Of a stretch of 64,000 nucleotides of DNA, positions 1 to 64,000 are shown one piece after another. Both the position numbers and the translations under genes were made by a program. Below the pieces are notes generated by a model. The model was given only the letters and a program-made list of their open reading frames with translations. It was not told where the DNA came from and made no database searches. The DNA is from Massilibacillus massiliensis (GTDB lineage Bacteria; Bacillota; Negativicutes; FLKF01): positions 2,263,894 through 2,327,893 of the forward strand of contig NZ_LT575483.1 in the NCBI RefSeq assembly GCF_900086705.1. Reading direction: 5' to 3'. The stretch's first letter is position 1; each line of letters opens with the position of its first letter.

Positions 1-1
1 T

Positions 2-430
2 GATCTGGGGAAGCTGGCAGTACCAAATGAGATTTTAGAGAAACCAGGAAATTTAAATAAAGAAGAAGTTATTATTATTAGGCAGCATACATATTATACA
101 TATCGTATTTTACAAGAAATTGATGGCTTTGATATGATTGCGAAGTGGGCGGCATATCATCATGAAACTTTGGACGGGCAGGGATATCCTTTTAGAATCG
201 GGAAGGATTCACTCCCGCTTGGTTCGAGGATCGTTGCCGTTGCAGACATATTTGTTGCGCTTACGGAAGATAGACCCTATCGAAAGAGTTTACCGGAAGA
301 ACGTGTAAAGAGAATTATTTTAGATCTGGTAGCAAAAGGTAAAATTGATAAATCTATCGTATATGAATTGTTTGAAAACTACCAACAAGCATTGTATCTT
401 ATGCGTGATTTAAAAGTAGGCACGGTATAG
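2..430 (+). CDS. HD-GYP domain protein, C-terminal part (truncated by window edge)
   Basis: The frame is open from the window edge to the TAG at 428-430 and matches the C-terminal half of an HD-GYP domain: DLGKLAVPNEILEKPG at the start, then HHETLDGQGYP and RIVAVADIFVALTEDRPYR. HD-GYP proteins are usually c-di-GMP phosphodiesterases or related signalling hydrolases. The HD pair and any sensor domain lie upstream of the window, so the input signal cannot be read. Family assignment is firm; the exact substrate is an inference. Confidence 0.85.
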   Translation, partial: DLGKLAVPNEILEKPGNLNKEEVIIIRQHTYYTYRILQEIDGFDMIAKWAAYHHETLDGQGYPFRIGKDSLPLGSRIVAVADIFVALTEDRPYRKSLPEERVKRIILDLVAKGKIDKSIVYELFENYQQALYLMRDLKVGTV

Positions 431-440
431 TTAAATGACA

Positions 441-456
441 GACCAAGGTATTGGTC
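441..456 (+). terminator. small hairpin after HD-GYP gene
   Basis: A perfect 6-bp stem with a GGTA loop (GACCAA/TTGGTC) lies 11 bases after the HD-GYP stop codon. There is no real T-run, so termination would be weak. Confidence 0.35.
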
Positions 457-594
457 TTCAGATTCGCTAGTTAGCGGCAAAAATAATTGAGGTTTGTTGC
501 TGCTAAGATCATTTTTGAGAATTTGCAAATATATTAATATAACCACAATATCATCAAAATATAATCAATATAAAATAAAAATATAACAAAAATA

Positions 595-623
595 TTGTAT
601 TGTATGAACTAAAATGTTATCAT
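595..623 (+). promoter_or_regulatory. probable mmsA promoter
   Basis: TTGTAT (595-600), a 17-base spacer, and TATCAT (618-623) with an extended -10 TG at 615-616. It lies about 45 bases before the mmsA start in very AT-rich DNA, where chance matches are common, so confidence is moderate. Confidence 0.45.
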
Positions 624-667
624 GTAGTTAGCGTTTTATTACTTTTGAGGAAGAAGGTTGTATTACT

Positions 668-2179
668 ATGCATGAAGTAAAAAGATTGCAGTACTACGTA
701 AACGGAGAATTCAAAACCTCTAAAACCGAAGTTTATTCGGACGCCTTTGATCCAAGCACGGGAGAGATTATAGCGAAAGTACCACGCTGTACGCCGAGTG
801 AAGTAGAAGAAGCCATTGCCAGTGCAAAGGCTGCATACCCAGGCTGGTCGGCAACTCCCGTACTGAAAAGAGTTCAGATATTATATAAATTTCGTGAACT
901 CCTAGTCAAAAATATGGAAGAGCTCACACATTTGGTAGCATTAGAAAATGGAAAAGCATGGGGAGAAGCAGAGGGAGATGTTTTAAAGGCAAAAGAAGGA
1001 ACTGAACAAGCTTTAGCAGCACCTTCTCTCATGATGAGTGAAAGTCTTTTGGATGCTTCAAAAGGCTATGATACTGTTGCTTATCGTGAACCGATTGGTG
1101 TATTCGCCGGAATTGTTCCCTTTAATTTTCCTGCGATGATTCCTATGGGATGGATGACACCAATCTGTATTGCTTGCGGAAATACAATTGTATTAAAAGC
1201 GGCTACGTTTACACCACAAACTTGTATGCGTGTGGCAGAATTATATAAAGAAGCTGGTTTGCCGGATGGTGTCATTAATATTGTCACATGCTCTAGGCAT
1301 GAAGCTGAAATTTTATTGTCTCATCCAGACGTAAAAGGGATTACCTTCGTTGGTTCTACAGACGTTGGGCTACATATCTATGCAACTGCTGCAGCGGCAG
1401 GAAAAAGAGTACAGGCTTTATGTGAAGCAAAAAATCATGCTTTGGTCTTAGAGGATGCACCGATTGAACGGACTGCCGCAGGTATTGTGAATGCTGCGTT
1501 TGGTTGCGCTGGCGAACGTTGTATGGCTTTGCCAGTTGTGGTTGTGCAGGAAAGCATCGCAGATGCGCTGGTGAAAGCGATCATTGAGCAGGCCAAGAAA
1601 TTGACGATAGGACCTGCTTATGATAAAACAACCAGACTTGGACCTGTTATTAATGATGAACATAAAAAATCAGTTTTAAATTGGATTCAGAAAGGGCTTG
1701 ATGAAGGTGCGCAGCTTGTGCTTGATGGACGAGATGTTACCGTAAAAGGGCATGAAAAAGGTTTTTATATTGGGCCAACAATTTTAGATCATGTTAAGGA
1801 AGGGATGAGTGTAGGGACGAGAGAAATTTTCGGGCCTGTACTTTGTATTAAAAGGGTAAAAACCTTTGAAGAAGGATTGTCCATCATGAATGATAATCCT
1901 TATGCAAATGGTTCGGTAATTTTCACGCAAAATGGGTATTATGCTAGAGAATTCGTCCGCCATACAGATGGTGGAATGGTCGGTGTAAATGTTGGTATTC
2001 CAGTACCAGTGGGGATGTTCCCATTCAATGGGCATAAAAAATCCTTCTTTGGCGATTTGCATTGCCTTGGTAAAGACGGTTATCGCTTTTACACGGAAAG
2101 AAAAGTTGTAACTACACATTGGTTTGATGAACATGAGAAAAAATCAAAGACCGTAAGCACTTGGGATGGAACGATTTAA
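668..2179 (+). CDS. mmsA: CoA-acylating methylmalonate-semialdehyde dehydrogenase
   Basis: 503-residue aldehyde dehydrogenase of the MmsA branch, which oxidises (methyl)malonate semialdehyde to propionyl-CoA/acetyl-CoA with NAD and CoA in valine or inositol breakdown. The Rossmann-type region includes GVFAGIVPFNFPAMIPMGW near residue 140, and the catalytic cysteine is residue 285 in the GERCMA motif, the form typical of MmsA. Length matches the family. A GAGGAAGAAGG ribosome site precedes the ATG. No other inositol or valine genes are adjacent, so the pathway is not fixed by context; it appears to be a single-gene unit. Confidence 0.92.
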   Translation: MHEVKRLQYYVNGEFKTSKTEVYSDAFDPSTGEIIAKVPRCTPSEVEEAIASAKAAYPGWSATPVLKRVQILYKFRELLVKNMEELTHLVALENGKAWGEAEGDVLKAKEGTEQALAAPSLMMSESLLDASKGYDTVAYREPIGVFAGIVPFNFPAMIPMGWMTPICIACGNTIVLKAATFTPQTCMRVAELYKEAGLPDGVINIVTCSRHEAEILLSHPDVKGITFVGSTDVGLHIYATAAAAGKRVQALCEAKNHALVLEDAPIERTAAGIVNAAFGCAGERCMALPVVVVQESIADALVKAIIEQAKKLTIGPAYDKTTRLGPVINDEHKKSVLNWIQKGLDEGAQLVLDGRDVTVKGHEKGFYIGPTILDHVKEGMSVGTREIFGPVLCIKRVKTFEEGLSIMNDNPYANGSVIFTQNGYYAREFVRHTDGGMVGVNVGIPVPVGMFPFNGHKKSFFGDLHCLGKDGYRFYTERKVVTTHWFDEHEKKSKTVSTWDGTI

Positions 2180-2400
2180 CGATCCTTAAAAATACCTCTA
2201 CTTTTTTACTACAGTCTAAAAATTTATTGTAGGGTAATGGGGGAATGTTACTCTATTTTAAAAGATTTAGACATCATATTTGTGAATGAATTCTATCTTA
2301 CTTTATAGATCATAATATAGAATAGGATAGCTTTTTTAGTCGCAATCCATTATAATAATAAATGAATTATTTTTAAAACATGTAAGTGAATAATGTTTTT

Positions 2401-2440
2401 TAGGAGGAGGCTGTCATTACAGGCTCCTTTTATGTTTTTT
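2401..2440 (+). promoter_or_regulatory. hairpin in the nhaA leader
   Basis: GAGGCTGT (2406-2413) and ACAGGCTC (2418-2425) form an 8-bp stem with one internal G-G mismatch around a CATT loop, followed by a T-rich stretch. It lies about 50 bases before nhaA. It could be a weak terminator or a leader element. I do not recognise a known ion-responsive riboswitch. The rest of 2180-2474 shows no gene. Confidence 0.35.
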
Positions 2441-2474
2441 TAATAGTATTTTGGAATAAAGTAGAGGTAAAATA

Positions 2475-3686
2475 ATGAAAAAAAAGACCAACTATATTGT
2501 AAAAAAACGTGTTAGACAGCTAACGTGTGATTTTATGCATTTTTTTCAACGGGAGACAACGAGTGGGATTATACTGTTACTATGTGCAGTCGTTGCTATG
2601 GTAATTGCAAATTCTTCGTTGTTTGTAAAGTATGAGGCGCTATTGCATCGAGATATAAGTATTGGAATTGCAAATTTTTCTCTATCGATGTCCGTATTGC
2701 ACTGGATCAATGATGCGTTGATGGCCGTTTTTTTCTTTGTTATTGGGATGGAAATTAAGCGTGAGGTTTTATTTGGGGAGTTAAAATCATTGTCGGCAAC
2801 CATTTTGCCAATTGTTGCAGCCATTGGCGGTATGATTGTTCCAGCAGGGATATATATATTGATCAATTGGGGAGAGATTACAATTAGCGGCTGGGGTGTA
2901 CCAATGGCAACAGATATTGCTTTCGCCATTGGCATTCTTGCCTTTGCAGCTGGAAATGCGCCGCGTAGTATTGCTATATTTTTGACAGCTTTAGCAATAG
3001 TAGATGACCTCGGAGCAATTATTGTGATTGCATTATTTTATACGAGTAACCTATCCTGGATTGCACTACTTTTTGGCATGGGGTTTTTAATCATTGCATT
3101 TTTATTAAATCGTGCGAAGGTGCAGTTTATCAGTGCTTATATATTCAGTGGATTGCTTGCTTGGTATGCTTTTTTGCAAGCTGGTATCCATCCAACGATT
3201 GCCGGTGTAATACTTGGTTTTATGATACCAGCCAATGGGGAAAATTCGATGATGCATAAGTTGGAAACCATTCTTGGAAGATGGTCTTCTTATGCTATCA
3301 TGCCGTTGTTTGCACTTGCCAATGCAGGAATCCGAATTGACGCCGAAGCTTTTACAAGTATTTTTACGCCCGTTGGTTTAGGAATATTGTTGGGGCTTTG
3401 TCTCGGAAAGCCAATTGGCATTTTTGGCAGTGCTTACTTATTGATAAAATTCAAGCTAATAAAGATGCCGGAGAAACTTAACTTTTGCTATTTTGGTGGA
3501 GCTGGTGTACTCGGCGGAATTGGTTTCACAATGTCACTGTTTATCGCCTCATTGGCTTTTTCTGACCCGAAGATTTTGATGACAGCAAAATTGAGTATTA
3601 TTTGTGCATCGATATTGTCGGGGTTGATAGGGATTTTGATTTTTAAAATCATTGCATGGAACCATAAGGTGAAAAAAAATACATAA
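2475..3686 (+). CDS. nhaA: Na+/H+ antiporter NhaA
   Basis: 403-residue polytopic membrane protein. The NhaA core is clear: ATDIAFAIG with the aspartate near residue 147, and ALAIVDDLGAI with the paired aspartates near 177-178 that bind Na+/Li+ and protons. About twelve hydrophobic segments are visible and the C terminus is short and basic (HKVKKN). NhaA exchanges cytoplasmic Na+ for external protons in pH and sodium homeostasis. It stands alone, flanked by intergenic regions of roughly 295 and 190 bases. The length is normal and nothing is missing. Confidence 0.95.
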   Translation: MKKKTNYIVKKRVRQLTCDFMHFFQRETTSGIILLLCAVVAMVIANSSLFVKYEALLHRDISIGIANFSLSMSVLHWINDALMAVFFFVIGMEIKREVLFGELKSLSATILPIVAAIGGMIVPAGIYILINWGEITISGWGVPMATDIAFAIGILAFAAGNAPRSIAIFLTALAIVDDLGAIIVIALFYTSNLSWIALLFGMGFLIIAFLLNRAKVQFISAYIFSGLLAWYAFLQAGIHPTIAGVILGFMIPANGENSMMHKLETILGRWSSYAIMPLFALANAGIRIDAEAFTSIFTPVGLGILLGLCLGKPIGIFGSAYLLIKFKLIKMPEKLNFCYFGGAGVLGGIGFTMSLFIASLAFSDPKILMTAKLSIICASILSGLIGILIFKIIAWNHKVKKNT

Positions 3687-3808
3687 TTTTAAGAGTGGAT
3701 GTATTGATTGCCAAAATAAAACTATTTTTAGAAATTTGGTAAATAATTTTTCACGAGAAATCTGTTGGTTCATACTGACAAATACCGTTCTAGTTAAAAT
3801 AAAAATGC

Positions 3809-3837
3809 TTGACAAATATATCCATGAAATGTATTAT
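3809..3837 (+). promoter_or_regulatory. consensus sigma-A promoter of the rtcB-prfH leader
   Basis: TTGACA (3809-3814), exactly 17 bases, TATTAT (3832-3837). No other convincing promoter lies between here and rtcB: only 36 bases separate the last terminator from the rtcB start. This is therefore the likely promoter of the leader ORF and, by read-through, of rtcB-prfH. Confidence 0.75.
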
Positions 3838-3851
3838 TAAAAATAATCTAG

Positions 3852-3954
3852 ATATTAGGCTAAAGGAGTGTTTTATTATGTTGGTAATTGTTAATTTTGC
3901 GGTGAACGAAATTTAATAGTAAGTTTTTAGACAACCATAAGCCTAATATTTTTT
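3852..3954 (+). terminator. long-loop terminator T1 enclosing the leader ORF
   Basis: ATATTAGGCT (3852-3861) is exactly complementary to AGCCTAATAT (3940-3949), and six Ts follow (3949-3954). The 78-base loop contains the ribosome site and all 12 codons of the leader ORF. Because the left arm abuts the AAAGGAG ribosome site, a ribosome loading on the leader would compete with the stem. This is seen in sequence; the regulatory role is inferred. Confidence 0.6.
3878..3916 (+). CDS. 12-codon leader peptide upstream of rtcB-prfH
   Basis: ATG at 3878 follows an AAAGGAG site (3862-3868, nine bases away) and encodes MLVIVNFAVNEI before TAA at 3914. The peptide is mostly hydrophobic and has no run of one amino acid, unlike classical biosynthetic attenuator peptides. 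It sits between a consensus promoter and three terminators, the layout of ribosome-sensing leaders. It is not in any family I recognise. Translation is likely from the ribosome site, but function is inferred from position alone. Confidence 0.5.
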   Translation: MLVIVNFAVNEI

Positions 3955-3959
3955 GATGG

Positions 3960-3983
3960 CACGATAGGTTATCGTGTTTTTTT
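3960..3983 (+). terminator. terminator T2 in the rtcB leader
   Basis: Perfect 7-bp stem CACGATA/TATCGTG with a GGT loop, followed by seven Ts. A weaker hairpin (3984-4003, ATTGCCTT/AAGGTAAT) follows directly. Confidence 0.8.
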
Positions 3984-4007
3984 ATTGCCTTTTTTAAGGT
4001 AATCTAG

Positions 4008-4035
4008 GCCGCAGCTTGGTTGCTGCGGCTTTTTT
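4008..4035 (+). terminator. terminator T3 in the rtcB leader
   Basis: Perfect 8-bp GC-rich stem GCCGCAGC/GCTGCGGC with a six-base loop and six Ts, a textbook intrinsic terminator. It lies only 36 bases before the rtcB ATG, leaving no space for a new promoter, so rtcB expression must depend on read-through. Confidence 0.85.
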
Positions 4036-4071
4036 ATGTCATTTTAGCAATAGTTAATTAAGGAGAATCAA

Positions 4072-5139
4072 ATGAGCAAAATAAAAATAATTACCAACGA
4101 AAAAAATTGGTTAGAAGATACTGCAATAAACCAACTAAAATGTTTATCCGAGTTACCAAGTGTAATTCAAGCAGTCGGATTGCCGGATTTACACGCGGGA
4201 AAATCTCCGATTGGTGCGGTGATTGTAACAAAAGGATGCATATACCCACAGATTATTGGCGGTGATATTGGTTGTGGAATGGGGTTGTTTTCCACGGGAA
4301 TTGAACATCGCAAATTTAAGCTTGAACGTTGGGTTACAAAGTTAAATTGTATACGAGAGCTAATCGATGTTGAAACCATAAACCCATATAAAGAGCCAAG
4401 TCCAATTTATGATTTGGGAACGATTGGCGGCGGAAATCACTTTGCTGAATTTCAGGTGGTTGATAGAGTGTATGACAAAGAAAGCTTTGCAGCACTGTCA
4501 ATCGATGAATCTATGCTAATGTTATTGATACATAGTGGATCGCGTGGTTATGGGCAAAGTATATTAAATCGATTTGATAAAGCGCAAGGACTTATAAACA
4601 ATAGTAAGCAGATGCAAGACTATATGGCAGAACATGAGCAAGCAGTTGTTTGGGCGTCAAGGAATAGATCCATTGTAGCGAATAAATTGTTGCGTTATTT
4701 AGGATATACTCCACATATTGAAAAGATTATTGATTGTCAGCACAATTTTATAGAGCAAAGAAATGATGTATTTATTCATCGTAAAGGAGCTGTATCGGCA
4801 GAATTGGGAGCTGTAGTTATACCGGGATCCAGAGGGGCGCTTACCTATGTTGTAAAACCAACGGAAAATACTAAAATAACAGCGTATTCATTATCGCATG
4901 GCGCTGGTCGTAAGTGGGCGAGAAGTTTGTGTAAATCGCGCATTCGTGATAAGTATGACAGAAATACAATTCGTCAAACAAAACTGAAAAGCAAGGTAGT
5001 ATGCCATGATACTGATTTATTGTTTCAGGAGGCACCAGAGGCTTATAAAAATATTGATACGGTCATTGAAAGTCTCTTACAATTTGGATTAATTGAAGTT
5101 GTTGCTACGCTGCGGCCAGTATTGACATATAAGGGGTGA
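4072..5139 (+). CDS. RtcB-family RNA ligase, short form paired with PrfH
   Basis: 355-residue RtcB-type RNA ligase, shorter than classical RtcB. Conserved metal and active-site motifs are present in order: DLHAGKSP near 42, GGDIGCGMG near 63-71, GTIGGGNHFAE near 116, HSGSRGYG near 154, and SHGAGRKWAR near 275, which carries the histidine guanylated in this family. RtcB joins 2',3'-cyclic phosphate or 3'-phosphate ends to 5'-OH ends. Linkage to prfH (nine-base gap) is the arrangement known for the RtcB2-PrfH pair, which repairs ribosomes cleaved in the 16S decoding centre. An AAGGAG site precedes the ATG. Expression is probably controlled by the terminator-rich leader. Confidence 0.88.
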   Translation: MSKIKIITNEKNWLEDTAINQLKCLSELPSVIQAVGLPDLHAGKSPIGAVIVTKGCIYPQIIGGDIGCGMGLFSTGIEHRKFKLERWVTKLNCIRELIDVETINPYKEPSPIYDLGTIGGGNHFAEFQVVDRVYDKESFAALSIDESMLMLLIHSGSRGYGQSILNRFDKAQGLINNSKQMQDYMAEHEQAVVWASRNRSIVANKLLRYLGYTPHIEKIIDCQHNFIEQRNDVFIHRKGAVSAELGAVVIPGSRGALTYVVKPTENTKITAYSLSHGAGRKWARSLCKSRIRDKYDRNTIRQTKLKSKVVCHDTDLLFQEAPEAYKNIDTVIESLLQFGLIEVVATLRPVLTYKG

Positions 5140-5148
5140 TCAATAGCT

Positions 5149-5754
5149 ATGTTACTACAAATAAGTTCTGGAAAAGGACCCTTAGAATGCGAATTGGCAG
5201 TTGGAAGATTTTTAAAGGTATTAGAAAAAGAGTTTGATGGGCTAAAAATAGTAAGTCAGATGCAAAGTGGTTATTTGGATTGTTATAAATCAGTCATTAT
5301 TGAAATAAATAGCAAGCAAGCTAAAAACATTATTGGAACCATTCAATGGATCGTAAAAAGTCCGTTTAGACCAAAGCATAAGCGAAAAAACTGGTTTATT
5401 GGAGTCTGTGAAATAGAAAAAAATAAACAACAAAATTTTGATGGTACCCTTATTCGTTTTGAAACCTTTAGAAGTGGTGGAAAAGGTGGACAAAATGTGA
5501 ATAAGGTCGAAACCGGGGTGCGAGTTATCTATATACCTACTGGTCTTAGCGTTGTGTCAACGCAAGGGCGTGATCAATATACGAATAAAAAATTAGCTTT
5601 AATCAGATTGAATGAAATCATTATGGAGCAAAATTTTGCCCAAGAGCAGAAAATGAAGGAGGTTATGTGGATTCAGCACGAATTGGTAGAGCGCGGAAAA
5701 CCGATTCGTATTTATGAAGGAGATGGATTTAGGTTACGAAAATCTATATTATAA
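5149..5754 (+). CDS. prfH: peptide chain release factor-like protein PrfH
   Basis: 201-residue class-I release-factor relative with the peptidyl-hydrolysis motif GGQ at residues 113-115 inside RSGGKGGQNVNKVETGVR. The N-terminal codon-recognition domain of RF1/RF2 is reduced, as expected for PrfH. The C terminus is basic. PrfH releases the nascent peptide from ribosomes with damaged decoding centres so that the partner RtcB can reseal the rRNA. It is almost certainly co-transcribed with the ligase gene. Confidence 0.9.
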   Translation: MLLQISSGKGPLECELAVGRFLKVLEKEFDGLKIVSQMQSGYLDCYKSVIIEINSKQAKNIIGTIQWIVKSPFRPKHKRKNWFIGVCEIEKNKQQNFDGTLIRFETFRSGGKGGQNVNKVETGVRVIYIPTGLSVVSTQGRDQYTNKKLALIRLNEIIMEQNFAQEQKMKEVMWIQHELVERGKPIRIYEGDGFRLRKSIL

Positions 5755-5996
5755 TTCAAAGATTTCTTTTTCATAGTGAATAGTATCGTCGTGGAGTTTT
5801 GGATTTTAATTTGATTATTTGTAATATGATGTAGTTGTAAGTTTCTAATTTAATAGATTATAATAAATTTACGTTAATGAATGATTTAAATTAAAAAAAT
5901 GTGATACTAGGTCTTCCTATACATTTAAAAAGCTGATTTATTGAATTCCGTCAATATCGATAAGAAGATATAGGAGATTTTTGAGGATGTGATTTT

Positions 5997-6740
5997 ATGA
6001 AGAAAAATGCCATTATTTTATTGTGCTTCTTTCTTTGGGTGGCTGCCACAATATTGATATTTGGATGGGTCATACCTGTGATTATACAATTTTATTTACA
6101 TAATGATGAAGCGAGAGGGATTACACTGTTATTCATTTTTATTGGAGTGGTTCTTTTAAAACGATTTACGTGGCAGAATTATCTTGTATATGTTATTGCT
6201 GTATTCTCACTGATTGGAATGATAGGTGATACCACTGGCAATTTTGTGTATAACAAACCTCTTGAATGGCTGCTGTCTTCTTTTGGCGAATTACAGATTG
6301 TACAGAATATCTATAATTATGTACCGGGGGAATATGTTATTTCGAATGATCTTATACTTTTAGGTTCGGATGGATCGAAAGAACGGTTGAGTGAGATATG
6401 GTTGTATCTATACCGTTTTATACAATATTTAATAACTTATTCTATTTTGGGATCTTTGCTTAGCTTTATCATAGATAGATTACCCGCTAAGAGAATGGTA
6501 ATATTTCAAAAGGTAGAAAATGATGTTATGACGGAGGAATTAGCACACAAAGTAGCAGAAGAACTTAAACGCAGAGAAGACGAGAAAAACAGCAAGCTGA
6601 TAATTTCCGAGGATATCAAAGCAGAGCTTTTGAAATTAAAGAAAAATGGCGATCTTATTTTAGCAATTAAAGTAGTTCGAAAATATACGGATTTATCTCT
6701 GGGGGAAGCAAAGAAATTTGTCGAGGATTTGGAAACATAA
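5997..6740 (+). CDS. membrane protein with C-terminal L7/L12-like domain
   Basis: 247 residues. Three or four hydrophobic segments fill the first ~165 residues, e.g. AIILLCFFLWVAATILIFGW near 5-24, GITLLFIFIGVVLLK near 40 and FIQYLITYSILGSLLSFI near 140. A charged linker leads to a tail of about 40 residues (KNGDLILAIKVVRKYTDLS, then GEAKKFVEDLE) that resembles the C-terminal domain of ribosomal protein L7/L12, which recruits translation factors. The function of such membrane fusions is unknown. It follows 242 bases of gene-free DNA after prfH and has its own ribosome site (TAGGAGA, then GAGGATG). Confidence 0.6.
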   Translation: MKKNAIILLCFFLWVAATILIFGWVIPVIIQFYLHNDEARGITLLFIFIGVVLLKRFTWQNYLVYVIAVFSLIGMIGDTTGNFVYNKPLEWLLSSFGELQIVQNIYNYVPGEYVISNDLILLGSDGSKERLSEIWLYLYRFIQYLITYSILGSLLSFIIDRLPAKRMVIFQKVENDVMTEELAHKVAEELKRREDEKNSKLIISEDIKAELLKLKKNGDLILAIKVVRKYTDLSLGEAKKFVEDLET

Positions 6741-6805
6741 AATTTTGTTCATGCTTATAAGGGGATTATGATTTGAATATTTTTATAAAATGGAGATAAG
6801 TACAA

Positions 6806-7549
6806 ATGAACGGTGAAATGTACCAGATGTGCAATATTGTTGCAAGCGTGAAGCAAGCACTTAAAAATAATACTGTGTTTATCTTTGAGCCAGCATCATA
6901 TGAAAAATTCCTTGTTTTTCATATGATGTCGGCTGCTTGCTGTAAAGTTGATACGATAGAAAAATGGTTTGAGGAGTGCTGTAAAAAAGGCATTGTTGAT
7001 ATTAAGTTTTTAACACCAGTGAAAATGGATGAGTGGAATTTAGATATATTTGCAAATGCGCATTCTAATTTATTACTTTGTTATTATGCAAATGGATTGG
7101 TTACTTATTTTCAGGCAGATTGGAAATTCTGTGAATACGAAGAAGGTTGGGATATTACCTACACTGAATATGTTTGGAAAAATCCGTCGCAAGATAAACC
7201 AAAATTTCACGATAATACGAAGCCGTTTATAAAAATTTTGGAACAAATAGAAACATTGGCTCTTCAGCTTGAAGTTGACAACTTTGCAAGTTTATTCCGA
7301 AAAGCGATTTTAGCAGCAAAGGGAGAAATTCTTGCTGAATCTAAAATATCTATTCAATTGCCGGATCAGAATAAGAGACTTTTCCTTGCTGTTTCTGCCG
7401 CTTCTGTTTTTGGCGGGATGGGGTCTTGGAATGATCTTCCTCTTTGTATAGCGCATGAAATGAATTTGGTAAAAGAATATGAACAGTTAACTTCGGCTTT
7501 ACGTGATCAATTAACATTAGCGATACTTTATGCGATTAATGAGTGGTAA
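6806..7549 (+). CDS. hypothetical protein
   Basis: 247 residues with GGAG ten bases before the ATG. It is soluble-looking, with several cysteines in the first third (CCKVDTIEKWFEECCKKG near 45-62) and a C-terminal helical part containing a small glycine-rich stretch (SVFGGMGSWNDLP near 205). No signal peptide, membrane segment or catalytic motif that I recognise. It lies 65 bases after the L7/L12-like membrane protein and may be co-transcribed with it. Function unknown. Confidence 0.6.
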   Translation: MNGEMYQMCNIVASVKQALKNNTVFIFEPASYEKFLVFHMMSAACCKVDTIEKWFEECCKKGIVDIKFLTPVKMDEWNLDIFANAHSNLLLCYYANGLVTYFQADWKFCEYEEGWDITYTEYVWKNPSQDKPKFHDNTKPFIKILEQIETLALQLEVDNFASLFRKAILAAKGEILAESKISIQLPDQNKRLFLAVSAASVFGGMGSWNDLPLCIAHEMNLVKEYEQLTSALRDQLTLAILYAINEW

Positions 7550-7563
7550 ATAATAAAAATAAA

Positions 7564-7593
7564 AAGGCTTTTGAGGTTTCCCTCAAAAGCCTT
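7564..7593 (-). terminator. original terminator of the tRNA-Thr gene
   Basis: Perfect 13-bp stem AAGGCTTTTGAGG/CCTCAAAAGCCTT with a four-base loop. Read on the minus strand it is followed by a T-rich run, so it serves the minus-strand tRNA whose 3' end copy starts at 7604. It also faces the end of the plus-strand gene at 7549. Confidence 0.85.
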
Positions 7594-7603
7594 GAATTCT
7601 CTA

Positions 7604-7648
7604 TGGAGCTGATAATAGGATTTCAACCTACGACCTACTCATTACGAA
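7604..7648 (-). repeat. tRNA-Thr(CGU) 3' end, att copy 1
   Basis: 45 bp equal to the 3' end of a tRNA on the minus strand. It contains half of the anticodon arm (loop TTCGTAA, anticodon CGT), the variable loop, the T arm, the acceptor strand TATCAGC, discriminator T and CCA. The 5' half is missing. The T loop carries a substitution (GGTTGAAATCC), so this copy is decaying. It is the outermost of three tandem copies. Confidence 0.85.
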
Positions 7649-7849
7649 TGTTGGATACTGTGTTTGGTGAATAATTACAACCTTTGTAAAGCCTTGATTT
7701 TGTTGGAATGAAGGTTGTAAGATTTGTGATTCTTGGTAGTGGTAATGGATATTTTCTAAAGGTTAAGGGACAAAATTATAGTTAGGTAAATTCCTAGGGA
7801 TATGGGGATATTATGGTATAATAGAAGTTAACTAGAAAGAGGTGATTGG
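7649..7849. other. gene-free left end of element A
   Basis: No coding region recognised. It contains GGTTAAGGGACAAA near 7762, resembling the other GGGA-rich end repeats, and the Fic promoter at the right end. Confidence 0.4.
7817..7822 (+). promoter_or_regulatory. extended -10 promoter of the Fic gene
   Basis: TGGTATAAT gives an extended -10 (TG at 7814-7815, TATAAT at 7817-7822), 28 bases before the Fic ATG. No good -35 is visible, as is common for extended -10 promoters. Confidence 0.55.
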
Positions 7850-8581
7850 ATGAATGAGTTATTACAAAAAATAGATGAATTGCAAAAAATAATCAATAGC
7901 AAACGGCCGTTAAATGAGATTGAACAAAAAGAATTAAAGGATTATTTTGCAATTGGGTTGACTTATAGTAGCAATGCATTAGAAGGAAATTCGCTCACCA
8001 TATCGGAAACAAAAGTTGTTTTAGAAGACGGACTTACTGTTGGCGGAAAACCGCTAAAAGATATTTTAGAAGCTGTGGGACATAAAAGAGCTTATGATTT
8101 TATGTATAGTTTAACAAAAGAAAAAACGATATCGGAAGAGAATATAAAGCGGTTGCATAAATTGTTTTATCAAGGGATTGATGAAAAGAATGCAGGGGTG
8201 TATAGGCAACAACGTGTATTTATCAGTGGATCTGAATACAGTGTCGCACCACATGATCAAATAGATGTGCTTATGCCGGATATGGTAAATAAACTGAATA
8301 AATTAAGAGCAGTGGAACATCCGGTTGTTTTTGCAGCTAAGCTGCATCAGAAATTTGTCTATATTCATCCTTTTGTTGATGGGAATGGAAGAGTAGCAAG
8401 GCTTTTGATGAATATGACACTTTTACAGGACGGATATCCGATTGTAGTTATTCCGCCAATTTGCCGTAGTGAATATATTTCGGCATTAGAAAAGGGACAT
8501 GAGAACGAGGATTTATTTATACAGCTTATCATGGAACGGGTAGTAGAGGCACAGAGGGATTATATTCGGTTGATTGGATAA
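7850..8581 (+). CDS. Fic family protein (AMP-transferase type)
   Basis: 243 residues. The Fic active-site motif HPFVDGNGR is complete at residues 173-181. An N-terminal inhibitory-helix motif fitting (S/T)xxxE(G/N) is present as SNALEGN (residues 41-47), typical of self-inhibited Fic enzymes. Fic proteins usually transfer AMP from ATP to a hydroxyl group on a target protein. AGAGGTGA precedes the ATG. It stands alone inside element A, so it may be cargo, and no separate antitoxin gene is seen. Confidence 0.85.
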   Translation: MNELLQKIDELQKIINSKRPLNEIEQKELKDYFAIGLTYSSNALEGNSLTISETKVVLEDGLTVGGKPLKDILEAVGHKRAYDFMYSLTKEKTISEENIKRLHKLFYQGIDEKNAGVYRQQRVFISGSEYSVAPHDQIDVLMPDMVNKLNKLRAVEHPVVFAAKLHQKFVYIHPFVDGNGRVARLLMNMTLLQDGYPIVVIPPICRSEYISALEKGHENEDLFIQLIMERVVEAQRDYIRLIG

Positions 8582-9286
8582 AATGGTTGACTTGAAATTT
8601 TTGTATTTATTTCCTCGAGGGCTTGACCTTAATAAGAAGAAAAGAGGACATCATCATCACAACTGTGTTGGTTGCTCGATGATGATGTCTTTTAAAGTTG
8701 GATGTGTATTTAAATAAACAAAGCTCCTGTTCTTTGAGTAGGACCTCACGAGTATAGCCGTGCTTTTCAGGATTATTATATGACATTGGATTTTAAGAAA
8801 CTATGTGCAAATATAATAAGAGTTGTTATTCAACATATTTTGCAATCATTTTTACCATATGTGAAGGAGCTCTGTTTTTATAAATCTTAATTTTTTATAT
8901 AGTATTTAGGAATGCTTATTATGAACTCTTTACTAAATTAGGAATTATGGTAATATAAGTGCAGTTGGATTTTTATAATGTTAGATTAGGCTGATATCAT
9001 TTTGCAGTAGGGGGAGTTTACAAAAATAATATCGAATAGTTATACAGATATCCCGTTTGAATCTCCTTGGATTATACAAAAATTTTTAGGTTGAAGTGTA
9101 ACTGAAAAGCTTGACCGAAACAGTTATTTATTTTAGTTACAGTTTTATTTCATTTTACGGTGAAGCATCGAATAAATTTTTTGTTTTGTGGTGCGGTATG
9201 TTAAAAATTATATTCATTGAAAAATAGAGTTAGCAAATTGTTTCTTGTGCATTGAATTGTACACTGAATCCTATTATAGAGGTTAA
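8582..9286. other. gene-free stretch of element A
   Basis: About 700 bases with stops in all frames and no recognisable gene. The only clear structure is the terminator hairpin at 8648-8694. The rest is AT-rich and looks like eroded mobile DNA. Confidence 0.5.
8648..8694 (+). terminator. terminator after the Fic gene
   Basis: Perfect 12-bp stem GACATCATCATC/GATGATGATGTC (8648-8659 and 8679-8690) with a 19-base loop and TTTT. Confidence 0.7.
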
Positions 9287-9764
9287 CAAAAAAGGACTAT
9301 TAGGGATGATAAAGTAACCAAAAGCAATCAGGTATTAAGTGGTAAGGAGATTTTCACGAAAGACCCCAAAAATAAAAGTTCGGTAAGACGTATAGCTTTA
9401 TCCAATAGTTTGATTGATTTGCTGAAGATGTATAAAAGAGAACAGCTTGAACAGAAATTTATGTTAGCTAATAAATGGGTAAATGAAAACTGGTTGTTTA
9501 CAAAATGGAATGGTCGACCGATGTATCCAACAACACCCTCGCAATGGTTTCGCAAATTTTTAAAGCGGCACGGATTGCCGCATATGAGATTTCATGCGCT
9601 TCGACATTTATCGGCTACATTGTTGATTGCGCTTGGTGTGCCACTAAAAAAATGTAAGCAGTTGGTTAGGACATGCTGACATTTGGACTACGGCTAATAT
9701 ATATGGTGCAGCTCTCCAATCGGTTAAAATGGATCAATATTTGCAAAAAGTAAGGAGCAGATGA
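9287..9764 (+). pseudogene. tyrosine recombinase (integrase) remnant, frameshifted
   Basis: C-terminal catalytic half of a phage-type integrase with no N-terminal half. The frame from 9287 reads KSSVRRIALS, then the HxxR motif HALRHLSATLLIALG. At the run of seven As near 9644-9650 the frame breaks (KKCKQLVRTC, stop). Dropping one A restores NVSSWLGHADIWTTANIYGAAL, with the late GH and catalytic tyrosine motifs, to the TGA at 9762-9764. Truncation plus a homopolymer frameshift makes it non-functional. It lies just inside att copy 2. Confidence 0.8.
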
Positions 9765-9778
9765 CTTGAAAATCCCGT

Positions 9779-9801
9779 TAAGGGACAAATAAGGGATAAA
9801 A
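9779..9801 (+). repeat. GGGA-type end repeat, right end of element A
   Basis: TAAGGGACAAATAAGGGATA contains two GGGA-(C/T)-A-A cores about 11 bases apart. The same paired pattern occurs at both ends of element B. Probably integrase arm-binding sites; inferred from position and repetition. Confidence 0.45.
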
Positions 9802-9826
9802 ATCTATTTTAACATAAAACAAAAAA

Positions 9827-9846
9827 GCTTCCGATAGATCGGAAGC
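9827..9846 (-). terminator. tRNA-Thr terminator carried by element A
   Basis: Perfect 9-bp stem GCTTCCGAT/ATCGGAAGC around an AG loop, with a T-run on the minus strand. It differs in sequence from the terminators at copies 1 and 3, as expected if each element supplies its own downstream sequence to the tRNA. Confidence 0.8.
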
Positions 9847-9857
9847 CTTGAATTCAC

Positions 9858-9902
9858 TGGAGCTGATAATAGGATTTGAACCTACGACCTACTCATTACG
9901 AA
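9858..9902 (-). repeat. tRNA-Thr(CGU) 3' end, att copy 2
   Basis: Same 45 bp as copy 1 with a single difference in the T loop (GGTTCAAATCC, a functional-looking form). It is the boundary between elements A and B. Confidence 0.85.
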
Positions 9903-10034
9903 AAGTAAATAATAAAAACTATATACAAAATAAGATGAATTATGTATTTGAACAGCTAATATTGTAATATTCTTAATGTGATTTTGTTAAATTTGAGCGT
10001 GGATCACGTGATGTGCTATAAAAAAATAAAAAAT

Positions 10035-10054
10035 GGGGGATAAAATAGGGGATA
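10035..10054 (+). repeat. GGGGA-type end repeat, left end of element B
   Basis: GGGGGATAAAATAGGGGATA. It pairs with the similar sequence at 19289-19310 near the right end. Possible integrase arm-binding sites. Confidence 0.45.
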
Positions 10055-10106
10055 TGAAAATTTCATACTATCAAGTTTTTAAGCGATTGGATTTATTTCC
10101 AGTCGC

Positions 10107-10712
10107 TTATTTTTGTTCTGGTGGCTTAGTTATATCAAAAATAGGTGAAGTGGGATTTTGCAATAAATCATTTAGTTTATCAAGATTTGTTGTTGGTGTT
10201 GGAGATATTGGGGTGCTAACTATACGATCATTTTCAAAAGAAAGCCTTTTTATAAATGGAGCGATTTGTTCAAAATTCTTTTTAGTTTCAGTTGGATCGG
10301 TTTCTAATATTTCGGATGAAAAAAATCGCTGAACGTAAGAAAATAGGAAAACTATATTAGCACGGACTTCTAAAGAATATAAGTTGATTCGTGTACTAGG
10401 GTCTTGGTAATTTGTAGGAATAAATATGGCTTTTTTTGATAAAAAATTCTGTAAATGCTGCTCTTCTAATTTTAATAGCATTTCATTGTTATATGGATCA
10501 TCTATACGACCTGTTAACCAATCTATAGAAATTCCGAATAAATCGGAGAGGTCGTATAGAATATCGGCAGATGGTAAAGAGCGTTGAGATTCAAAATCAT
10601 TAATAGAAGTTCTACTCTTTAAGCCTAATAAAGCCGCTAACCTTGTATTTGTTAAATTATGTGTTACTTTAGATAAATTTAATCTATATGAAAAGAAATA
10701 ACGATTAAACAT
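10107..10712 (-). CDS. XRE-family repressor of element B
   Basis: 201 residues. The N-terminal helix-turn-helix lies near residues 15-70 (NTRLAALLGLKSRTSINDFE, then PSADILYDLSDLFGISIDWL). The C-terminal ~110 residues are not recognised and lack an obvious LexA-type protease site. It is transcribed divergently from the excisionase-integrase genes. Two 17-bp palindromes in the shared upstream region (10727-10743, 10775-10791) are good operator candidates, one of them covering the -35 of the integrase promoter. Role inferred: repression of excision and integration genes and probably of itself. Confidence 0.75.
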   Translation of the reverse strand: MFNRYFFSYRLNLSKVTHNLTNTRLAALLGLKSRTSINDFESQRSLPSADILYDLSDLFGISIDWLTGRIDDPYNNEMLLKLEEQHLQNFLSKKAIFIPTNYQDPSTRINLYSLEVRANIVFLFSYVQRFFSSEILETDPTETKKNFEQIAPFIKRLSFENDRIVSTPISPTPTTNLDKLNDLLQNPTSPIFDITKPPEQK

Positions 10713-10726
10713 AAAAACTCCAATTC

Positions 10727-10743
10727 TGTCGTTGACAACGACA
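10727..10743. promoter_or_regulatory. operator O1 of element B
   Basis: TGTCGTT-GAC-AACGACA, a perfect 7-3-7 palindrome. It overlaps the -35 hexamer (10732-10737) of the rightward promoter. Confidence 0.7.
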
Positions 10744-10760
10744 AATAAAGATAATATAAT
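10732..10760 (+). promoter_or_regulatory. rightward consensus promoter of element B
   Basis: TTGACA (10732-10737), 17 bases, TATAAT (10755-10760): both hexamers perfect. It drives the excisionase-integrase genes and is bracketed by operators O1 and O2, so it should be strong when derepressed. Confidence 0.8.
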
Positions 10761-10774
10761 AAACGCATAAAGAA

Positions 10775-10791
10775 CGTCGTTTTTAACGACA
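10775..10791. promoter_or_regulatory. operator O2 of element B
   Basis: CGTCGTT-TTT-AACGACA, the same palindrome as O1 except for the first base and spacer. Its centre is 48 bases from that of O1, just after the expected transcription start. Confidence 0.65.
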
Positions 10792-10857
10792 GGGCAAAAA
10801 TAAAATTATTAAGTTAATTTTAACAAAATTTAAATCAAAAAGAAAGGATTGAACATT

Positions 10858-11076
10858 ATGAGCGAAAAAAAGAAAAATTTTTACACAATCAGCCAAGTAC
10901 AGGAACTTGTTTTTGAGGGTAGTTTGAGCAAAACGACAATTCATCAATTAGTCAAAAAGGGGAAAATTCCTTCTGTGTCTTTTATGTCTAAGAAATTAAT
11001 ACCTAGTTACTGGGTGGAAGAATGTCTGGCTAAAGCCAATTGTAATCCTAGTGCAGTGGAGCAGCAAACAGTATGA
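10858..11076 (+). CDS. excisionase / helix-turn-helix DNA-binding protein
   Basis: 72 residues from the ATG at 10858, which is nine bases after AAAGGA; the upstream TTG at 10849 is too close to that site. It is a winged-helix MerR/excisionase-type domain (YTISQVQELVFEGSLSKTT, then LVKKGKIPSVSF). Its stop overlaps the integrase start (ATGA). Position before integrase, under the operator-controlled promoter, fits a recombination directionality factor. Confidence 0.7.
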   Translation: MSEKKKNFYTISQVQELVFEGSLSKTTIHQLVKKGKIPSVSFMSKKLIPSYWVEECLAKANCNPSAVEQQTV

Positions 11077-12275
11077 CACGCAGGGCATGGGGTGAAGGGA
11101 GCTATGATTATAACGAAAATTTAGATCGTTGGCGTTGGCGTGGTTATTATACCGACTTAAATGGTGAGAAAAAGCGTAAGGAAATCGTAGCTAAGGCGAG
11201 GAAAGAGTTAAAGCTTAAAGTAAAAACATTCTTGCAGGAGATAGAAGATAACGGAGTAGATGCATTTAGTAATATGACAATTGAAAAATGGTGTAAGACG
11301 TGGCAGGAAGATGTAATTAAACCAAGTGTAAAAACGCGAACCTTTGAAAATTATAAAGGAACCTGCAAGAATCACATTATTCCGAATTTTGGGAAAATAA
11401 AACTTAAAGAGCTACAGGTAATGCCTATACAGCAATTTTTAAATGATTTATGTGAAACTCATGCTGTTAGTAGCGTTCTAACGATTAGAAATCATTTCAT
11501 AATTTTGCTAAATGCAGCGATTGAGTATGGATATATAAAAAATAACGTAGCGAAGCGCACAAAGCCTCCTAGGCGTGTTAAAAGCGAAATTAATGCTTTA
11601 ACGGACATTGAAATAAATAAATTGCTAAATGTTGCTAAAGAAGGCTCGTATATTTTTTATGGTGCAAAACAAACTTGGATTGAAAACGAAGGAATGCTTT
11701 ATTTGCGAAATTGTTATTATGCGGTGGTGTTATTAGCGGTGACTACAGGAATGAGGCAGGGCGAAATTTTCGGATTAAGATGGGAAAACGTTAACTTGGA
11801 ACAAAAAGTATTATCCGTAAAAACTAACATGGTTACATCGGCAGAGAAAGGACAAGTTTTAGACACGCCAAAAACTTTAACCTCAAAGAGAAATATATTA
11901 CTGCCTAAAAAAACAGTAGAAACATTAAGAGAGTGGCAGCTTTATCAAAAGAAATATGCTGAAAAATGGGGTGATATTTTTACTAATAGTCATCAATTGG
12001 TTTTTACAAATTCCTTTGGGAAGATGGTTTCAGTTACAAATTTCACGAAAAGATACTTCAGAAAAATGTTACGGTCAGCAGGTATAAGCGATAATGTCAC
12101 GTTCCACATATTGAGACACTCATTTACGACCCAATTACTTAAAAATGGTGTAAATGTTAATATCATTGCTGGAATACTTGGACACTCAAATACCAGCGTT
12201 ACGATGGATATATACGCACATATTTTGCCGGATATGCAAGAAATAGCTGTGAAAGAGTTAGAAAAACTTTATTGA
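11073..12275 (+). CDS. int: tyrosine integrase of element B
   Basis: 400 residues. An arm-type DNA-binding domain at the N terminus (residues 1-60, rich in R/K/W) is followed by a core-binding domain near 65-165 and the catalytic domain. Catalytic residues are visible: R in TTGMRQGEIFGLR near 225, HILRH near 347, GILGHSN near 368 and the tyrosine in MDIYAH near 381. It appears intact. It should catalyse integration at the tRNA-Thr 3' end, whose copies bound the element. Translationally coupled to the excisionase gene. Confidence 0.92.
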   Translation: MTRRAWGEGSYDYNENLDRWRWRGYYTDLNGEKKRKEIVAKARKELKLKVKTFLQEIEDNGVDAFSNMTIEKWCKTWQEDVIKPSVKTRTFENYKGTCKNHIIPNFGKIKLKELQVMPIQQFLNDLCETHAVSSVLTIRNHFIILLNAAIEYGYIKNNVAKRTKPPRRVKSEINALTDIEINKLLNVAKEGSYIFYGAKQTWIENEGMLYLRNCYYAVVLLAVTTGMRQGEIFGLRWENVNLEQKVLSVKTNMVTSAEKGQVLDTPKTLTSKRNILLPKKTVETLREWQLYQKKYAEKWGDIFTNSHQLVFTNSFGKMVSVTNFTKRYFRKMLRSAGISDNVTFHILRHSFTTQLLKNGVNVNIIAGILGHSNTSVTMDIYAHILPDMQEIAVKELEKLY

Positions 12276-12292
12276 TTTATGGGAGAAAAATG

Positions 12293-13219
12293 ATGAATTT
12301 AAAAAATTCAGGTGATAGAAATGAGCTGTTTGAAAATCATAATGAGCCATTACCGTTTTTTTCCTCGTATACATATGCTTTTCAAGATGATTGTAATTTA
12401 AGCTTGAATGCAAAAGGATTGCTGGCAATGCTAGTATCTTTTGGCAAGGGGTGGACGATCTATATGAAAGACATCGTTAAACGTAGCAATAGCAAGCCTC
12501 ATACACTTAAAACGGCGGTTAAAGAACTAGAAAATGCAGGCTATTTAACAAAAAGTAGAGTGAAAAAAGAAAATGGTCAATATTGCGGATGGTCATATAC
12601 AGTGTATCAAAAGCCAACATGCGAAAATAAAAAGTCTAACCGACATCAAAAAAAACCGACATCGGAAAAAGCTGAAATCAGTAAAAATGCACTTGTTAAA
12701 TACAAACAAAATGTAAATATAAACAAAATAAATAATAAACAACAACAACATAATGATGATGTTGTTGCAAAACTTGAGCAACATGGAGTTGAAAAAAATA
12801 AAATAAATGAAATTGTAAACGACTATCCCAAAGAACAAATTATAGAAAATATTTTTTATGGAGAAAAAAATAAATCAGGAAAATCAAATATGGCAGGTTG
12901 GATTATATATTGCATTATTAATAATTTACAGTTGAATGAATTTCAAAAAATGGAGATTGATAAACAAGAAAAAATAAGAAAAAAAGTAACAGATAGTGTT
13001 GGAGAACCAATATCAAAATATGATAATCGAAAAATAAATAATTATATAGCAGCATTAAATGACCAAGAACTAAATGCATTAATAGAACAAATTAAAAATA
13101 AATTAAAAGCACTAGATAATAATTTGACGATAAGTATGATTGACAAAAATATAAATGATATACGTAATCCGGAAGAAAATATAATAAAAAATGTTATATA
13201 CAAGTACATATTTGATTGA
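12293..13219 (+). CDS. helix-turn-helix replication-initiator-like protein
   Basis: 308 residues from the ATG at 12293, seven bases after GGGAG; an alternative ATG at 12290 is slightly close. The first ~100 residues are a winged helix of the kind found in plasmid and phage replication initiators (LNAKGLLAMLVSFGKGWTIY, then LKTAVKELENAGYLTKSRV). The rest is very Asn/Lys-rich. It is followed directly by a large hairpin region that could be its origin. Initiator role is inferred from the fold and position. Confidence 0.55.
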   Translation: MNLKNSGDRNELFENHNEPLPFFSSYTYAFQDDCNLSLNAKGLLAMLVSFGKGWTIYMKDIVKRSNSKPHTLKTAVKELENAGYLTKSRVKKENGQYCGWSYTVYQKPTCENKKSNRHQKKPTSEKAEISKNALVKYKQNVNINKINNKQQQHNDDVVAKLEQHGVEKNKINEIVNDYPKEQIIENIFYGEKNKSGKSNMAGWIIYCIINNLQLNEFQKMEIDKQEKIRKKVTDSVGEPISKYDNRKINNYIAALNDQELNALIEQIKNKLKALDNNLTISMIDKNINDIRNPEENIIKNVIYKYIFD

Positions 13220-13301
13220 AAAATTAGTTTGTAAAATTGGCGAAACACAACAATAAAACTGGTGTTTTTGAACAATAATCTGTTGAAAAGTCATAAAAAA
13301 A

Positions 13302-13342
13302 GCATAGAAAAAGCTAGTTTGGGTTCGACGGTTTTTCTATGC
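13302..13342. repeat. 11-bp inverted repeat beside the giant hairpin
   Basis: GCATAGAAAAA (13302-13312) and TTTTTCTATGC (13332-13342) with a 19-base loop containing GGGTTCGACGG. It directly precedes the long palindrome, and its CATAGAAAAA core recurs at 13466. Confidence 0.6.
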
Positions 13343-13349
13343 ATACGTC

Positions 13350-13492
13350 AGCCAGTCGCCCCGCCATTCTCCTATTCTCCGCCTATCGGCTACGTTCTCT
13401 ATTTTTCCAGACCTCACCCGAACAACATGCTTTATGTTAGGGTGAGGTCTGGAAAAATAGAGAATCATAGAAAAATGGCGGGGCGACTGGCT
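13350..13492. repeat. giant two-part hairpin, candidate origin of element B
   Basis: Outer arms of 19 bp (13350-13368 with 13474-13492, core GTCGCCCCGCC) and inner arms of 25 bp (13395-13419 with 13440-13464, core CCAGACCTCACCC) are all perfectly complementary. A 26/9-base bulge separates them, and a 20-base loop itself contains AACAT/ATGTT. The arms are far more GC-rich than the flanks. The region from 13220 to 13678 has no gene. Candidate replication or transfer origin acted on by the neighbouring replication-type proteins; inferred. Confidence 0.6.
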
Positions 13493-13572
13493 TAAAAATT
13501 AGTAATAAATTAGTTTTGTAATTAAAAATAAAATAAAAAAAATAAGATAAAAATTAAGAGAAGAGAGACGAA

Positions 13573-13636
13573 GACCTTGAAGGATTTCCTCCTTCAAACT
13601 ACCTCCGTAAGGTCCGTTCCCTCCCTTACAACCCTC
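13573..13636. repeat. nested small inverted repeats before the replication-relaxation-like gene
   Basis: GACCTT/AAGGTC (13573-13578, 13609-13614) enclose TTGAAGGA/TCCTTCAA (13577-13584, 13590-13597). CCGTTC/GAACGG (13614-13619, 13631-13636) follows. They continue the structured region upstream of the next gene and overlap the in-frame extension I reject for it. Confidence 0.5.
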
Positions 13637-13678
13637 CCTAGAACGGGGAACGAAAAAATTGAAAATGGAGTGTATAGC

Positions 13679-14434
13679 ATGAGAGAGAAAAGAATTTTAT
13701 TAGTACCAAGGGATTTCAAAGTTTTAGATTTTATTGGTCGGTTTGGTTGGTGTAATGAGAAACATTTAATTCAGTTATTGGACATGCCTATTGATAAAAA
13801 AAGTTATCAAATCATTCAAAATAGAGTTTTGAAACGTTTGGTAGAAGCAAAATATTTAATGAGAACAAAACTGCAAATAAATGAACCAGCGATTATAACA
13901 ATTGCTGAAAATGGAGCTGAATATTTAAATTGTAAAAAAACAAATGTGAAACGTTGTTTTTTGGAGCATGACATGCTCGTTATCGATTTATATTTTAGCC
14001 TTTTAAAAAATTTAGAAGATGATGGCGAAGTTGAAACCGACAGAGAAACAAGAAGAGATTTAGGTTATTGTGATCTGAATGAAAGGAAAATGAGAATTCC
14101 AGATTTACTTATTCGCGATCAAGCAATTGAAGTTGAAATAAGCGAAAAGAATAAAGATAGGCTCAAAAAAATACTGAATCAATATATTTTTAACGATTCA
14201 GTTAAAAAAGTAAACTATTTTGTTCGCGATAAAAATCTAGCCCATAAAATTCATGATCTAAGCAAATATAATGAGAAATTTGACGTGTATATTTTTAAAG
14301 ATGATATAACAAATTTTATAAAATTTGATAGAAGTCAGCAAAATCTTAATCAAAAATATACCTCGAAGCCAGTAGGAAAAATACAGGAAGAAGACTTAGA
14401 AAAATATCGAAAAAAAGAAGTTAAAGGGATGTGA
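13679..14434 (+). CDS. replication-relaxation-like winged-helix protein
   Basis: 251 residues from the ATG at 13679, eight bases after GGAG; the open frame extends further upstream but through the hairpin region. The N-terminal winged helix (RDFKVLDFIGRFGWCNEKHL, then RVLKRLVEAKYLM) and a later PD-(D/E)XK-like part (RIPDLLIRDQAIEVEISEK) resemble the replication-relaxation family found on plasmids and conjugative elements. The biochemical role of that family is poorly defined. It lies next to the hairpin region and starts a gene run through the sigma factor. Confidence 0.55.
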   Translation: MREKRILLVPRDFKVLDFIGRFGWCNEKHLIQLLDMPIDKKSYQIIQNRVLKRLVEAKYLMRTKLQINEPAIITIAENGAEYLNCKKTNVKRCFLEHDMLVIDLYFSLLKNLEDDGEVETDRETRRDLGYCDLNERKMRIPDLLIRDQAIEVEISEKNKDRLKKILNQYIFNDSVKKVNYFVRDKNLAHKIHDLSKYNEKFDVYIFKDDITNFIKFDRSQQNLNQKYTSKPVGKIQEEDLEKYRKKEVKGM

Positions 14435-14439
14435 AATGA

Positions 14440-14799
14440 GTGCAAAATATACAAGTTTTTCTTACAGTCGTACTTGTAGTTTTTTTTATCGCTTTATTTA
14501 TTATGGAAGTCAAAACGGGTCGTGTAATTCATAAAAAAGAGCTAGTAAGCAGCCTTATTATTTATTCAATATTTATTTGGGGAGTTCCAATAATTCCTAT
14601 TAATTTATTCCCCACTGCAAGCAAAATATTAAGTTTTGTTTTACTTATTATTTTTCCGTGTTTAATTTGGTGTGCTTATCAATATAATCCCAAACAAAGA
14701 ATTTTTACTAACACTAGAATTTTATTGTTAGTTGCTTGGGGCGTTTTACTTTTAGGGAACATGATAGGCATAATTCGCGTTTTAGGAGGGACATCATGA
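14440..14799 (+). CDS. small membrane protein of element B
   Basis: 119 residues from GTG. Four hydrophobic segments are visible: VFLTVVLVVFFIALFIMEV, SSLIIYSIFIWGVPIIPI, ILSFVLLIIFPCLIWCAY and ILLLVAWGVLLLGNMIGII. The stop overlaps the next gene (ATGA), so translation is probably coupled. Position before a lipoprotein and TrbL suggests a cell-envelope or transfer-related role; no family recognised. Confidence 0.55.
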   Translation: MQNIQVFLTVVLVVFFIALFIMEVKTGRVIHKKELVSSLIIYSIFIWGVPIIPINLFPTASKILSFVLLIIFPCLIWCAYQYNPKQRIFTNTRILLLVAWGVLLLGNMIGIIRVLGGTS

Positions 14800-14984
14800 A
14801 AGTTAAAAGTTTAAAATTTGTAGCTTTTTCAGTAGTTTTAATTTTTACTTTGAGCTTTATTGCCGGCTGTGGTAATAGTGCTAATAACGAAGATAAGAAA
14901 CAAGCTCCAGTAGAAAAAAGACAGCATGTTGAGGGGGAAAAATATGATCAAGGTGCTGGCATAGGCAAAATAGGAGGAAAATAA
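14796..14984 (+). CDS. small lipoprotein, TrbK-like by position
   Basis: 62 residues from the ATG at 14796, five bases after GGAGGG. Basic start, hydrophobic core, then the lipobox FIAGC with the acylated cysteine near residue 25. The mature part is short and charged. In RP4-type transfer regions a small lipoprotein (TrbK, entry exclusion) precedes trbL, as here. Function by position only; sequence similarity to TrbK is not evident. Confidence 0.65.
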   Translation: MKVKSLKFVAFSVVLIFTLSFIAGCGNSANNEDKKQAPVEKRQHVEGEKYDQGAGIGKIGGK

Positions 14985-14986
14985 AA

Positions 14987-16282
14987 ATGGGCTTGCTTAC
15001 TAGCTTATTAGCTAATTTTCAAACTATATGTGACAATGGGGTAATTTTGCTGATGCCCCATGCTCAAAGTTTACTTATTCTTATTGTTACGTTAGATTTT
15101 TTCTTTTCACTATTATTACAATTAGAACAAGTAGAAATACATGCGTTTTTAATAACTAAAATATTAAAGTATGGTACATTTGCCTTTTTCCTAGAATCTT
15201 ACTCAACTTTAATGAATTCCATAATAGAAAGTTTAATTATGGCTGGATCGGTGGCAGCAGGTGGAGGAATTACAATTGATGATTTAACAAATCCATCAAA
15301 AATAATTGAGATTGGATACAACTTAAGTGAAAATATATATTCATTTACTGCTACTCAAAATCCAGATGGGAGTTTTATTGGGAGTACAATTAAAATAATC
15401 GCTGCAACCTTAAACGGAGAATTAACCATAGCAAAGTTATTTCCTAACTTATTTTTCTTTGGGAGTAGTATTGTTTTAATTATTGGGTTTTATATTATTG
15501 CATGGCAAATATTCATGACTTTATTAGAATTTAAAATTTCAGCTGCATTATTACCGATATTAATACCTTTCGCAGCATTTCAATATACGTCTTTTATTGC
15601 TACAAGAGCAATTGGAATGGTCTTTGCATTTGGTGTGAAAATGATGTTTTTAACTTTTGTTATTTCTGCAGCATTACCATTAATGCAGGTATGGACATGC
15701 CCTGAAAATCCGACGAATGTTGATTGTTTACGATTAATTAGTGGGGTATTTTCAGTTGCCTTATTAGCATGGAAAGCTCCTAATATGGCTGCTGGATTTA
15801 TGGGGGGAGCACCGTCCTTGACAGCAGGATCAGCTTTAGGGGCTGGAATGGCTGCAAGTTTTGCAACCACTAAAATTTCTCAAGCTGCTTCGAGTACGGC
15901 AAGAGGTTTGGCAAATACAGTGAGAGGGGTTTCAAATAGTTTAAGAATTGCAACTGCAGGTGCAAATGACAGTGGAAGTGCAATGCAAGATACAGGTGGT
16001 TTTACTGCATCAGATAATACTTCAAGTGGTGGAGGCTTTAGTCCACCTACAGATGGTTCTAATAGTCAAGTAAAAAGCAATTTCATGGGGGGAGGTTCAT
16101 CGGAAAAAAACAATAATTTTAGTAGCGCCAATCATTCAAGTTCCGAAAATCCATCAAATTTTATTAAAAGTGATGATAAAAAAACAAACGAAGGAAGAAA
16201 TGGAAAACCTAATTTTACATCAAGCCAGGATACCAAAAGTTTTAATTCAGAAAAATTTCTCCCACCTACTAAAAAGGAGTGA
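14987..16282 (+). CDS. TrbL/VirB6-type conjugal transfer membrane protein
   Basis: 431 residues. About six membrane segments occupy the first ~290 residues, with the characteristic TrbL stretch APNMAAGFMGGAPSLTAGS near 265-283. The last ~150 residues are hydrophilic, rich in Ser, Asn and Gly. TrbL/VirB6 forms the inner-membrane channel of type IV secretion. The other T4SS subunits are absent, so either a helper supplies them or the protein interferes with a helper. GGAGG precedes the ATG. Confidence 0.8.
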   Translation: MGLLTSLLANFQTICDNGVILLMPHAQSLLILIVTLDFFFSLLLQLEQVEIHAFLITKILKYGTFAFFLESYSTLMNSIIESLIMAGSVAAGGGITIDDLTNPSKIIEIGYNLSENIYSFTATQNPDGSFIGSTIKIIAATLNGELTIAKLFPNLFFFGSSIVLIIGFYIIAWQIFMTLLEFKISAALLPILIPFAAFQYTSFIATRAIGMVFAFGVKMMFLTFVISAALPLMQVWTCPENPTNVDCLRLISGVFSVALLAWKAPNMAAGFMGGAPSLTAGSALGAGMAASFATTKISQAASSTARGLANTVRGVSNSLRIATAGANDSGSAMQDTGGFTASDNTSSGGGFSPPTDGSNSQVKSNFMGGGSSEKNNNFSSANHSSSENPSNFIKSDDKKTNEGRNGKPNFTSSQDTKSFNSEKFLPPTKKE

Positions 16283-16287
16283 AAAGC

Positions 16288-17181
16288 TTGAAAGAATTTT
16301 TTGATCTTGAAGATGAAAAAGAGCAGATATTAATAGAGCCTTTATTTCGTACTCTAAATAAAGAAGAAGAATACGATTTACTCCATAGATGGTGTAAGAA
16401 TAAAGACGATTCAGCAAGATCCAAACTATTTATATGTAATAGAGCTTTAGTTGTTATGGTAGCGAAAAAAATATACAATTCTACTGCAAAAAATTATATA
16501 TATAGGTCATCATGCTTAATCCAATTAGAAGATTTAATTCAAGAAGGTTATAAAGGATTACATGATGCTATAGAACGCTTTTCTTTAGAGAAAAAATGTC
16601 GATTTAGTACATATGCTGTTCCTAATATAAGAAAACATATATATCAATACATAACCGACAATTATTCAGCAATTTGCGGACCATATATGACTCGGCGAAT
16701 TATGGAATATAATGCAGCGAGAAACAAATTAGAAAAAATCTTAGGCCGAGCACCTAAGATTAATGAACTAGCAATAGAATTAAACTGCACTCTAAAATTT
16801 ATGAGCAAGACCGTTTCAGCTGCTAATATGTCTGAGTCAATTATTGATATAGATGGATTAATAAAAACTGATGAAGCTGGAACTAAGACAGCTTTATTTG
16901 CATCCTGGGATCCTACACCTGAAGAGTTAATATTAGAAAATGAAACTAAAATAGAACAGCAAAAGAAAATAGATAAGCTCCCAGAAGCTTTAAAGGTTCT
17001 ATCTAAAGAAGAACGTATTGTCATTTGTATGAAGTTTGGTATTGGTTGCAATTCGGATTACACCAGGACTGCAATTGGTAAGAGAATCGGTATAACAAGA
17101 TTCAATTTATGTATTCTTGAGGATCTGGAAAAAACGGCTCTTAATAAGCTCAAACAATTTTACGATTCAAAAAAGCACTAG
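16288..17181 (+). CDS. sigma-70 family RNA polymerase sigma factor
   Basis: 297 residues from TTG at 16288, eight bases after AAGGAG (16274-16279); the earlier GTG at 16279 lies inside that site. Region 2 is clear (LEDLIQEGYKGLHDAIERFS, then CRFSTYAVPNIRKHIYQYI near 90-125), region 3 near 150-170 (APKINELAIELNCTLKFM), and region 4 near 235-285 (LSKEERIVICMKFGIG, then IGKRIGITR). Region 1 is minimal. A sigma factor on a small integrative element could redirect transcription to element or helper promoters. It is the last gene of the run starting at 13679. Confidence 0.85.
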   Translation: MKEFFDLEDEKEQILIEPLFRTLNKEEEYDLLHRWCKNKDDSARSKLFICNRALVVMVAKKIYNSTAKNYIYRSSCLIQLEDLIQEGYKGLHDAIERFSLEKKCRFSTYAVPNIRKHIYQYITDNYSAICGPYMTRRIMEYNAARNKLEKILGRAPKINELAIELNCTLKFMSKTVSAANMSESIIDIDGLIKTDEAGTKTALFASWDPTPEELILENETKIEQQKKIDKLPEALKVLSKEERIVICMKFGIGCNSDYTRTAIGKRIGITRFNLCILEDLEKTALNKLKQFYDSKKH

Positions 17182-17188
17182 AAATAAT

Positions 17189-17324
17189 GTTTTTTGTGAT
17201 GGAAATTATACTGTCGGTGCTCATTACGTCAAGTGCTTTCACGGCATATGCTCACTACGTTCCGCTATTCCATGATCACTTGACTTCACTCCGCTCCTAA
17301 CGTGAGCTATAGCCATCAAAAAAC
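17189..17324. repeat. complex inverted and direct repeats, candidate oriT or regulatory site
   Basis: GTTTTTTGTGATGG (17189-17202) mirrors CCATCAAAAAAC (17313-17324). GTCAAGTG (17228-17235) mirrors CACTTGAC (17277-17284). TGCTCA(T/C)TACGT is repeated directly at 17218 and 17249, and part of it is inverted at 17301-17307. The 308-base interval 17182-17489 carries no gene. The density of repeats suggests a protein-binding or origin site. Confidence 0.5.
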
Positions 17325-17361
17325 GTTCATTAGGGAGATTAGCTAGTATTTGTATGGGTGC

Positions 17362-17390
17362 GCTAAAACAATTTTACGATTTGTTTTAGC
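17362..17390. repeat. 10-bp hairpin
   Basis: GCTAAAACAA/TTGTTTTAGC with a nine-base loop. No long T-run follows on either strand, so a terminator role is uncertain. Confidence 0.45.
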
Positions 17391-17489
17391 TTTGTTGAAA
17401 ATTAGCTTCAAATTAGGCGATAATCTTTAATAAAAAAGTTTTTGGTGATATTAAAAAAATAAATACAAATAAAAAAGGAGATTTTTACT

Positions 17490-17987
17490 ATGGATACATT
17501 TTATAAATTGGAAAAAATCATATATTCTATGGCTGGAGTTTTTCGTATACCAACCGATTATGGTGAAATGTTCATGAGGATAGAAAGATCAAATGATTTA
17601 AATGATGAAAGATTTATTGTTGAAGTCGATGCACAACGGTTTCTTAGTCTTTGGCGTAATACTACAGACCGTAATCATTCTGAAATTGCAAATGGGAATA
17701 TTTCAACGTGGAAGAAAGATAGAAAATTCCCGGAAGCAGAAGATGGTTTTTCGCATGGTGAAATTAATCCTGTTCCACTTGCTGAAGTTAGTGTGTTTTT
17801 TTCGGGAGGTAAAAAGCCGTGTATAAATGTATGTAATGGTGTTACTCGTACTATTTATTTGTTAACAGCAAATGCTGAGAAGTTTCCTGTTGAATGTCGC
17901 GGTATTGATCAAGCGAAATTACTTCAAAAATTTGCTGGTTTACCCAATAGAGCATTTAAATCTGTTCAAGAATTGATACCTGAATAG
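17490..17987 (+). CDS. putative plasmid fertility-inhibition factor family protein
   Basis: 165 residues, AAAGGAG before the ATG. The overall pattern matches what I know of the fertility-inhibition (FiwA-like) family: VEVDAQRFLSLWRN near 45-58, a middle with ISTWKKDRKFPEAEDGF, and the closing block INVCNGVTRTIYLLTANAE with FPVEC, corresponding to the family's NGRHR-type ending. Such proteins block transfer of co-resident plasmids. Similarity is judged by eye, so the call is tentative. It forms its own unit between structured intergenic regions. Confidence 0.45.
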   Translation: MDTFYKLEKIIYSMAGVFRIPTDYGEMFMRIERSNDLNDERFIVEVDAQRFLSLWRNTTDRNHSEIANGNISTWKKDRKFPEAEDGFSHGEINPVPLAEVSVFFSGGKKPCINVCNGVTRTIYLLTANAEKFPVECRGIDQAKLLQKFAGLPNRAFKSVQELIPE

Positions 17988-18162
17988 TTTAATTTAACTA
18001 TTGGAAATATTTATAATTTATTTTAGACTTGTTGAAGAGGATATTATCCTGTTTACAAGACTTATAAGACAAGTTTATAATATTAAAAGTACCTTATTAA
18101 GAGAACGTTTTCGGTTGAATGAGGTTAGGTTAGTAACTCTTTTAAGGTAAATGCTATAAGAG

Positions 18163-18195
18163 TGATGCGTTGGTAACAGACCAGTCAACGCATCA
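18163..18195. repeat. perfect 10-bp inverted repeat
   Basis: TGATGCGTTG/CAACGCATCA around a 13-base loop; no T-run. Could be an operator or RNA hairpin. Confidence 0.5.
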
Positions 18196-18225
18196 CAAGA
18201 ATATGACCTGATTTTATTCAGTTAA

Positions 18226-18250
18226 GGGGCTAGTTTAAGCTAGCCTCTTT
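18226..18250 (+). terminator. terminator before the zinc-protein gene
   Basis: GGGGCTAG/CTAGCCTC stem (one G-T pair), short loop, TTT. Probably ends transcription from 17490-17987. Confidence 0.6.
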
Positions 18251-18332
18251 GTTATATAGCTATCAAAAAAGCATCTATGTCACGAATGGATATTCAAGCA
18301 ACATGATATTATAAAGAGAGGAAGAGTTACAC

Positions 18333-19232
18333 ATGGATATAGCTTATAGTTTGGAATATGAAGATATTATTGACGCTGAAAAGGCATATGACCTTTATTG
18401 GTCTGGATTTATTACTGATAAAAAACTTTTTGAATGTCCAGAACCTAACTGTTCGGGACAAATGACTTGCGCTAATATTGATAAGCCAAGATTTTTAATG
18501 AAAAGAGATCCATACTTTACTCCAGGAGAAGGTCATCAATGTGATTTTTTTAGAGGAAAGAATAAAAAAAGTTCATATGTGAAAGATGATCGTATTGGAT
18601 TAAGAAATAAATATATAGATACTCAAGTGGACATTTTTTTATTTGATAAGCCTAAGAAAAAGTCTCTAGGAAAAGATGTAGGCTTGAATTTGGGTGATAA
18701 GCATAAAAGAATGAAAAAAAGACAATACCTTGAAAGAGATGACAATGACGTTAGAAATTCTAAATATAATACGATAAAACCTTTGATTTCGAAGTTTGAA
18801 CGTTATATTCGAGAAAATTTATTAGATAAGCGATTTATAAATATTGTAGGCAATAATATCCCTTATTCACAAATGTTTGTGAATATTGAGGGATTGGATT
18901 TCTCACAGGTAAACCAATATGATAGGATATATTTTGGTGAAGCAACAATAGTTAAAACACCTTTAAAGAGTAATGATTTTATTATCAAGTTCGTCGGAAA
19001 TATTATTAAAGATGGCGAGCGTCTTCACCCATCTATTTATATTGCAAATGCAATTATACAGAAGCATTGGAGAAAAAACACTTGGAGCGATATGCTTAAT
19101 GATTTAGTTAGAGCGAGGCAAAAGATAATTTTTTACATATATAGCAAACCAACAGTAAATGGAGATAAAAATCAATATTTAAACTTTCAAATAACTAATT
19201 TAAACTATTTAGATTATAGAATAGTAGAATGA
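18333..19232 (+). CDS. unknown protein with N-terminal zinc-binding motif, cargo of element B
   Basis: 299 residues. A zinc-binding pattern lies near residues 35-70: CPEPNC, a later C in MTCANIDKPRF, then YFTPGEGHQCDF, giving Cys and His ligands. The middle is basic (KHKRMKKRQYLERDD). The C-terminal ~130 residues look like a beta-rich domain (IYFGEATIVKTPLKSNDFII). No known enzyme motif. It is the last gene before the right att site, the usual place for accessory cargo such as defence genes. Function unknown. Confidence 0.6.
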   Translation: MDIAYSLEYEDIIDAEKAYDLYWSGFITDKKLFECPEPNCSGQMTCANIDKPRFLMKRDPYFTPGEGHQCDFFRGKNKKSSYVKDDRIGLRNKYIDTQVDIFLFDKPKKKSLGKDVGLNLGDKHKRMKKRQYLERDDNDVRNSKYNTIKPLISKFERYIRENLLDKRFINIVGNNIPYSQMFVNIEGLDFSQVNQYDRIYFGEATIVKTPLKSNDFIIKFVGNIIKDGERLHPSIYIANAIIQKHWRKNTWSDMLNDLVRARQKIIFYIYSKPTVNGDKNQYLNFQITNLNYLDYRIVE

Positions 19233-19288
19233 ATATATGAGTACGTGGTATTGAAAGCATGTAGATCTTTTTCTAAAGCTCTTTCGAT

Positions 19289-19310
19289 AGGGGACTAAAA
19301 AGGGGATTTT
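19289..19310 (+). repeat. GGGGA-type end repeat, right end of element B
   Basis: AGGGGACTAAAAAGGGGATT with two GGGGA cores 12 bases apart, matching the pattern at 10035-10054. Possible integrase arm sites. Confidence 0.5.
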
Positions 19311-19330
19311 GCTTTTTTAGGCACAAAAAA

Positions 19331-19356
19331 GGCTTCTGAGGAAAACCTCGGAAGCC
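19331..19356 (-). terminator. tRNA-Thr terminator carried by element B
   Basis: 11-bp stem GGCTTCTGAGG/CCTCGGAAGCC (one G-T pair) with an AAAA loop and a T-run on the minus strand. Confidence 0.8.
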
Positions 19357-19368
19357 TTGAATTCTCTA

Positions 19369-19413
19369 TGGAGCTGATAATAGGATTCGAACCTACGACC
19401 TACTCATTACGAA
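19369..19413 (-). repeat. tRNA-Thr(CGU) 3' end, att copy 3
   Basis: 45 bp with a fully canonical T loop (GGTTCGAATCC). It is the left attachment site of the prophage and the right boundary of element B. Being intact, it is probably the youngest of the three copies. Confidence 0.88.
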
Positions 19414-19540
19414 AGAATTGTTAACTGTTTTTACGTTATTTTGTATTTGTTTTTAGTATTGAATATCTATCCAATGTACATGTATGTATTTTTATGTATT
19501 TATTGTTTGCATGCAGAAATGCATGCAGTAAAACATTAAA

Positions 19541-20722
19541 TCAGATTGAAAATCTTTTATCTAGCTTTTGAAGTGCTTCACGTTTTTCTCTTGGAATAAA
19601 ATGAAAGTACAATTTATATGTAACTTCTATGCTGCTATGTCCAAGACGTTTAGATACATAACTAATATCTTCACCAGCCGCTAATAGGTGGCTTGCGTGG
19701 GTGTGCCTTAAACAATGAAATGTTAATCTGCTTATTTTTCTTTTTACGCAGAATTTCGGGAACCACTCGCTTATTCTGTCTGGGTGTAGGTTTGTCCCAT
19801 CAGCATTACAAAAAATTAATCCAGTGTCAATATATTTTTCTCCTAAACGAAGTTTGTTAGCTTTATTTATTAATTGTTGATTTCTTATAGCTGAAAGGAC
19901 AATATCGGTTATTTCAATTATTCTGTTTTTTTTATTTTTTGTTTCTTTGAATTCAAAACCATTTTCTTTAGTATAAATGAGAGCTTCATCGATTTCAGCA
20001 GTATGATTTTCTGCATCTATATCATCATCTCTAAGTGCTAACAATTCTTCTCTGCGCATACCTGTCCTAAGCGCTACCGTTACTAAGTTTTCATTTTCAT
20101 TTTCTTTTAGATCATTTTCTAATTTTATAACTTCATCAGTAGAAAGAACTTTGACTTTTTCCTTTTTTTTAGGTTGATTATCCAATTTTATTTCCGGCAA
20201 TTTCATCCTCAATGCTACATTGTTTTCTAAAATTCCATCTTCAAAAACTGCGTGGTTTAAGATTCTGCGTATAAATCGATAATTCTTTTCTACAGTAGCT
20301 ATACCAATTTTATCTTTTGTTTTTTTATTAGATAAATTACCTTCGTCAATTATTCTTTCACAAAATTTATATAAATCATCTCTAGTTAATTTAATAAGCC
20401 GTATGTGACCGATCCACGGTTTTATTCTTGATTCAGCACATTGTTTATATCCTTCTATCGTTTTCGATCCAAGGCCCTTGGCAGTAGGAGTTTTAAACCA
20501 ATAGTCAATATATTCACTAAGTGTTGATTTATTTGATTTTACATAATTACCTGCAGCGAGTTTTGTTAATACTTTTAAACGCTCTATTTCAGCTTCGTCC
20601 CAATCTAATGTATCAAGAGCAATATAGTCCGCTTTCCTCTTTTTAGTTACCTTATCAATACCGTGATCAATTATTAATGTTAAAGATTTTTTTGATCGCT
20701 GTTCGATTCTTACAGTAGTCAT
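19541..20722 (-). CDS. int: tyrosine integrase of the prophage
   Basis: 393 residues with an arm-binding N-terminal domain (about 1-60), core-binding domain (about 65-180) and catalytic domain. Catalytic residues: R in LRTGMRREELLALR near 228, HCLRH near 341, RLGHSS near 365, and tyrosine in TYKLYFH near 375. It lies 127 bases from att copy 3. Its 3' flank holds direct repeats (TGTATTT-type, and TGCATGCA twice at 19509-19528) that may be arm sites. Confidence 0.92.
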   Translation of the reverse strand: MTTVRIEQRSKKSLTLIIDHGIDKVTKKRKADYIALDTLDWDEAEIERLKVLTKLAAGNYVKSNKSTLSEYIDYWFKTPTAKGLGSKTIEGYKQCAESRIKPWIGHIRLIKLTRDDLYKFCERIIDEGNLSNKKTKDKIGIATVEKNYRFIRRILNHAVFEDGILENNVALRMKLPEIKLDNQPKKKEKVKVLSTDEVIKLENDLKENENENLVTVALRTGMRREELLALRDDDIDAENHTAEIDEALIYTKENGFEFKETKNKKNRIIEITDIVLSAIRNQQLINKANKLRLGEKYIDTGLIFCNADGTNLHPDRISEWFPKFCVKRKISRLTFHCLRHTHASHLLAAGEDISYVSKRLGHSSIEVTYKLYFHFIPREKREALQKLDKRFSI

Positions 20723-20844
20723 TTCTGTTGCTCCTAACTAGAGATATTACATTTTACCGTCTCCCAAAGCAGAAGACGGTAAATTTAATTCATATATTAT
20801 ATTATAAACTCAATGCTTGGAGTTTTGTATGTATTAGGTTGATT

Positions 20845-21699
20845 TTATATTAATTTCTTTCCTTCAAAGATAAAAGATGTAACCTTTTTTGATTTTGTAT
20901 CATATATGATCTCAAATTCTGCTCTAATTTCTGCCCCAAATGAATTTTGAGCATCAACGTGAGATTGTACAGTTATTTTGCCTGGTTCTTTAGCCCAATA
21001 CCATTCATCTGGCCAAGGGAAGTCAGCTGACTTAGGAGATTTTAAAGCCTTTTTTACTAAATCTTTACTTGTAACAGTTAAGCTAGCTTTTTCATCATTC
21101 GTTAAAATAAAATCATTCATACTCAATAATACAGCGTTGTTTTGATAAAGATATTTATCCGCATATCGGATATTATAAACTGATCCAGCTGGCCCAATAT
21201 ACAACATAACATTCTTGATATTACTTTGTATGGTTAATCTATATGCTTTCTCGCTAGCATTTTCAAAATTATCAAGTGCTTCATCATGTTGAATCTCATT
21301 TATTTCCGTTATTCCGCATTGTTTCAATATATCAACAATTCTTTGCGCCTGCTCAACCGAAACATTAGAACCATTTTGTACCTTAGTCACGATTTGTGCT
21401 GGTTTATTGGAAGTTGCCTGTTGATTTGGATTAGCATCTAGAAAACACGAATGAAAAATAAAACCAATTATTAAAAAGAAAATAATTAAAGGAATACAAC
21501 CAGGCGAAAGTTTTATTTTTTCACCACAAAAAGGACATTTAGTTGCTGTCGCAGGTATAGTTATACCACATTTTTTACAACGTATTTCTTTTATCAACTT
21601 ATTTTTTGATGCCTGAGGCTGCGATTCTATTTTTACTCCACATTTAGGACAAAAAGAAGAATCGTTGGATATTTCATTATTACACTTTGTGCATTTCAT
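20845..21699 (-). CDS. double zinc-ribbon membrane protein
   Basis: 284 residues from the ATG after GGGTGTGG; a GTG nine bases upstream is too close. Two zinc ribbons (CTKCNNEISN with CPKCG; CKKCGITIP with CPFCG) occupy residues 1-65. One membrane segment follows (GCIPLIIFFLIIGFIFHSC near 70-88), then a ~190-residue domain containing a C-terminal beta-rich part. Topology suggests zinc ribbons in the cytoplasm and the rest outside. Located between integrase and repressor, as for lysogenic conversion or superinfection genes. Function not known. Confidence 0.7.
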   Translation of the reverse strand: MKCTKCNNEISNDSSFCPKCGVKIESQPQASKNKLIKEIRCKKCGITIPATATKCPFCGEKIKLSPGCIPLIIFFLIIGFIFHSCFLDANPNQQATSNKPAQIVTKVQNGSNVSVEQAQRIVDILKQCGITEINEIQHDEALDNFENASEKAYRLTIQSNIKNVMLYIGPAGSVYNIRYADKYLYQNNAVLLSMNDFILTNDEKASLTVTSKDLVKKALKSPKSADFPWPDEWYWAKEPGKITVQSHVDAQNSFGAEIRAEFEIIYDTKSKKVTSFIFEGKKLI

Positions 21700-21871
21700 T
21701 AATACCACACCCTTATTCTTATTTTAGTATATATAATCAGCTAATAGAGCTTGTTGTTTTACTTGTAAATATTCTACTTTAATAATACTCTAGTTCATAT
21801 GTCCTATAATATCGAATTTTGTCGAATACACATTAAAATAAAAACAACCTACTTTATAGTAGGCTTGTAAT

Positions 21872-22150
21872 TTACGCATATCCATCCGGCGGAGTAGGAG
21901 GGGTGCGCAGCCATTCAAATTCATCTTGATAGTGTCTATTTTGATGCAAAGGAAAATAAAGATATCCGCGATCATCTATATCAAGATGCCTTACAAAATA
22001 AATCTTTTCTCCATGGTGCGGAATGGTAGCACCAAATACATAACCTGTTTCGAGATCAACATCATACAGAACTATTTTAGTTAAATACTTTACAGCCCAG
22101 TAGTCGTCACTATTTTTATATTTTTTGATTAACTCATCCTTATCTATCAT
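21872..22150 (-). CDS. small hypothetical phage protein
   Basis: 92 residues, AGAGGT before the ATG. Acidic and soluble-looking, with a central beta-rich stretch (VLYDVDLETGYVFGATIP) and proline-rich end (TPPTPPDGYA). No family recognised. It belongs to the leftward lysogeny-side gene group. Confidence 0.55.
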   Translation of the reverse strand: MIDKDELIKKYKNSDDYWAVKYLTKIVLYDVDLETGYVFGATIPHHGEKIYFVRHLDIDDRGYLYFPLHQNRHYQDEFEWLRTPPTPPDGYA

Positions 22151-22285
22151 ACATCAAACCTCTTTGTAATAAATTGTCGCTTTTTGTAATGAAATGCGAT
22201 TTATTGTAAGATAAGTTTAGTATATGTATAATGGAATTAAGTTAATCGCGATTAACAAAATAACGAATAATTGGAGTTGTGATAT

Positions 22286-22441
22286 ATGGATAAGTATGTA
22301 GTTGTTGATTCCAATAGTGATGTTGTGTTGATTTGTGATTTTCCGAAAGAATTAGAATTCGTTCTAAGGATAAAAGATAAAAATAAAATAACTTACATAA
22401 ATAAAAACAAATATAAAGATAAGGGGAATAGTGAGGTTTAA
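22286..22441 (+). CDS. 51-residue hypothetical protein
   Basis: ATG at 22286 preceded by TTGGAG. Residues 1-28 (MDKYVVVDSNSDVVLICDFP) look folded; the tail is lysine/asparagine-rich. It is transcribed against its neighbours. No family recognised; it may be a small regulator. Confidence 0.4.
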   Translation: MDKYVVVDSNSDVVLICDFPKELEFVLRIKDKNKITYINKNKYKDKGNSEV

Positions 22442-22448
22442 TACCTTG

Positions 22449-22799
22449 CTATTCCTTATTTATTTTTATTGTGTGGTAAAACTCTACTATTTTTTTTAAT
22501 TCTTCAATTGAAATATCTTTAGTTACTTCTAACTTTTCGATTTGGTTATCAGTTAATATTTTTGCGAATTCCTTATTTGGATGATTTGTGGTAATTGTTT
22601 CTACCCCAAGCAAATAGTCTGTTTTTACTCCATATAAGTTACTTAAAACTTTTAATGTTTCCAAATCCGGTTCACTAACTTGATTCTCGTAACCAGACAA
22701 AGTTTTATTGTTTATTCCGGTTAATCTGTACACTTCAGTTTGGGTTAATCCTTTTTTTATTCTAGCCATTTTTAATCGATCGGCAACAATAGACCTCAT
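22449..22799 (-). CDS. phage repressor, XRE family (CI-like)
   Basis: 116 residues. The helix-turn-helix lies near residues 8-62 (KGLTQTEVYRLTGINNKTLS, then LSNLYGVKTDYLLG). Short C-terminal helices without a self-cleavage domain. It faces a Cro-like gene across the 22800-22948 control region, the usual lysogeny switch. Repeated TTCTTA-N5-TAAGAA palindromes there are likely operators. Confidence 0.82.
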   Translation of the reverse strand: MRSIVADRLKMARIKKGLTQTEVYRLTGINNKTLSGYENQVSEPDLETLKVLSNLYGVKTDYLLGVETITTNHPNKEFAKILTDNQIEKLEVTKDISIEELKKIVEFYHTIKINKE

Positions 22800-22876
22800 T
22801 AAATCACCTCTTAAGAATATTCTACACGTATTCTTTGTTTTAAAGAAATATTATCTTAAAAACTTAGAAAAAACTA

Positions 22877-22905
22877 TTGACTTCTTAATTTCTAAGATGT
22901 AATAT
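22877..22905 (+). promoter_or_regulatory. early rightward phage promoter
   Basis: TTGACT (22877-22882), 17 bases, TAATAT (22900-22905). It reads toward the Cro-like gene, with an operator palindrome in its spacer. Confidence 0.75.
22882..22898. promoter_or_regulatory. lysogeny operator, imperfect copy
   Basis: TTCTTA-ATTTC-TAAGAT, differing from the perfect copy at 22918 in one arm base. It lies between the -35 and -10, so bound repressor would block polymerase. Confidence 0.6.
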
Positions 22906-22917
22906 ATACACATAAGG

Positions 22918-22934
22918 TTCTTAAAAACTAAGAA
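22918..22934. promoter_or_regulatory. lysogeny operator, perfect copy
   Basis: TTCTTA-AAAAC-TAAGAA, a perfect 6-5-6 palindrome just after the expected transcription start. Related half-sites occur near 22809 and 22855. Confidence 0.65.
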
Positions 22935-22948
22935 AGGATGGGGCGTAT

Positions 22949-23185
22949 ATGAAAGTATATCAACGTATAAAGCAGTATATGGATGACAAAGGAATAAAAC
23001 AAAATCATGTCGCGTTAAAAGCTGGATTTAACCCAAAAACTTTTAATGCAATATTTCACGAACGAAGGAAATTAACTGTTGATGAATTTGAAAATGTTTG
23101 TGTTTTAGGACTTGGGGTTAATCCTAAATATTTTTTTGAAAATATAGTCTTAGATTCTAAGAATGAAATCAAAACTACAGCATAG
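22949..23185 (+). CDS. Cro-like helix-turn-helix protein
   Basis: 78 residues; AAGGATGGGG before the ATG. XRE-type helix-turn-helix (KGIKQNHVALKAGFNPKTFN, residues 13-33). First gene of the rightward early transcript and divergent from the repressor, the Cro position. Confidence 0.78.
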   Translation: MKVYQRIKQYMDDKGIKQNHVALKAGFNPKTFNAIFHERRKLTVDEFENVCVLGLGVNPKYFFENIVLDSKNEIKTTA

Positions 23186-23194
23186 GAGGACTTA

Positions 23195-23329
23195 ATGTTT
23201 AAAAAGATAGCAAAAAAGCTTTTCGGAGAATTATCAGAAGCTGAAATAACCCTGATCGGAGTTATTTTCATAATTATCAGCGTATCAATGACCGTAATTA
23301 ACGTGTCATTAGCGCTTGGTAAACAGTGA
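23195..23329 (+). CDS. 44-residue single-span membrane protein
   Basis: ATG at 23195 preceded by TAGGAGGA. A short amphipathic basic start (MFKKIAKKLFGELSE), then one membrane span (ITLIGVIFIIISVSMTVINV). Ten bases after the Cro-like gene. It overlaps the end of the opposite-strand gene 23298-23504 by 32 bases. Function unknown. Confidence 0.6.
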   Translation: MFKKIAKKLFGELSEAEITLIGVIFIIISVSMTVINVSLALGKQ

Positions 23330-23504
23330 CCACAGCAGCGATTCCAGAAAAAAATGTTCCAAGAATAAGAAGATAATAATTTCGTTTTTCTTTTGATTTA
23401 TTTTCCTGTTCTTTGCGATCAAGATATCGTTTGATTCCAGTAGGATCTAGGATTTCCGCTTCTAACATTCTTCGTTTTTCTGGGGTTAGTTTTATATCAG
23501 ACAT
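23298..23504 (-). CDS. 68-residue single-span membrane protein, opposite strand
   Basis: ATG preceded by GAAAGGA on the minus strand. A charged ~40-residue N terminus (PEKRRMLEAEILDPTGI) precedes one membrane span (YYLLILGTFFSGIAAVVTVY). It overlaps the plus-strand gene 23195-23329 tail to tail. No family recognised; phage immunity genes can have this form, but that is speculation. Confidence 0.55.
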   Translation of the reverse strand: MSDIKLTPEKRRMLEAEILDPTGIKRYLDRKEQENKSKEKRNYYLLILGTFFSGIAAVVTVYQALMTR

Positions 23505-23552
23505 AAAATCAATCCTTTCATAATTAACTAAAAAGGCGTAGGAGGTGAGAAA

Positions 23553-23717
23553 ATGGTCGGAAAATCAAGAAGAGAAGAAACTTTATTAGGATTAAAAAAA
23601 TACAAAGAAAATCCAAGTAAATTCATTTTAGAGCAAGCAATGTTTAACCTTGTTTGTAGCAGTGAAGGCAGTATGGAAAGAATTGAAGCCGTGAAATTTC
23701 TAAATGAAATCGAATAG
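23553..23717 (+). CDS. 54-residue hypothetical early protein
   Basis: ATG at 23553 preceded by TAGGAGGTGA, a strong ribosome site. Small basic/helical protein with a cysteine (FNLVCSSEGSMERIEAVKF). It ends in the terminator at 23709-23740. No family recognised. Confidence 0.55.
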   Translation: MVGKSRREETLLGLKKYKENPSKFILEQAMFNLVCSSEGSMERIEAVKFLNEIE

Positions 23718-23740
23718 CTAACGCCAATTAGCTATTCGAT
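23709..23740. terminator. bidirectional hairpin between convergent genes
   Basis: Perfect 13-bp stem ATCGAATAGCTAA/TTAGCTATTCGAT with a six-base loop. It separates the convergent genes ending at 23717 and 23746. The T-run is weak, but the position fits. Confidence 0.65.
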
Positions 23741-23745
23741 AAAGG

Positions 23746-24054
23746 TTACTCACATTCGATTGTTTCGTTTTTAAAAGTAATTTGATTAAATTTTTCAACA
23801 TCATATTTTTTAACTTTTTCTAACAATGATGTTTTTTCGTTAATCTTTACCGACTTTTCAAGATAGACGTTGAAAAGGCTACAGAATAAAACATAATTTA
23901 ATTTAAATTTGACTGGTTTTGGTTTATCTTCTGTGAATACTTCAACCGAAGAAGATTCATCACGTTCGGAGCCTATAACTTGGTAAAGAACACCGTTCGC
24001 TTTAGCTATTTCAACAAACTTATCAAAGCATTCTAATGTTTTAACTTTTATCAT
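23746..24054 (-). CDS. hypothetical protein
   Basis: 102 residues from the ATG that follows GGGAGG; an in-frame GTG nine bases upstream overlaps that site. Lysine/glutamate-rich. The order (CFDKFVEIAKANGVLYQVIG, then a beta-rich middle) suggests a small alpha/beta protein. No family recognised. Confidence 0.55.
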   Translation of the reverse strand: MIKVKTLECFDKFVEIAKANGVLYQVIGSERDESSSVEVFTEDKPKPVKFKLNYVLFCSLFNVYLEKSVKINEKTSLLEKVKKYDVEKFNQITFKNETIECE

Positions 24055-24150
24055 AATTATCACCTCCCTTCAAATTACCAAATTCGACAGGAGGAAACAA
24101 TTACCTTTTAATTTTCAAAGTACAAAATCAAACATAGAAAGGGGTATATC

Positions 24151-24912
24151 ATGAATCAATTGATAAAAATTGATGAATCCGGAAAAACGACGGCAAGAGA
24201 ATTATATGAGTTCCTAGGATTAGACATTACTCATTATACGAGATGGTCAAAAACAAATATCGAAGACAATGAATTTGCAGAAGGAAACAAGGATTATGGA
24301 GTTTTAGCCATAAAAGGCGAAAACCCTCAAGGCGGTAGACCGAGTAAGGATTATTGGTTATCGATCGACTTTGCTAAAAAGCTCTGCATGATTTCCAAAT
24401 CATCTCGCGGAGAACAAGCACGCAACTACTTTATCGAAGTTGAAAAACGTTATAAGCAGCAATCCGAATCAGTTAACATAGCAAAACTATCACCAGAGAT
24501 GCAGATGTTTAATCTCTTGTATCAGAGCGTAGCTAAAACGCAAATTGATCTGCTCGAAATGCAAGAGAGAACTGAAACCGTCGAGCGAAGACTAACACTC
24601 GTTAAAGACACAATCATTAAGCGAGACGACAACTGGCGTGATGAAATCAATAAAATGTTAAGAAAGATTGCTAGACATGTTGGGATTGATCATCAAGAAT
24701 TACGGTCAGAATCTTATAAACTCCTTGAAGAAAGAGGGAAATGCGATTTGAACTCACGGCTTCGCAACTTGAAGAAACGTCTGCAAGACAACGGCGAAAC
24801 GAAAACCAGAATTGCAAAAGCTAATAAACTTGACGTAATCGAAAGCGATCCGCGGCTAAAAGAAATCTACACCAATATTGTCAAAGAAATGACGATTCGA
24901 TATGTAGCGTAG
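24151..24912 (+). CDS. phage antirepressor (AntA/AntB family)
   Basis: 253 residues, AAAGGGG before the ATG. The N-terminal ~100 residues match AntA-type antirepressors (TTARELYEFLGLDITHYTRW, then SKDYWLSIDFAKKLCMIS). A central coiled coil lies near 120-170, then a basic C-terminal domain. Antirepressors relieve repression during the lytic switch. First gene of a long rightward early operon. Confidence 0.8.
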   Translation: MNQLIKIDESGKTTARELYEFLGLDITHYTRWSKTNIEDNEFAEGNKDYGVLAIKGENPQGGRPSKDYWLSIDFAKKLCMISKSSRGEQARNYFIEVEKRYKQQSESVNIAKLSPEMQMFNLLYQSVAKTQIDLLEMQERTETVERRLTLVKDTIIKRDDNWRDEINKMLRKIARHVGIDHQELRSESYKLLEERGKCDLNSRLRNLKKRLQDNGETKTRIAKANKLDVIESDPRLKEIYTNIVKEMTIRYVA

Positions 24913-24924
24913 GTGGTGATAAAG

Positions 24925-25251
24925 ATGCAATGTACTTTTTGCAAAAAAGAAATTGAGGATAATGTGAAATTTTGCCCCGAGTGTGGAGAAAAAGTAATTG
25001 TAATGCAAGAACTTCAAAAACAACAAGAAGTTCCAATGATTATGGTTACAGAAGAATTAATGAGATTCATTAAGGTTTCACGGTCAATGCTTTATAAATT
25101 ATTAGCAATTGATGATCCTATACCGTTTTTCTTTGTTGGCTCGGATAAGAGGTTTATTACAAGCGAAGTTATTGAATGGGCAAAGCGTAATCAAACTACT
25201 CTAATGAACTTAGATGATAAAAAGAAAGCCTATCTACAAAAGACAGGCTAA
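24925..25251 (+). CDS. zinc-ribbon plus excisionase-like helix-turn-helix protein
   Basis: 108 residues from the ATG at 24925 (AGGTGGTGA upstream); the GTG at 24913 is inside the ribosome site. A zinc ribbon (CTFCKKEIEDNVKFCPECG) at residues 3-21 joins an excisionase-type helix-turn-helix (FIKVSRSMLYKLLAIDDPIP). Could be the prophage's excision factor or an early regulator. Confidence 0.6.
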   Translation: MQCTFCKKEIEDNVKFCPECGEKVIVMQELQKQQEVPMIMVTEELMRFIKVSRSMLYKLLAIDDPIPFFFVGSDKRFITSEVIEWAKRNQTTLMNLDDKKKAYLQKTG

Positions 25252-25310
25252 AAAATAGGGTGAGGTAATTAACCTCATATAAATTATAACGCAGAAAAGG
25301 ACGAAGTAAC

Positions 25311-25820
25311 ATGTCGAGATTAGGTAAAACAATATATCAAACTGCCAGAATGGGTGCAGGTTATACGCAAGAAAAGGCGGCAGAGCTATTAAATATAAGT
25401 GTGAGGTCAATACGAGCCTACGAAGGGGGTGAAACAATTCCACATGATGACGTGGTTGTCGATATGGCAAGCGTTTACAACGTGCCATACCTAGCGTATC
25501 AACACTTAAAGATCAATAACGAGATAGGTAAACGATACTTGCCAGAAATTAAAGTCAGCAACTTGTCATCTAGTATCTTGGATTTAAGAGTCGAGCTAGA
25601 AGACACAAGTAAAAATGAGTATAGCATATCGTCAATCGGTCGTGATAATCGAGTGGACAAGCACGAACAAAGAGTCTGGAATGAATGCATGGATAAAGTT
25701 AAAAGTCTCATAGCAGCAAGTTTTTCGATTCTATTAGCACCAATGGCCCCGATGACCAATTTGGCAAATAAAAAATGCTATCTCGACTGCAATCAAGATA
25801 GCGGACTTAGAAAATTTTAA
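25311..25820 (+). CDS. XRE-family regulator
   Basis: 169 residues, AAAAGGA before the ATG. N-terminal helix-turn-helix (GYTQEKAAELLNISVRSIRA at residues 18-37), then a linker and a C-terminal hydrophobic patch (SLIAASFSILLAPMAPMTNL near 130-150) that could be membrane-associated. Early phage regulator; target unknown. Confidence 0.65.
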   Translation: MSRLGKTIYQTARMGAGYTQEKAAELLNISVRSIRAYEGGETIPHDDVVVDMASVYNVPYLAYQHLKINNEIGKRYLPEIKVSNLSSSILDLRVELEDTSKNEYSISSIGRDNRVDKHEQRVWNECMDKVKSLIAASFSILLAPMAPMTNLANKKCYLDCNQDSGLRKF

Positions 25821-25856
25821 GTTAATAAATTATAACACGAAAGCGAGGTAATATCA

Positions 25857-25952
25857 ATGCGTTACGGATATTGCAAACTGATGAAAAATAAAGATTTACG
25901 TGAAATTCTCAAAAGGAAAGCAATTTTGCTCTGTATACGGCAGGTGCATTAA
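25857..25952 (+). CDS. 31-residue basic peptide
   Basis: ATG at 25857 preceded by GCGAGGTAA. Basic (MRYGYCKLMKNKDLREILKR) with a C-terminal hydrophobic stretch. Its TAA overlaps the next start (TAAATG). Very short, so uncertain. Confidence 0.35.
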   Translation: MRYGYCKLMKNKDLREILKRKAILLCIRQVH

Positions 25953-26042
25953 ATGATAAACATTGATGCATTTATGGACCGTTTGGCTGTAGTAGCGTTA
26001 CTCGGACTTGGTTGCTACGTAGTCGAATGGCTAGTGAGGTGA
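25953..26042 (+). CDS. 29-residue single-span peptide
   Basis: ATG at 25953 overlapping the previous stop. One hydrophobic span (LAVVALLGLGCYVVEWLV). Small phage membrane peptides are common; function unknown. Confidence 0.35.
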   Translation: MINIDAFMDRLAVVALLGLGCYVVEWLVR

Positions 26043-26047
26043 GTAGA

Positions 26048-26137
26048 TTGGATAGAGCAACTGTTTGGAGATTAATTGTAATTGGACTAGCTGTATTTTG
26101 GGGATTCGTTATTTGGGTATGTATTAAGATTTTTTAA
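26048..26137 (+). CDS. 29-residue single-span peptide (TTG start)
   Basis: TTG at 26048 five bases after GAGGTGA. One hydrophobic span (LIVIGLAVFWGFVIWVCIKI). It lies directly after another single-span peptide, so the two may act together. Confidence 0.35.
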   Translation: MDRATVWRLIVIGLAVFWGFVIWVCIKIF

Positions 26138-26159
26138 TAAACGAAAGGTGATGAATAAA

Positions 26160-26525
26160 ATGGTTAGTACATCAAGGGTTCCGGCAAATTGGTTTGGATT
26201 AATTCGCAGTAAAAATGATTCTTACTTAACGCTTAGAGAAATGCGAATTCAAGCAGGATTTGTAACAGCGAAAGAATTTGCAGCTCACGCAGGGATTTTG
26301 TACTTAACTTATACCATGATCGAAAAAGGTACTCGTACGGCAGGTATATCACTTCAAAAACGTATTGCAACTGGTCTTGGGATGGCTGTAGAAGAAGTTT
26401 TCCCGGAACGATCAATAAAACCGACTCAAATAAAAGTAACTCGTGTAGACAAAGAGATTTTAGAAGCTCAATTACGGTCCCAATTCGGAGCAAAACTAAT
26501 AACGATAGGAGAGTGTGTTAGATGA
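26160..26525 (+). CDS. XRE-family DNA-binding protein
   Basis: 121 residues from the ATG at 26160, nine bases after AAAGGTG; 26151 is an alternative start. Helix-turn-helix near residues 30-75 (AGFVTAKEFAAHAGILYLTY, then RIATGLGMAVEEVFP). The stop overlaps the next gene. Early regulator. Confidence 0.6.
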   Translation: MVSTSRVPANWFGLIRSKNDSYLTLREMRIQAGFVTAKEFAAHAGILYLTYTMIEKGTRTAGISLQKRIATGLGMAVEEVFPERSIKPTQIKVTRVDKEILEAQLRSQFGAKLITIGECVR

Positions 26526-27505
26526 ATAAATGTGAACATGAATTTTTCAAAGAAAACGGTGCAATGGTATGTGCGAAATGTGGGTATGGTTCAGCTGATT
26601 ATGTTGATTCAAAACCAACAACCATTAAAGCATACAAAGGTTTTGATAAAGATTTAAAATGTCGTGGTTTCCAATATGAAGTAGGCAAAGAGTACGAGCA
26701 TAAAGGCGAGGTAAAGGCTTGCAACTCTGGCTTTCATGCTTGCGAAAGTCCGCTTGACGTATTTAATTACTACGAACCTGCAAGCAGCCGCTTTTGTGAA
26801 GTCGAATGCAACGGTGATCTTGACAAAGATGGTGGTGATAGTAAATTATCTTGTTCGAAAATTAGCATAGGCGCGGAAATAAAATTACCCGGACTAATTT
26901 CGGCAGGAGTTAAGTTTATTTTAGATAGAGTTAATTGGGGTGATGATAAAAAGTCTAATACAGGAGATCGGTCAGCGGCTACTAATACAGGAGATCAGTC
27001 AGCGGCTACTAATACAGGATATCAGTCAGCGGCTACTAATACAGGAGATCAGTCAGCGGCTACTAATACAGGAGATCAGTCAGCGGCTACTAATACAGGA
27101 GATCAGTCAGCGGCTACTAATACAGGAGATCAGTCAGCGGCTACTAATACAGGATATCGGTCAGCGGCTACTAATACAGGAGATCAGTCAGCGGCTACTA
27201 ATACAGGATATCAGTCAGCGGCTACTAATACAGGAGATCGGTCAGCGGCTACTAATACAGGAGATCAGTCAGCGGCAAGTGTAGAAGGAAAACATTCTGT
27301 AGCTTGTGGACTAGGTGTCGAGTGTAAAGCTAAAGCAAATTTAGGAAGTGCAATTGTGCTTGTTGAACGTGAATGGAGCGATAATAATAACGCATATGTA
27401 ATAAAAAATATTAAAGCCGCCAAAATTGATGGTGAAAATTTAAAGGAAAATGTTTGGTACATGCTTGTAGACAATGAATTCGTGGAGGTATCCGAAAATG
27501 AATGA
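26522..27505 (+). CDS. DUF7666-like protein with 12 nine-residue repeats
   Basis: 327 residues. An N-terminal zinc pair (CEHEF with CAKCGYG) is followed by a domain of the DUF7666 type (KAYKGFDKDLKCRGFQYEVG, then CNSGFHACESPLDVFNYY). Then come twelve perfect-length repeats of NTG(D/Y)(Q/R)SAAT at residues ~146-253, and a closing block (VEGKHSVACGLGVECKAKAN) that continues a beta-solenoid. Such proteins are common in phages but their function is unknown. The repeats probably form a left-handed beta helix with variable length between strains. Confidence 0.7.
   Translation: MNKCEHEFFKENGAMVCAKCGYGSADYVDSKPTTIKAYKGFDKDLKCRGFQYEVGKEYEHKGEVKACNSGFHACESPLDVFNYYEPASSRFCEVECNGDLDKDGGDSKLSCSKISIGAEIKLPGLISAGVKFILDRVNWGDDKKSNTGDRSAATNTGDQSAATNTGYQSAATNTGDQSAATNTGDQSAATNTGDQSAATNTGDQSAATNTGYRSAATNTGDQSAATNTGYQSAATNTGDRSAATNTGDQSAASVEGKHSVACGLGVECKAKANLGSAIVLVEREWSDNNNAYVIKNIKAAKIDGENLKENVWYMLVDNEFVEVSENE
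26957..27280 (+). repeat. 12 x 27-bp in-frame tandem repeat
   Basis: Twelve contiguous 27-bp units beginning AATACAGGAGATCAGTCAGC. Differences are confined to GAT/TAT and CAG/CGG codons, apart from the final ACT to AGT. No spacers. Near-identity suggests recent expansion or homogenisation. Confidence 0.95.
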
Positions 27506-27611
27506 CACTCCCGACATAACGCAGCAACCTTGGTACACAGCACCATATCCATATCAATCAGATAACGCACCGGATTACTTTATAGAGAATGAAAGCGAGG
27601 ATGATGAGTGA
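27498..27611 (+). CDS. 37-residue acidic protein
   Basis: ATG at 27498 overlaps the end of the preceding gene and follows GGAGGT. Aromatic/proline-rich middle (PWYTAPYPYQ) and an acidic tail (NESEDDE). Coupled to the YqaJ gene, whose ATG follows its stop directly (TGATG overlap). No family recognised. Confidence 0.5.
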   Translation: MNDTPDITQQPWYTAPYPYQSDNAPDYFIENESEDDE

Positions 27612-28558
27612 TGGAAGCGATACGCTTAATTGACACAAGAGATCTAAGTCGTGAAGATTGGTTAAAGGCCCGTAAACTAGGAATTGGTGGTAGCGATATT
27701 GGTGCAATTCTTGGGATAAACAACTGGAAATCCGCTATTGATATTTGGATGGACAAGACTGATCAATCAGAAGATGGTGAACAATCAGAAGCCGCTTACT
27801 GGGGAAACATGCTCGAAGAATTAGTTGCAAAAGAATTTGAAATTAGAACAGCAGAAGAAGGAAATCCGATAAAAGTTAGACGTTGCAATGCGATACTACA
27901 ACACCCCGAAATACCTTATATGCTTGCAAATGTTGATCGATTGATCGTTGGGCAAGATGTAGGGTTGGAGTGTAAAACCACATCGGCATACAATAACTCC
28001 GAATGGGAAGACGATAAATTACCAGACAGTTATTATTTACAATGTCAGCATTATATGGCTGTTACTGGATATAAATCTTGGTATATAGCGGTTCTTATCG
28101 GAGGACAGAAATTTAAATATAAATTAGTTGAACGTGATGAAGAAATGATAAAAATTATATTTGAACGTGCCGCAGAGTTTTGGAAACACGTTGAAAATAA
28201 AACTATGCCATCCGTTAACGGAACTGAAGCATGTACGGCAGCACTAAAAAAATTATTCCCAGAAGGAAATGGTAACTCTATTGAATTGCCGGATACAGCA
28301 GATATTTATATTAAACAATATGAGCAAGCCGACTTCGAAGAACGAGCGGCTAAAGAACGAAAAACTGAAGCGCAAAACACACTACAAAATATGCTCGGTG
28401 AAAACGAATCTGGCACTATAGCAGGACGTTTGGTTAATTGGAAAACAACAAAAGGAAGATCAACTTTTGATAGTAAAACATTCGGCAAGGCGTATCCGGA
28501 TTTATGTAAACAGTATACTAACGACGGAGTACCAAGTAGACGTTTTTCAATCAAATAA
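27611..28558 (+). CDS. YqaJ-type phage recombination exonuclease
   Basis: 315 residues. YqaJ signature: LGIGGSDIGAILGINNWKSA near 26-45, EAAYWGNMLEELVAKEFE near 62-79, and the PD-(D/E)XK core ANVDRLI with LECKTTSAYNNSEW near 115-135. A C-terminal coiled stretch follows. It degrades one strand from dsDNA ends; the exposed strand is annealed by the RecT protein encoded next. The pair is a phage homologous-recombination system. Confidence 0.88.
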   Translation: MEAIRLIDTRDLSREDWLKARKLGIGGSDIGAILGINNWKSAIDIWMDKTDQSEDGEQSEAAYWGNMLEELVAKEFEIRTAEEGNPIKVRRCNAILQHPEIPYMLANVDRLIVGQDVGLECKTTSAYNNSEWEDDKLPDSYYLQCQHYMAVTGYKSWYIAVLIGGQKFKYKLVERDEEMIKIIFERAAEFWKHVENKTMPSVNGTEACTAALKKLFPEGNGNSIELPDTADIYIKQYEQADFEERAAKERKTEAQNTLQNMLGENESGTIAGRLVNWKTTKGRSTFDSKTFGKAYPDLCKQYTNDGVPSRRFSIK

Positions 28559-28579
28559 ATTTTAGGGGGATTTTAAAAA

Positions 28580-29467
28580 ATGGCAAGCGTTAGAAACAAT
28601 TCAGCATTATTAGAAAAAGTAAATAATAAAGTTAGTGCGAAGGAAAACGGAACTCCTGCTAATCTAACAAATATAATGCAAAGCGTTAATATAAAGCAAA
28701 AATTTGAACAGGTATTAGGTAAACGTGCAAACGGATTTATTAGTAGTTTAATTAGCATTGCAAATAGCAATTCGATGCTAAAAGGAGCTAATCCAATGAC
28801 AGTAATGTCGGCAGGGATGAAAGCAGCTGTTTTAAACCTACCAATCGAACCAAACCTTGGATTTGCTTACATTGTGCCTTATCGCGATAACAAAGCAGGT
28901 GTTATAAATGCTCAATTTCAGATGGGGTACAAAGGATTTATACAGCTTGCAATGCGTACTGGGCAGTACAAAACAATTAATGCTTGTGAAGTATACGAGG
29001 GAGAAATAGGTCGTATCAATCGTTTTACTGGCGAGTTTGAAGAAGGGGAAAGAACAAGCGATAAGGTTATTGGTTATTTAGCTTATTTCAAATTAGTTAA
29101 TGGATTTGAAAAATATTTATATATGACACTCGATGAAGTAAAAAAACATGGATCTAAATACAGTAAAAATTACAACAGTAAAAACAGTTTATGGTCAACT
29201 GATTTTCACGCTATGGCAATCAAAACAGTATTAAAACTTTTGCTTAGCAAATATGGGGTATTAAGTATCGATATGCAGACAGGTATGGCAGAAGCTCTGC
29301 AAGCAGATGGAGCGATGATCAATGTTGATGATAATGGCAATGAAACGATCGATTACCCAGACACGATAGATGTTGATGGACAAACTGTTGATACTGAAAC
29401 TGGCGAAATTATGAGCAACGCAGCAGAGAAAACAGACGATGAAATTTTAGACGAATCAGTTAAATAG
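28580..29467 (+). CDS. recT: RecT single-strand annealing protein
   Basis: 295 residues, GGGGG before the ATG. RecT family features: LPIEPNLGFAYIVPY near 93-107, QFQMGYKGFIQLAMRTGQY near 114-132, and a DFHAMAIKTVLKLLL block near 212. Acidic tail (EKTDDEILDESVK). Anneals complementary ssDNA with the YqaJ exonuclease. Confidence 0.93.
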   Translation: MASVRNNSALLEKVNNKVSAKENGTPANLTNIMQSVNIKQKFEQVLGKRANGFISSLISIANSNSMLKGANPMTVMSAGMKAAVLNLPIEPNLGFAYIVPYRDNKAGVINAQFQMGYKGFIQLAMRTGQYKTINACEVYEGEIGRINRFTGEFEEGERTSDKVIGYLAYFKLVNGFEKYLYMTLDEVKKHGSKYSKNYNSKNSLWSTDFHAMAIKTVLKLLLSKYGVLSIDMQTGMAEALQADGAMINVDDNGNETIDYPDTIDVDGQTVDTETGEIMSNAAEKTDDEILDESVK

Positions 29468-29515
29468 GGCAGCAACCAAACTGCCCTCGCAAAGAAAATT
29501 TAATGTGGTGAGAGG

Positions 29516-30391
29516 ATGAATGGATTTATATTGCTTCACCGCTGTTTACTAGATAAGCCGATCTGGTTGAAATCGACAGTCGAGCAAAAAACAATACTTA
29601 TCACACTCCTCATGATGGCGAGCCACAAAGAAAATGATTGGGAGTGGAATTGTAAAAAATTCAAAGTTATTCCAGGTCAATTTGTTACAAGTTTAGATAG
29701 TATTGTGACTCGTTGCGGAAGTGGGATAACAACACAGAATGTTAGGACTGCTCTAAAGCGTTTTGAAAAACTCGATTTTTTAACAAACGAATCAACAAAG
29801 CAAGGAAGGCTTATAACTATAGTAAATTGGCGGACTTATCAAGTAGAAAATGATACACCTAACAAAGAAGGTAACAAAGAGCTAACAAACGACCAACAAA
29901 GAGCTAACAAAGAGCTAACACCTATCAATAATGTAATAACTAAACAATGTAATAATTTAAATAATATATGTGCGCAAAATGATCAAATAATCCCAAATGA
30001 GGATGCTGAAACTGGAAAATCAAAAGGCGCTGATTATCCGACAGAGTTCCTAAATTTTTGGAATCAGTATCCAAAAAAGAAAGATAAGGCTAGAGCGTAT
30101 AGGTGTTGGAGAACGAGGATTAAGGAAAAGCATTTAGCAGAAGAAATGATAGCAGCGGCTAAAAATTATGCAAAAGTGAACGAAGGCACGGATGAACGAT
30201 ATATAAAAAATGCATCGACGTTTTTAGGCCCGGATAAGCCGTTTTTAGAATATGTGTTAGGAAGTGATGTCTTTGAAAACAGTAACATCGGCAAACACGG
30301 CGATAATGGCCGCGATAGAAAGGGTAAAACAGGCACAAGAGCAGGCTCAAAAAGGGAAACTGACTGGAATAATGAGCCGGATGGACTCTAA
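29516..30391 (+). CDS. phage replisome organiser (DnaD/DnaB-like)
   Basis: 291 residues. The N-terminal ~110 residues form the winged helix typical of phage replisome organisers (LLMMASHKENDWEWNCKKF, then GSGITTQNVRTALKRFEKLD). A variable repeat-rich linker (residues ~115-160, KELTNDQQRANKELT) leads to a C-terminal domain (YPTEFLNFWNQYPKKKDKAR) found in helicase-loader partners. It binds the origin and recruits the DnaC-like ATPase encoded next. Confidence 0.75.
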   Translation: MNGFILLHRCLLDKPIWLKSTVEQKTILITLLMMASHKENDWEWNCKKFKVIPGQFVTSLDSIVTRCGSGITTQNVRTALKRFEKLDFLTNESTKQGRLITIVNWRTYQVENDTPNKEGNKELTNDQQRANKELTPINNVITKQCNNLNNICAQNDQIIPNEDAETGKSKGADYPTEFLNFWNQYPKKKDKARAYRCWRTRIKEKHLAEEMIAAAKNYAKVNEGTDERYIKNASTFLGPDKPFLEYVLGSDVFENSNIGKHGDNGRDRKGKTGTRAGSKRETDWNNEPDGL

Positions 30392-30980
30392 TAGAGTAAC
30401 CGTAGATGAATTAGAGCGTTGTGGAATATACAAGCGGTTTCAAAACATTACGCTTGAATCAATACATAAACATGGACTTCCGGACGGATACAATGACATT
30501 TATCAGCAAGTTTGTGATTATGCCAACGATCTAGACAACAACATAGAGCAAGGAATTGGCATCCTTATGAAAGGTGGCGTAGGGACCCTTAAAACTACGC
30601 TTGCAATTGCGGTGCTTCGTTATCAGCTTGATCGTGGAAAGTTTGGAATGTTCGTGCCAATGTGCAGTTTGATTGATAACCTGTTCACTATGCAAAAGTT
30701 AAATAAGGAAGAGTGGGCGCGATACGAAATCAGAATACGGACAACACCGATACTTGTACTCGATGACCTTGGCGGTGAAAACACAGATCAAAGCTGGATT
30801 ACTTCAAAAGTAGATTCGATAATTACTGACCGATACAACAGACAAAGACCGATTATCGTTACAACAAATCTAAACACAGAAGAGTTGAAAGGAACCTATT
30901 CTGGGCGTATATACGACAGGCTAAAAAGCACATCAAAAGTAATTACGTTGAGGGGAGAATCGCAAAGAAAGGCGGTGTAA
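30267..30980 (+). CDS. DnaC/IstB-like helicase loader ATPase
   Basis: 237 residues if started at ATG 30267 (AGGAAG upstream), overlapping the previous gene by 125 bases. ATGs at 30303 and 30372 are alternatives, so the start is uncertain. Walker A is GGVGTLKTT near residue 110, where the usual second glycine-like position is Leu. Walker B is TPILVLDDLGGE near 162. A sensor-1-like VTTNLNTEEL motif follows near 200. It loads the replicative helicase. Confidence 0.8.
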   Translation: MSLKTVTSANTAIMAAIERVKQAQEQAQKGKLTGIMSRMDSNRVTVDELERCGIYKRFQNITLESIHKHGLPDGYNDIYQQVCDYANDLDNNIEQGIGILMKGGVGTLKTTLAIAVLRYQLDRGKFGMFVPMCSLIDNLFTMQKLNKEEWARYEIRIRTTPILVLDDLGGENTDQSWITSKVDSIITDRYNRQRPIIVTTNLNTEELKGTYSGRIYDRLKSTSKVITLRGESQRKAV

Positions 30981-30984
30981 GCTG

Positions 30985-31332
30985 ATGAAACGATATGAAC
31001 TATGTCTTGAAGTTGAAGAATTAAAAAATGAGTACATAGTAACGTTTCCTTGGGATGAAAAGCGTATTTTTACTAAAAGACAGTTCGAGAAAAATTTTAA
31101 AATTGCTAGACCTGCAGATCCATGGAATGAGTTATCGAAAAATATTAAAAATTTCATTGATGATTATTTAAACGATGATATGAGCTGGGTTAATGATTTA
31201 CGTATCACGAGAGGTATTCTATTGCATGTTGGCGTTTATATCCCAAGAGGAATTAATTCTTTTGGAAAATTTGATCGGTTTATGAAAATAAATGAAAAAT
31301 TTGCACGAGGTAAAAGGTTGGTGGCGTTTTGA
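30985..31332 (+). CDS. hypothetical early protein
   Basis: 115 residues, GGCGGTG upstream. Mixed alpha/beta (YELCLEVEELKNEYIVTFPW at the start; SKNIKNFIDDYLNDDMSW in the middle). No known motif. The stop overlaps the next start (TTTTGATG). Confidence 0.55.
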   Translation: MKRYELCLEVEELKNEYIVTFPWDEKRIFTKRQFEKNFKIARPADPWNELSKNIKNFIDDYLNDDMSWVNDLRITRGILLHVGVYIPRGINSFGKFDRFMKINEKFARGKRLVAF

Positions 31333-31475
31333 TGAAACAACGATACACAGCCTACGATCTCAATCACAAGCAAGTTAACGATTGCAGTAAACTTCGTAGG
31401 ATTATGAGCCGGCCGGACACATTCAAAAACAGGCGCAAGGCGGATAAATTGCGGAAAAGGTTGGGGATAGCGTGA
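31332..31475 (+). CDS. 47-residue basic protein
   Basis: ATG at 31332 overlapping the previous stop. Strongly basic (RRIMSRPDTFKNRRKADKLR), so probably nucleic-acid binding. Its TGA overlaps the start of the MazG-like gene. Confidence 0.5.
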   Translation: MKQRYTAYDLNHKQVNDCSKLRRIMSRPDTFKNRRKADKLRKRLGIA

Positions 31476-31792
31476 TGGATACAGAAGAATATCAAAAATT
31501 AGCCATGAGGACAGCTAGTGAAAAATGTTATGACTTGTCAAATGTCGGCTTAGGATTAGCTGGTGAGAGTGGAGAAGTTGCAGATTTAATAAAAAAACAC
31601 CTGCATCAAGGTCATGATTTAGACAAAGATCAATTAATAAAAGAACTTGGAGATATATGCTGGTATATTGCATTGTGCTGCGAGTTGATGGGAATGAAGC
31701 TCGAAGACGTTTTGATTGGTAACGTTGAGAAGTTGAAAAAACGATATCCAAATGGATTTAATTTTACAGATAGCGTAAATAGAAAATATTAA
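31475..31792 (+). CDS. MazG-like nucleotide pyrophosphohydrolase
   Basis: 105 residues. All-alpha NTP-PPase signature: LGLAGESGEVADLIKKHLHQ near 26-45 (ExxE metal motif) and IKELGDICWYIALCCELMG near 58-76 (ExxD). Hydrolyses (d)NTPs or alarmone-like nucleotides to the monophosphate, and is often used by phages to adjust nucleotide pools. Confidence 0.85.
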   Translation: MDTEEYQKLAMRTASEKCYDLSNVGLGLAGESGEVADLIKKHLHQGHDLDKDQLIKELGDICWYIALCCELMGMKLEDVLIGNVEKLKKRYPNGFNFTDSVNRKY

Positions 31793-31830
31793 AGAGGTTC
31801 TTTTAAATCGTCCTAGAGCAAGTCAAATAC

Positions 31831-31932
31831 TTGAGTGGGATAGATAGGTTAGGTAAGCTCGAAAAAATCAAGCAGGCGAAGATTGAGCGGACTTTAGAGC
31901 GAATTTATGCGGAGAAAGTGAGGGGTAAATGA
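31831..31932 (+). CDS. 33-residue basic peptide (TTG start), doubtful
   Basis: Open frame from TTG 31831 to TGA 31930-31932, overlapping the next start. Helical and basic (LGKLEKIKQAKIERTLERIY). The ribosome site is poor. Confidence 0.25.
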   Translation: MSGIDRLGKLEKIKQAKIERTLERIYAEKVRGK

Positions 31933-32120
31933 TGGAATGTCCATATTGTAGCTGTGAATTAATATATGATGATTATTTTGGTCGTGTTGCATCACATCAA
32001 GATGGAAAGGTGTACGGAGATATTTACAAATGCAATAACGAAGAATGCGAAATGTATCAACAAAGTTTTTACACATACAGGGATAGACCAGATGAGTTGC
32101 ATGAAGGGTATCCTTGTTGA
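31932..32120 (+). CDS. small zinc-finger protein
   Basis: 62 residues from ATG 31932 (GAGGGG upstream; 31929 also possible). Four cysteines in a ribbon: CPYCSC and, later, CNNEECEMYQQSFYTY. Resembles phage zinc-ribbon proteins of unknown function. Confidence 0.55.
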   Translation: MECPYCSCELIYDDYFGRVASHQDGKVYGDIYKCNNEECEMYQQSFYTYRDRPDELHEGYPC

Positions 32121-32200
32121 AAGGCTGGTGCCAGCAATGTCAAAAGTACAAGCAATCAACAACTTAAGGATTATTTTGATAGAGCATTAGGGGTGAGGAC

Positions 32201-32635
32201 ATGACCGAATGCGATACATGCGAAAGATGGCGTAGCCACGGCGGTACTTGCGACGGTGATAGGGTAAGATACCGACAAGGTGAGGGTTGTCTAGGCTATC
32301 GTGAAGACCCACGTGGAGAGAAGAAATATCGCAATGCGATAGCAATATACATACCGCCAGACGATCGCATACCCAATAAAGGCGAAGAAACAGAAAGTGA
32401 ATATCAGACAGACGTAGGCTACAGATATCTGACAATCACAAGAATCATACGTGTTAAACGGTACGAAAAAGAAGTTGGGGCATTAATAATGCATGTAGAT
32501 GCCTGCTACTGGAGCAACGTAACAGAAGCGGTTTACAACAGAAAATTAGAAAAAGCTCTGATAGAGCAGACGAAAAGTAAAGATAAAAAAATTGTCGTGT
32601 TTAATAAGCGCGGCAAGGATAAAAAGAAGTGGTAA
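32201..32635 (+). CDS. hypothetical protein with N-terminal cysteine cluster
   Basis: 144 residues, GGGGTGAGG before the ATG. Residues 4-30 carry four cysteines (CDTCERWRSHGGTCDGDRVR, then GCLGY), probably zinc-binding. A beta-rich middle and a lysine-rich C terminus follow. Often seen near phage methyltransferase genes; function unknown. Confidence 0.55.
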   Translation: MTECDTCERWRSHGGTCDGDRVRYRQGEGCLGYREDPRGEKKYRNAIAIYIPPDDRIPNKGEETESEYQTDVGYRYLTITRIIRVKRYEKEVGALIMHVDACYWSNVTEAVYNRKLEKALIEQTKSKDKKIVVFNKRGKDKKKW

Positions 32636-32674
32636 ACCATTTCCCTGATGTCGGGAAATATAGGGGGTGAGGGT

Positions 32675-33745
32675 ATGAATTTTATTGACTTGTTCGCAGG
32701 AATTGGCGGTTTTAGGCTTGGCATGGAAAGAGCAGGTCATAAATGCATCGGTTTCTGCGAAATAGACAAATATGCACGAAAAACATATAAAGCAAATTTC
32801 AATACAGAAGGGGAGTGGGAAAGACATGATATCAGAAGCGTTACAGATGACGATGTTCGAAGAATCGGAAATACAGACATTATCTGCGGAGGATTTCCAT
32901 GCCAGGCTTTTTCAATTGCTGGCAAACGAAAAGGATTCGAAGATACTAGAGGAACTCTCTTCTTTGAAATTATGCGCTTCGCATCTATACTCGGACCTAA
33001 ATATTTATTCCTTGAAAATGTCGGAGGACTCCTTAATCACAATGGGGGGGATACGTTCGAGACCATCCTTAGAGCCTTGGATGACATCGGGTATGATGCG
33101 GAATGGCAGGTGTGTAACTCTAAAAATTTCGGAGTGCCACAAAACCGCGAAAGAGTGTTCATTGTCGGACATCTTAGAGGAGCAAGTACCAGAAAAGTAT
33201 TTCCTATCGGAGGAACAAACGGAAAAGCTATTAAGATCATTGGAAAATTAGATGGAAAGTTTAGATCAAGAAATGATGTTTTAAACATAAATGGAATTTC
33301 CACTTGCCTAGATACCGCACAGGGCGGAGGGCACCAGCCTAAAGTAATGGTTGTGCCGGTATTAACCCCGGACCGGTTAGAAAAAAGACAAAACGGCAGA
33401 CGATTTAAAAACCCGGGCGAACCAATGCTTACATTGACCGGTCAAGACAGACACGGAGTAGCAATATTGCAAAGACCGCGAGGAAACAACAAAGGCGGTA
33501 TACATGACACAGCACCGACCGTGTCATCACATAGCTATCATGAGAACAATTATTTGCTTAATAATGCGAGAATACGAAAATTGATACCGCTTGAGTGTTT
33601 TAGGCTGCAAGGGTTTCCCGATGAACATTATCACAGAGCGAAAGAAGCAGGAATTAGCGATAGTCAGCTATACAAGCAAGCCGGTAACAGCGTAACAGTA
33701 AACGTAATATATGAGATCGGAAATAGGTTAGGGGTAAAGGGGTGA
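32675..33745 (+). CDS. DNA (cytosine-5) methyltransferase
   Basis: 356 residues from ATG 32675 with GGGGGTGAGGG upstream. All landmark motifs are present: I (LFAGIGGFRLGMERAG), IV with catalytic Cys (CGGFPCQAFSIAGKRKGF), VI (LFLENVGGLL), VIII (GVPQNRERVFIVGHLRG), IX/X (IPLECFRLQGFPDEHY and QAGNSVTVNVIYEIG). It methylates cytosine at an unknown site, probably to protect phage DNA. The target recognition region lies near residues 200-290. A second open frame overlaps residues ~50-190. Confidence 0.93.
   Translation: MNFIDLFAGIGGFRLGMERAGHKCIGFCEIDKYARKTYKANFNTEGEWERHDIRSVTDDDVRRIGNTDIICGGFPCQAFSIAGKRKGFEDTRGTLFFEIMRFASILGPKYLFLENVGGLLNHNGGDTFETILRALDDIGYDAEWQVCNSKNFGVPQNRERVFIVGHLRGASTRKVFPIGGTNGKAIKIIGKLDGKFRSRNDVLNINGISTCLDTAQGGGHQPKVMVVPVLTPDRLEKRQNGRRFKNPGEPMLTLTGQDRHGVAILQRPRGNNKGGIHDTAPTVSSHSYHENNYLLNNARIRKLIPLECFRLQGFPDEHYHRAKEAGISDSQLYKQAGNSVTVNVIYEIGNRLGVKG
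32826..33251 (+). CDS. overprinted ORF inside the C5 methyltransferase gene, uncertain
   Basis: 141 codons in the +1 frame relative to the methyltransferase. ATG at 32826 follows GGGGAG by about 11 bases. The product is acidic to neutral with recognisable blocks (SGMMRNGRCVTLKISECHKT, then LSDILEEQVPEKYFLSEEQT). The end resembles short blocks I recall from separate methyltransferase-associated phage proteins, but this is from memory. It may equally be a chance frame kept open by the conserved methyltransferase sequence. Confidence 0.3.
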   Translation: MISEALQMTMFEESEIQTLSAEDFHARLFQLLANEKDSKILEELSSLKLCASHLYSDLNIYSLKMSEDSLITMGGIRSRPSLEPWMTSGMMRNGRCVTLKISECHKTAKECSLSDILEEQVPEKYFLSEEQTEKLLRSLEN

Positions 33746-33750
33746 TAACG

Positions 33751-34533
33751 GTGACTAAAATAAAATTATTCAATGACAATTTTCAAAATTATAAATCGTA
33801 TGGCATTCCAGCAAAGGCACAATTAGTAATAGCAGATATTCCGTATAATCTAGGAAATAACGCTTACGGCTCTAATCCTAGCTGGTATGTTGGCGGTGAC
33901 AATAAAAACGGCGAGAGCGATAAAGCGGGTAAATCATTCTTTAATACTGATAATAACTTCAATATCGCAGAATACTTTCATTTTTGCAGCAAGTTATTAA
34001 AAAAAGAGCCAAAAGAAAAAGGGAAAGCACCAGCAATGATTGTATTTTGTTCCTTTCAGCAAATACCCTTCGTAATTCAGTATGGAGAAAAACACGGATT
34101 TAGTAAGAGTTATCCATTATTTTTTATCAAGAACTATTCAGCGCAAGTTCTAAAAGCGAATATGAAAATCGTTGGAGCTACAGAGCATGCAGTTGTACTA
34201 TATCGCGATAAGTTGCCGAAATTTAATAACGGTAAAACCGATACGACAAAAGGTAAAATGATTTTCAATTGGTTTGACTGGAAAAGAGATAATTCGAAGA
34301 TTTATCCTAAAATACATCCAACTCAAAAGCCTGTTAGTTTATTAAAGCAACTCATTGAGATCTTTACAGATGAAGGCGATACGGTTATAGACCCTGTAGC
34401 TGGTAGCGGAACAACATTAAGAGCGTGCGGAGAACTTGGTCGCAATTGTTACGGATTTGAAGTTGATAAGAATTTTTATCGTGATGCTACCGATAAGATG
34501 CTTAATTACGAAAAAGAAGCTGCTTTATTTTAA
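33751..34533 (+). CDS. DNA adenine-type (N6/N4) methyltransferase
   Basis: 260 residues from GTG 33751 (AAAGGGG upstream; GTG 33742 overlapping the dcm-type stop is possible). Motif IV is DIPY near residue 31 (a DPPY variant with Ile), and the AdoMet motif is DPVAGSGTTLRACGELGRNC near 212, so this is a beta-type order. It follows the C5 methyltransferase directly and probably protects phage DNA from host restriction. Confidence 0.85.
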   Translation: MTKIKLFNDNFQNYKSYGIPAKAQLVIADIPYNLGNNAYGSNPSWYVGGDNKNGESDKAGKSFFNTDNNFNIAEYFHFCSKLLKKEPKEKGKAPAMIVFCSFQQIPFVIQYGEKHGFSKSYPLFFIKNYSAQVLKANMKIVGATEHAVVLYRDKLPKFNNGKTDTTKGKMIFNWFDWKRDNSKIYPKIHPTQKPVSLLKQLIEIFTDEGDTVIDPVAGSGTTLRACGELGRNCYGFEVDKNFYRDATDKMLNYEKEAALF

Positions 34534-34563
34534 CAGCGTATGCGAAGAAAGTAGGGTGATAAC

Positions 34564-34752
34564 GTGAGTAGATTAAAACCGTGTCCGTTTTGTTTAGGGC
34601 AAGTAAAAATAGATGAAAACAAAGCATATGGAATTAGCTATATCTTATGCGAGTGTGGTGCGTGTGTTAGCTTTAGAGGTTTTGAAGATAAATCGGATAC
34701 TGTGAAGAAGTGGAATACAAGAAAAAGCGAGGTAAAAGATGCAGAACGCTGA
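34564..34752 (+). CDS. Lar-family restriction alleviation-like zinc protein
   Basis: 62 residues from GTG. CPFCLGQVKI near 7 and CECGACVSF near 29 supply four zinc ligands, and the C-terminal KKWNTRKSE matches the conserved W-N-x-R of Lar-type proteins. Lar modulates type I restriction. Placed beside methyltransferases, consistent with anti-restriction. Its end overlaps the next start. Confidence 0.7.
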   Translation: MSRLKPCPFCLGQVKIDENKAYGISYILCECGACVSFRGFEDKSDTVKKWNTRKSEVKDAER

Positions 34753-35209
34753 AAAATATTTTGTTAAGTATAAAGGTGCTGGATTAACCGAAGCCGCAAA
34801 AATCATCTTAACAGAAAAGCTGTATGAAAATGAGAATTCTTATAATTACAATCTGTCAAAAGAAATTATTGAAGAAGATATCAATCGAGATTATGAGATT
34901 ATTTTTCTTGTTCACCGAAAATTTGGCTATACCGGAGTTTGTATTGTAGATGATGTTTATTATAAATCATTTGATGAAACAAGATTTTTAAGCAAAGACA
35001 TTGAGAACATTGTTAATGAAAAAATGAAATTTTTATCGTGTTATATCAAAGAAAAATATAGACGACTTGGACTAGGATATCTTTTATTATCCCGTATAGA
35101 TAAAGATAATGTTTTTGCTAGGGAAGGGATATATAAAAGCGTAAGCATAAGTTTTTGGAAGAGAAATGGTATAAATGTTTTTTCGTTTGACACAAACACT
35201 TTTATTTAA
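34739..35209 (+). CDS. GNAT-like acetyltransferase domain protein
   Basis: 156 residues. The acetyl-CoA-binding motif is suggested by YIKEKYRRLGLGYLLLSRID near residues 102-121 (R/Q-x-x-G-x-G/A form: RRLGLG). The N-terminal half is charged. No substrate can be inferred. It overlaps the Lar-like gene by 14 bases. Confidence 0.5.
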   Translation: MQNAEKYFVKYKGAGLTEAAKIILTEKLYENENSYNYNLSKEIIEEDINRDYEIIFLVHRKFGYTGVCIVDDVYYKSFDETRFLSKDIENIVNEKMKFLSCYIKEKYRRLGLGYLLLSRIDKDNVFAREGIYKSVSISFWKRNGINVFSFDTNTFI

Positions 35210-35249
35210 AGAAAAAGCGAGGTAAAGGGAAATTAGTAGACAACGCTCA

Positions 35250-35567
35250 ATGTGCTGCTACAGATGTGACAAGTGCGGAAACTTGTACCGCGTAGGCGAA
35301 AAGCATGAATGTATAGATAAAAAAATAAAAAGATTGAGAGGTAAAAGCATGGATAGTAAAATGACAGAATGCCCGCACTGTGGGCATGACAAGTATTATA
35401 CAAAAGCGCGTATAAGTGGGGTTGTATACTATAAAGAAAGATTTGATGGAGAAGAAGTAGACAACTTCGATGTGTATGACGGAACTTCTACAAAGCTAAT
35501 TAGCAAATATGCTTATTGTGACAATTGTGGAAAGAAATTATTTAAAGTGAGTGATCAAAATGGATAA
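35250..35567 (+). CDS. double zinc-ribbon protein
   Basis: 105 residues from the first ATG. A first ribbon (CYRCDKCGNLYRVGEKHEC) is followed by CPHCGHDKYYTK and CDNCGKKLF. An internal ATG at 35349 has a good GAGAGG site, so the second ribbon domain may also, or only, be made alone (73 residues). Function unknown. Confidence 0.5.
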   Translation: MCCYRCDKCGNLYRVGEKHECIDKKIKRLRGKSMDSKMTECPHCGHDKYYTKARISGVVYYKERFDGEEVDNFDVYDGTSTKLISKYAYCDNCGKKLFKVSDQNG

Positions 35568-35853
35568 CAAAGGCGCACTAGAATGGCTACAACGCGAATT
35601 AAATCATCAAAAATATGATCAAGACTTTGCAAAATCAAATCGCTATAAATACCTCATAGATAAATATCAAGTCGTTATAGATGCATTGACGATAGCGGTA
35701 GATGCGGTGAAAAAGCAAGATAAAATAGACGATTTTATAGACAATGTAGAAATTGAAGCTAAATTATTGGACGGCATTTACGACAAGAGCAGTAGTGCAC
35801 AGATGGCTGTGCTTCATCTTTATAGTGCAATTGCGATGTTTGAGAAAAATTGA
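35560..35853 (+). CDS. small helical hypothetical protein
   Basis: 97 residues from ATG 35560 (GAGTGA upstream). Predominantly helical (NKGALEWLQRELNHQKYDQD). No motif recognised. Overlaps the previous gene by eight bases. Confidence 0.5.
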   Translation: MDNKGALEWLQRELNHQKYDQDFAKSNRYKYLIDKYQVVIDALTIAVDAVKKQDKIDDFIDNVEIEAKLLDGIYDKSSSAQMAVLHLYSAIAMFEKN

Positions 35854-35866
35854 TTGGGGTGAGTAG

Positions 35867-36208
35867 ATGGACAATCAAATGTCGTTTTGGGAAAAGGTTA
35901 AAACCTGTTATTACTATTTAACAAAAAAAGAAGTGCAGATATGTTGTACATCGTGTTCCTGCTGCGGTTCTCCGTACGTTAAGCACAGTAACGCTAAAAT
36001 ACATTATGACTATAAAAATAGTTGCTATGTCTACACATCTAATTATGAATGTACTGTATGTAGAGCAAAAGCTAGCAACACGGAGATCTGGAAAAAGAAC
36101 GTATATGTGCCAGACAAAAACAGTTTTAGGATACCTAGACATGATAATTTTCCTAGCGAAGTCAAAGAGCAAATCATGAATACGTTTGTAGGGAGGCGGT
36201 CAGTGTGA
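35867..36208 (+). CDS. cysteine-rich zinc-binding protein
   Basis: 113 residues, GGGGTGAG before the ATG. Cys cluster CCTSCSCCGSPYVKHS near 27-42 and CTVCRAKASNTEIW near 64-77, a treble-clef-like layout. Coupled by overlap to the next gene. Confidence 0.55.
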   Translation: MDNQMSFWEKVKTCYYYLTKKEVQICCTSCSCCGSPYVKHSNAKIHYDYKNSCYVYTSNYECTVCRAKASNTEIWKKNVYVPDKNSFRIPRHDNFPSEVKEQIMNTFVGRRSV

Positions 36209-36390
36209 AAATAAAAGAAGAATTGCGATTGATTAAAGATAAATGCCCGAATATGTGGCTTTATCTAATTGAACACAAATGCCCTAACTTGTTTATTAAA
36301 GATAGTTTTGATATTGGATTTTGCAAAAAAGACAGTTTTGATGAATGTGCGGAGTGCTGGATTAAAGCGTTAGAAGGTGAGAAACGATGA
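36205..36390 (+). CDS. 61-residue protein with C-terminal CxxCW motif
   Basis: GTG start overlapping the previous stop, GGGAGGCGG upstream. Ends in CAECWIKALEGEKR. The next gene ends in CKDCWKHALAGENK, so the two share a tail motif. Also CPN at residues 14-16. Probably metal-binding; unknown function. Confidence 0.5.
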   Translation: MKIKEELRLIKDKCPNMWLYLIEHKCPNLFIKDSFDIGFCKKDSFDECAECWIKALEGEKR

Positions 36391-36698
36391 TAAGAGATCA
36401 TGAACTAGAATATGGAATTGCAAGTCTCGAAGCACGGACAGATTTAGAACAAACAACGCTATCACAAAAAGCACTAAAAGAAATCCTATCATACTTAAAA
36501 GAATTGAAAAATTTCAGAGACAGACCAACAATGAAATACAGTGATGAAAAGGTAGAAAAGTTGATTAATTATTTATCAACAACAGATGTTTGTCCTAATT
36601 CAGCAAATCTAGTAGATGTACTGCTTTGCTATAGAGAAAGTAAAGCTAGCACATGTAAGGACTGTTGGAAACACGCATTGGCAGGTGAAAATAAATGA
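36387..36698 (+). CDS. 103-residue protein with C-terminal CxxCW motif
   Basis: ATG overlapping the previous stop. Helical N-terminal half (LEYGIASLEARTDLEQTTLS), then a CPN-containing domain ending in the CKDCWKHAL motif shared with the preceding gene. Common early phage gene type; function unknown. Confidence 0.5.
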   Translation: MIRDHELEYGIASLEARTDLEQTTLSQKALKEILSYLKELKNFRDRPTMKYSDEKVEKLINYLSTTDVCPNSANLVDVLLCYRESKASTCKDCWKHALAGENK

Positions 36699-36979
36699 AC
36701 TATGTAATACCGCAGACACGCGAAGAAGCAGTAGACATATATCAGAAAACAATAGCTGCCTATTTTGCAGATAAAGACTATATGACTAGAACTAAATACG
36801 ATATGTTTATCGGTGCGCTGTGTGGGTGTAGTGATGAAGAGTTTGCAGAGCACACAAATTTTAACACAATTATTGATTGCTGTGATTGCCCATATTTTAA
36901 TCATGAAGACTATTATTGCAGTAATATTACCTGCAATGAAAGTACTAATGAAATATTCAGCAGGCGTTGGAATGAATAG
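36695..36979 (+). CDS. cysteine-rich hypothetical protein
   Basis: 94 residues, ATGA overlap with the previous gene. Cysteines cluster in CCDCPYFNHEDYYCSNITC near 63-81, a possible metal site. Helical N terminus. Unknown function. Confidence 0.5.
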   Translation: MNYVIPQTREEAVDIYQKTIAAYFADKDYMTRTKYDMFIGALCGCSDEEFAEHTNFNTIIDCCDCPYFNHEDYYCSNITCNESTNEIFSRRWNE

Positions 36980-36991
36980 GAGCGTGGTAAC

Positions 36992-37198
36992 ATGCAAAGA
37001 CCTGACATAGAAAAACTGAAAGACACATCTATTGACGAAATAGGGCGTATCGGAGCGGAACAGCACATCAAAGAGTTGATAGAGTACATAGAGCGATTGG
37101 AAGAAGAACAGCGGATATTGCTTGCAAATTTTAGAACATTATCAAAGAATCATCAAAAGCTAATTAATCAGTGCGTAGGGAGGAAACAACATGCGTGA
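36992..37198 (+). CDS. 68-residue coiled-coil protein
   Basis: AGGAGCG before the ATG. Mostly one long helix with heptad-like leucine/isoleucine spacing (LIEYIERLEEEQRILLANF). Stop overlaps the YopX gene start. Unknown function. Confidence 0.5.
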   Translation: MQRPDIEKLKDTSIDEIGRIGAEQHIKELIEYIERLEEEQRILLANFRTLSKNHQKLINQCVGRKQHA

Positions 37199-37613
37199 GA
37201 TAAAGTTCAGGGGTAAACGACTAGATAATGGTGAGTGGGTATATGGATATCTAGTAAAAATGTTTGGTCAAATATGCATTATGGACCTCAACGACGAGAA
37301 CGCCGTTTATCCTGTTAATCCAAAAACAGTAGGGCAACACACAGGATTAAAGGACAAGCACGGTAAGGATATTTACGAGGGTGATATTGTAGCGTTTACA
37401 GAATATCCGGGTGATAATTATTATGCAGAGATATGTAAATCAGAACAAGCACCGTTGAATTGGCTTTACGGATATATAAAGAAACCTAATTCTAAAGTTA
37501 TGGGTATTTCGAATGGTATTTACTACAGTTTACGAGATATAGGAGAATTGGGGGAAGTAGAAATTATCGGTAATATTTACGAAAATCCAGAGTTGGTGGA
37601 GGGACAAGCATGA
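37191..37613 (+). CDS. YopX family protein
   Basis: 140 residues. Typical YopX start MREIKFRGKRLDNGEWVYGY, then VGQHTGLKDKHGKDIYEGD near 48-66 and the closing VEIIGNIYENPEL. Found in SPbeta and many phages; small beta-barrel fold, role unknown. Overlaps ssb. Confidence 0.88.
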   Translation: MREIKFRGKRLDNGEWVYGYLVKMFGQICIMDLNDENAVYPVNPKTVGQHTGLKDKHGKDIYEGDIVAFTEYPGDNYYAEICKSEQAPLNWLYGYIKKPNSKVMGISNGIYYSLRDIGELGEVEIIGNIYENPELVEGQA

Positions 37614-37990
37614 ATAAAGTAATCCTAGTCGGTCGCCTAGCACGTGATCCAGAAGTACGTTATACGCAAAGTGGAAAAGCAAATGCTACATTCAGTCTTG
37701 CAGTTAGCCGTTACGCTGGTAACGGGCAGAATACAGCTGATTTTATACCCATCGTAGCTTGGGAAAAACTAGCCGAGATTTGCGGGAACAATCTAAGCAA
37801 AGGCAGTCAAATCTTGGTTGAAGGGCGTATACAAATTCGCAGTTATGAAACGCAAGACGGACAAAAACGTTATGTGACGGAAGTTATTGCACAGAATATT
37901 GAGTTTATGGGTAGTAAAAAGGTAAGTGAGCCTAGTCCGGCTGATGATATGGGTAGCGAAGTATTCCCGGACGAAGAAATACCATTTTAA
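37610..37990 (+). CDS. ssb: single-stranded DNA-binding protein
   Basis: 126 residues. OB fold: MNKVILVGRLARDPEVRYTQ at the start, TFSLAVSR near 28, FIPIVAWEKLAEICGNNLSK near 43, and ending in the acidic tip DDMGSEVFPDEEIPF that binds partner proteins. Phage-encoded SSB for replication and RecT-type recombination. Confidence 0.95.
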   Translation: MNKVILVGRLARDPEVRYTQSGKANATFSLAVSRYAGNGQNTADFIPIVAWEKLAEICGNNLSKGSQILVEGRIQIRSYETQDGQKRYVTEVIAQNIEFMGSKKVSEPSPADDMGSEVFPDEEIPF

Positions 37991-38010
37991 GGTAATTGAG
38001 GGGTGAGGTA

Positions 38011-38382
38011 ATGGGCAAGAGCCAAAGAGATAAAGGTAAACGGGGCGAACAAGAACTTGCTAGACTTTTTCGCGATCACGGTTTCAAAGATGCACACCGC
38101 ACACAACAATTTTGCGGTCGGGGTGGAGAATCTGCAGATGTGATTGGATTGCCTAATATTCACGTAGAGAGCAAACGCACCGAGAAATTGAGCTTATACG
38201 ATGCAGTTGCACAAGCGAAAAGTGATGCGAAAGAAGGTAATCTACCTGCTGTATTCCACCGACGTAACAATTGCGAGTGGCTTGTGATAATGCCATTTGA
38301 TGCGTGGATGGAGATTTACAGAGAGTATCACAGTAGCATGATGCTTGGTAAAAAGACTACAACAATAGCGACAAATTTTTAA
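38011..38382 (+). CDS. putative PD-(D/E)XK endonuclease / Holliday-junction resolvase-like
   Basis: 123 residues from ATG 38011, preceded by GGGTGAGG. Nuclease core: GKRGEQELARLFRDHGF near 8-24 (catalytic Glu), GESADVIGLPNIHVESKRTE near 41-60 (D and E-x-K). Ends with WLVIMPFDAWMEIYREY. Likely resolves branched DNA before packaging. Confidence 0.75.
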   Translation: MGKSQRDKGKRGEQELARLFRDHGFKDAHRTQQFCGRGGESADVIGLPNIHVESKRTEKLSLYDAVAQAKSDAKEGNLPAVFHRRNNCEWLVIMPFDAWMEIYREYHSSMMLGKKTTTIATNF

Positions 38383-38388
38383 TTAAAA

Positions 38389-38410
38389 AGGACGGCTTAT
38401 TGACCGTCCT
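38389..38410 (+). terminator. hairpin after the nuclease gene
   Basis: AGGACGG/CCGTCCT stem with an eight-base loop; only a short T-rich stretch follows. Confidence 0.6.
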
Positions 38411-38445
38411 ATCCGCATTTTTATTAATTTGATGGGGTGAGGTAA

Positions 38446-38913
38446 TTGCTTAAATACAATGCCAAATATATCGAAAAAATATTTTACCAATACGACAAGA
38501 TTAAACGAGCAGTGCATGAAGCCAAGAATGATCCTGCGAGCTGTAAGAGCGGTGGTAATTCGAGTGGACATGCATTCGTAAGCGATCCGACTGCAAACGT
38601 CGCTATAAAGACGATAACGCCAATCAGGGCGGTTATCATAAACATTACAAAGCAGGAACAAATGAAAATCATGGAGCCAGAGAAGTGGCTGCAGGTCGTC
38701 GATTATACATATGAGTATTTTTGCAATAAGAAGACGGGCAAGGTTACATATGATGTGATTACAAGAAAATATCGAAAGGGAGAGGATTATAGAGAGATAT
38801 CTATGAGCGTTGGGATTGGACAGACTACTTGCTTTATGTACGTTAGAGAAGCTAATCAATATGCTAGTCTGTGTGCTGTTGGTTTGGATTTAATGACACC
38901 TTTTAATATTTAG
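38446..38913 (+). CDS. phage late transcription regulator, sigma-region-4-like (ArpU/RinA type)
   Basis: 155 residues from TTG (GGTGAGGTAA upstream). The C-terminal ~50 residues (DVITRKYRKGEDYREISMSV then GIGQTTCFMYVREA) form a sigma region-4-like helix-turn-helix. The N-terminal part resembles late activators that sit just before the packaging genes. Position at the early/late boundary supports the role. Confidence 0.6.
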   Translation: MLKYNAKYIEKIFYQYDKIKRAVHEAKNDPASCKSGGNSSGHAFVSDPTANVAIKTITPIRAVIINITKQEQMKIMEPEKWLQVVDYTYEYFCNKKTGKVTYDVITRKYRKGEDYREISMSVGIGQTTCFMYVREANQYASLCAVGLDLMTPFNI

Positions 38914-38966
38914 ATAAAACTGCTATTGAGTGCGTAAAAGCGTGCTTAGTAGCAGTTTTATTTTTG
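38914..38966 (+). terminator. terminator at the end of the early operon
   Basis: 12-bp stem ATAAAACTGCTA/TAGCAGTTTTAT (38914-38925, 38950-38961) with TTTTT after it. Directly follows the late-regulator stop. Confidence 0.85.
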
Positions 38967-38989
38967 TTTAAATTATTTTGAAAAAAGTG

Positions 38990-39018
38990 TTGACATTCAT
39001 AATTTGAAATGATATACT
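38990..39018 (+). promoter_or_regulatory. consensus promoter of gene 39059
   Basis: TTGACA (38990-38995), 17 bases, TATACT (39013-39018). It follows a terminator, so the next gene is independently expressed and possibly active in the lysogen. Confidence 0.8.
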
Positions 39019-39058
39019 TAAATCAAGATAAAGAACAGAACGAAAGGAGCGAATTAAA

Positions 39059-39436
39059 ATGACTAAAGAAACACTTTCGAAAGAAATTAACTGCAAAGCC
39101 AATATTTGCCGCCAGATATCAACCGATTTTCAATTAGAACTCAAAGTTGGTGATATTTACGACAATCAAGGCAAAGCTGAATCTTGGACAATTGAAGGTG
39201 AATTCACAGTTGAAACTTTAAGAAAATATAATTACGCTTTCTTTTGTAACAACGTTCCTTGTCACAAAGTTGACTACGAAAATGAAGAAGAATGTGAAGT
39301 TCTTGGCTGTGAAGACTGTGAAAAAGAAGATGAAGTTTTAGTACCTGCTTCAACAAAAATGAGAATTACATACGTATCAACTGATCTTGATGCGGAAGAA
39401 ATGGGATTTTATCAAGTTGATTTAGAATTAATTTAA
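39059..39436 (+). CDS. hypothetical acidic protein with its own promoter
   Basis: 125 residues, GAAAGGAGCG before the ATG. Acidic, with a cysteine pair in a Glu-rich loop (CEVLGCEDCEKEDEV near 82-96) and beta-rich flanks. Bracketed by a strong promoter and a terminator-like hairpin (39448-39468), the layout of an accessory gene expressed apart from the phage operons. Unknown function. Confidence 0.6.
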   Translation: MTKETLSKEINCKANICRQISTDFQLELKVGDIYDNQGKAESWTIEGEFTVETLRKYNYAFFCNNVPCHKVDYENEEECEVLGCEDCEKEDEVLVPASTKMRITYVSTDLDAEEMGFYQVDLELI

Positions 39437-39447
39437 TAAATACAGCA

Positions 39448-39468
39448 AGGCGGGAGAAATCCCGCTTT
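39448..39468 (+). terminator. attenuator-like hairpin
   Basis: AAGGCGGGA/TCCCGCTTT stem (one mismatch) around a GAAA loop, 12 bases before the next gene. Short T-run only. Confidence 0.45.
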
Positions 39469-39480
39469 AGAGGTGTTTGT

Positions 39481-40560
39481 ATGGAGGAAATCAAAACGAA
39501 AAAGTGTACGGGATGTGGTAAAGAATTACCTATCTCTGAATTTCATAAATGCAAGGCCACGAAAGATGGTTTGCAATATCATTGTAAACATTGCGTTAGA
39601 ATAACAACGCGGGAATATCGCCATAGTCATCCAGAAAAGACTAGACAATTTAACGAAACGGCATACTTAAGACGCAACCACATGATTGTAGAAGATCTAG
39701 CATTATTGCCTAGGAAAGAAAAAGAATGTACACAATGCAAGAGAGTTTTACCGCTTGGAGAGTTTTATAAAAATCGTAGCACTCGTGATGGATTATTAAC
39801 TAAATGTAAAAAATGCATAAACGACAATGATCGTGCTTATCGTCAAGCTAATCTCAAAAGCGTTAGAGAACATGAACGTGAGAGCAGAAAAAACAGAAAG
39901 AAACATACATTCTCTAATTTTTTAAAAGAAAAACGTTCCGAAATGGGTTTTACACAAAAAGAAATGGCCAACTATTTAGGAATGACAAGTCGTTCAAATT
40001 ATTCAAGATATGAGCAAGAAGATTGCAAAAGTATGAATAACGATACTATTAAGTTATTTTCTAGAAAATTACATGTTAGATTTATAAAAATTGTCAATAT
40101 GCTTGAATTTAGACATAAAAGTTTAATCAATAAAAGATTCGGTCGATTGAAAGTTGTCGATTTTTATAAAACAGAAAACGGCGCATCTTTTTATTTATGC
40201 AAATGCGAATGCGGAAATGAAAAAATTATTAGAGGAAATCATCTAATAAACGGTTCTGTGATCTCGTGTGGATGCGCAAATAAAGAAAATCGGGAAAATC
40301 TTAAAAACTTAGCAAAGAAAAATTATAAGGACGGAACTTCTGTTGCTATGATTAAATCTAATAAAATACCAACAAGCAACACGAGCGGGGTAAAAGGCGT
40401 GAGTTGGAGTAAACAATATAAAAAATGGCGTGCATATATAATTTTTAAGGGGAAGCAGATTGAACTTGGACGATATGAAAATATTGATGACGCAGCTACT
40501 GCGCGAAAAGATGCAGAAGAAAAATATTTCAAAGCGATATTGGAGGATAAAAATGAATAA
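39481..40560 (+). CDS. mosaic DNA-binding protein: two zinc fingers, XRE helix-turn-helix, treble clef and AP2 domain
   Basis: 359 residues built of separate DNA-binding modules. Zinc finger 1: CTGCGKELPISEFHK with CKHC near 9-37. Zinc finger 2: CTQCKRVLPLGEFYK with CKKC near 83-111. XRE helix-turn-helix near 144-185 (MGFTQKEMANYLGMTSRSNY). A CECGNEKIIRGNHL with SCGC module sits near 240-265. An AP2 domain is near 300-345 (GVKGVSWSKQYKKWRAYIIF). These modules accompany HNH homing endonucleases, but no HNH catalytic motif is visible. It may be a regulator or a degenerate homing enzyme. Confidence 0.6.
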   Translation: MEEIKTKKCTGCGKELPISEFHKCKATKDGLQYHCKHCVRITTREYRHSHPEKTRQFNETAYLRRNHMIVEDLALLPRKEKECTQCKRVLPLGEFYKNRSTRDGLLTKCKKCINDNDRAYRQANLKSVREHERESRKNRKKHTFSNFLKEKRSEMGFTQKEMANYLGMTSRSNYSRYEQEDCKSMNNDTIKLFSRKLHVRFIKIVNMLEFRHKSLINKRFGRLKVVDFYKTENGASFYLCKCECGNEKIIRGNHLINGSVISCGCANKENRENLKNLAKKNYKDGTSVAMIKSNKIPTSNTSGVKGVSWSKQYKKWRAYIIFKGKQIELGRYENIDDAATARKDAEEKYFKAILEDKNE

Positions 40561-40705
40561 AACAACTTGGGGAGGACATCGTGAAGGTGCAGGAGCAAAA
40601 AAGAAAGCACCCGACGATGCAAAACGCAGAAATATATTAATGACCGATGATGAATATGAAAAAGTGAAAAGTTTATTAGACGAATTAAGAAATGCAAATA
40701 AATGA
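40553..40705 (+). CDS. 50-residue basic protein
   Basis: ATG at 40553 follows TTGGAGG and overlaps the end of the preceding gene. The start WGGHREGAGAKKK is typical of small phage and plasmid proteins with a ribbon-helix-helix-like rest (ILMTDDEYEKVKSLLDELRN). Possibly a small transcriptional regulator. Confidence 0.55.
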   Translation: MNKTTWGGHREGAGAKKKAPDDAKRRNILMTDDEYEKVKSLLDELRNANK

Positions 40706-41009
40706 TAACATTCTCATTATATTTCGGTAATCATGACCCGTTTTTATATGCTATAATAAGAAAAATTGAATAATAACGCTTAACAAAGTCGTACAGAAAT
40801 GTGCGGCTTTTTCTATTATTAGACAGTCGTATGCGGTAGGTTCCCTCCTTGCCTACCGTGTATTTCTGTAATAAAAGTTAGGTGCTAAAACAGCACCTTG
40901 CAAAAATGCTCATGAGTCTATACATGTCAAGGAGTTGCAGGTTTTCACTATGTAAACGCTTTATATAATACTAAGTTTAGTGCCTTGAATTCGCAATTAG
41001 GGTGTGACT
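40706..41009. other. gene-free stretch with promoter and three hairpins before the packaging genes
   Basis: Contains an extended -10 promoter (TGCTATAAT, 40749-40757), a terminator hairpin (40785-40813) and two further hairpins, CGGTAGG/CCTACCG (40834-40858) and AGGTGCT/AGCACCT (40880-40898). Candidate small RNA or packaging-site region; no ORF. Confidence 0.5.
40785..40813 (+). terminator. terminator hairpin before the packaging genes
   Basis: 10-bp stem AAAGTCGTAC/GTGCGGCTTT including three G-T pairs, six-base loop and T-run. Confidence 0.65.
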
Positions 41010-41510
41010 ATGAATGCTGACTTAATAGATTATCTACAAAACAATTCGAATGTTGTTTCTGTGAATGTAATAATCTCGAGAGAAACAACGAAAAACGGTT
41101 CGCAGTATATTCATATAAATGCAGGCGATAAGGTGCTATATGAATTTTGGCATAATCCTAATAAGCAAGATGACAATGAAAAACCTAAGAGCATGGGTGG
41201 TAAAAAGCCGTATTTGATGCTCATGGTTCAAGAGATTGAAAAGTTGCGCAGTGCTGGTGTTAAAAATACAGAAGAATTGATAGGATTCATTGCCTGTTTA
41301 GGTCAAAATGTTGAATGGAATACCGGTAAATTGATTCATAAGCGGAGTAAAAAGCCGCTTAGATATAAAGAGTTGCGAAATATGTTTCAGTGCGGTAAGC
41401 GCAAACTGGATAGGGTTTTAGGTGACTTGAAAAGTAATGGCCTTCTTGTAAATACGCAGGGAGGTTATTTTATTTCAAGCGATTTAATTAAAAAAGGGAA
41501 AATGAAGTAA
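41010..41510 (+). CDS. winged-helix hypothetical protein
   Basis: 166 residues from ATG 41010 (AGGGTG upstream). The C-terminal half reads as a winged helix (YKELRNMFQCGKRKLDRVLG, then DLKSNGLLVNTQGGYF). The N-terminal half is beta-rich. Could be a regulator of the late region; family not recognised. Confidence 0.5.
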   Translation: MNADLIDYLQNNSNVVSVNVIISRETTKNGSQYIHINAGDKVLYEFWHNPNKQDDNEKPKSMGGKKPYLMLMVQEIEKLRSAGVKNTEELIGFIACLGQNVEWNTGKLIHKRSKKPLRYKELRNMFQCGKRKLDRVLGDLKSNGLLVNTQGGYFISSDLIKKGKMK

Positions 41511-41524
41511 TAGGAGGTAATTTT

Positions 41525-41992
41525 ATGTTGTTGATTTTATCAGTTTTATTTTTAATTTTAAATATAAACGCGTTGAGAAACGGAACTTTTTTAGGAAAGA
41601 TATTCAAAGGATTTTACGTTAAAGATTTAGAATTTAGAATAAATTCATTGGATGGTAAATATGTCAGCGATAAAGAAAGAACAGAGAATAATATTTGTTT
41701 AATATTAGTTTCGCTGATTTCAATAGTGGGATTGATAATCGAATTAATTTTATTTGCGAATCTGTGGGAGTATGATTATTTAAAATATCCGACAATGATT
41801 TGCATTTTATTAACTTTTGCACCGTTGGCAAAGAAGAGTAGTTCAAGTGTTGATAACAAAGAAGAATTAATTGTTTTAAAGGCTAAACAACAAGATAAGA
41901 TTAAAAATCCGCATACTTTATATGGCGTTACAAGTGCTGTAGTTCATATTTGTTATTATATTTATGCTATTTATATTTTGTGCGGGGCTTGA
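41525..41992 (+). CDS. four-span membrane protein
   Basis: 155 residues, TAGGAGG before the ATG. Hydrophobic segments at 1-16 (LLILSVLFLILNINAL), ~57-82 (CLILVSLISIVGLIIELILF), ~88-103 and ~136-152. Unknown function; accessory phage membrane protein. Confidence 0.55.
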   Translation: MLLILSVLFLILNINALRNGTFLGKIFKGFYVKDLEFRINSLDGKYVSDKERTENNICLILVSLISIVGLIIELILFANLWEYDYLKYPTMICILLTFAPLAKKSSSSVDNKEELIVLKAKQQDKIKNPHTLYGVTSAVVHICYYIYAIYILCGA

Positions 41993-42071
41993 TTGGAATA
42001 TAGACAGAATTAAACATTTAGCATCATTCGGGGTGCTTTTTTAATGCGTAAAAGTAGGTGGTGATCATGTA

Positions 42072-42572
42072 ATGGCAAAGGGTAAATATGAACAATGGCT
42101 TACAGAAGAAGGCTTAATTAAAATTCAAGGTTGGGCACATGATGGTTTAACGGATGAACAGATAGCCACAAACATGGGAATTAAACGTCAAACTTTATAT
42201 GAATGGATAAAGAAATATCCTGTCATATCTGACACCTTAAAAAAAGGCAAGGAGATTGTTGATCGTCAAGTTGAAAATGCACTACTACAAAAGGCTTTAG
42301 GTTTCAAAGAAATAGTGACAAGAGCTATTAAAGTAAAGGAAGTACTGTATGACAATGGCAAGCGTATTAGCGAAAAAGAACACATTGAATATGCAGATGA
42401 TGAAGTTTTTGTTCCCCCTGAAACTACAGCGCAAATATTTTGGCTTAAGAATCGTAAGCCTGATGTATGGCGTGATAAGAAAGATGTTGCTATGTCGGGT
42501 GAAATTAATAATCCTTACGCTGGACTTACAACAGATGAGTTAAAAAAATTGGTTCGTGGTAATGATGGATGA
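42072..42572 (+). CDS. terS: terminase small subunit
   Basis: 166 residues. An N-terminal helix-turn-helix (GLTDEQIATNMGIKRQTLYE near 24-43) recognises the packaging site; central helices form the oligomer. Its end overlaps the large-subunit start. Family by position and fold; sequence is only moderately diagnostic. Confidence 0.72.
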   Translation: MAKGKYEQWLTEEGLIKIQGWAHDGLTDEQIATNMGIKRQTLYEWIKKYPVISDTLKKGKEIVDRQVENALLQKALGFKEIVTRAIKVKEVLYDNGKRISEKEHIEYADDEVFVPPETTAQIFWLKNRKPDVWRDKKDVAMSGEINNPYAGLTTDELKKLVRGNDG

Positions 42573-43953
42573 TAAATTGATTAAACTTGGCGCTAAGATA
42601 GAACTTGCTAAACGTGAGTTCTTTTTTTATTGCAGTCTAAAAGCACCTGATTTTTATAAATCCGATCGTAGGTTTTTAACTGACTTATGTAGTGAATTTC
42701 AATCGTTTTATGAATCAGATGACGAAGTTCTTATTATCAACGAACCACCGCGACATGGGAAGTCGAGAACGGCAGGTTTGTTGGTTGAATGGGTTCTTGG
42801 TAAAAACAAGAACGAAAAAATAATGACAGGATCATACAATGAAACACTGTCAACAATGTTTTCGAAAAATGTACGAAATAGTATCCAAGAAGCCAAGGCA
42901 GATATATACAAGCCTGTTTATTCTGATGTCTTTCCGGATGTGAGAATTAAACAAGGTGACGGCGCTATGAATTTGTGGAGCTTAGAGGGTGGATACAACA
43001 ATTACTTAGCAACCTCTCCAACTGGCACTGCAACAGGCTTTGGCTGTACGTTGATGATTATTGATGATTTAATTAAAAACGCAGAAGAGGCAAACAATGA
43101 AGCCGTCAAAGAAAAGCATTGGCTTTGGTTCACGAATACAATGCTTTCACGCCTTGAAGAAGGTGGCAAGATTATTATTATTATGACTCGGTGGGCCAGT
43201 GACGACCTTGCAGGTAGAGCCTTAGAACATTATCAATCGGAAGGGAAGAAAGTTCGTCACATAAGTATGAAAGCCGTTCAAGATGATGGAACAATGTTGT
43301 GTGAACAAATCCTGTCACATCGTAGTTGTGAATCAAAAAAGAAAGCTATGGGGCTTGACGTATGGTCTGCTAACTATCAACAAGAACCGATTGATTTAAA
43401 AGGGTGCTTATATACTTCATTTAAAACTTATGAAGGAACACTACCACAATTTAAGTACATAAGAAATTATACGGATACAGCAGATGAGGGAGCAGATTAT
43501 TTATGCTCAATCAATTATGGTGTTACGTTTTCCGACGATGCTTATATTCTTGACATTATTTATACTAAAGAACCTATGGAAGTTACCGAACCGTTACTTG
43601 CGAAAATGTTATTCAAAGATAGAGTGAATCGATCTGATATTGAATCTAATAACGGCGGACGTGGATACGCTCGTTCTGTGGAAAGAATATTAAAAAATGA
43701 ATTAAAAAGCAATCATACCGTATTCAGGTGGTTTCATCAATCAAAAAATAAGATTGCAAGAATATTGTCTAATTCGACGTGGGTTATGGAACATATATAT
43801 TATCCTGCCGACTGGAAAAATCGCTGGCCGGAGTATTATAAAGCAATGTCTACTTACCAACGGGAAGGTAAAAACAAGCATGATGATGCGCCAGATGCAA
43901 CAACAGGTATAGCCGAAAAGATTGTTGGTGGCAATTCAATTAGTTTTGATTAA
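42562..43953 (+). CDS. terL: terminase large subunit
   Basis: 464 residues from ATG 42562 (42565 also possible). Walker A is NEPPRHGKSRT near 60, Walker B is TLMIIDDLIK near 172, and a coupling motif (IIIIMTRWASDDLAGR) lies near 208. The RNase-H-like nuclease starts near 310 (YTDTADEGADYLCSINYG) and includes DAPDATTG near the end. It powers DNA packaging and cuts the concatemer. Confidence 0.93.
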   Translation: MMDDKLIKLGAKIELAKREFFFYCSLKAPDFYKSDRRFLTDLCSEFQSFYESDDEVLIINEPPRHGKSRTAGLLVEWVLGKNKNEKIMTGSYNETLSTMFSKNVRNSIQEAKADIYKPVYSDVFPDVRIKQGDGAMNLWSLEGGYNNYLATSPTGTATGFGCTLMIIDDLIKNAEEANNEAVKEKHWLWFTNTMLSRLEEGGKIIIIMTRWASDDLAGRALEHYQSEGKKVRHISMKAVQDDGTMLCEQILSHRSCESKKKAMGLDVWSANYQQEPIDLKGCLYTSFKTYEGTLPQFKYIRNYTDTADEGADYLCSINYGVTFSDDAYILDIIYTKEPMEVTEPLLAKMLFKDRVNRSDIESNNGGRGYARSVERILKNELKSNHTVFRWFHQSKNKIARILSNSTWVMEHIYYPADWKNRWPEYYKAMSTYQREGKNKHDDAPDATTGIAEKIVGGNSISFD

Positions 43954-43968
43954 AAAGAAGGTGATACA

Positions 43969-45402
43969 TTGTTATTTGAACAAAATTTAGATTCGCAAGT
44001 GATTGACCTAAAACTTAAAGCTAACGCACCTGCTACGAAAGAGCAGATAGTTAACATTGAAATAAATGAGTTTATATGTTCAAAAAAATATCAAGAAATG
44101 ATAGCAGCTGATTGTTATTATTCAAACGAAAACGATATTTTAAAACAGCGCAGGAAAACGATTGGGGAGAATGGGCAATTAACTGAAGCCGAGAATGTAG
44201 CTGACAATAGATTGACACATGATTTCTTTTCCACAATAGTCGACCAAAAGGTTCAGTATCTGCTAGGAAAGCAGTGGAGTATAGATTCGAAAGATAAAAA
44301 CTACGATGATAAGATAACCGAGTTGTTTAACGAAGAATTCCAAACTATGATGCGGCGCGTAGCTAAAGATGCTATAAAAAAAGGCATAGGTTGGATATTT
44401 GTTGTACCTAATGAAAAACAACACCTTAAATTCAAAAGAATAGATCCTGTGAATGTAATACCGCTTTGGACAGATAACGATCATACGGAATTACAGGCGG
44501 TTATTTACTTTTACGAAACCGTTTATTACGAGGGAACTGCAAAAGGGATCAAACGGTACGCACAGTACTGGGAAAAGTCCGGCGTGACATCTTTCGAGAG
44601 TAATGGTTTTAGCTATATCCAGCAAGATTCCGGAGTACCAATGCTTGTGAGTGGAGGAGAAGAAAAAGCCTACAATTGGGAGCGAATACCGTTCATTCCT
44701 CTTCGATATAACGACGAAGAAATTAGCCTGTTACGTAAGATTAAGAGACTAATTGACGATTACGACAAGCAGACAAGCAGGAATAGCAACCTTTTAGAAG
44801 ATGAAACAAATAAAATTACTGTTCTGAAAAACTATGATGGGCAAGGTTTAGACGAATTTAGGGAAAATTTAAAGAAATATCGTGCAGTCAAAGTGAGTGG
44901 TGATGGCGGAGTTGATGCTCTTGACGGAACGGCAGATGTCACTAATGCTGATGCGCATTTAGACAGGACAAAAAAAGATATCTATACGTTTGGTAGGGCT
45001 GTCGACACAAATGTCGATTTTGGGGCAAATGCAAGCGCAGAAGCAAGGCAATATCAATATGCTTTACTGGATATGGATTGCAACACATTAGAGCAAGGTT
45101 GCCATAGTTTTTTACATAATTTAATTTGGTTTATTAATGCGTATTATGTTTTGCCGGATACAGAAGTTGAATTTGTTTTCAATAGAGATATTCTTGTAAA
45201 TGAAATGAATGCAATTGAAATGTGTGTTAAAGCGCAGTCAATACATGGTGTTAGCCGAAAAACCATAGTTAGTAATTTTCCTTGGGTACGAGATGTTGAC
45301 ATGGAACTTAAGGAATACGATAAAGAAACTGCTGAATACAAGAATGATAATAGTAACGATCCTTTTAGTCAAAACAAAGAAGGTGAGAATTCCGATGAGT
45401 AG
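43969..45402 (+). CDS. portal protein (SPP1 gp6-like)
   Basis: 477 residues from TTG (AAGGTG upstream). SPP1-type portal features: the NRLTHDFFSTIVDQKVQYLL block near 82-101, and YNWERIPFIPLRYNDEEISL near 237. The Ser/Asn/Asp-rich C terminus is disordered. Forms the dodecameric vertex for DNA passage. Confidence 0.88.
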   Translation: MLFEQNLDSQVIDLKLKANAPATKEQIVNIEINEFICSKKYQEMIAADCYYSNENDILKQRRKTIGENGQLTEAENVADNRLTHDFFSTIVDQKVQYLLGKQWSIDSKDKNYDDKITELFNEEFQTMMRRVAKDAIKKGIGWIFVVPNEKQHLKFKRIDPVNVIPLWTDNDHTELQAVIYFYETVYYEGTAKGIKRYAQYWEKSGVTSFESNGFSYIQQDSGVPMLVSGGEEKAYNWERIPFIPLRYNDEEISLLRKIKRLIDDYDKQTSRNSNLLEDETNKITVLKNYDGQGLDEFRENLKKYRAVKVSGDGGVDALDGTADVTNADAHLDRTKKDIYTFGRAVDTNVDFGANASAEARQYQYALLDMDCNTLEQGCHSFLHNLIWFINAYYVLPDTEVEFVFNRDILVNEMNAIEMCVKAQSIHGVSRKTIVSNFPWVRDVDMELKEYDKETAEYKNDNSNDPFSQNKEGENSDE

Positions 45403-45586
45403 AGTAAAAGAACTTGAAGATATGATATGTAAAACATTTTTATCTGGCGATAGGAGTTTTGCGATTTGTGGGATTCTAAAGTTGTTAGGGGACATTAAAA
45501 CGGTTGAATGTTGCGATTGCCCCATGAAAGTTCTTTGTGATGAAGCTGAAAAAATAGCGGGAATTGGCGCTTATGCAAAACGATAG
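45395..45586 (+). CDS. 63-residue cysteine-containing protein
   Basis: ATG 45395 follows AAGGTGAG and overlaps the portal stop. Ends in CCDCPMKVLCDEAEKI, a possible metal site. It is also overlapped by the following head gene. Unknown function, conserved position between portal and minor head genes. Confidence 0.5.
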   Translation: MSRVKELEDMICKTFLSGDRSFAICGILKLLGDIKTVECCDCPMKVLCDEAEKIAGIGAYAKR

Positions 45587-46586
45587 CTACTGGCAAGATC
45601 GCGCTGAACAACTTGTGTTTGATGCTGAAAAAATAGAAGCTAACTACGAGGTAGAACTTAAAAAGCAATATTCTTTAGTAACGCAAAAGCTTATCAATGA
45701 AATAAATAGTTTCTTTGCCGTTTATGATTTAACCGATCCTTACGACATGTACAAGCTCCTTGATCGCGACGAATTAAAAGAAATTCGTAATTTTGCGATA
45801 GAGGAATACAAACTTGCTCAACGTAAAGATTTTAAAGTGTTTTGCAAAAAGATCGGCAATACATCGAGATTAGCGCGTATGGAAGCGTTGTTATTCCATC
45901 TATCTGCCGAATTAGAAATACTGTATCAAGATAAAGTAGATCAAATGACTGCTGATATGTCAGAAGTTTACGAGCAGACATATTATAAGAGTATTTTTAA
46001 TGTGCAGCAGGGCGTTGGTTTTGGACTGGCATTTGATAAGATTAATCAAAAATTAGTTGATAAAGCTGTAAAGCAACAATGGCTAGGAGAAAATTATTCT
46101 GATCGTATTTGGAACGATAAGGATAAGTTAATTAAAGCTTTACAACAGGAAATACCGCAAGGGATCATCATGGGTGAGAACCCCAAAAAAGTTGCTAGTC
46201 GTATACAAAAACGTATGGAAACTAGTCGGCATAATGCAGAAGCTCTTGCAAGAACCGAGTACTTACATATTGAAAATGAAGCGAGTTTTGACGGTATGAA
46301 AGCAAGCTCGATAGTTAAATCATATGATTTTTTAGCTACACTCGACCTTAAAACCTCGTCAATTTGCAGACAAATGGATAAGAAGACGTTTCAATTAACA
46401 GAAAAGAAAACGGGGATTAATTTTCCTCCGTTACATACGAGGTGCAGAAGCACGACGATACCACGTTTCGACGATTTAGGCGGTACAAGGATTGCGCGTG
46501 GAATAGACGGAAAAAATTACTATGTGCCTAGCGATATGAAGTATGAAGATTGGTATAAAAAATATGTAGGGGATGATAAAAAATGA
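45573..46586 (+). CDS. minor head protein (SPP1 gp7 / Mu F-like)
   Basis: 337 residues from ATG 45573. The C-terminal Mu F-type domain is clear: AEALARTEYLHIENEASFDG near 220, LDLKTSSICRQMDKKTF near 255 and FPPLHTRCRSTTIPRF near 280. Acts in head assembly with the portal. Confidence 0.88.
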   Translation: MQNDSYWQDRAEQLVFDAEKIEANYEVELKKQYSLVTQKLINEINSFFAVYDLTDPYDMYKLLDRDELKEIRNFAIEEYKLAQRKDFKVFCKKIGNTSRLARMEALLFHLSAELEILYQDKVDQMTADMSEVYEQTYYKSIFNVQQGVGFGLAFDKINQKLVDKAVKQQWLGENYSDRIWNDKDKLIKALQQEIPQGIIMGENPKKVASRIQKRMETSRHNAEALARTEYLHIENEASFDGMKASSIVKSYDFLATLDLKTSSICRQMDKKTFQLTEKKTGINFPPLHTRCRSTTIPRFDDLGGTRIARGIDGKNYYVPSDMKYEDWYKKYVGDDKK

Positions 46587-46984
46587 TTGAGATTAGCAAG
46601 GATGATTTTTTTGTATATTCGCCAGAATGTGAAAATCCTATATGGTTTAATGATTTATTAGAAAGAGAACCGGTACTCAATGAAAAATTTAAAGAGTATT
46701 TATGTGATGGGTCAATAAAACGTGGTGATTATATTATTAAATCGTTACAATACGGAAATGTTGTCAATGTTAGGCGCAAGGAAGAATTTAAAGAACAATA
46801 TGTAATAAAAGAAGACAAGCAGAAATATAAGCCTTTATTAAGCTCGATTAAAATAGAGCATAACGAACGATTAACACGTGTTTATATTAATGATATTGAA
46901 GTTATGGACGTACAAAAGATAAAATTTGAACGTGATATCAAAGGTGATAATTTAGCTCACTTAACAATTGAGATAGTTGCGTAA
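46583..46984 (+). CDS. hypothetical head-region protein
   Basis: 133 residues, ATGA overlap with the previous gene. The C-terminal half is beta-rich (SSIKIEHNERLTRVYINDIE). No family recognised. Followed by a terminator, so it ends the first late segment. Confidence 0.5.
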   Translation: MIEISKDDFFVYSPECENPIWFNDLLEREPVLNEKFKEYLCDGSIKRGDYIIKSLQYGNVVNVRRKEEFKEQYVIKEDKQKYKPLLSSIKIEHNERLTRVYINDIEVMDVQKIKFERDIKGDNLAHLTIEIVA

Positions 46985-47018
46985 TATGCCGTAGGTAGCG
47001 ATTCCTGCGGCATATTTT
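46984..47018 (+). terminator. terminator before the scaffold gene
   Basis: 12-bp stem ATATGCCGTAGG/CCTGCGGCATAT (one G-T pair) followed by TTTTATTT. May tune the ratio of portal/terminase to scaffold/capsid transcripts. Confidence 0.75.
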
Positions 47019-47075
47019 ATTTAGACTCTTAAGCGGCACTGACCGCTATAAAAAAGTATGAAGGAGTATGAACAC

Positions 47076-47684
47076 ATGGACATTTTAGAAATGGTTAAGA
47101 AGTACAAAATTGGACAGGAAGGAGAGGATAAAGAAGGATTTAACGCAGTTTTTCGCGAGTCATTTAAGCATAAGACTGAAATTGCAGGTAAGGACACAAA
47201 GATTGAAACTCTGACTACGCAGCTTAACACAGCGAACACTAAAATTAGTGAGTTGTCAGAAGCAGTGAAAAAATTTGACGGTGTAGATGTTGAAGGACTA
47301 AAAGGTGAGATTACTACATTAAAAGAAAAGTATGACACTGATTTAGCGAAAACAAAATTATCTAATGCAATTGAAATCGAACTCATGAAAAACAATGCAA
47401 AAAACAGTAAGGCTGTTAAGGCCCTACTAGACTTAGAAACTGTGAAAATTGACGGTGAGTCTGTTTTAGGATTAAAAGAGCAGTTAGACAAGCTCAAAGA
47501 ATCAGATGCTTATTTATTCGAAAGCGGAGAAGGCAAGCCAAGAGGGTTTGTTCAAACTGATCCAAATGCTAATCCACCTACGACAGATATCACAAAAGAA
47601 CAGTTTTCAAAAATGACTTATCTTGAAAAAGTAAAGATTTATCAAGAACAACCGGAAGTATATAAAATATTAAATCAGGAGTGA
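47076..47684 (+). CDS. scaffold protein (GP20 family)
   Basis: 202 residues from ATG 47076, nine bases after GGAG. Long coiled-coil middle (TKIETLTTQLNTANTKISEL, then residues to ~120) and a small C-terminal capsid-binding end. GP20-type minor structural/scaffold protein, directly before the capsid gene. Confidence 0.82.
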   Translation: MDILEMVKKYKIGQEGEDKEGFNAVFRESFKHKTEIAGKDTKIETLTTQLNTANTKISELSEAVKKFDGVDVEGLKGEITTLKEKYDTDLAKTKLSNAIEIELMKNNAKNSKAVKALLDLETVKIDGESVLGLKEQLDKLKESDAYLFESGEGKPRGFVQTDPNANPPTTDITKEQFSKMTYLEKVKIYQEQPEVYKILNQE

Positions 47685-47691
47685 TGAATAA

Positions 47692-48723
47692 ATGGCAGAT
47701 TTACAAACTTTTATGGGATTCCCATACGTACCAGAGATTTTTGACAAGATGTGGTTAGGATATCAGGATCCCGTACTGACAGCAATGTTGGATAGTGGTG
47801 CATTGGTTGCGGATTCTCATATCGCAAGCCTTATTGCGGAAGAAGGATTGACTTATACAACACGTTTCGATGATAAACTAACTGGAACACCAGGCAATTA
47901 CGACGGTGGTACAGATGTTCCGTTAGAAAGTACGACAGCAAGCTTTATGACTGGGGTAGTTTATGGACGTACGCAAGGCTGGACAGAAAGAGATTTCAAA
48001 GCTGTTATTAGTGGGCATGATCCTTTTCCTGTTATTTCGGGGCAAATCGGGAAGTTCTGGAAAGATTATCGGCAAGCATTGATGATTAAAATTTTAGGAG
48101 CTATTAAAGAAGTAACTGGAACAGGGAAATTCGCTAGTTGGAGCAATCATATTGTGAATGATGCCGCAACGGCAGAAGGTGGAACAGCTAGATTAATTAA
48201 CGCTACGGATCTTAACAACTTGGCAACGGCAGCACTTGGCGACAATAAATCTAAATTTAAATTAGCGGTTATGCATAGTTCGGTAGCAAAGACTTTAGAG
48301 AATTTGCAAGTATTGGAGTACTGGAAACAAACTGATGCTAACGGCGTACAACGTCCTACAGGGATTGCAAGCGCGAATGGTTATACCGTAGTGATTGATG
48401 ATGGCGTTCCGGTGGTAGCAAATGAAACAACAGATTTAAACGAATATACTACTTATTTATTGGGTGAAGGCGTATTGAGATATGCTGCATATAATCTTGG
48501 TAAAAAGACTAGTGGTGTACAACGTGATGAAGTTACAAACGGCGGTCAAGAAACATTAGTTACTCGTATTCGTGAAACAATTCATCCTAACGGATTCTCT
48601 TATAAAATTCCGGCCACAACTACGCTTAGTCCTACTGATGCGCAATTAGCTAACAAAGCACAATGGTCACTAGCTGTAGATCCAAAACTTATCCCAATTG
48701 CTATGCTTACGACAAATGGCTGA
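47692..48723 (+). CDS. major capsid protein
   Basis: 343 residues, GAGTGATG before the ATG. Matches the capsid family of SPP1/PBSX-like and clostridial phages: start QTFMGFPYVPEIFDKMWLGY, GGTDVPLESTTASFMTGVV near 73-91, and VTRIRETIHPNGFSYKIP near 288-305. Position after scaffold supports it. Confidence 0.88.
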   Translation: MADLQTFMGFPYVPEIFDKMWLGYQDPVLTAMLDSGALVADSHIASLIAEEGLTYTTRFDDKLTGTPGNYDGGTDVPLESTTASFMTGVVYGRTQGWTERDFKAVISGHDPFPVISGQIGKFWKDYRQALMIKILGAIKEVTGTGKFASWSNHIVNDAATAEGGTARLINATDLNNLATAALGDNKSKFKLAVMHSSVAKTLENLQVLEYWKQTDANGVQRPTGIASANGYTVVIDDGVPVVANETTDLNEYTTYLLGEGVLRYAAYNLGKKTSGVQRDEVTNGGQETLVTRIRETIHPNGFSYKIPATTTLSPTDAQLANKAQWSLAVDPKLIPIAMLTTNG

Positions 48724-49078
48724 TGTTGAATTAGTAACAGCTGAAAAAGTACTGCCGATCGTTAAAGCTTTGTTAAACATAACAGATGCTACAAAAGACG
48801 ATCTTTTAAATATGCTTATTGAAGAAATGATTACGAGGGTGGAGCATTATATCAATGATTCTCCACCTCTTGCCCTCAAATACGCAATCGCACGTCTTTG
48901 TGTATCTGCCTATAAAAATGATTTTGACGATAACGGCGGCAGGGGAGTAAGCCAAATAACAGAAGATGATCGCACTGTTGTATTTGAAAAAGTTATACAA
49001 TCAGTCAATGCGGTAATTGCTACGGCGGCTTTGGATATCATGAAGGATCTGCACCGCTATAGGAAGTTGGCAAAATGA
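48716..49078 (+). CDS. head-tail connector (adaptor) protein
   Basis: 120 residues from ATG 48716 overlapping the capsid stop. All-helical gp6/gp15-type adaptor pattern (VLPIVKALLNITDATKDDLL, then LKYAIARLCVSAYKND). Joins the portal to the head stopper. Confidence 0.75.
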   Translation: MADVELVTAEKVLPIVKALLNITDATKDDLLNMLIEEMITRVEHYINDSPPLALKYAIARLCVSAYKNDFDDNGGRGVSQITEDDRTVVFEKVIQSVNAVIATAALDIMKDLHRYRKLAK

Positions 49079-49455
49079 TGGATTTAGCGATTGGAAAGTA
49101 CATGAAGATATTCGATACTGATAAAATTGATATTGGTAGGCGACAAGAAATTGTAAATGAAGACGGAAGTACAGGCGAAACGTCGCCGAACGATCCTATT
49201 TACGTTGATGTTCCATGTCATTTATCATTTAAAACAATTGATAATCCAGATATTAAAACATTTACTACTAAGCCTAAAATATTGGTAATGAAAATCGAAT
49301 GTGATTTAAGTGTTGATTTACAAAATAATGACTATGTTACTGCTCGTAAATGCAAAGGATCGACCGTTGTGGCGACTTATCAAGGCAATATCGGTGATCC
49401 GGCCGCTGACCAAAATAGAAAATGGTCCATCATGAACATTCGTGAGGATATTTAA
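49075..49455 (+). CDS. head closure (stopper) protein, putative
   Basis: 126 residues, ATGA overlap. Beta-rich (DVPCHLSFKTIDNPDIKTF, then LVMKIECDLSVDLQNNDYV), as in head-closure proteins of siphoviruses and myoviruses. Identified mainly by position. Confidence 0.6.
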   Translation: MMDLAIGKYMKIFDTDKIDIGRRQEIVNEDGSTGETSPNDPIYVDVPCHLSFKTIDNPDIKTFTTKPKILVMKIECDLSVDLQNNDYVTARKCKGSTVVATYQGNIGDPAADQNRKWSIMNIREDI

Positions 49456-49458
49456 TTT

Positions 49459-49908
49459 ATGGGAATAGATTTAAGAAATACAATGAAGTATGCGAAAGCA
49501 ATTGAAGCATCTAGGGATGAGTTTCAAAAATGGTTAAGAGAATTTCTATTAAAAGAAGCTTATCGTGTTATTGCACAAACAAAAGAAAATACAACGACAA
49601 TTACAGGAGCATTAAGGGCAAACTGGACAATAGGCGATCAAAAAAATAAAGTTTTTAAGGGTAAAGATGGTAAATTTGACTCCAAGGAAACACAAAAAGC
49701 GACAATAGAATCAGTTGTAGTAAAAGGCAACGATCTGATTGTTACTGTTGTAAATAATATGGAATATGCATCTTATTACGAATGGGGAACAACTAAAATG
49801 GAAGGAAGGTACCCTTTTACTCGTTCCATCGATTCCGTATATAACTCTATGCCGGCCCGTTATCGTCGAGAATTTAAGGCATGGCTAAAAGCGAAAGGGG
49901 TTGGATAA
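49459..49908 (+). CDS. HK97 gp10-like tail completion protein
   Basis: 149 residues. Family blocks TTTITGALRANWTIG near 45-59 and NNMEYASYYEWGTTK near 97-111. Joins head completion to the tail tube. Overlaps the next gene by one base. Confidence 0.85.
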   Translation: MGIDLRNTMKYAKAIEASRDEFQKWLREFLLKEAYRVIAQTKENTTTITGALRANWTIGDQKNKVFKGKDGKFDSKETQKATIESVVVKGNDLIVTVVNNMEYASYYEWGTTKMEGRYPFTRSIDSVYNSMPARYRREFKAWLKAKGVG

Positions 49909-50354
49909 TGGCTGATGTTGAGATTCATGGGGATACTGTAAAAAGCGCAGTAGGAAAACAGTTGAAAACTATATTTCCTGATATCACTTGGTACAAAGAT
50001 AGCATTACAATTCCTAAGTATCCAAACTTTTTCGTCAATCAATTACAACTCACGGCCGTTCCAGACACACTCAACAGATGGTGGCTAAACTATCTATTCT
50101 CGGTCGAGTATCGACACGCTACAGACGTAACGACAGTGCAAGGATTGAATACGGTGCTGGATGAAATTGCAATGCAACTATTTGCAAACATGGATACGCT
50201 AAATGACGTAAAAGTAAGAACAAGCAACTCACGTGCTGAAAAAAGCGAAGGGTTGCTTGTTTTTATATTTAATGTGAAATTGAGAGTTCGTAAAGAAGTT
50301 ATTGAAGTACTGCAAAACGAATTAGGACTCGACATTACGATAGAAAGCAGGTAA
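49908..50354 (+). CDS. tail terminator protein
   Basis: 148 residues from ATG 49908 (AAAGGGG upstream). Pattern VGKQLKTIFPDITWYKDSIT at the start and FNVKLRVRKEVIEVLQNE at the end fits the phage tail-terminator family that caps the tube before head joining. Confidence 0.72.
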   Translation: MADVEIHGDTVKSAVGKQLKTIFPDITWYKDSITIPKYPNFFVNQLQLTAVPDTLNRWWLNYLFSVEYRHATDVTTVQGLNTVLDEIAMQLFANMDTLNDVKVRTSNSRAEKSEGLLVFIFNVKLRVRKEVIEVLQNELGLDITIESR

Positions 50355-50419
50355 TTTCTATGATTAATATTTATAAGGAATTTTCAATCGGATAAGAAAG
50401 GAGTGTGATCCTTATCTAC

Positions 50420-50445
50420 AGCAGGCTAATCACCTGCTATTTTTT
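50420..50445 (+). terminator. terminator before the sheath gene
   Basis: AGCAGG/CCTGCT stem with seven-base loop, then ATTTTTT. Confidence 0.75.
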
Positions 50446-50471
50446 ATGCAAATTATGAGGGAGTTGATTAA

Positions 50472-51863
50472 ATGCCAGGTGGAACGTGGCTTACACAAAA
50501 TAAAGTAAGACCAGCAGCGTACATTAACTTTTCGCAAGTACCGACACCACTTATTACGGTTGGTGATCGTGGTATTGCAACGATAGCAATGGAGTTGCCT
50601 TGGGGCGCAGAAAATTCGCTGATTGAAGTATTATCTTCGGATATGCTCGATGGCGGTAGTCGCAAATTGATTGGATATACTGCATTCGATACGGCGGAAA
50701 GCCTTATAGCAAGAGTGATGCTATCAAATTGTTACAAGGTTAAGTTTTTCAAAATCAACAGCGGAAGTGTAAAGGCTTCGGCAGTAGACGACACAACAAA
50801 AATAATTGTGACTGCCAAATATGGTGGTACGGCAGGTAATAAAATCACAATTCAGATCGCAGAATCAAAAACAACAGCAGGTCGTTTTACTCTAACGACA
50901 TTTTGGAATGGATTAGAAGTGGCTTCACAAGTCATAACTGCACTAGCTCAAATTGAAAATAATGATTATGTTACTTTCGATGTAACTGACACAGCCGCAA
51001 CGCTTGCCGAGATCGCAGGTTTACCGCTTAAAGATGGTGCTAACGGTACTTACAACAAAGATAATTATACGAAGTATTTTGAGCTATTAGAAACTGCAAG
51101 ATGGCAAACAATGGCGATCGTAAAAGATGCTGAAACAGTTAATCCGCTTGCTGCCGAATTAGTTGAAAACCTACGAGAAAATGAAGGGCGCAAGGTACAA
51201 TGTGCAATCTACGATGATTCGAAAACGTATGATTACGAAGGGGTTATTCGCTCTGAACAAGGGCTGAATCTTGATAACGATGAAGCGCTGACGGCAGAAT
51301 TAACCCCTGCACTTGTAGCAGCATTTACAGCAGGTGCAGACTTAACAATGAGCAATACAGGCAGAACGATTGCAAGCCCTGCCGCAATTGGAATCATTAA
51401 CGAATTTAAAAACTCTGTGATTATAGAAAAAATCAATGAAGGTTGCTTTGTTTTCAGCAAGCGTGATGATGACACGATTCAGTGTGAAAAAGATATTAAT
51501 ACATTCCATACTTTCATCCCAACAAAAGGCTATCAGTTCAGCAAGAACAAAGTTATTCGCGTGATTGATAACATAGCTACCGATATCAATACGACTTGGG
51601 ATGCTTCGTACAAGGGAAAAGTTGCGAACAACGACAACGGCCGTCAGATTTTTAAAGGTGACGTTATAAATTACATTAAGACTTTGCAGAATATCGGAGC
51701 TGTTGACACAAGAGACAAAGACGATGCATTGTACGATATTAATGCTAATTTAACCGTAAAACGCGGTGAAAAAGTCGATGCAGTATATACAAAACTATAC
51801 GGATTGCCTGTTGTTGATAATATGGAAATCTTGTATATGGACGTAGTCCTTCAAGCTGGTTGA
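50472..51863 (+). CDS. tail sheath protein (XkdK-like)
   Basis: 463 residues, GAGGGAG upstream. The start GGTWLTQNKVRPAAYINFSQ is typical of PBSX-type sheaths, and the C-terminal YKGKVANNDNGRQIFKGDVI with DVVLQAG closes the family. A middle insertion holds a beta-sandwich (GGTAGNKITIQIAESKTTAG). Contractile sheath, so the phage is a myovirus. Confidence 0.93.
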   Translation: MPGGTWLTQNKVRPAAYINFSQVPTPLITVGDRGIATIAMELPWGAENSLIEVLSSDMLDGGSRKLIGYTAFDTAESLIARVMLSNCYKVKFFKINSGSVKASAVDDTTKIIVTAKYGGTAGNKITIQIAESKTTAGRFTLTTFWNGLEVASQVITALAQIENNDYVTFDVTDTAATLAEIAGLPLKDGANGTYNKDNYTKYFELLETARWQTMAIVKDAETVNPLAAELVENLRENEGRKVQCAIYDDSKTYDYEGVIRSEQGLNLDNDEALTAELTPALVAAFTAGADLTMSNTGRTIASPAAIGIINEFKNSVIIEKINEGCFVFSKRDDDTIQCEKDINTFHTFIPTKGYQFSKNKVIRVIDNIATDINTTWDASYKGKVANNDNGRQIFKGDVINYIKTLQNIGAVDTRDKDDALYDINANLTVKRGEKVDAVYTKLYGLPVVDNMEILYMDVVLQAG

Positions 51864-51881
51864 AAAATATAAATTGCAAAA

Positions 51882-51915
51882 AAGGGAATGCCTGTTTTGG
51901 GCGTTCCTTATTTTT
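51882..51915 (+). terminator. terminator between sheath and tube genes
   Basis: GGGAATGCC/GGGCGTTCC stem (G-T pairs) with TTATTTTT after. Probably reduces tube transcription relative to sheath or marks processing. Confidence 0.7.
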
Positions 51916-51933
51916 ATGGAAAGGACTGATTAA

Positions 51934-52407
51934 ATGGCCGCATATTTACAAGCTGGCGATACCGTCAACGGCAAGGAAGGTAGTGTATATGCCACAATTG
52001 CCGGAAGGGTTTATAACTGTTTAGAAATTAAAAAACTTGAAGCAAAAGTTGAAAAGCAAAAAACAGACATTCCGGTACTTGGCTATCGTGGAACGCAGAC
52101 AAAAGCGAAAGGGTATAAAGGGACTGGGAGTGTTACAGCTTACTACGTTTCTTCTGTGATGCGCGATTTGATGCTTCAGTATATGAACACTGGTGTAGAC
52201 GTTTATTTCACGATGGTTGTAACAAATGAAGATCCAAACAGCACAATTGGTAAGCAAAGAATACAGCTCAATAATTGCAATATTGATAGTGCACTTTTAG
52301 CAAAGATCGATATTGAAGCTGATGAACTGGAAGAAGATTATGATTTTACTTTTGATAGTGCTGTTGCTTTAGACGAATTCACAAGACCATCCTATTTTGA
52401 TAATTAA
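51934..52407 (+). CDS. tail tube protein (XkdM-like)
   Basis: 157 residues, GAAAGGAC upstream. Family blocks YLQAGDTVNGKEGSVYATI at the start, LEAKVEKQKTDIPVLGYRGT near 31 and KGYKGTGSVTAYYV near 53. Stacks into the inner tube. Confidence 0.92.
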   Translation: MAAYLQAGDTVNGKEGSVYATIAGRVYNCLEIKKLEAKVEKQKTDIPVLGYRGTQTKAKGYKGTGSVTAYYVSSVMRDLMLQYMNTGVDVYFTMVVTNEDPNSTIGKQRIQLNNCNIDSALLAKIDIEADELEEDYDFTFDSAVALDEFTRPSYFDN

Positions 52408-52421
52408 GGGAGAGATTTAAC

Positions 52422-52829
52422 ATGACAGAAACAAAGAAAAGTTTAACATTACAGGAGTTCTTAGCAGAAAACACAGTTGAAAACATTACGAATGAAGTTA
52501 AAGTTTCTTCGAGAATTCCATTTGATTTTAAAATCAAATCTATGACAGGCCGTGAACGGGATAATTACCGCAAAGCTTGTACGAAAAAAGATAAGGGCAA
52601 TATCCAATTTGATGAAAACAAATTTCAACGCTCAGTTATTATTGGACAAACGGTAAACCCTGTTTTTAATGATATTGGCTTTATGAGTAAAATAGGCGCA
52701 GCCGTTCCGGAGGATTGTTTAGAAAAAGTATTACTTGCGGGCGAACAAGAAGAACTATTTAAACAGATTCTTAAAGTTTCCGGCTTTGATGTTGGAATGA
52801 AAGATTTGGTAGAGAAAGCAAAAAACTAA
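52422..52829 (+). CDS. tail assembly chaperone, short form (XkdN-like)
   Basis: 135 residues, GGGAGAG upstream. Matches XkdN-type chaperones: VKVSSRIPFDFKIKSMTGRE near 27-46 and a C-terminal helical block. It ends at TAA 52827-52829 directly after the slippery run A AAA AAC, from which a -1 shift gives a 57-codon extension. Chaperones of this kind coat the tape measure during tail assembly. Confidence 0.85.
   Translation: MTETKKSLTLQEFLAENTVENITNEVKVSSRIPFDFKIKSMTGRERDNYRKACTKKDKGNIQFDENKFQRSVIIGQTVNPVFNDIGFMSKIGAAVPEDCLEKVLLAGEQEELFKQILKVSGFDVGMKDLVEKAKN
52820..52826 (+). promoter_or_regulatory. -1 programmed frameshift site
   Basis: Heptamer A AAA AAC in the correct phase (GCA AAA AAC TAA). 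Slipping back one base opens a frame of 57 codons. A perfect 7-bp hairpin CGGCGTA/TACGCCG lies at 52848-52868, somewhat far (21 bases) but possibly stimulatory. Confidence 0.75.
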
Positions 52830-52996
52830 TTGCGGAAGGTGGAGAAGCGGCGTATTGTCAGTACGCCGTTTTAAAACTTAGGTGGAAACCTAGGGAGTTT
52901 TCAGACCTTCCCGATACAGATAGAGCTTTCACAATGGCGTGCATTGATAATTATATAAAAGCTGAAGAAAAAGAACGCAAAAATATTAAAAAGTAG
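52826..52996 (+). CDS. frameshift extension of the tail assembly chaperone
   Basis: From CTA at 52826 the -1 frame reads LIAEGGEAAYCQYAVLKLRW and ends ...EKERKNIKK at TAG 52994. There is no start codon with a ribosome site at its beginning, and the sequence matches the second half of such chaperones (KPREFSDLPDTDRAFTMACI). It is therefore made only by frameshifting, like lambda G-T. Confidence 0.75.
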   Translation, partial: LIAEGGEAAYCQYAVLKLRWKPREFSDLPDTDRAFTMACIDNYIKAEEKERKNIKK

Positions 52997-53007
52997 GGGG
53001 TGAACAA

Positions 53008-55011
53008 GTGGCAACGATACAAGATTCTATTAGCCTTAGAGACGGTGTAAGCGGGACTTTGGCACGTATGGCTAGTGGGTTTGATAATATTGCAAGAGTT
53101 GCAGGTTTCACGAATGAAAGATTAAATGAAGTTGAGCGACCGAGATCAATAAGTATGATGGCTGGGAATTTTAACAATTCAATGAATTCTATCAACAATC
53201 AACTTAATAACCTTTCGAATAAAACTAGAGAGGTCATGAGTTCGACCGCAGGACAATTTGCGGCGGGTGAAATCATGGCAAGTTCTATCATGAAAGTTTT
53301 TAGGTTGATACAACAAATTCCGGGTAGAGTAATCGCTGCGAGTGACGAATATTCGGGGATTCAGGCTAGAATTAAACTAATAACCGATGATGCAACAGGC
53401 ATGAATAATAGTATTTATCAATCAGCATTAAGAGCAAGAGGTAGTTACGCAGGCATGGCCGATGCAGTTAGTAAGATTGGCTTGACTGCGAGAGAAACTT
53501 TTAAAGACACTAATCAGATTGTTCCGTTCACTGAAAATATACAAAAACTTTTTGCTATTGGGGGTACAGGTAAAGTACAACAACAAGATGCTATGTTGCA
53601 ATTAACGCAGGCACTTGGTAGTGGGAAACTGCAGGGTGATGAATTTAGATCAATAGCAGAAGCTGCACCTCTAATAGAGCAAATGGTAGCTAAATATATG
53701 GGAGTAACGCAAGGAGAACTTAAAAAGCTATCAAGCGAAGGTGAAGTAACCGCAGAGGTTATGAAAAACGCTATACTTGGCGCTACCGATGAAATTAATG
53801 AGAAGTTTGATACTATTCCACTCAAATGGCAAGATATTTCACAAAATATTGAAACGGTTGCCTTTAAGGCGTTTACTCCTGTTTGGAATGAAATTAGTGC
53901 GATCGCCAATAGTCCCACAATGAAAGCTATAGGCGAAAATGTTGGTCTTGGTTTACAAGTAGCAGGATTAGCAATTGCAGGCGTGATTAATAATTTACGT
54001 TGGCTTGGTGGCATCGTAACAGAATACGGTTATGTATTTGAGCCTGTTTTTGTTGGAATGGGTTTAGTGATGTTAGGCGTTGCGGCAAATATAGGGCTTG
54101 CAACTATAGCGGCGATTGGGCATACAATAGCTTCTGAAGCTGAAACTCTAGCGATTCTAGGATTAATTTTGGCACAAGATGGATTAAATGCCGCTCTATA
54201 CGCCTGTCCTTTAACATGGTTTGTTATTGGAATAATCGCTATTGTCGGTGTGTTTTATTTAGCCGTGGCGGCGGTTAATCGTTTCGCAGGCACAAGTATA
54301 TCGGCGACTGGGATTGTTGTTGGTGCTTTTTTCTGGCTTGGCGGTATGATTTACAATGTCATTGCCCTTGCTTGGAATATCCTTGTAAGTTTTGCAGAAT
54401 CGCTTGGGAATCTGTTTAGAAATCCAACAGCTGCAATCTACAACTTTTTTGCTACAATTTGGAACGGTATAGTTGAACTTGTTGGCCGATCCATCAATGA
54501 AATAATCGGGCTGATTAATAAACTCCCAGGTATGGAAATGGGGTTCATAAATTGGGGAAAAGGATTAGCTAAAAAGATGACCATACAGGGTGGTATTGAC
54601 TTATCTGCGTATAACATGGACTATTCAAGCGGTAATTTTATGAAAGGCTATGGATATGGTACTGATTTGGCAGGAAGATTAAGTGATTTAGTTGGGGCAG
54701 GCGGTGACGACCCCAAAAATAACCATAAATATGCAGGGCCGGATTATGAAGCAGGCCCCGAAAAAGTGAAACCTGTCCATGTGCGCGGCGGTAAACTTGA
54801 TAAAGATCAAGAAATTCAATTGAGCGAAGAAAACCTCAAAACCCTAACTGACTTAGCACAAAGAGAAGTGCAACTCCACTACCAACAAATTACACCACAG
54901 ATTCAAATAAGTTTTGGTGATGTTCGTGAAACCGCCAATGTTGACGAAATCATGGAAAGAATCGGCGACCACATCACAAATATTCATGAGGGGAATTTAG
55001 TTACATCATGA
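53008..55011 (+). CDS. tail tape measure protein
   Basis: 667 residues from GTG (GGGGGTGA upstream). N-terminal helices, a tape-measure domain near 100-210 (LTQALGSGKLQGDEFRSIAE), hydrophobic segments near 340-460 (VMLGVAANIGLATIAAIGHT; FVIGIIAIVGVFYLAVAAVN), and a C-terminal region with VKPVHVRGGKLDKDQEIQLS. Sets tail length and is relatively short, implying a short tail (family rule of thumb, not measured). Confidence 0.9.
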   Translation: MATIQDSISLRDGVSGTLARMASGFDNIARVAGFTNERLNEVERPRSISMMAGNFNNSMNSINNQLNNLSNKTREVMSSTAGQFAAGEIMASSIMKVFRLIQQIPGRVIAASDEYSGIQARIKLITDDATGMNNSIYQSALRARGSYAGMADAVSKIGLTARETFKDTNQIVPFTENIQKLFAIGGTGKVQQQDAMLQLTQALGSGKLQGDEFRSIAEAAPLIEQMVAKYMGVTQGELKKLSSEGEVTAEVMKNAILGATDEINEKFDTIPLKWQDISQNIETVAFKAFTPVWNEISAIANSPTMKAIGENVGLGLQVAGLAIAGVINNLRWLGGIVTEYGYVFEPVFVGMGLVMLGVAANIGLATIAAIGHTIASEAETLAILGLILAQDGLNAALYACPLTWFVIGIIAIVGVFYLAVAAVNRFAGTSISATGIVVGAFFWLGGMIYNVIALAWNILVSFAESLGNLFRNPTAAIYNFFATIWNGIVELVGRSINEIIGLINKLPGMEMGFINWGKGLAKKMTIQGGIDLSAYNMDYSSGNFMKGYGYGTDLAGRLSDLVGAGGDDPKNNHKYAGPDYEAGPEKVKPVHVRGGKLDKDQEIQLSEENLKTLTDLAQREVQLHYQQITPQIQISFGDVRETANVDEIMERIGDHITNIHEGNLVTS

Positions 55012-55853
55012 TAAACCTAAATTCCGGCGGTAATTTTCCTTCTATTAAAAACGTTGGTGGTTTGGGTGGTGCGATTCTAGGCGCTCTGCAAGGTGCTTCG
55101 ACTTCGGTTTATAATACCGTTTTTGGCATAGGAAAATCGGCAATAGACTTTCATTTTCAAGGCGATCTTGGCAATATAATGATTCCAGTTAACCCATCAG
55201 AATTGACAATCCCAAAAAAATACGCGAACAAAACCGCTGAAATAGTTGGACTTGGTGAAGTTAATGTATTAGGCGATCCAAAACTTTCTACACTTTCAAT
55301 AAACTCTTGGTTCCCTTATAAGGGTGTCATGTCCTTCTTAAACGGTCAAGGGGTATCATATGCACCAGAATATTTTGTTTCATTTTTTAGCGATGCAGCG
55401 AAAAATAAAAGTATTTTAAAAATGGTTGTAACTTATCTTGATATTTCCATGCTTGTATCAATAGAAGAATTTGAGCGTAAAAACCAAGGCGGCGAATACG
55501 ACGATATTTATTACAAATTAAAGTTAAAAGAGTATAAAGAATTCGGCGCAATTAAGCTTGACTTTGAAACTGATGAAAATGGTGACGTTGTAAAAGATGT
55601 GAATACTGGTGCTTGGAAAGTTAAAAATACTTCGCTGACAACTAGCACAGGTGAAACGCTAATCGGTGATAAGAAAATTCCTTCTAGTGTAATTAATCAA
55701 AGTCAAGGAAACGTTGCGGCAATTGCTAGAAAATACACTGGCGACGATAAAAACTGGAAATCCATGCTAGCTAGTAATCAAGAAACTATGGGTGATGGAT
55801 TGGGGAATTATTTTGGAACAACACTTAAAATTCCGGAAATTTTGAGGAAATAA
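55008..55853 (+). CDS. LysM-containing tail protein (XkdP-like)
   Basis: 281 residues, ATGA overlap with the tape measure. The middle reads MIPVNPSELTIPKKYANKTA, then SINSWFPYKG. The C-terminal ~55 residues are a LysM-type domain (NVAAIARKYTGDDKNWKSML). XkdP-type proteins sit at the tube tip or baseplate hub. Confidence 0.85.
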   Translation: MINLNSGGNFPSIKNVGGLGGAILGALQGASTSVYNTVFGIGKSAIDFHFQGDLGNIMIPVNPSELTIPKKYANKTAEIVGLGEVNVLGDPKLSTLSINSWFPYKGVMSFLNGQGVSYAPEYFVSFFSDAAKNKSILKMVVTYLDISMLVSIEEFERKNQGGEYDDIYYKLKLKEYKEFGAIKLDFETDENGDVVKDVNTGAWKVKNTSLTTSTGETLIGDKKIPSSVINQSQGNVAAIARKYTGDDKNWKSMLASNQETMGDGLGNYFGTTLKIPEILRK

Positions 55854-55855
55854 CA

Positions 55856-56911
55856 ATGAAACTTAAAGCGATTATTCAAGATAGCGAAACAGGTAATATA
55901 TTTGATATTACATCGATCATGTCAGATATTACACTTGATACAGAACTGCATGGCCAAGCTGGTAAATTAACGTTTACTACACTGAAAGACAATACAGCCA
56001 AGTTTGATGAAGGTTCGAGAATTCAAATCAAATGGGGCGACAAGGGTATCTTCTTCGGCTATGTTTTTAAAAGGAAAACGACTGAAAAAGGCAATATAAG
56101 CGTGACTTGTTACGACCAATTACGTTATTTTAAAAATAAAGACGTGTATATCAATAAAGGTGAAACATTAGCTACTACTTTCAAGAAAATCATCGGTAAA
56201 TTTAATTTACAAGGTGAGGTCATGGACGATAGTGGCTATATTTGCGCCCCCAAGATTCACGAGAATAAAAGTTTATACGACATTTTGAAGTATAGTATTG
56301 AGCAAAATTTGATTGGTATGAGAACACAGTATTTTATCTATGATGATTTTGGGACCATTCGGTTACAGAACGTATTTAAGATGCAAAAAGGCTATGTATT
56401 TGGCGATAAATCTATGATGACTAGATATAGTTATGAAAAATCTATCGATGATAATACTTATAATCAGATTAAACTTGTCTATCACAATAAAGATACACAT
56501 GAGTATAACGACTACGTGACTATTGATAGTGCAACACAAAAAAAGTGGGGTATATTGCAATATTACAAATCGATACCGACAGAAAGCAATCAAGGGCTTA
56601 TCAGTGAATACGGTGCAAATTTATTAAAAATGTATAACGTTGAAAATGAAAAACTGTCATTTGATGCGATTGCAGTACCTAATGACGATGGAATTTGGGA
56701 TTTAAGAGCCGGCTGTATTATTTATTTAAGGATGAAAACATCTATTGGAAATATTGGAATGCCGGAAGATAGACAAGAAGCTGAAAAAGGAAAAACCTAT
56801 TTATTACCCTGTCGAATCGACAAATGCAGGCATGTACTGAAAAACGAAAACTATCATAGTTTAAACATTACAGTTTCTAAAGTGGTAGCAAGTGAACAGG
56901 AAAAGAGCTGA
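55856..56911 (+). CDS. baseplate hub protein (XkdQ-like)
   Basis: 351 residues. XkdQ/gpD-like hub: RIQIKWGDKGIFFGYVFKRK near 55-74 and VTCYDQLRYFKNKDVYINKG near 82-101. Forms the hub with the XkdR and XkdS products. Confidence 0.87.
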   Translation: MKLKAIIQDSETGNIFDITSIMSDITLDTELHGQAGKLTFTTLKDNTAKFDEGSRIQIKWGDKGIFFGYVFKRKTTEKGNISVTCYDQLRYFKNKDVYINKGETLATTFKKIIGKFNLQGEVMDDSGYICAPKIHENKSLYDILKYSIEQNLIGMRTQYFIYDDFGTIRLQNVFKMQKGYVFGDKSMMTRYSYEKSIDDNTYNQIKLVYHNKDTHEYNDYVTIDSATQKKWGILQYYKSIPTESNQGLISEYGANLLKMYNVENEKLSFDAIAVPNDDGIWDLRAGCIIYLRMKTSIGNIGMPEDRQEAEKGKTYLLPCRIDKCRHVLKNENYHSLNITVSKVVASEQEKS

Positions 56912-56916
56912 TATAT

Positions 56917-57285
56917 TTGGCAGAAAAAAATAAATTATATGAAGCTTTTCAAAAAATGGCACAAGGAGCAATTCCACCGGATAATGAACGAGCCGCTATT
57001 GTTTTTGCAGAAGTAACAAGTGTATCCCCAATCGCAATAAAGCCGCAAGGATTCAATGAAGAAATCCCAGCGGCTTTTATTGTTGTAGGGATAGCCTGCA
57101 GGCGGCATTTTTTGCCTAATACACACATACACCACGGTTGTTATAACCCTCTATCCGGTACAGAAACGGCAGAGATTGAAGTATGGAGAGGTTTGCAAGT
57201 TGGCGATACAGTTATGACCTTTAGATTTAACAACGGACAACTTTATTATTTAGCTGAACGTGTTGGAATGGAGGGGTTTAATTGA
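56917..57285 (+). CDS. XkdR-like protein (DUF2577)
   Basis: 122 residues from TTG. OB-like DUF2577 pattern: FAEVTSVSPIAIKPQGFNEE near 30-49, then LQVGDTVMTFRFNNGQLYYL near 96-115. Baseplate component between hub and wedge genes. Confidence 0.85.
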   Translation: MAEKNKLYEAFQKMAQGAIPPDNERAAIVFAEVTSVSPIAIKPQGFNEEIPAAFIVVGIACRRHFLPNTHIHHGCYNPLSGTETAEIEVWRGLQVGDTVMTFRFNNGQLYYLAERVGMEGFN

Positions 57286-57677
57286 TACCACAAGCGACAA
57301 ATATAACCTTCCCCGAAGAAATTCGTCAACCTAGCAAAACTTATGCATTGTCTTTGCGTGGACAGAGAATTACTGGTATGACTGACGGCTTAGATGCCGT
57401 AAAACAAGCTATCGAAAAAATAATTCTTACCGATCGTTATGCTTATTTAATTTACGACTGGTCATACGGGATAGGCGTACAAAAATATATAGGAAAAAGT
57501 TTTGATTACATAAAGGCAGACATAGAAAGCACTGTCGGCACAGCATTAGCGATTGATGATCGTATTTTGACTATTAACGAAGTTACCTTAGAACGTGCTG
57601 GCGTTGATAGCTGCTATATAAAATACAACGTCACAAGTACCGAGGGCGAAGCAACTGGATCGGTGAAAATTTTATAG
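57282..57677 (+). CDS. XkdS-like baseplate protein (DUF2634)
   Basis: 131 residues from TTG overlapping the previous stop, with GGAGGGG upstream. gp25-like pattern: GLDAVKQAIEKIILTDRYAY near 37-56, then YDWSYGIGVQKYIGK. Sheath-initiator component of the wedge. Confidence 0.85.
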   Translation: MIPQATNITFPEEIRQPSKTYALSLRGQRITGMTDGLDAVKQAIEKIILTDRYAYLIYDWSYGIGVQKYIGKSFDYIKADIESTVGTALAIDDRILTINEVTLERAGVDSCYIKYNVTSTEGEATGSVKIL

Positions 57678-57683
57678 AAAGGA

Positions 57684-58832
57684 GTGAGGAATATAGCTAC
57701 TTATGATTGGGAGTATTTAGATGCATACAGTTTTGATAATTTAATGACACGATGTCTCGCTAGAGTATCTAATGATATTGATAAAAGACAAGGGTCAATT
57801 ATCTATGATGCAATTGCACCAGCGACGGCCGAGCTTGCACAAGCATATGTTAATTTGCAACTATTTTATATTAATAATCATCTTTTGACTGCATCGGGAA
57901 ACAGCCTAGATTATCGTTGTGCTGATTTTGGTATCACTCGAATAGGATCTACTTATGCCGAACGTGTAGCAACGTGCTTAGATCAAGATGGAAATCCTTA
58001 CAACATATTAGTTGGTAGCCGATACAGTACAATAGCAACAGAAAACCCTCTTTTTTATAAATGTATTGCAAAATTAACCGACGGATCATTTGTTCTTCAA
58101 TGTGAAACAATCGGAACAATCGGCAATCAATATATCGGCGATTTGTTACCAGTCGAATATACGGCAAGGTTAGGCAGTATTAAAATAAGTACGATTTATA
58201 AACCTGCACGGGATACTGAAACAGATAATGAATTTCGCAATCGTACGCTGGAATGGCTACGGAATAAACCTTTCGGAGGAAACGTTGCACATTATAGACA
58301 ATGGTGCTCTGAATATGATGGTATTGGTCAAGTACAAGTTTATCCTACTTGGGCAGGCGGTGGAACGGTTAAATTGGTTATTGTAGATCCACTTAATCAA
58401 TTGTGTTCACTGGAATTTATAGAACAAGTTAAAGAATATTTTGATCCAGAACCTTACGGAAACGGATTAGGACAAGCGCCGATCGGTCACACCGTAACAG
58501 TTGAAACAGCAACAGAAAAACAGATTGATGTTGAATTTACATCTACATTATCTGAAGGGGTTACGCCCGAAAGTATAAAACCTGCTGTAACGGCAGCACT
58601 GGAAAGTTATATTGATGAATTACGTGCAATATGGGGAACTTCAGATAGTTTAAATCAATACAACTTAGCTGTATATAGAGCAAAGATAATCAATGCACTC
58701 TTTAATGTTACTGGAATTTTGAATGTGACAGATGTAAAAATAAATAACATCGAATCTGACTTAGTATTAACCGAAGATAAAAACCTACAAGAAATGCCGA
58801 TTCTTGGGACGGTGACAATTCATGCAGCTTAA
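57684..58832 (+). CDS. baseplate J-like protein (XkdT)
   Basis: 382 residues from GTG 57684. Family start LMTRCLARVSNDIDKRQGSI near 20-39, with YDAIAPATAELAQAYVNLQL following, and later DTETDNEFRNRTLEWLRNKP. GTG lies inside the AAAGGAG site. The best-spaced codon is ATA at 57693, so the exact start is uncertain; the first ATG (57744) would cut into conserved sequence. Confidence 0.88.
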   Translation: MRNIATYDWEYLDAYSFDNLMTRCLARVSNDIDKRQGSIIYDAIAPATAELAQAYVNLQLFYINNHLLTASGNSLDYRCADFGITRIGSTYAERVATCLDQDGNPYNILVGSRYSTIATENPLFYKCIAKLTDGSFVLQCETIGTIGNQYIGDLLPVEYTARLGSIKISTIYKPARDTETDNEFRNRTLEWLRNKPFGGNVAHYRQWCSEYDGIGQVQVYPTWAGGGTVKLVIVDPLNQLCSLEFIEQVKEYFDPEPYGNGLGQAPIGHTVTVETATEKQIDVEFTSTLSEGVTPESIKPAVTAALESYIDELRAIWGTSDSLNQYNLAVYRAKIINALFNVTGILNVTDVKINNIESDLVLTEDKNLQEMPILGTVTIHAA

Positions 58833-59769
58833 AAAATACTTACCGTATTACTATGATGGCGTTAAGGAAATGGATTCGTTAACCGATAGCGAACAGCCGG
58901 AATTCGATTCTTTAAATAGTGAATTACAGTTAGCTTTTTCAAGGCAATCGGTTGTTAATGCCGATGAGGTTGGCATTAAACTTTACGAAGATATATTGCA
59001 GATTCACGCAAATCCAGTAAATGAAACTTTAGATTTTAGAAAACAACGTGTTACGATGCGACTGAATGCATCTCCACCCTTCACGATTCAATATTTACGC
59101 AATTCACTAGATAAGATAATGGGCCATGAAAATTACGAAACTTGGTGCGATTACAATAATTTTGAGCTTTTTATTCAAGGTTTAACAACTAATAAAAACT
59201 GGTTTATCGAACTTGATTATTTGTTAGCTAAAATTAAACCTGCTAATTTACTATTCATTTATATTGCATATGATCCTAGTTTTATAAATGTGGGTCAAAA
59301 TATTTATGCAGGTCAAGGAAAATGGAATTACAAATTAGGCGAATGGAGACTAGGGGAGCTACCATTTTATAGTGATAAGGTAGCGATAGAATGGAATTAC
59401 AAATTAGGCGAATGGTCATTAGGTGAATTGCCCTTTGGCTATGATAGAGCGGAGTTGATTGCTACGGGTGGAATAAAAGAAAGTTTATTAAACGCTTCGG
59501 CCGAACATGCGAAAACATTAGTTGAATCAATAAAGATTAATGATATTTTAGTGATAAATAAAGCCGAGTTTACATTGTTTTATGCACTTGATAACATTGT
59601 TCACATCGAAGCTGTTTTGCCAACTACGGATATAACAGAAATAACAAACATTAAAATATGTGGGTTGGACAATGTTGTTTACAGTAATAAGGATATGTAT
59701 GTAAAAAAAGAAGAAGCATTGCGGATCGTAATTGAATGGAAGTATAGGAGTGATGAAAGTGCCGTTTAA
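58822..59769 (+). CDS. XkdU-like tail protein (DUF2313) with internal duplication
   Basis: 315 residues, overlapping the J gene by 11 bases. The first ~190 residues match DUF2313 (KKYLPYYYDGVKEMDSLTDS, then RVTMRLNASPPFTIQYLRNS). Two copies of WNYKLGEWxLGELPF at residues ~168-205 follow. The extra C-terminal ~110 residues look like a beta domain, possibly a fibre-attachment part. Confidence 0.82.
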   Translation: MQLKKYLPYYYDGVKEMDSLTDSEQPEFDSLNSELQLAFSRQSVVNADEVGIKLYEDILQIHANPVNETLDFRKQRVTMRLNASPPFTIQYLRNSLDKIMGHENYETWCDYNNFELFIQGLTTNKNWFIELDYLLAKIKPANLLFIYIAYDPSFINVGQNIYAGQGKWNYKLGEWRLGELPFYSDKVAIEWNYKLGEWSLGELPFGYDRAELIATGGIKESLLNASAEHAKTLVESIKINDILVINKAEFTLFYALDNIVHIEAVLPTTDITEITNIKICGLDNVVYSNKDMYVKKEEALRIVIEWKYRSDESAV

Positions 59770-60955
59770 AGAGATAACATATAATAGCGATCTATTAAAA
59801 AAAACATGGGTGTTAAAAGAAACAATAACACCTGCTACTCACAATGAATTAAGCCGTGTAGTTATGGATTTAGTTAGCAACAACGATTTTATTCCTAGCT
59901 TAACAAATTTACGTAAGAACAGCACAGCATACGTAGTAGGAGATTGCAAGAATTCATCGACACTCCCGTCGTGGGCATACCTAGAATGTACGGTAGCAGG
60001 TACAACTGCAAGCGCGGAACCTGCATGGGGTACAGTAACGGCAGGATTAGAGAAGGTTGACGGGACCGTCACTTGGCGCATAAGAGATATAAAAAGTGCA
60101 AGCGGTGAACAAATCGGCAGCATTAAAGCATTCTTGGTCACGAAGGCACAGCCAGGCTGGCTCGCACTCGATACAGGTGCACTCGTAAGCCGCACCACAT
60201 ATGCAGAGTTGTGGGCATGGGTACAGGAAAACGCACCGTTAATTTCAGAAGCAGACTGGCAAACACAAGCAGCTTCGCAAACGTCAGTAGGCGAGTACTC
60301 CACAGGTGATGGAAGTACAACGTTTAGATTACCAAAGATGATTGATTATGTGCGTGGTGGAACGCAGGATGAGGTTGGTGAGTGGCAATCAGATGATTTA
60401 AAAAGTCATAAACATATTGTAAGCGATGGCCTACGTTGTCTCGGTGGAAATACGTCAGCTCCATATGGATCACAAGGGCAAAATAATAAATCGTCACAAG
60501 CTAATACAAGTGATTTCGGTGGGGAAGAAACACGTCCCAAAACGGTAAGATTCCTGTACTGCGTAAAAGCATTTGACGCAGAAACAAATCAAGGCTTAAT
60601 TGATATAACAGCGTTGGCGAATGATGTCACAAACAAAGTAAACATATCTGATTATATCAATGACTTTGTTCATAATTTCGATGAAAACGGGAATGGATAT
60701 CAAAAATTAAAAGGTGGATTAATATTACAAGTAGGGAGTGTAAGTATTGATTCAGGTACAAGCGGAACAGGGACAATAACCTTCCCTGTTGCATTCACTG
60801 AAAGATGTTTATTATTTATACCTGTAGATAATGTAGGAGCTGCATCAATAGCAGCTATTGGGTGGGATGTAGCACATTCAACCAATAGCTTAGCGAAATA
60901 TTGGTGGAATGGAACCAACTTAGGATATTTTAATTATTTAGCGATTGGATATTGA
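59759..60955 (+). CDS. tail fibre / tail-collar protein
   Basis: 398 residues from GTG 59759, eight bases after GGAG; ATG 59753 is an alternative. A collar-type domain near 120-280 (FLVTKAQPGWLALDTGALVS, then GDGSTTFRLPKMIDYVRGG, ETRPKTVRFLYCVKAF). The C-terminal tip (about 310-398) has a knob-like beta pattern ending WWNGTNLGYFNYLAIGY. Probable receptor-binding fibre. Confidence 0.85.
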   Translation: MPFKEITYNSDLLKKTWVLKETITPATHNELSRVVMDLVSNNDFIPSLTNLRKNSTAYVVGDCKNSSTLPSWAYLECTVAGTTASAEPAWGTVTAGLEKVDGTVTWRIRDIKSASGEQIGSIKAFLVTKAQPGWLALDTGALVSRTTYAELWAWVQENAPLISEADWQTQAASQTSVGEYSTGDGSTTFRLPKMIDYVRGGTQDEVGEWQSDDLKSHKHIVSDGLRCLGGNTSAPYGSQGQNNKSSQANTSDFGGEETRPKTVRFLYCVKAFDAETNQGLIDITALANDVTNKVNISDYINDFVHNFDENGNGYQKLKGGLILQVGSVSIDSGTSGTGTITFPVAFTERCLLFIPVDNVGAASIAAIGWDVAHSTNSLAKYWWNGTNLGYFNYLAIGY

Positions 60956-60967
60956 GGAGGCTAAACG

Positions 60968-61273
60968 ATGATAAAAGTAAACTACGATAGTGTAACAGGT
61001 CAAATTTTAGGGTTTTATCCTGAAACGATACAATATAAAAGTATTCCAGAACCGCATATTGAAATTAACGAAGCAACTTGGAAAGATTGTTTGAAAAATC
61101 AAGGGGAAAGAAAAGTTGATATAAAAACGTTGCAAATCATTGAATATACATCGGAACCTGAAACAACGATCAAAGAAAACGAAACTGTTGACGAAACAAC
61201 GCTGGCGGTCATGGAAGCTTTAGCAGCACAAGAAGAACGTATTGCAAAACTAGAAGGGAGTGTAAAAGCATGA
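60968..61273 (+). CDS. tail-fibre-associated hypothetical protein
   Basis: 101 residues, GAGGAGG upstream. Start MIKVNYDSVTGQILGFYPET and a closing coiled-coil (VMEALAAQEERIAKLEGSV) are typical of small proteins after fibre genes, perhaps fibre-assembly or tip proteins. Confidence 0.6.
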   Translation: MIKVNYDSVTGQILGFYPETIQYKSIPEPHIEINEATWKDCLKNQGERKVDIKTLQIIEYTSEPETTIKENETVDETTLAVMEALAAQEERIAKLEGSVKA

Positions 61274-61428
61274 CGATTTTTACATATATGATTACTGTAT
61301 ATGCGGTATTGGTTCGCGGTGGTAAATACGTGCTTACAGCAGAGGATAACAAAAATAACTTACAAGTAGTACCTGAACAGTATCAAACACTTGTAGCTGA
61401 AAAATTAGCTGCTGAAAAATCTGCTTAA
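61270..61428 (+). CDS. CD1375/XkdX-like small protein
   Basis: 52 residues, ATGA overlap. The pattern TYMITVYAVLVRGGKYVL then VPEQYQTLVAEKL matches the CD1375/XkdX-type small proteins that follow fibre genes in Firmicute myophages. Role unknown. Confidence 0.65.
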   Translation: MTIFTYMITVYAVLVRGGKYVLTAEDNKNNLQVVPEQYQTLVAEKLAAEKSA

Positions 61429-61437
61429 GATTTATGA

Positions 61438-61459
61438 AGACGTGAGAACGTCTATTTTT
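61438..61459 (+). terminator. terminator between tail and lysis genes
   Basis: AGACGT/ACGTCT perfect stem with GAGA loop, then ATTTTTT. Confidence 0.75.
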
Positions 61460-61524
61460 TATGTTTAAAAACAGTAATCAAAAGAATGTATATCAATAAG
61501 AAAATAATTTTAGGAGTGGTTATT

Positions 61525-62061
61525 TTGAATTTTAATGAACTATGGATATCAATATGTAAGGCATTTCACGGATTGCTTGATGCATGGGTGATCAAAGCAA
61601 TGATTGCATTTGTAGTGCCAATTGTGACAGGAATTCACGGCAGCGCCCTAACAGCGTTTGTCTCGTTAGTATTTATTGATTTGCTAACAAGATGGATCGC
61701 AATCTGTTACGAGCACTTATCAAAGAATGCACAGCCAAACGATTTATTTAGCTGCATAAAAGATATTCCTGCTGCGATTCGTGCAGGATATATCAACAGT
61801 GACGTTATGAAACACAGATTCGCAGGCAAAATCTTAGTGTATGTAATTTTAACAATTGTCGCAGTAAAGGCAGATGAATTAATCATCATTTCATCTGAAA
61901 GTCCTGTCTTACTAAAAGCTACATGGGTGTACTTAGCTATCACCGAAGCAATCAGTATACTTGAAAACCTTCGTGATGCAGGGATAGAACAGGCAAATGA
62001 TTTACTTAATTTCTTACGTGATAAAGCAAGTCTTACTTTAAATAAATTTAAAAATAGATAG
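61525..62061 (+). CDS. phage holin (toxin-secretion/holin 4 family)
   Basis: 178 residues from TTG 61525 after TAGGAGTGG. Hydrophobic spans: IKAMIAFVVPIVTGIHGSAL near 22-41, FVSLVFIDLLTRWIAICYEH near 46-65 and ILVYVILTIVAVKADELII near 104-122. The FIDLLTRW block is typical of holin 4. Makes the inner-membrane hole for the amidase. Confidence 0.8.
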   Translation: MNFNELWISICKAFHGLLDAWVIKAMIAFVVPIVTGIHGSALTAFVSLVFIDLLTRWIAICYEHLSKNAQPNDLFSCIKDIPAAIRAGYINSDVMKHRFAGKILVYVILTIVAVKADELIIISSESPVLLKATWVYLAITEAISILENLRDAGIEQANDLLNFLRDKASLTLNKFKNR

Positions 62062-62072
62062 GAGTGCTGAAA

Positions 62073-62588
62073 ATGAAAATTTGTATTAATGCAGGGCATT
62101 ACCCTGGTCTAGATAGCGGCGCAGTAGGAACCTTTTTGCAGGAGGCAGACGTAGTGAAAAATATAGGAGAAATCGTATGTAGGGACCTAGAAGCAGTTGG
62201 TTATGAAGTTTTATTCGTACAAGAAAATGAGCTTGCAGATATCACGAGTGCCAGCAATTCATTTGGTGCTGATCTATTTGTATCGATTCATTGTAATGCA
62301 GCAGCAAATTTATCAGCACAGGGGACAGAAACGTTTTGTTATAGACAAGACAGTGAAGGTGAATCCTTAGCTTCTTATATTCAAAATCAAATTGTAAATT
62401 CATTTGGTACTGTCGATCGTGGAGTTAAATATTCTCAAGGTTTATACGTATTAAAACATACGGAATGTCCAGCTGTGTTAGTTGAAACTGCATTTATCAG
62501 TAACTATAACGATGAACAATTGCTTGCAAATAGACAAGCTGATTTTGCGCATGCCATTGCAAGAGGCGTGACTGATTATTTTGCATAA
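62073..62588 (+). CDS. N-acetylmuramoyl-L-alanine amidase (endolysin)
   Basis: 171 residues from ATG 62073, eight bases after GGAG. Amidase_3 zinc site: H in INAGHYPGLDSGAVG near 10, E near 25 (FLQEADVVKNIGE), H in FVSIHCNAAANLSAQ near 75, and catalytic Glu in VLVETAFISN near 138. No cell-wall-binding domain, as is usual for phages of diderm hosts. Confidence 0.93.
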   Translation: MKICINAGHYPGLDSGAVGTFLQEADVVKNIGEIVCRDLEAVGYEVLFVQENELADITSASNSFGADLFVSIHCNAAANLSAQGTETFCYRQDSEGESLASYIQNQIVNSFGTVDRGVKYSQGLYVLKHTECPAVLVETAFISNYNDEQLLANRQADFAHAIARGVTDYFA

Positions 62589-62630
62589 AAAATCTAAGCA
62601 AATCAAAATTTTTTAACGGAGGCTAAATTT

Positions 62631-63017
62631 ATGGAGGTGTTAAAAATTGATAAAAAAATTATTGCTATTGGTATTTGCAGTATTCTTATTATTAGCTTCG
62701 GGATATGGTATCTGTTTGGCCCAAGAACCGATGTATCAGATGTCAGAAACGGAACTGACAGAATTGCAGGAGATCTTCAGTCAGCTAAAGAGCAACAACA
62801 ACGAGCTGCAGAATCAATTGGAACAATCGAAAGAGGACTTGAAAGTGGCGCAAAGTCAGTTGATCATATCGAAGACGGAGTTGACAATGCTAAAAAATCA
62901 GTTGATTCAGCTGCAGATCGAATCGACGAAAGCGAAAAGCTCACTGGATCAAGCAAACAACTCATTGAACGAGGCGAATCAATCCTTACAACAATTCGCC
63001 AAAGAGGAAAAAAGTAA
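62631..63017 (+). CDS. spanin-type lysis protein, frame 1
   Basis: 128 residues, ATG eight bases after GGAGG. One N-terminal signal-anchor (IIAIGICSILIISFGIWYLF) followed by a long polar helix (DRIAGDLQSAKEQQQRAAES onward), the shape of an inner-membrane spanin. It shares 371 bases with the next ORF in another frame. The call rests on layout and position after holin and amidase; no sequence family is certain. Confidence 0.6.
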   Translation: MEVLKIDKKIIAIGICSILIISFGIWYLFGPRTDVSDVRNGTDRIAGDLQSAKEQQQRAAESIGTIERGLESGAKSVDHIEDGVDNAKKSVDSAADRIDESEKLTGSSKQLIERGESILTTIRQRGKK

Positions 63018-63084
63018 AATTACAAAATTAACGTGGCAACGAAATTTATTTGCGATTGCTGCAATATATGGAATATTGAAATAA
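62647..63084 (+). CDS. spanin-type lysis protein, frame 2 (overlapping)
   Basis: 145 residues from TTG nine bases after a second GGAGG. Signal sequence (KKLLLLVFAVFLLLASGYGI), possible cleavage near CLA-QEP, then a heptad-rich coiled coil (SQLKSNNNELQNQLEQSKED) and a C-terminal hydrophobic end (NLFAIAAIYGIL). The coiled coil with conserved opening YQMSETELTELQEI resembles lysis-region proteins of Negativicutes phages as I recall them. Together with frame 1 it forms an embedded pair like Rz/Rz1. Confidence 0.65.
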   Translation: MIKKLLLLVFAVFLLLASGYGICLAQEPMYQMSETELTELQEIFSQLKSNNNELQNQLEQSKEDLKVAQSQLIISKTELTMLKNQLIQLQIESTKAKSSLDQANNSLNEANQSLQQFAKEEKSKITKLTWQRNLFAIAAIYGILK

Positions 63085-63126
63085 AAAAGCCCGGGCAGCG
63101 AGTTAATCGTTGTTCGGGCTTTTTGT
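63083..63126. terminator. bidirectional terminator after the lysis genes
   Basis: AAAAAAGCCCG/CGGGCTTTTT stem with inner GCAGCGA/TCGTTGT pairing. It separates the convergent lysis genes and the minus-strand regulator. Confidence 0.85.
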
Positions 63127-63321
63127 TTTATTCCAAGTAATTTCGTAACCTAGTGCATTTAATAGTTTGTTAACTTCTGAGTATCTGAGTGTACCGGATT
63201 TTAATTTTTGACTAAAATTTTGCTGACTCATTCCAATCAATTTAGCTGCCTGAGTCTCAGATATATTTCCCTCAATTAATAATAATTTCCGTATTTCGAG
63301 AGCCAACTCTTCACCTGTCAT
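63103..63321 (-). CDS. XRE-like DNA-binding protein
   Basis: 72 residues, GGAGGGG before the ATG. Helix-turn-helix near 20-55 (ISETQAAKLIGMSQQNFSQK, then YSEVNKLLNALGYEITW). Divergent from the small genes at 63459; the palindrome at 63381-63393 lies between them. Second regulatory module at the right end of the prophage. Confidence 0.7.
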   Translation of the reverse strand: MTGEELALEIRKLLLIEGNISETQAAKLIGMSQQNFSQKLKSGTLRYSEVNKLLNALGYEITWNKTKSPNND

Positions 63322-63380
63322 AATAACCCCTCCTGCTTAATTGTATATTACCATAATAAATTTATTTTTACAATAAAAAA

Positions 63381-63393
63381 TTGTTGACAACAA
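63381..63393. promoter_or_regulatory. operator candidate
   Basis: TTGTTG-A-CAACAA, a perfect palindrome covering the -35 of the rightward promoter (63384-63389). Likely target of the divergent regulator. Confidence 0.55.
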
Positions 63394-63412
63394 GATGTAA
63401 CAATGATAATAT
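63384..63412 (+). promoter_or_regulatory. consensus promoter of the right-end module
   Basis: TTGACA (63384-63389), 17 bases, TAATAT (63407-63412). Confidence 0.8.
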
Positions 63413-63458
63413 GTAGTTAACAAGTTAATACGGTTAAAAACAAACGGAGGCGGTAAAG

Positions 63459-63629
63459 ATGAATTTACAAGACTTGAAGTTAAAAATCAAAGAGGTTCAG
63501 ATAGCAAGGGATTATGCAATAGAGGTTGAAAAGGATATCGATAAGTTTGATTTATTATCTGAAGAAATAGATAAACTGAATAGTCGTATATACAAAGCAG
63601 AATTAAGAGAATATATAGCATCAATTTAA
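63459..63629 (+). CDS. 56-residue coiled-coil protein
   Basis: ATG at 63459 follows GGAGGCGG. Almost entirely helical (LKLKIKEVQIARDYAIEVEK). Short accessory phage protein of unknown function; first gene of the right-end transcript. Confidence 0.55.
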   Translation: MNLQDLKLKIKEVQIARDYAIEVEKDIDKFDLLSEEIDKLNSRIYKAELREYIASI

Positions 63630-63643
63630 TCAAATTGCGCAGA

Positions 63644-63700
63644 GTGACGGGGAGCAATCCCCGGTAATGCGGGAAGCCGGTCACAACCCCGGTAGCATAG
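63644..63700 (+). promoter_or_regulatory. compact structured 5' UTR
   Basis: GTGAC/GTCAC (63644-63648, 63680-63684) encloses GGGGA-GCAA-TCCCC (63649-63662), a stem with a GNRA tetraloop, and a second small arm. CCCCGGTA occurs twice (63659, 63687). It is much more GC-rich than the flanks and lies just before the ribosome site of the next gene. I do not recognise a known riboswitch class. Confidence 0.45.
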
Positions 63701-63719
63701 AAAAGGAGAAGTGATTAAT

Positions 63720-63932
63720 ATGACACAAAAAGGAATTTACATTCAAAGATTAGCAGCCCAAATGAGAAGTGAGGGAACAGATAACTGGTCATATAGTAAC
63801 ATGGCTGATTTATGTGATTTGGCGGGGATTTGGGATGAGTGGATAAACTCCACGAAGCAAAATGAGGGGCAGGTTACTTTGAAGGCCGCTCAGATATTAG
63901 GTGTTGAAATTCGACACTATATACCCGCTTGA
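63720..63932 (+). CDS. 70-residue hypothetical protein
   Basis: ATG 63720 after AAAAGGAGAAG. Contains WSYSNMADLCDLAGIWDEWI near 26-45 and ends in LGVEIRHYIPA. No motif recognised; possibly a small DNA-binding or regulatory protein. Followed by a terminator. Confidence 0.55.
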   Translation: MTQKGIYIQRLAAQMRSEGTDNWSYSNMADLCDLAGIWDEWINSTKQNEGQVTLKAAQILGVEIRHYIPA

Positions 63933-63944
63933 AAGTCTAAAATA

Positions 63945-63992
63945 AAAAATCCGGAATTGGTACAGTAAAATGTATCGATGCCGGATTTTTTT
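63945..63992 (+). terminator. terminator at the right end of the window
   Basis: AAAAATCCGG/CCGGATTTTT stem, with inner TACA/TGTA pairing and a long T-run. Confidence 0.85.
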
Positions 63993-64000
63993 TATTTTGT

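Follow-up and report, generated by a model that had tools for sequence, protein, structure and literature searches.

A conserved leader ORF upstream of rtcB2-prfH: a candidate ribosome-mediated attenuator

Introduction

The window, that is, the whole stretch of 64,000 nucleotides of Massilibacillus massiliensis DNA analysed here, carries an operon for an RtcB-family RNA ligase and peptide chain release factor H, preceded by a promoter, a short open reading frame (ORF) and several hairpins. This arrangement raises the question of how, and under which circumstances, transcription that begins upstream of the hairpins is allowed to enter the genes. The original prediction proposed a ribosome-sensing leader controlling rtcB-prfH, a reading supported by the comparative anatomy described below and by work on Pseudomonas aeruginosa, where armZ (PA5471), which encodes a PRK09588 protein, is co-transcribed with prfH (PA5470) and is subject to attenuation by the 13-residue leader PA5471.1 (PMC3516279, PMC12057347, PMC13041342). 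In that system armZ is turned on by an amber codon at position 3 of the leader, or by an unusable tRNA for codons 3-4 (PMC13041342). Leader-ORF control of rtcB2-prfH is already known from Pseudomonas, hence not new, a precedent that the original prediction had missed.

Anatomy of the leader and of the genes that it precedes

The features of the region are as follows, all on the plus strand.

3809-3837, +, promoter TTGACA-17-TATTAT, with 11 of 12 matches, found at the same place in five relatives
3852-3861, +, left arm of helix P1, ATATTAGGCT, adjoining the leader Shine-Dalgarno sequence (SD)
3862-3868, +, leader SD, AAAGGAG, kept in relatives
3879-3917, +, leader ORF of 12 codons, MLVIVNFAVNEI and stop, whose start lies 193 bp upstream of rtcB
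3900-3905, +, element A, the SD-like CGGTGA (GGUGA) within the ORF end, at a fixed distance before the stop
3930-3936, +, element X, GACAACC, a candidate antiterminator strand, invariant in class T (see below) and complementary to the T3 loop
3940-3949, +, right arm of P1, AGCCTAATAT, originally taken as the right arm of a terminator, T1
3960-3983, +, terminator T2, CACGATAGGTTATCGTG and a T-run (hairpin 3960-3976), conserved in classes T and X
4006-4035, +, terminator T3 (hairpin 4006-4031), with loop TTGGTT complementary to X and three pairs changed on both sides
4072-5139, +, rtcB2, RtcB-family RNA ligase (PRK09588; NF007153, 460.5 bits, cut-off 407; TIGR03073, 389.7 bits, cut-off 271.8)
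5149-5754, +, prfH, peptide chain release factor H (TIGR03072, 185.5 bits, cut-off 166.65)

A search of the same genome for a second RtcB found none. The consensus promoter, the leader ORF with its own SD and the arms that bracket it are present in the sequence as originally described. The promoter ranks best among 18 sigma-70-like sites in positions 3000-7000, a stretch in which 18.3 such sites are expected by chance, and the equivalent position in relatives L009, L011, L036, L037 and L038 holds TTGACA, 16-17 nucleotides and a TATAAT-like element. A scan for sigma-70-like sites found none on the plus strand between 3838 and 4071, in agreement with the earlier claim that the 36 bases between the end of T3 and the start of rtcB at 4072 are too few for another promoter. 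The leader folds more stably than 200 of 200 shuffled versions (z = -3.64), while terminator-like sites in positions 3000-7000 number 2, against 2.0 expected from shuffles, and an Rfam search of the leader yielded no score near the gathering cut-off for any family, riboswitches and T-boxes included. After the U-run, both T2 and T3 mostly carry a conserved motif resembling UUGCC, AUGCC or GUGCC, even where it is unable to pair (window positions 3977-3988 and 4032-4040; also L008, L036, L041 and L042).

The two arms at 3852-3861 and 3940-3949 are perfect 10-bp complements that enclose the leader ORF, and had been taken as a terminator, T1. That reading was abandoned: the loop would measure about 78 nucleotides, and the U-run that follows the right arm is missing in L009 (ATATTTAATTG) and L037 (AATAAGTTTCGG), where the helix itself is retained with two pairs changed on both sides. 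Because the U-run is not conserved, T1 is better read as what is probably a conserved helix, P1, and not a terminator. P1 is predicted to close over the ORF, masking both the leader SD and the antiterminator-like element X; since it brings these two elements together, X should be released when a ribosome occupies the SD.

Conservation of the leader ORF

RtcB2 relatives were collected from named genomes, from the window's own class (Negativicutes) and from other classes, and a leader was scored where an SD preceded a reading frame of 9-16 codons in which AGGU or GGUGA occurred 8-12 nucleotides ahead of the stop. Of 87 rtcB2 upstream regions, 48 carry such a leader, whereas shuffled sequences would yield 0.16 and randomly chosen real DNA 0.17, which excludes a chance origin. 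The margin over chance is approximately 300-fold, for a motif whose definition drew on some of these same regions. In the 31 Firmicute leaders that share this phase, the codon before GTG/GTA has G as its third base throughout while specifying eight different amino acids, and in L078, L108 and L155 the motif nucleotides are retained in another frame. To judge by these comparisons, selection on the leader acts on nucleotides more than on the peptide. An RNA model comprising the ORF end, X and T2 was run against 381 genomes of the class and matched only the three with a window-type rtcB2 leader, apart from one further match at chance level (E = 0.09). On sequence grounds, the promoter, the leader ORF, the long-range helix and terminators T2 and T3 together can be regarded as a real regulatory leader.

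Leader classes in Firmicutes and Gammaproteobacteria

Firmicutes show four arrangements, and Gammaproteobacteria a fifth. Class T includes the window together with L009, L011, L036, L037 and L038. The comparison of upstream regions of relatives that had been put forward as a check, aimed at leader ORF, arms and terminators, recovers P1, X (GACAACC), T2 and T3 in this class; the two further terminators that the original prediction placed after T1 are thus both present and conserved. In the class T alignment, five pairs are changed on both sides, two in P1 and three in T3, and the combined covariation score of the two helices (0.211, compared with 0.128 in shuffles) was equalled once in 500 shuffles.

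Class X (Pelosinus, Ruminiclostridium, Pseudobacteroides and others) carries GTAACC as its X element, followed by CACCTGA, which in several members pairs with TCAGGTGA beside the leader SD. Native P1 pairs score no better than crossed ones in this class, in a within-class test whose power is low, the elements being conserved. The class X element AGTAACCGTCACCTG was also likened to the 3' region of 16S rRNA, a resemblance better explained by the element being complementary both to T3 and to the left arm of P1. The upstream regions of L006 and L007, two members of the window's class, match those of Pelosinus loci L061 and L063, which identifies that class as Negativicutes.

Class H (Hungatella and relatives) is distinguished by pairing between the 5' arm and the rtcB SD (CUUCAUAAG/CUUAUGAAG; in L045, CUUUAUGAG/CUCAUAAAG). 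Class C (Clostridium, Tepidibacter) is devoid of terminators, and a single anti-SD segment, B, is contested by the ORF end (A) and the rtcB SD. In leaders of the Clostridiaceae type (L071, L073, L074, L077, L078, L084, L086, L088, L094, L133, L135, L144 and L145), the rtcB SD GGAGAGAA is repeated almost exactly at the end of the leader ORF, GGUGAGAGAA, and one anti-SD segment (UUCUCUC) lies between both SD copies, in the manner of a compact, terminator-free translational switch. The leaders of Gammaproteobacteria (Alteromonadales, Enterovibrio, Providencia, E. coli and an IncC plasmid) display the pairings SD:A, A:B and B:C.

Ribosome position and the proposed switch

The leader is probably a ribosome-mediated attenuator that controls rtcB2-prfH by reporting on the ability of an initiated ribosome to leave the start codon. 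When the leader is empty, or when the ribosome has already reached the stop codon, the 5' arm would pair with the arm that follows the ORF to form P1, which would hold X, located directly 5' of the right arm, away from its partner, and T2 and T3 would end transcription. A ribosome that has initiated and is stuck at about the first codon would instead cover the 5' arm and prevent P1 from forming, and the freed X would pair with the emerging T3 loop, and transiently with that of T2, allowing polymerase to enter rtcB2-prfH. Ribosomes cut in the decoding centre, of the colicin E3 type, which show this behaviour in vitro, would supply the stuck state, and the induced genes would rescue and reseal them. 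This model is grounded in anatomy, conservation, helix covariation and folding logic across species; antitermination itself, the passage of T2 and the natural signal are inferred.

Complementarity between X and the T3 loop takes different forms in different lineages: GACAACC/GGUUGUU in L036, GUAACC/GGUUAC in class X, UAGCCAC/GUGGCUA in L119, UACCAA/UUGGUA in L117, AAAAUCG/CGGUUUU in L056 and GACAACA/UGUUGUC in L059, part of this list having been picked out by eye. When native X and T3 partners were compared blind with crossed ones, the difference was only weakly significant (p = 0.066 for all leaders, 0.034 with one per lineage). Nascent RNAs extending up to the T3 loop were then folded for 23 terminator-type leaders. 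Mean pairing scores for P1 and X:T3 were, respectively, 0.79 and 0.20 with no ribosome, 0.02 and 0.67 with a ribosome at the start codon, 0.61 and 0.39 at codon 3, and 0.71 and 0.19 at the stop codon. X:T3 scored above shuffled T3 in 18 of the 23 leaders (Wilcoxon, 8e-5, for leaders that are related and with kinship uncorrected). In the window's own leader, P1 is opened only by a ribosome at about the first codon, is mostly closed again at codon 3 and stays closed with a ribosome at the stop, while X:T3 with a ribosome at the start reaches 0.30, no better than with shuffled T3. Of the mutually exclusive pairings expected for a leader of the PA5471.1 type, segments 1:2 (P1) and 3:4 (T3) are supported by the class T alignment, and 2:3 (X:T3) is supported across the family, not in the window alone. 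As for the proposal that a stalled ribosome opens the structure, the folds bear it out for a stall at about the first codon and speak against it for one at the stop.

How T2 and T3 could be bypassed had been left unexplained. The pairing of X with the T3 loop offers a candidate for T3, and T2 is accounted for in part: incomplete T2 follows the same trend (0.17 without a ribosome, 0.48 at the start and 0.19 at the stop), and in most leaders the equilibrium favours complete T2, so that passage of T2 would have to be kinetic. Antitermination is absent from the equilibrium fold of the complete leader, in which complete T3 always wins; it appears only in nascent-transcript folds, and the result therefore depends on kinetics. 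The SD-like motif of classes T and X is a candidate either for holding a terminating ribosome or for competing for X.

In Gammaproteobacteria, A:B scores 0.12 with no ribosome, 0.56 with a ribosome at the start and 0.00 with one at the stop; the corresponding values for the masking pair B:C are 0.51, 0.29 and 0.60 (means of 15 leaders; another run took 14). These folds suggest the same switching logic, acting on the rtcB ribosome site rather than on tandem terminators. Those of class C are consistent only with a ribosome at the end being OFF, and do not clearly fit an OFF state in the absence of a ribosome. Taken as models, the folds point to one logic implemented in different RNAs, in which a ribosome stuck at the start would mean ON, and one at the end, or none (outside class C), would mean OFF.

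Regarding the signal, E3-cut ribosomes form nearly normal initiation complexes, their first A-site binding is approximately halved under competition, and they are expected to yield essentially no peptide beyond about 8 residues (PMC2615495). On a leader of 10-15 codons, such ribosomes would stay near the start (ON), while intact ones would reach the end. Decoding-centre damage could thus be the natural signal, and drugs that slow the early codons would act likewise. A wider reading, to which we would give rather less than an even chance, is that the leader serves as a self-test of ribosome integrity, with a runway of 10-15 codons that intact ribosomes finish (off) and on whose first codons ribosomes damaged in the decoding centre halt (on). 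Such a test would be common to Firmicutes and Proteobacteria through different folds, by antitermination or by exposing the site where ribosomes load on rtcB, and would have been the original role of the antibiotic-induced efflux regulator of Pseudomonas.

Alternative explanations

The strongest competing account shares the switch of the start-codon model and differs from it in the signal alone: the leader would be a general sensor of slowed translation, responding alike to drugs, tRNA shortage and damage without being tuned to cut ribosomes, and rtcB2-prfH would be another stress operon. The induction of Pseudomonas armZ by many ribosome-targeting drugs and translation-disturbing mutations, together with the lack of conservation of leader codons and peptides, brings this account close to an even chance, even though the controlled genes repair and rescue ribosomes and, among the class genomes, the window-type leader lies only upstream of them. 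A different possibility moves the decisive stall to the end of the leader, where the SD-like motif and the stop would hold a non-terminating ribosome, the substrate of PrfH, while another ribosome, waiting behind it at the start, keeps P1 from forming; ON would then report failed termination, and PrfH would turn the signal off. PrfH is indeed a release factor, ORFs of 10-15 codons span roughly one ribosome footprint, and AGGU/GGUGA is found at a fixed distance before the stop in both Firmicutes and Gammaproteobacteria. However, P1 stays closed in the folds with a ribosome at the stop, in class C and Gammaproteobacteria a ribosome there covers A, and the OFF pairing is the one predicted to be favoured, and an amber codon at position 3 suffices for ON in Pseudomonas. 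An end stall is, on these grounds, unlikely.

It is less probable still that T1, T2 and T3 are ordinary tandem terminators, with an incidental ORF and with rtcB-prfH expressed by constant leak. The finding that terminator-like sites are no commoner than in shuffles and the shuffle-level X:T3 score of the window would fit such a view, but conservation of the leader ORF, P1, X and T2 reaches across long distances, the ORF is approximately 300 times as frequent as expected by chance, and a homologous leader has been shown to regulate in Pseudomonas. Two familiar leader types were considered and rejected. An amino-acid attenuator of the trp or leu type is at odds with the leader ORF, which holds no run of regulating codons and whose codons vary between species; an arrest-peptide leader of the ErmCL type is at odds with peptides that diverge and with nucleotides that are kept in other frames (L078, L108 and L155).

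Relation to known leaders and further loci

In ermC-type leaders, the gene is on when a ribosome stalls at a defined leader position. The bmrB-bmrCD system of Bacillus subtilis (PMC4191407) resembles the window in its own-SD leader ORF, its alternative hairpins and a stall at a defined place that means ON, the last being a prediction for the window. Both of these systems serve genes for drug efflux or resistance, whereas the window combines a non-conserved peptide with ribosome-repair genes. A close counterpart is PA5471.1-armZ, with which the window shares an operon for a PRK09588 RtcB-like protein and PrfH, a short leader ORF (13 residues, compared with 12 codons), terminators proposed between leader and gene, and ON upon an early-codon block, in the window as a prediction. 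Several traits of the PA5471.1 type are found here: an own-SD leader of about 13 codons, 150-250 bp upstream, with T2 and T3 in between. The window differs in its sequence, in the P1 helix that encloses the ORF, in an X element after the stop and in two tandem intrinsic terminators, and while ArmZ is an anti-repressor of MexZ, no such role is implied for the RtcB2 of the window. In two Pseudomonadales genomes the leader has 13 codons, MQALITLCRSRLA, and elements A, B and C of the gamma type; by analogy, PA5471.1 would belong to the gamma leader class.

A 2025 review describes leader-peptide control of an anti-repressor as apparently unique to MexXY (PMC12057347). By contrast, the present comparison indicates common use of a leader ORF to control rtcB2-prfH in many Firmicutes and Gammaproteobacteria, including E. 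coli. This links an antibiotic-response circuit to rRNA repair and suggests a way in which the repair genes could remain off up to the point at which ribosomes are cut. The literature searched, which covers few subscription journals, contained neither the Firmicute leader forms, nor their recurrence across phyla, nor the reading as a test of ribosome integrity.

The operon of E. coli ATCC25922 comprises the same two gene families and protects against colicin E3 (PMC9223846); the passages found there do not treat its regulation. At the E. coli chromosomal locus L148 (NZ_CP098223.1, 2270-2441), rtcB2-prfH lies downstream of dinB-yafP and is preceded by a leader ORF, MKNPLSMTLCRPFQD, with elements A, B and C and covarying pairs A:B (GCAGAC/GUCUGC) and B:C (CCAUUU/AAAUGG); in the folds, the target of the gamma leader is the rtcB ribosome site, in place of the tandem terminators of the window. 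With a ribosome at the start, the A:B score of L148 is not above shuffles. No description of this leader ORF was found in the literature searched. The conjugative IncC plasmid NZ_CP086440.1 of Klebsiella pneumoniae (L149) carries rtcB2-prfH with a gamma-type leader ORF, MQNTSTSFAGLVR, and sul1 directly after it, and to judge from this gene order is a case of a mobile ribosome-repair operon within a resistance region. A further leader type is present in the Pseudomonadales loci L158, L159 and L160, with SD GGAGGUAAAA, a longer leader, and a CAAGGCA near the ORF end that is complementary to the downstream UGCCCUGUC.
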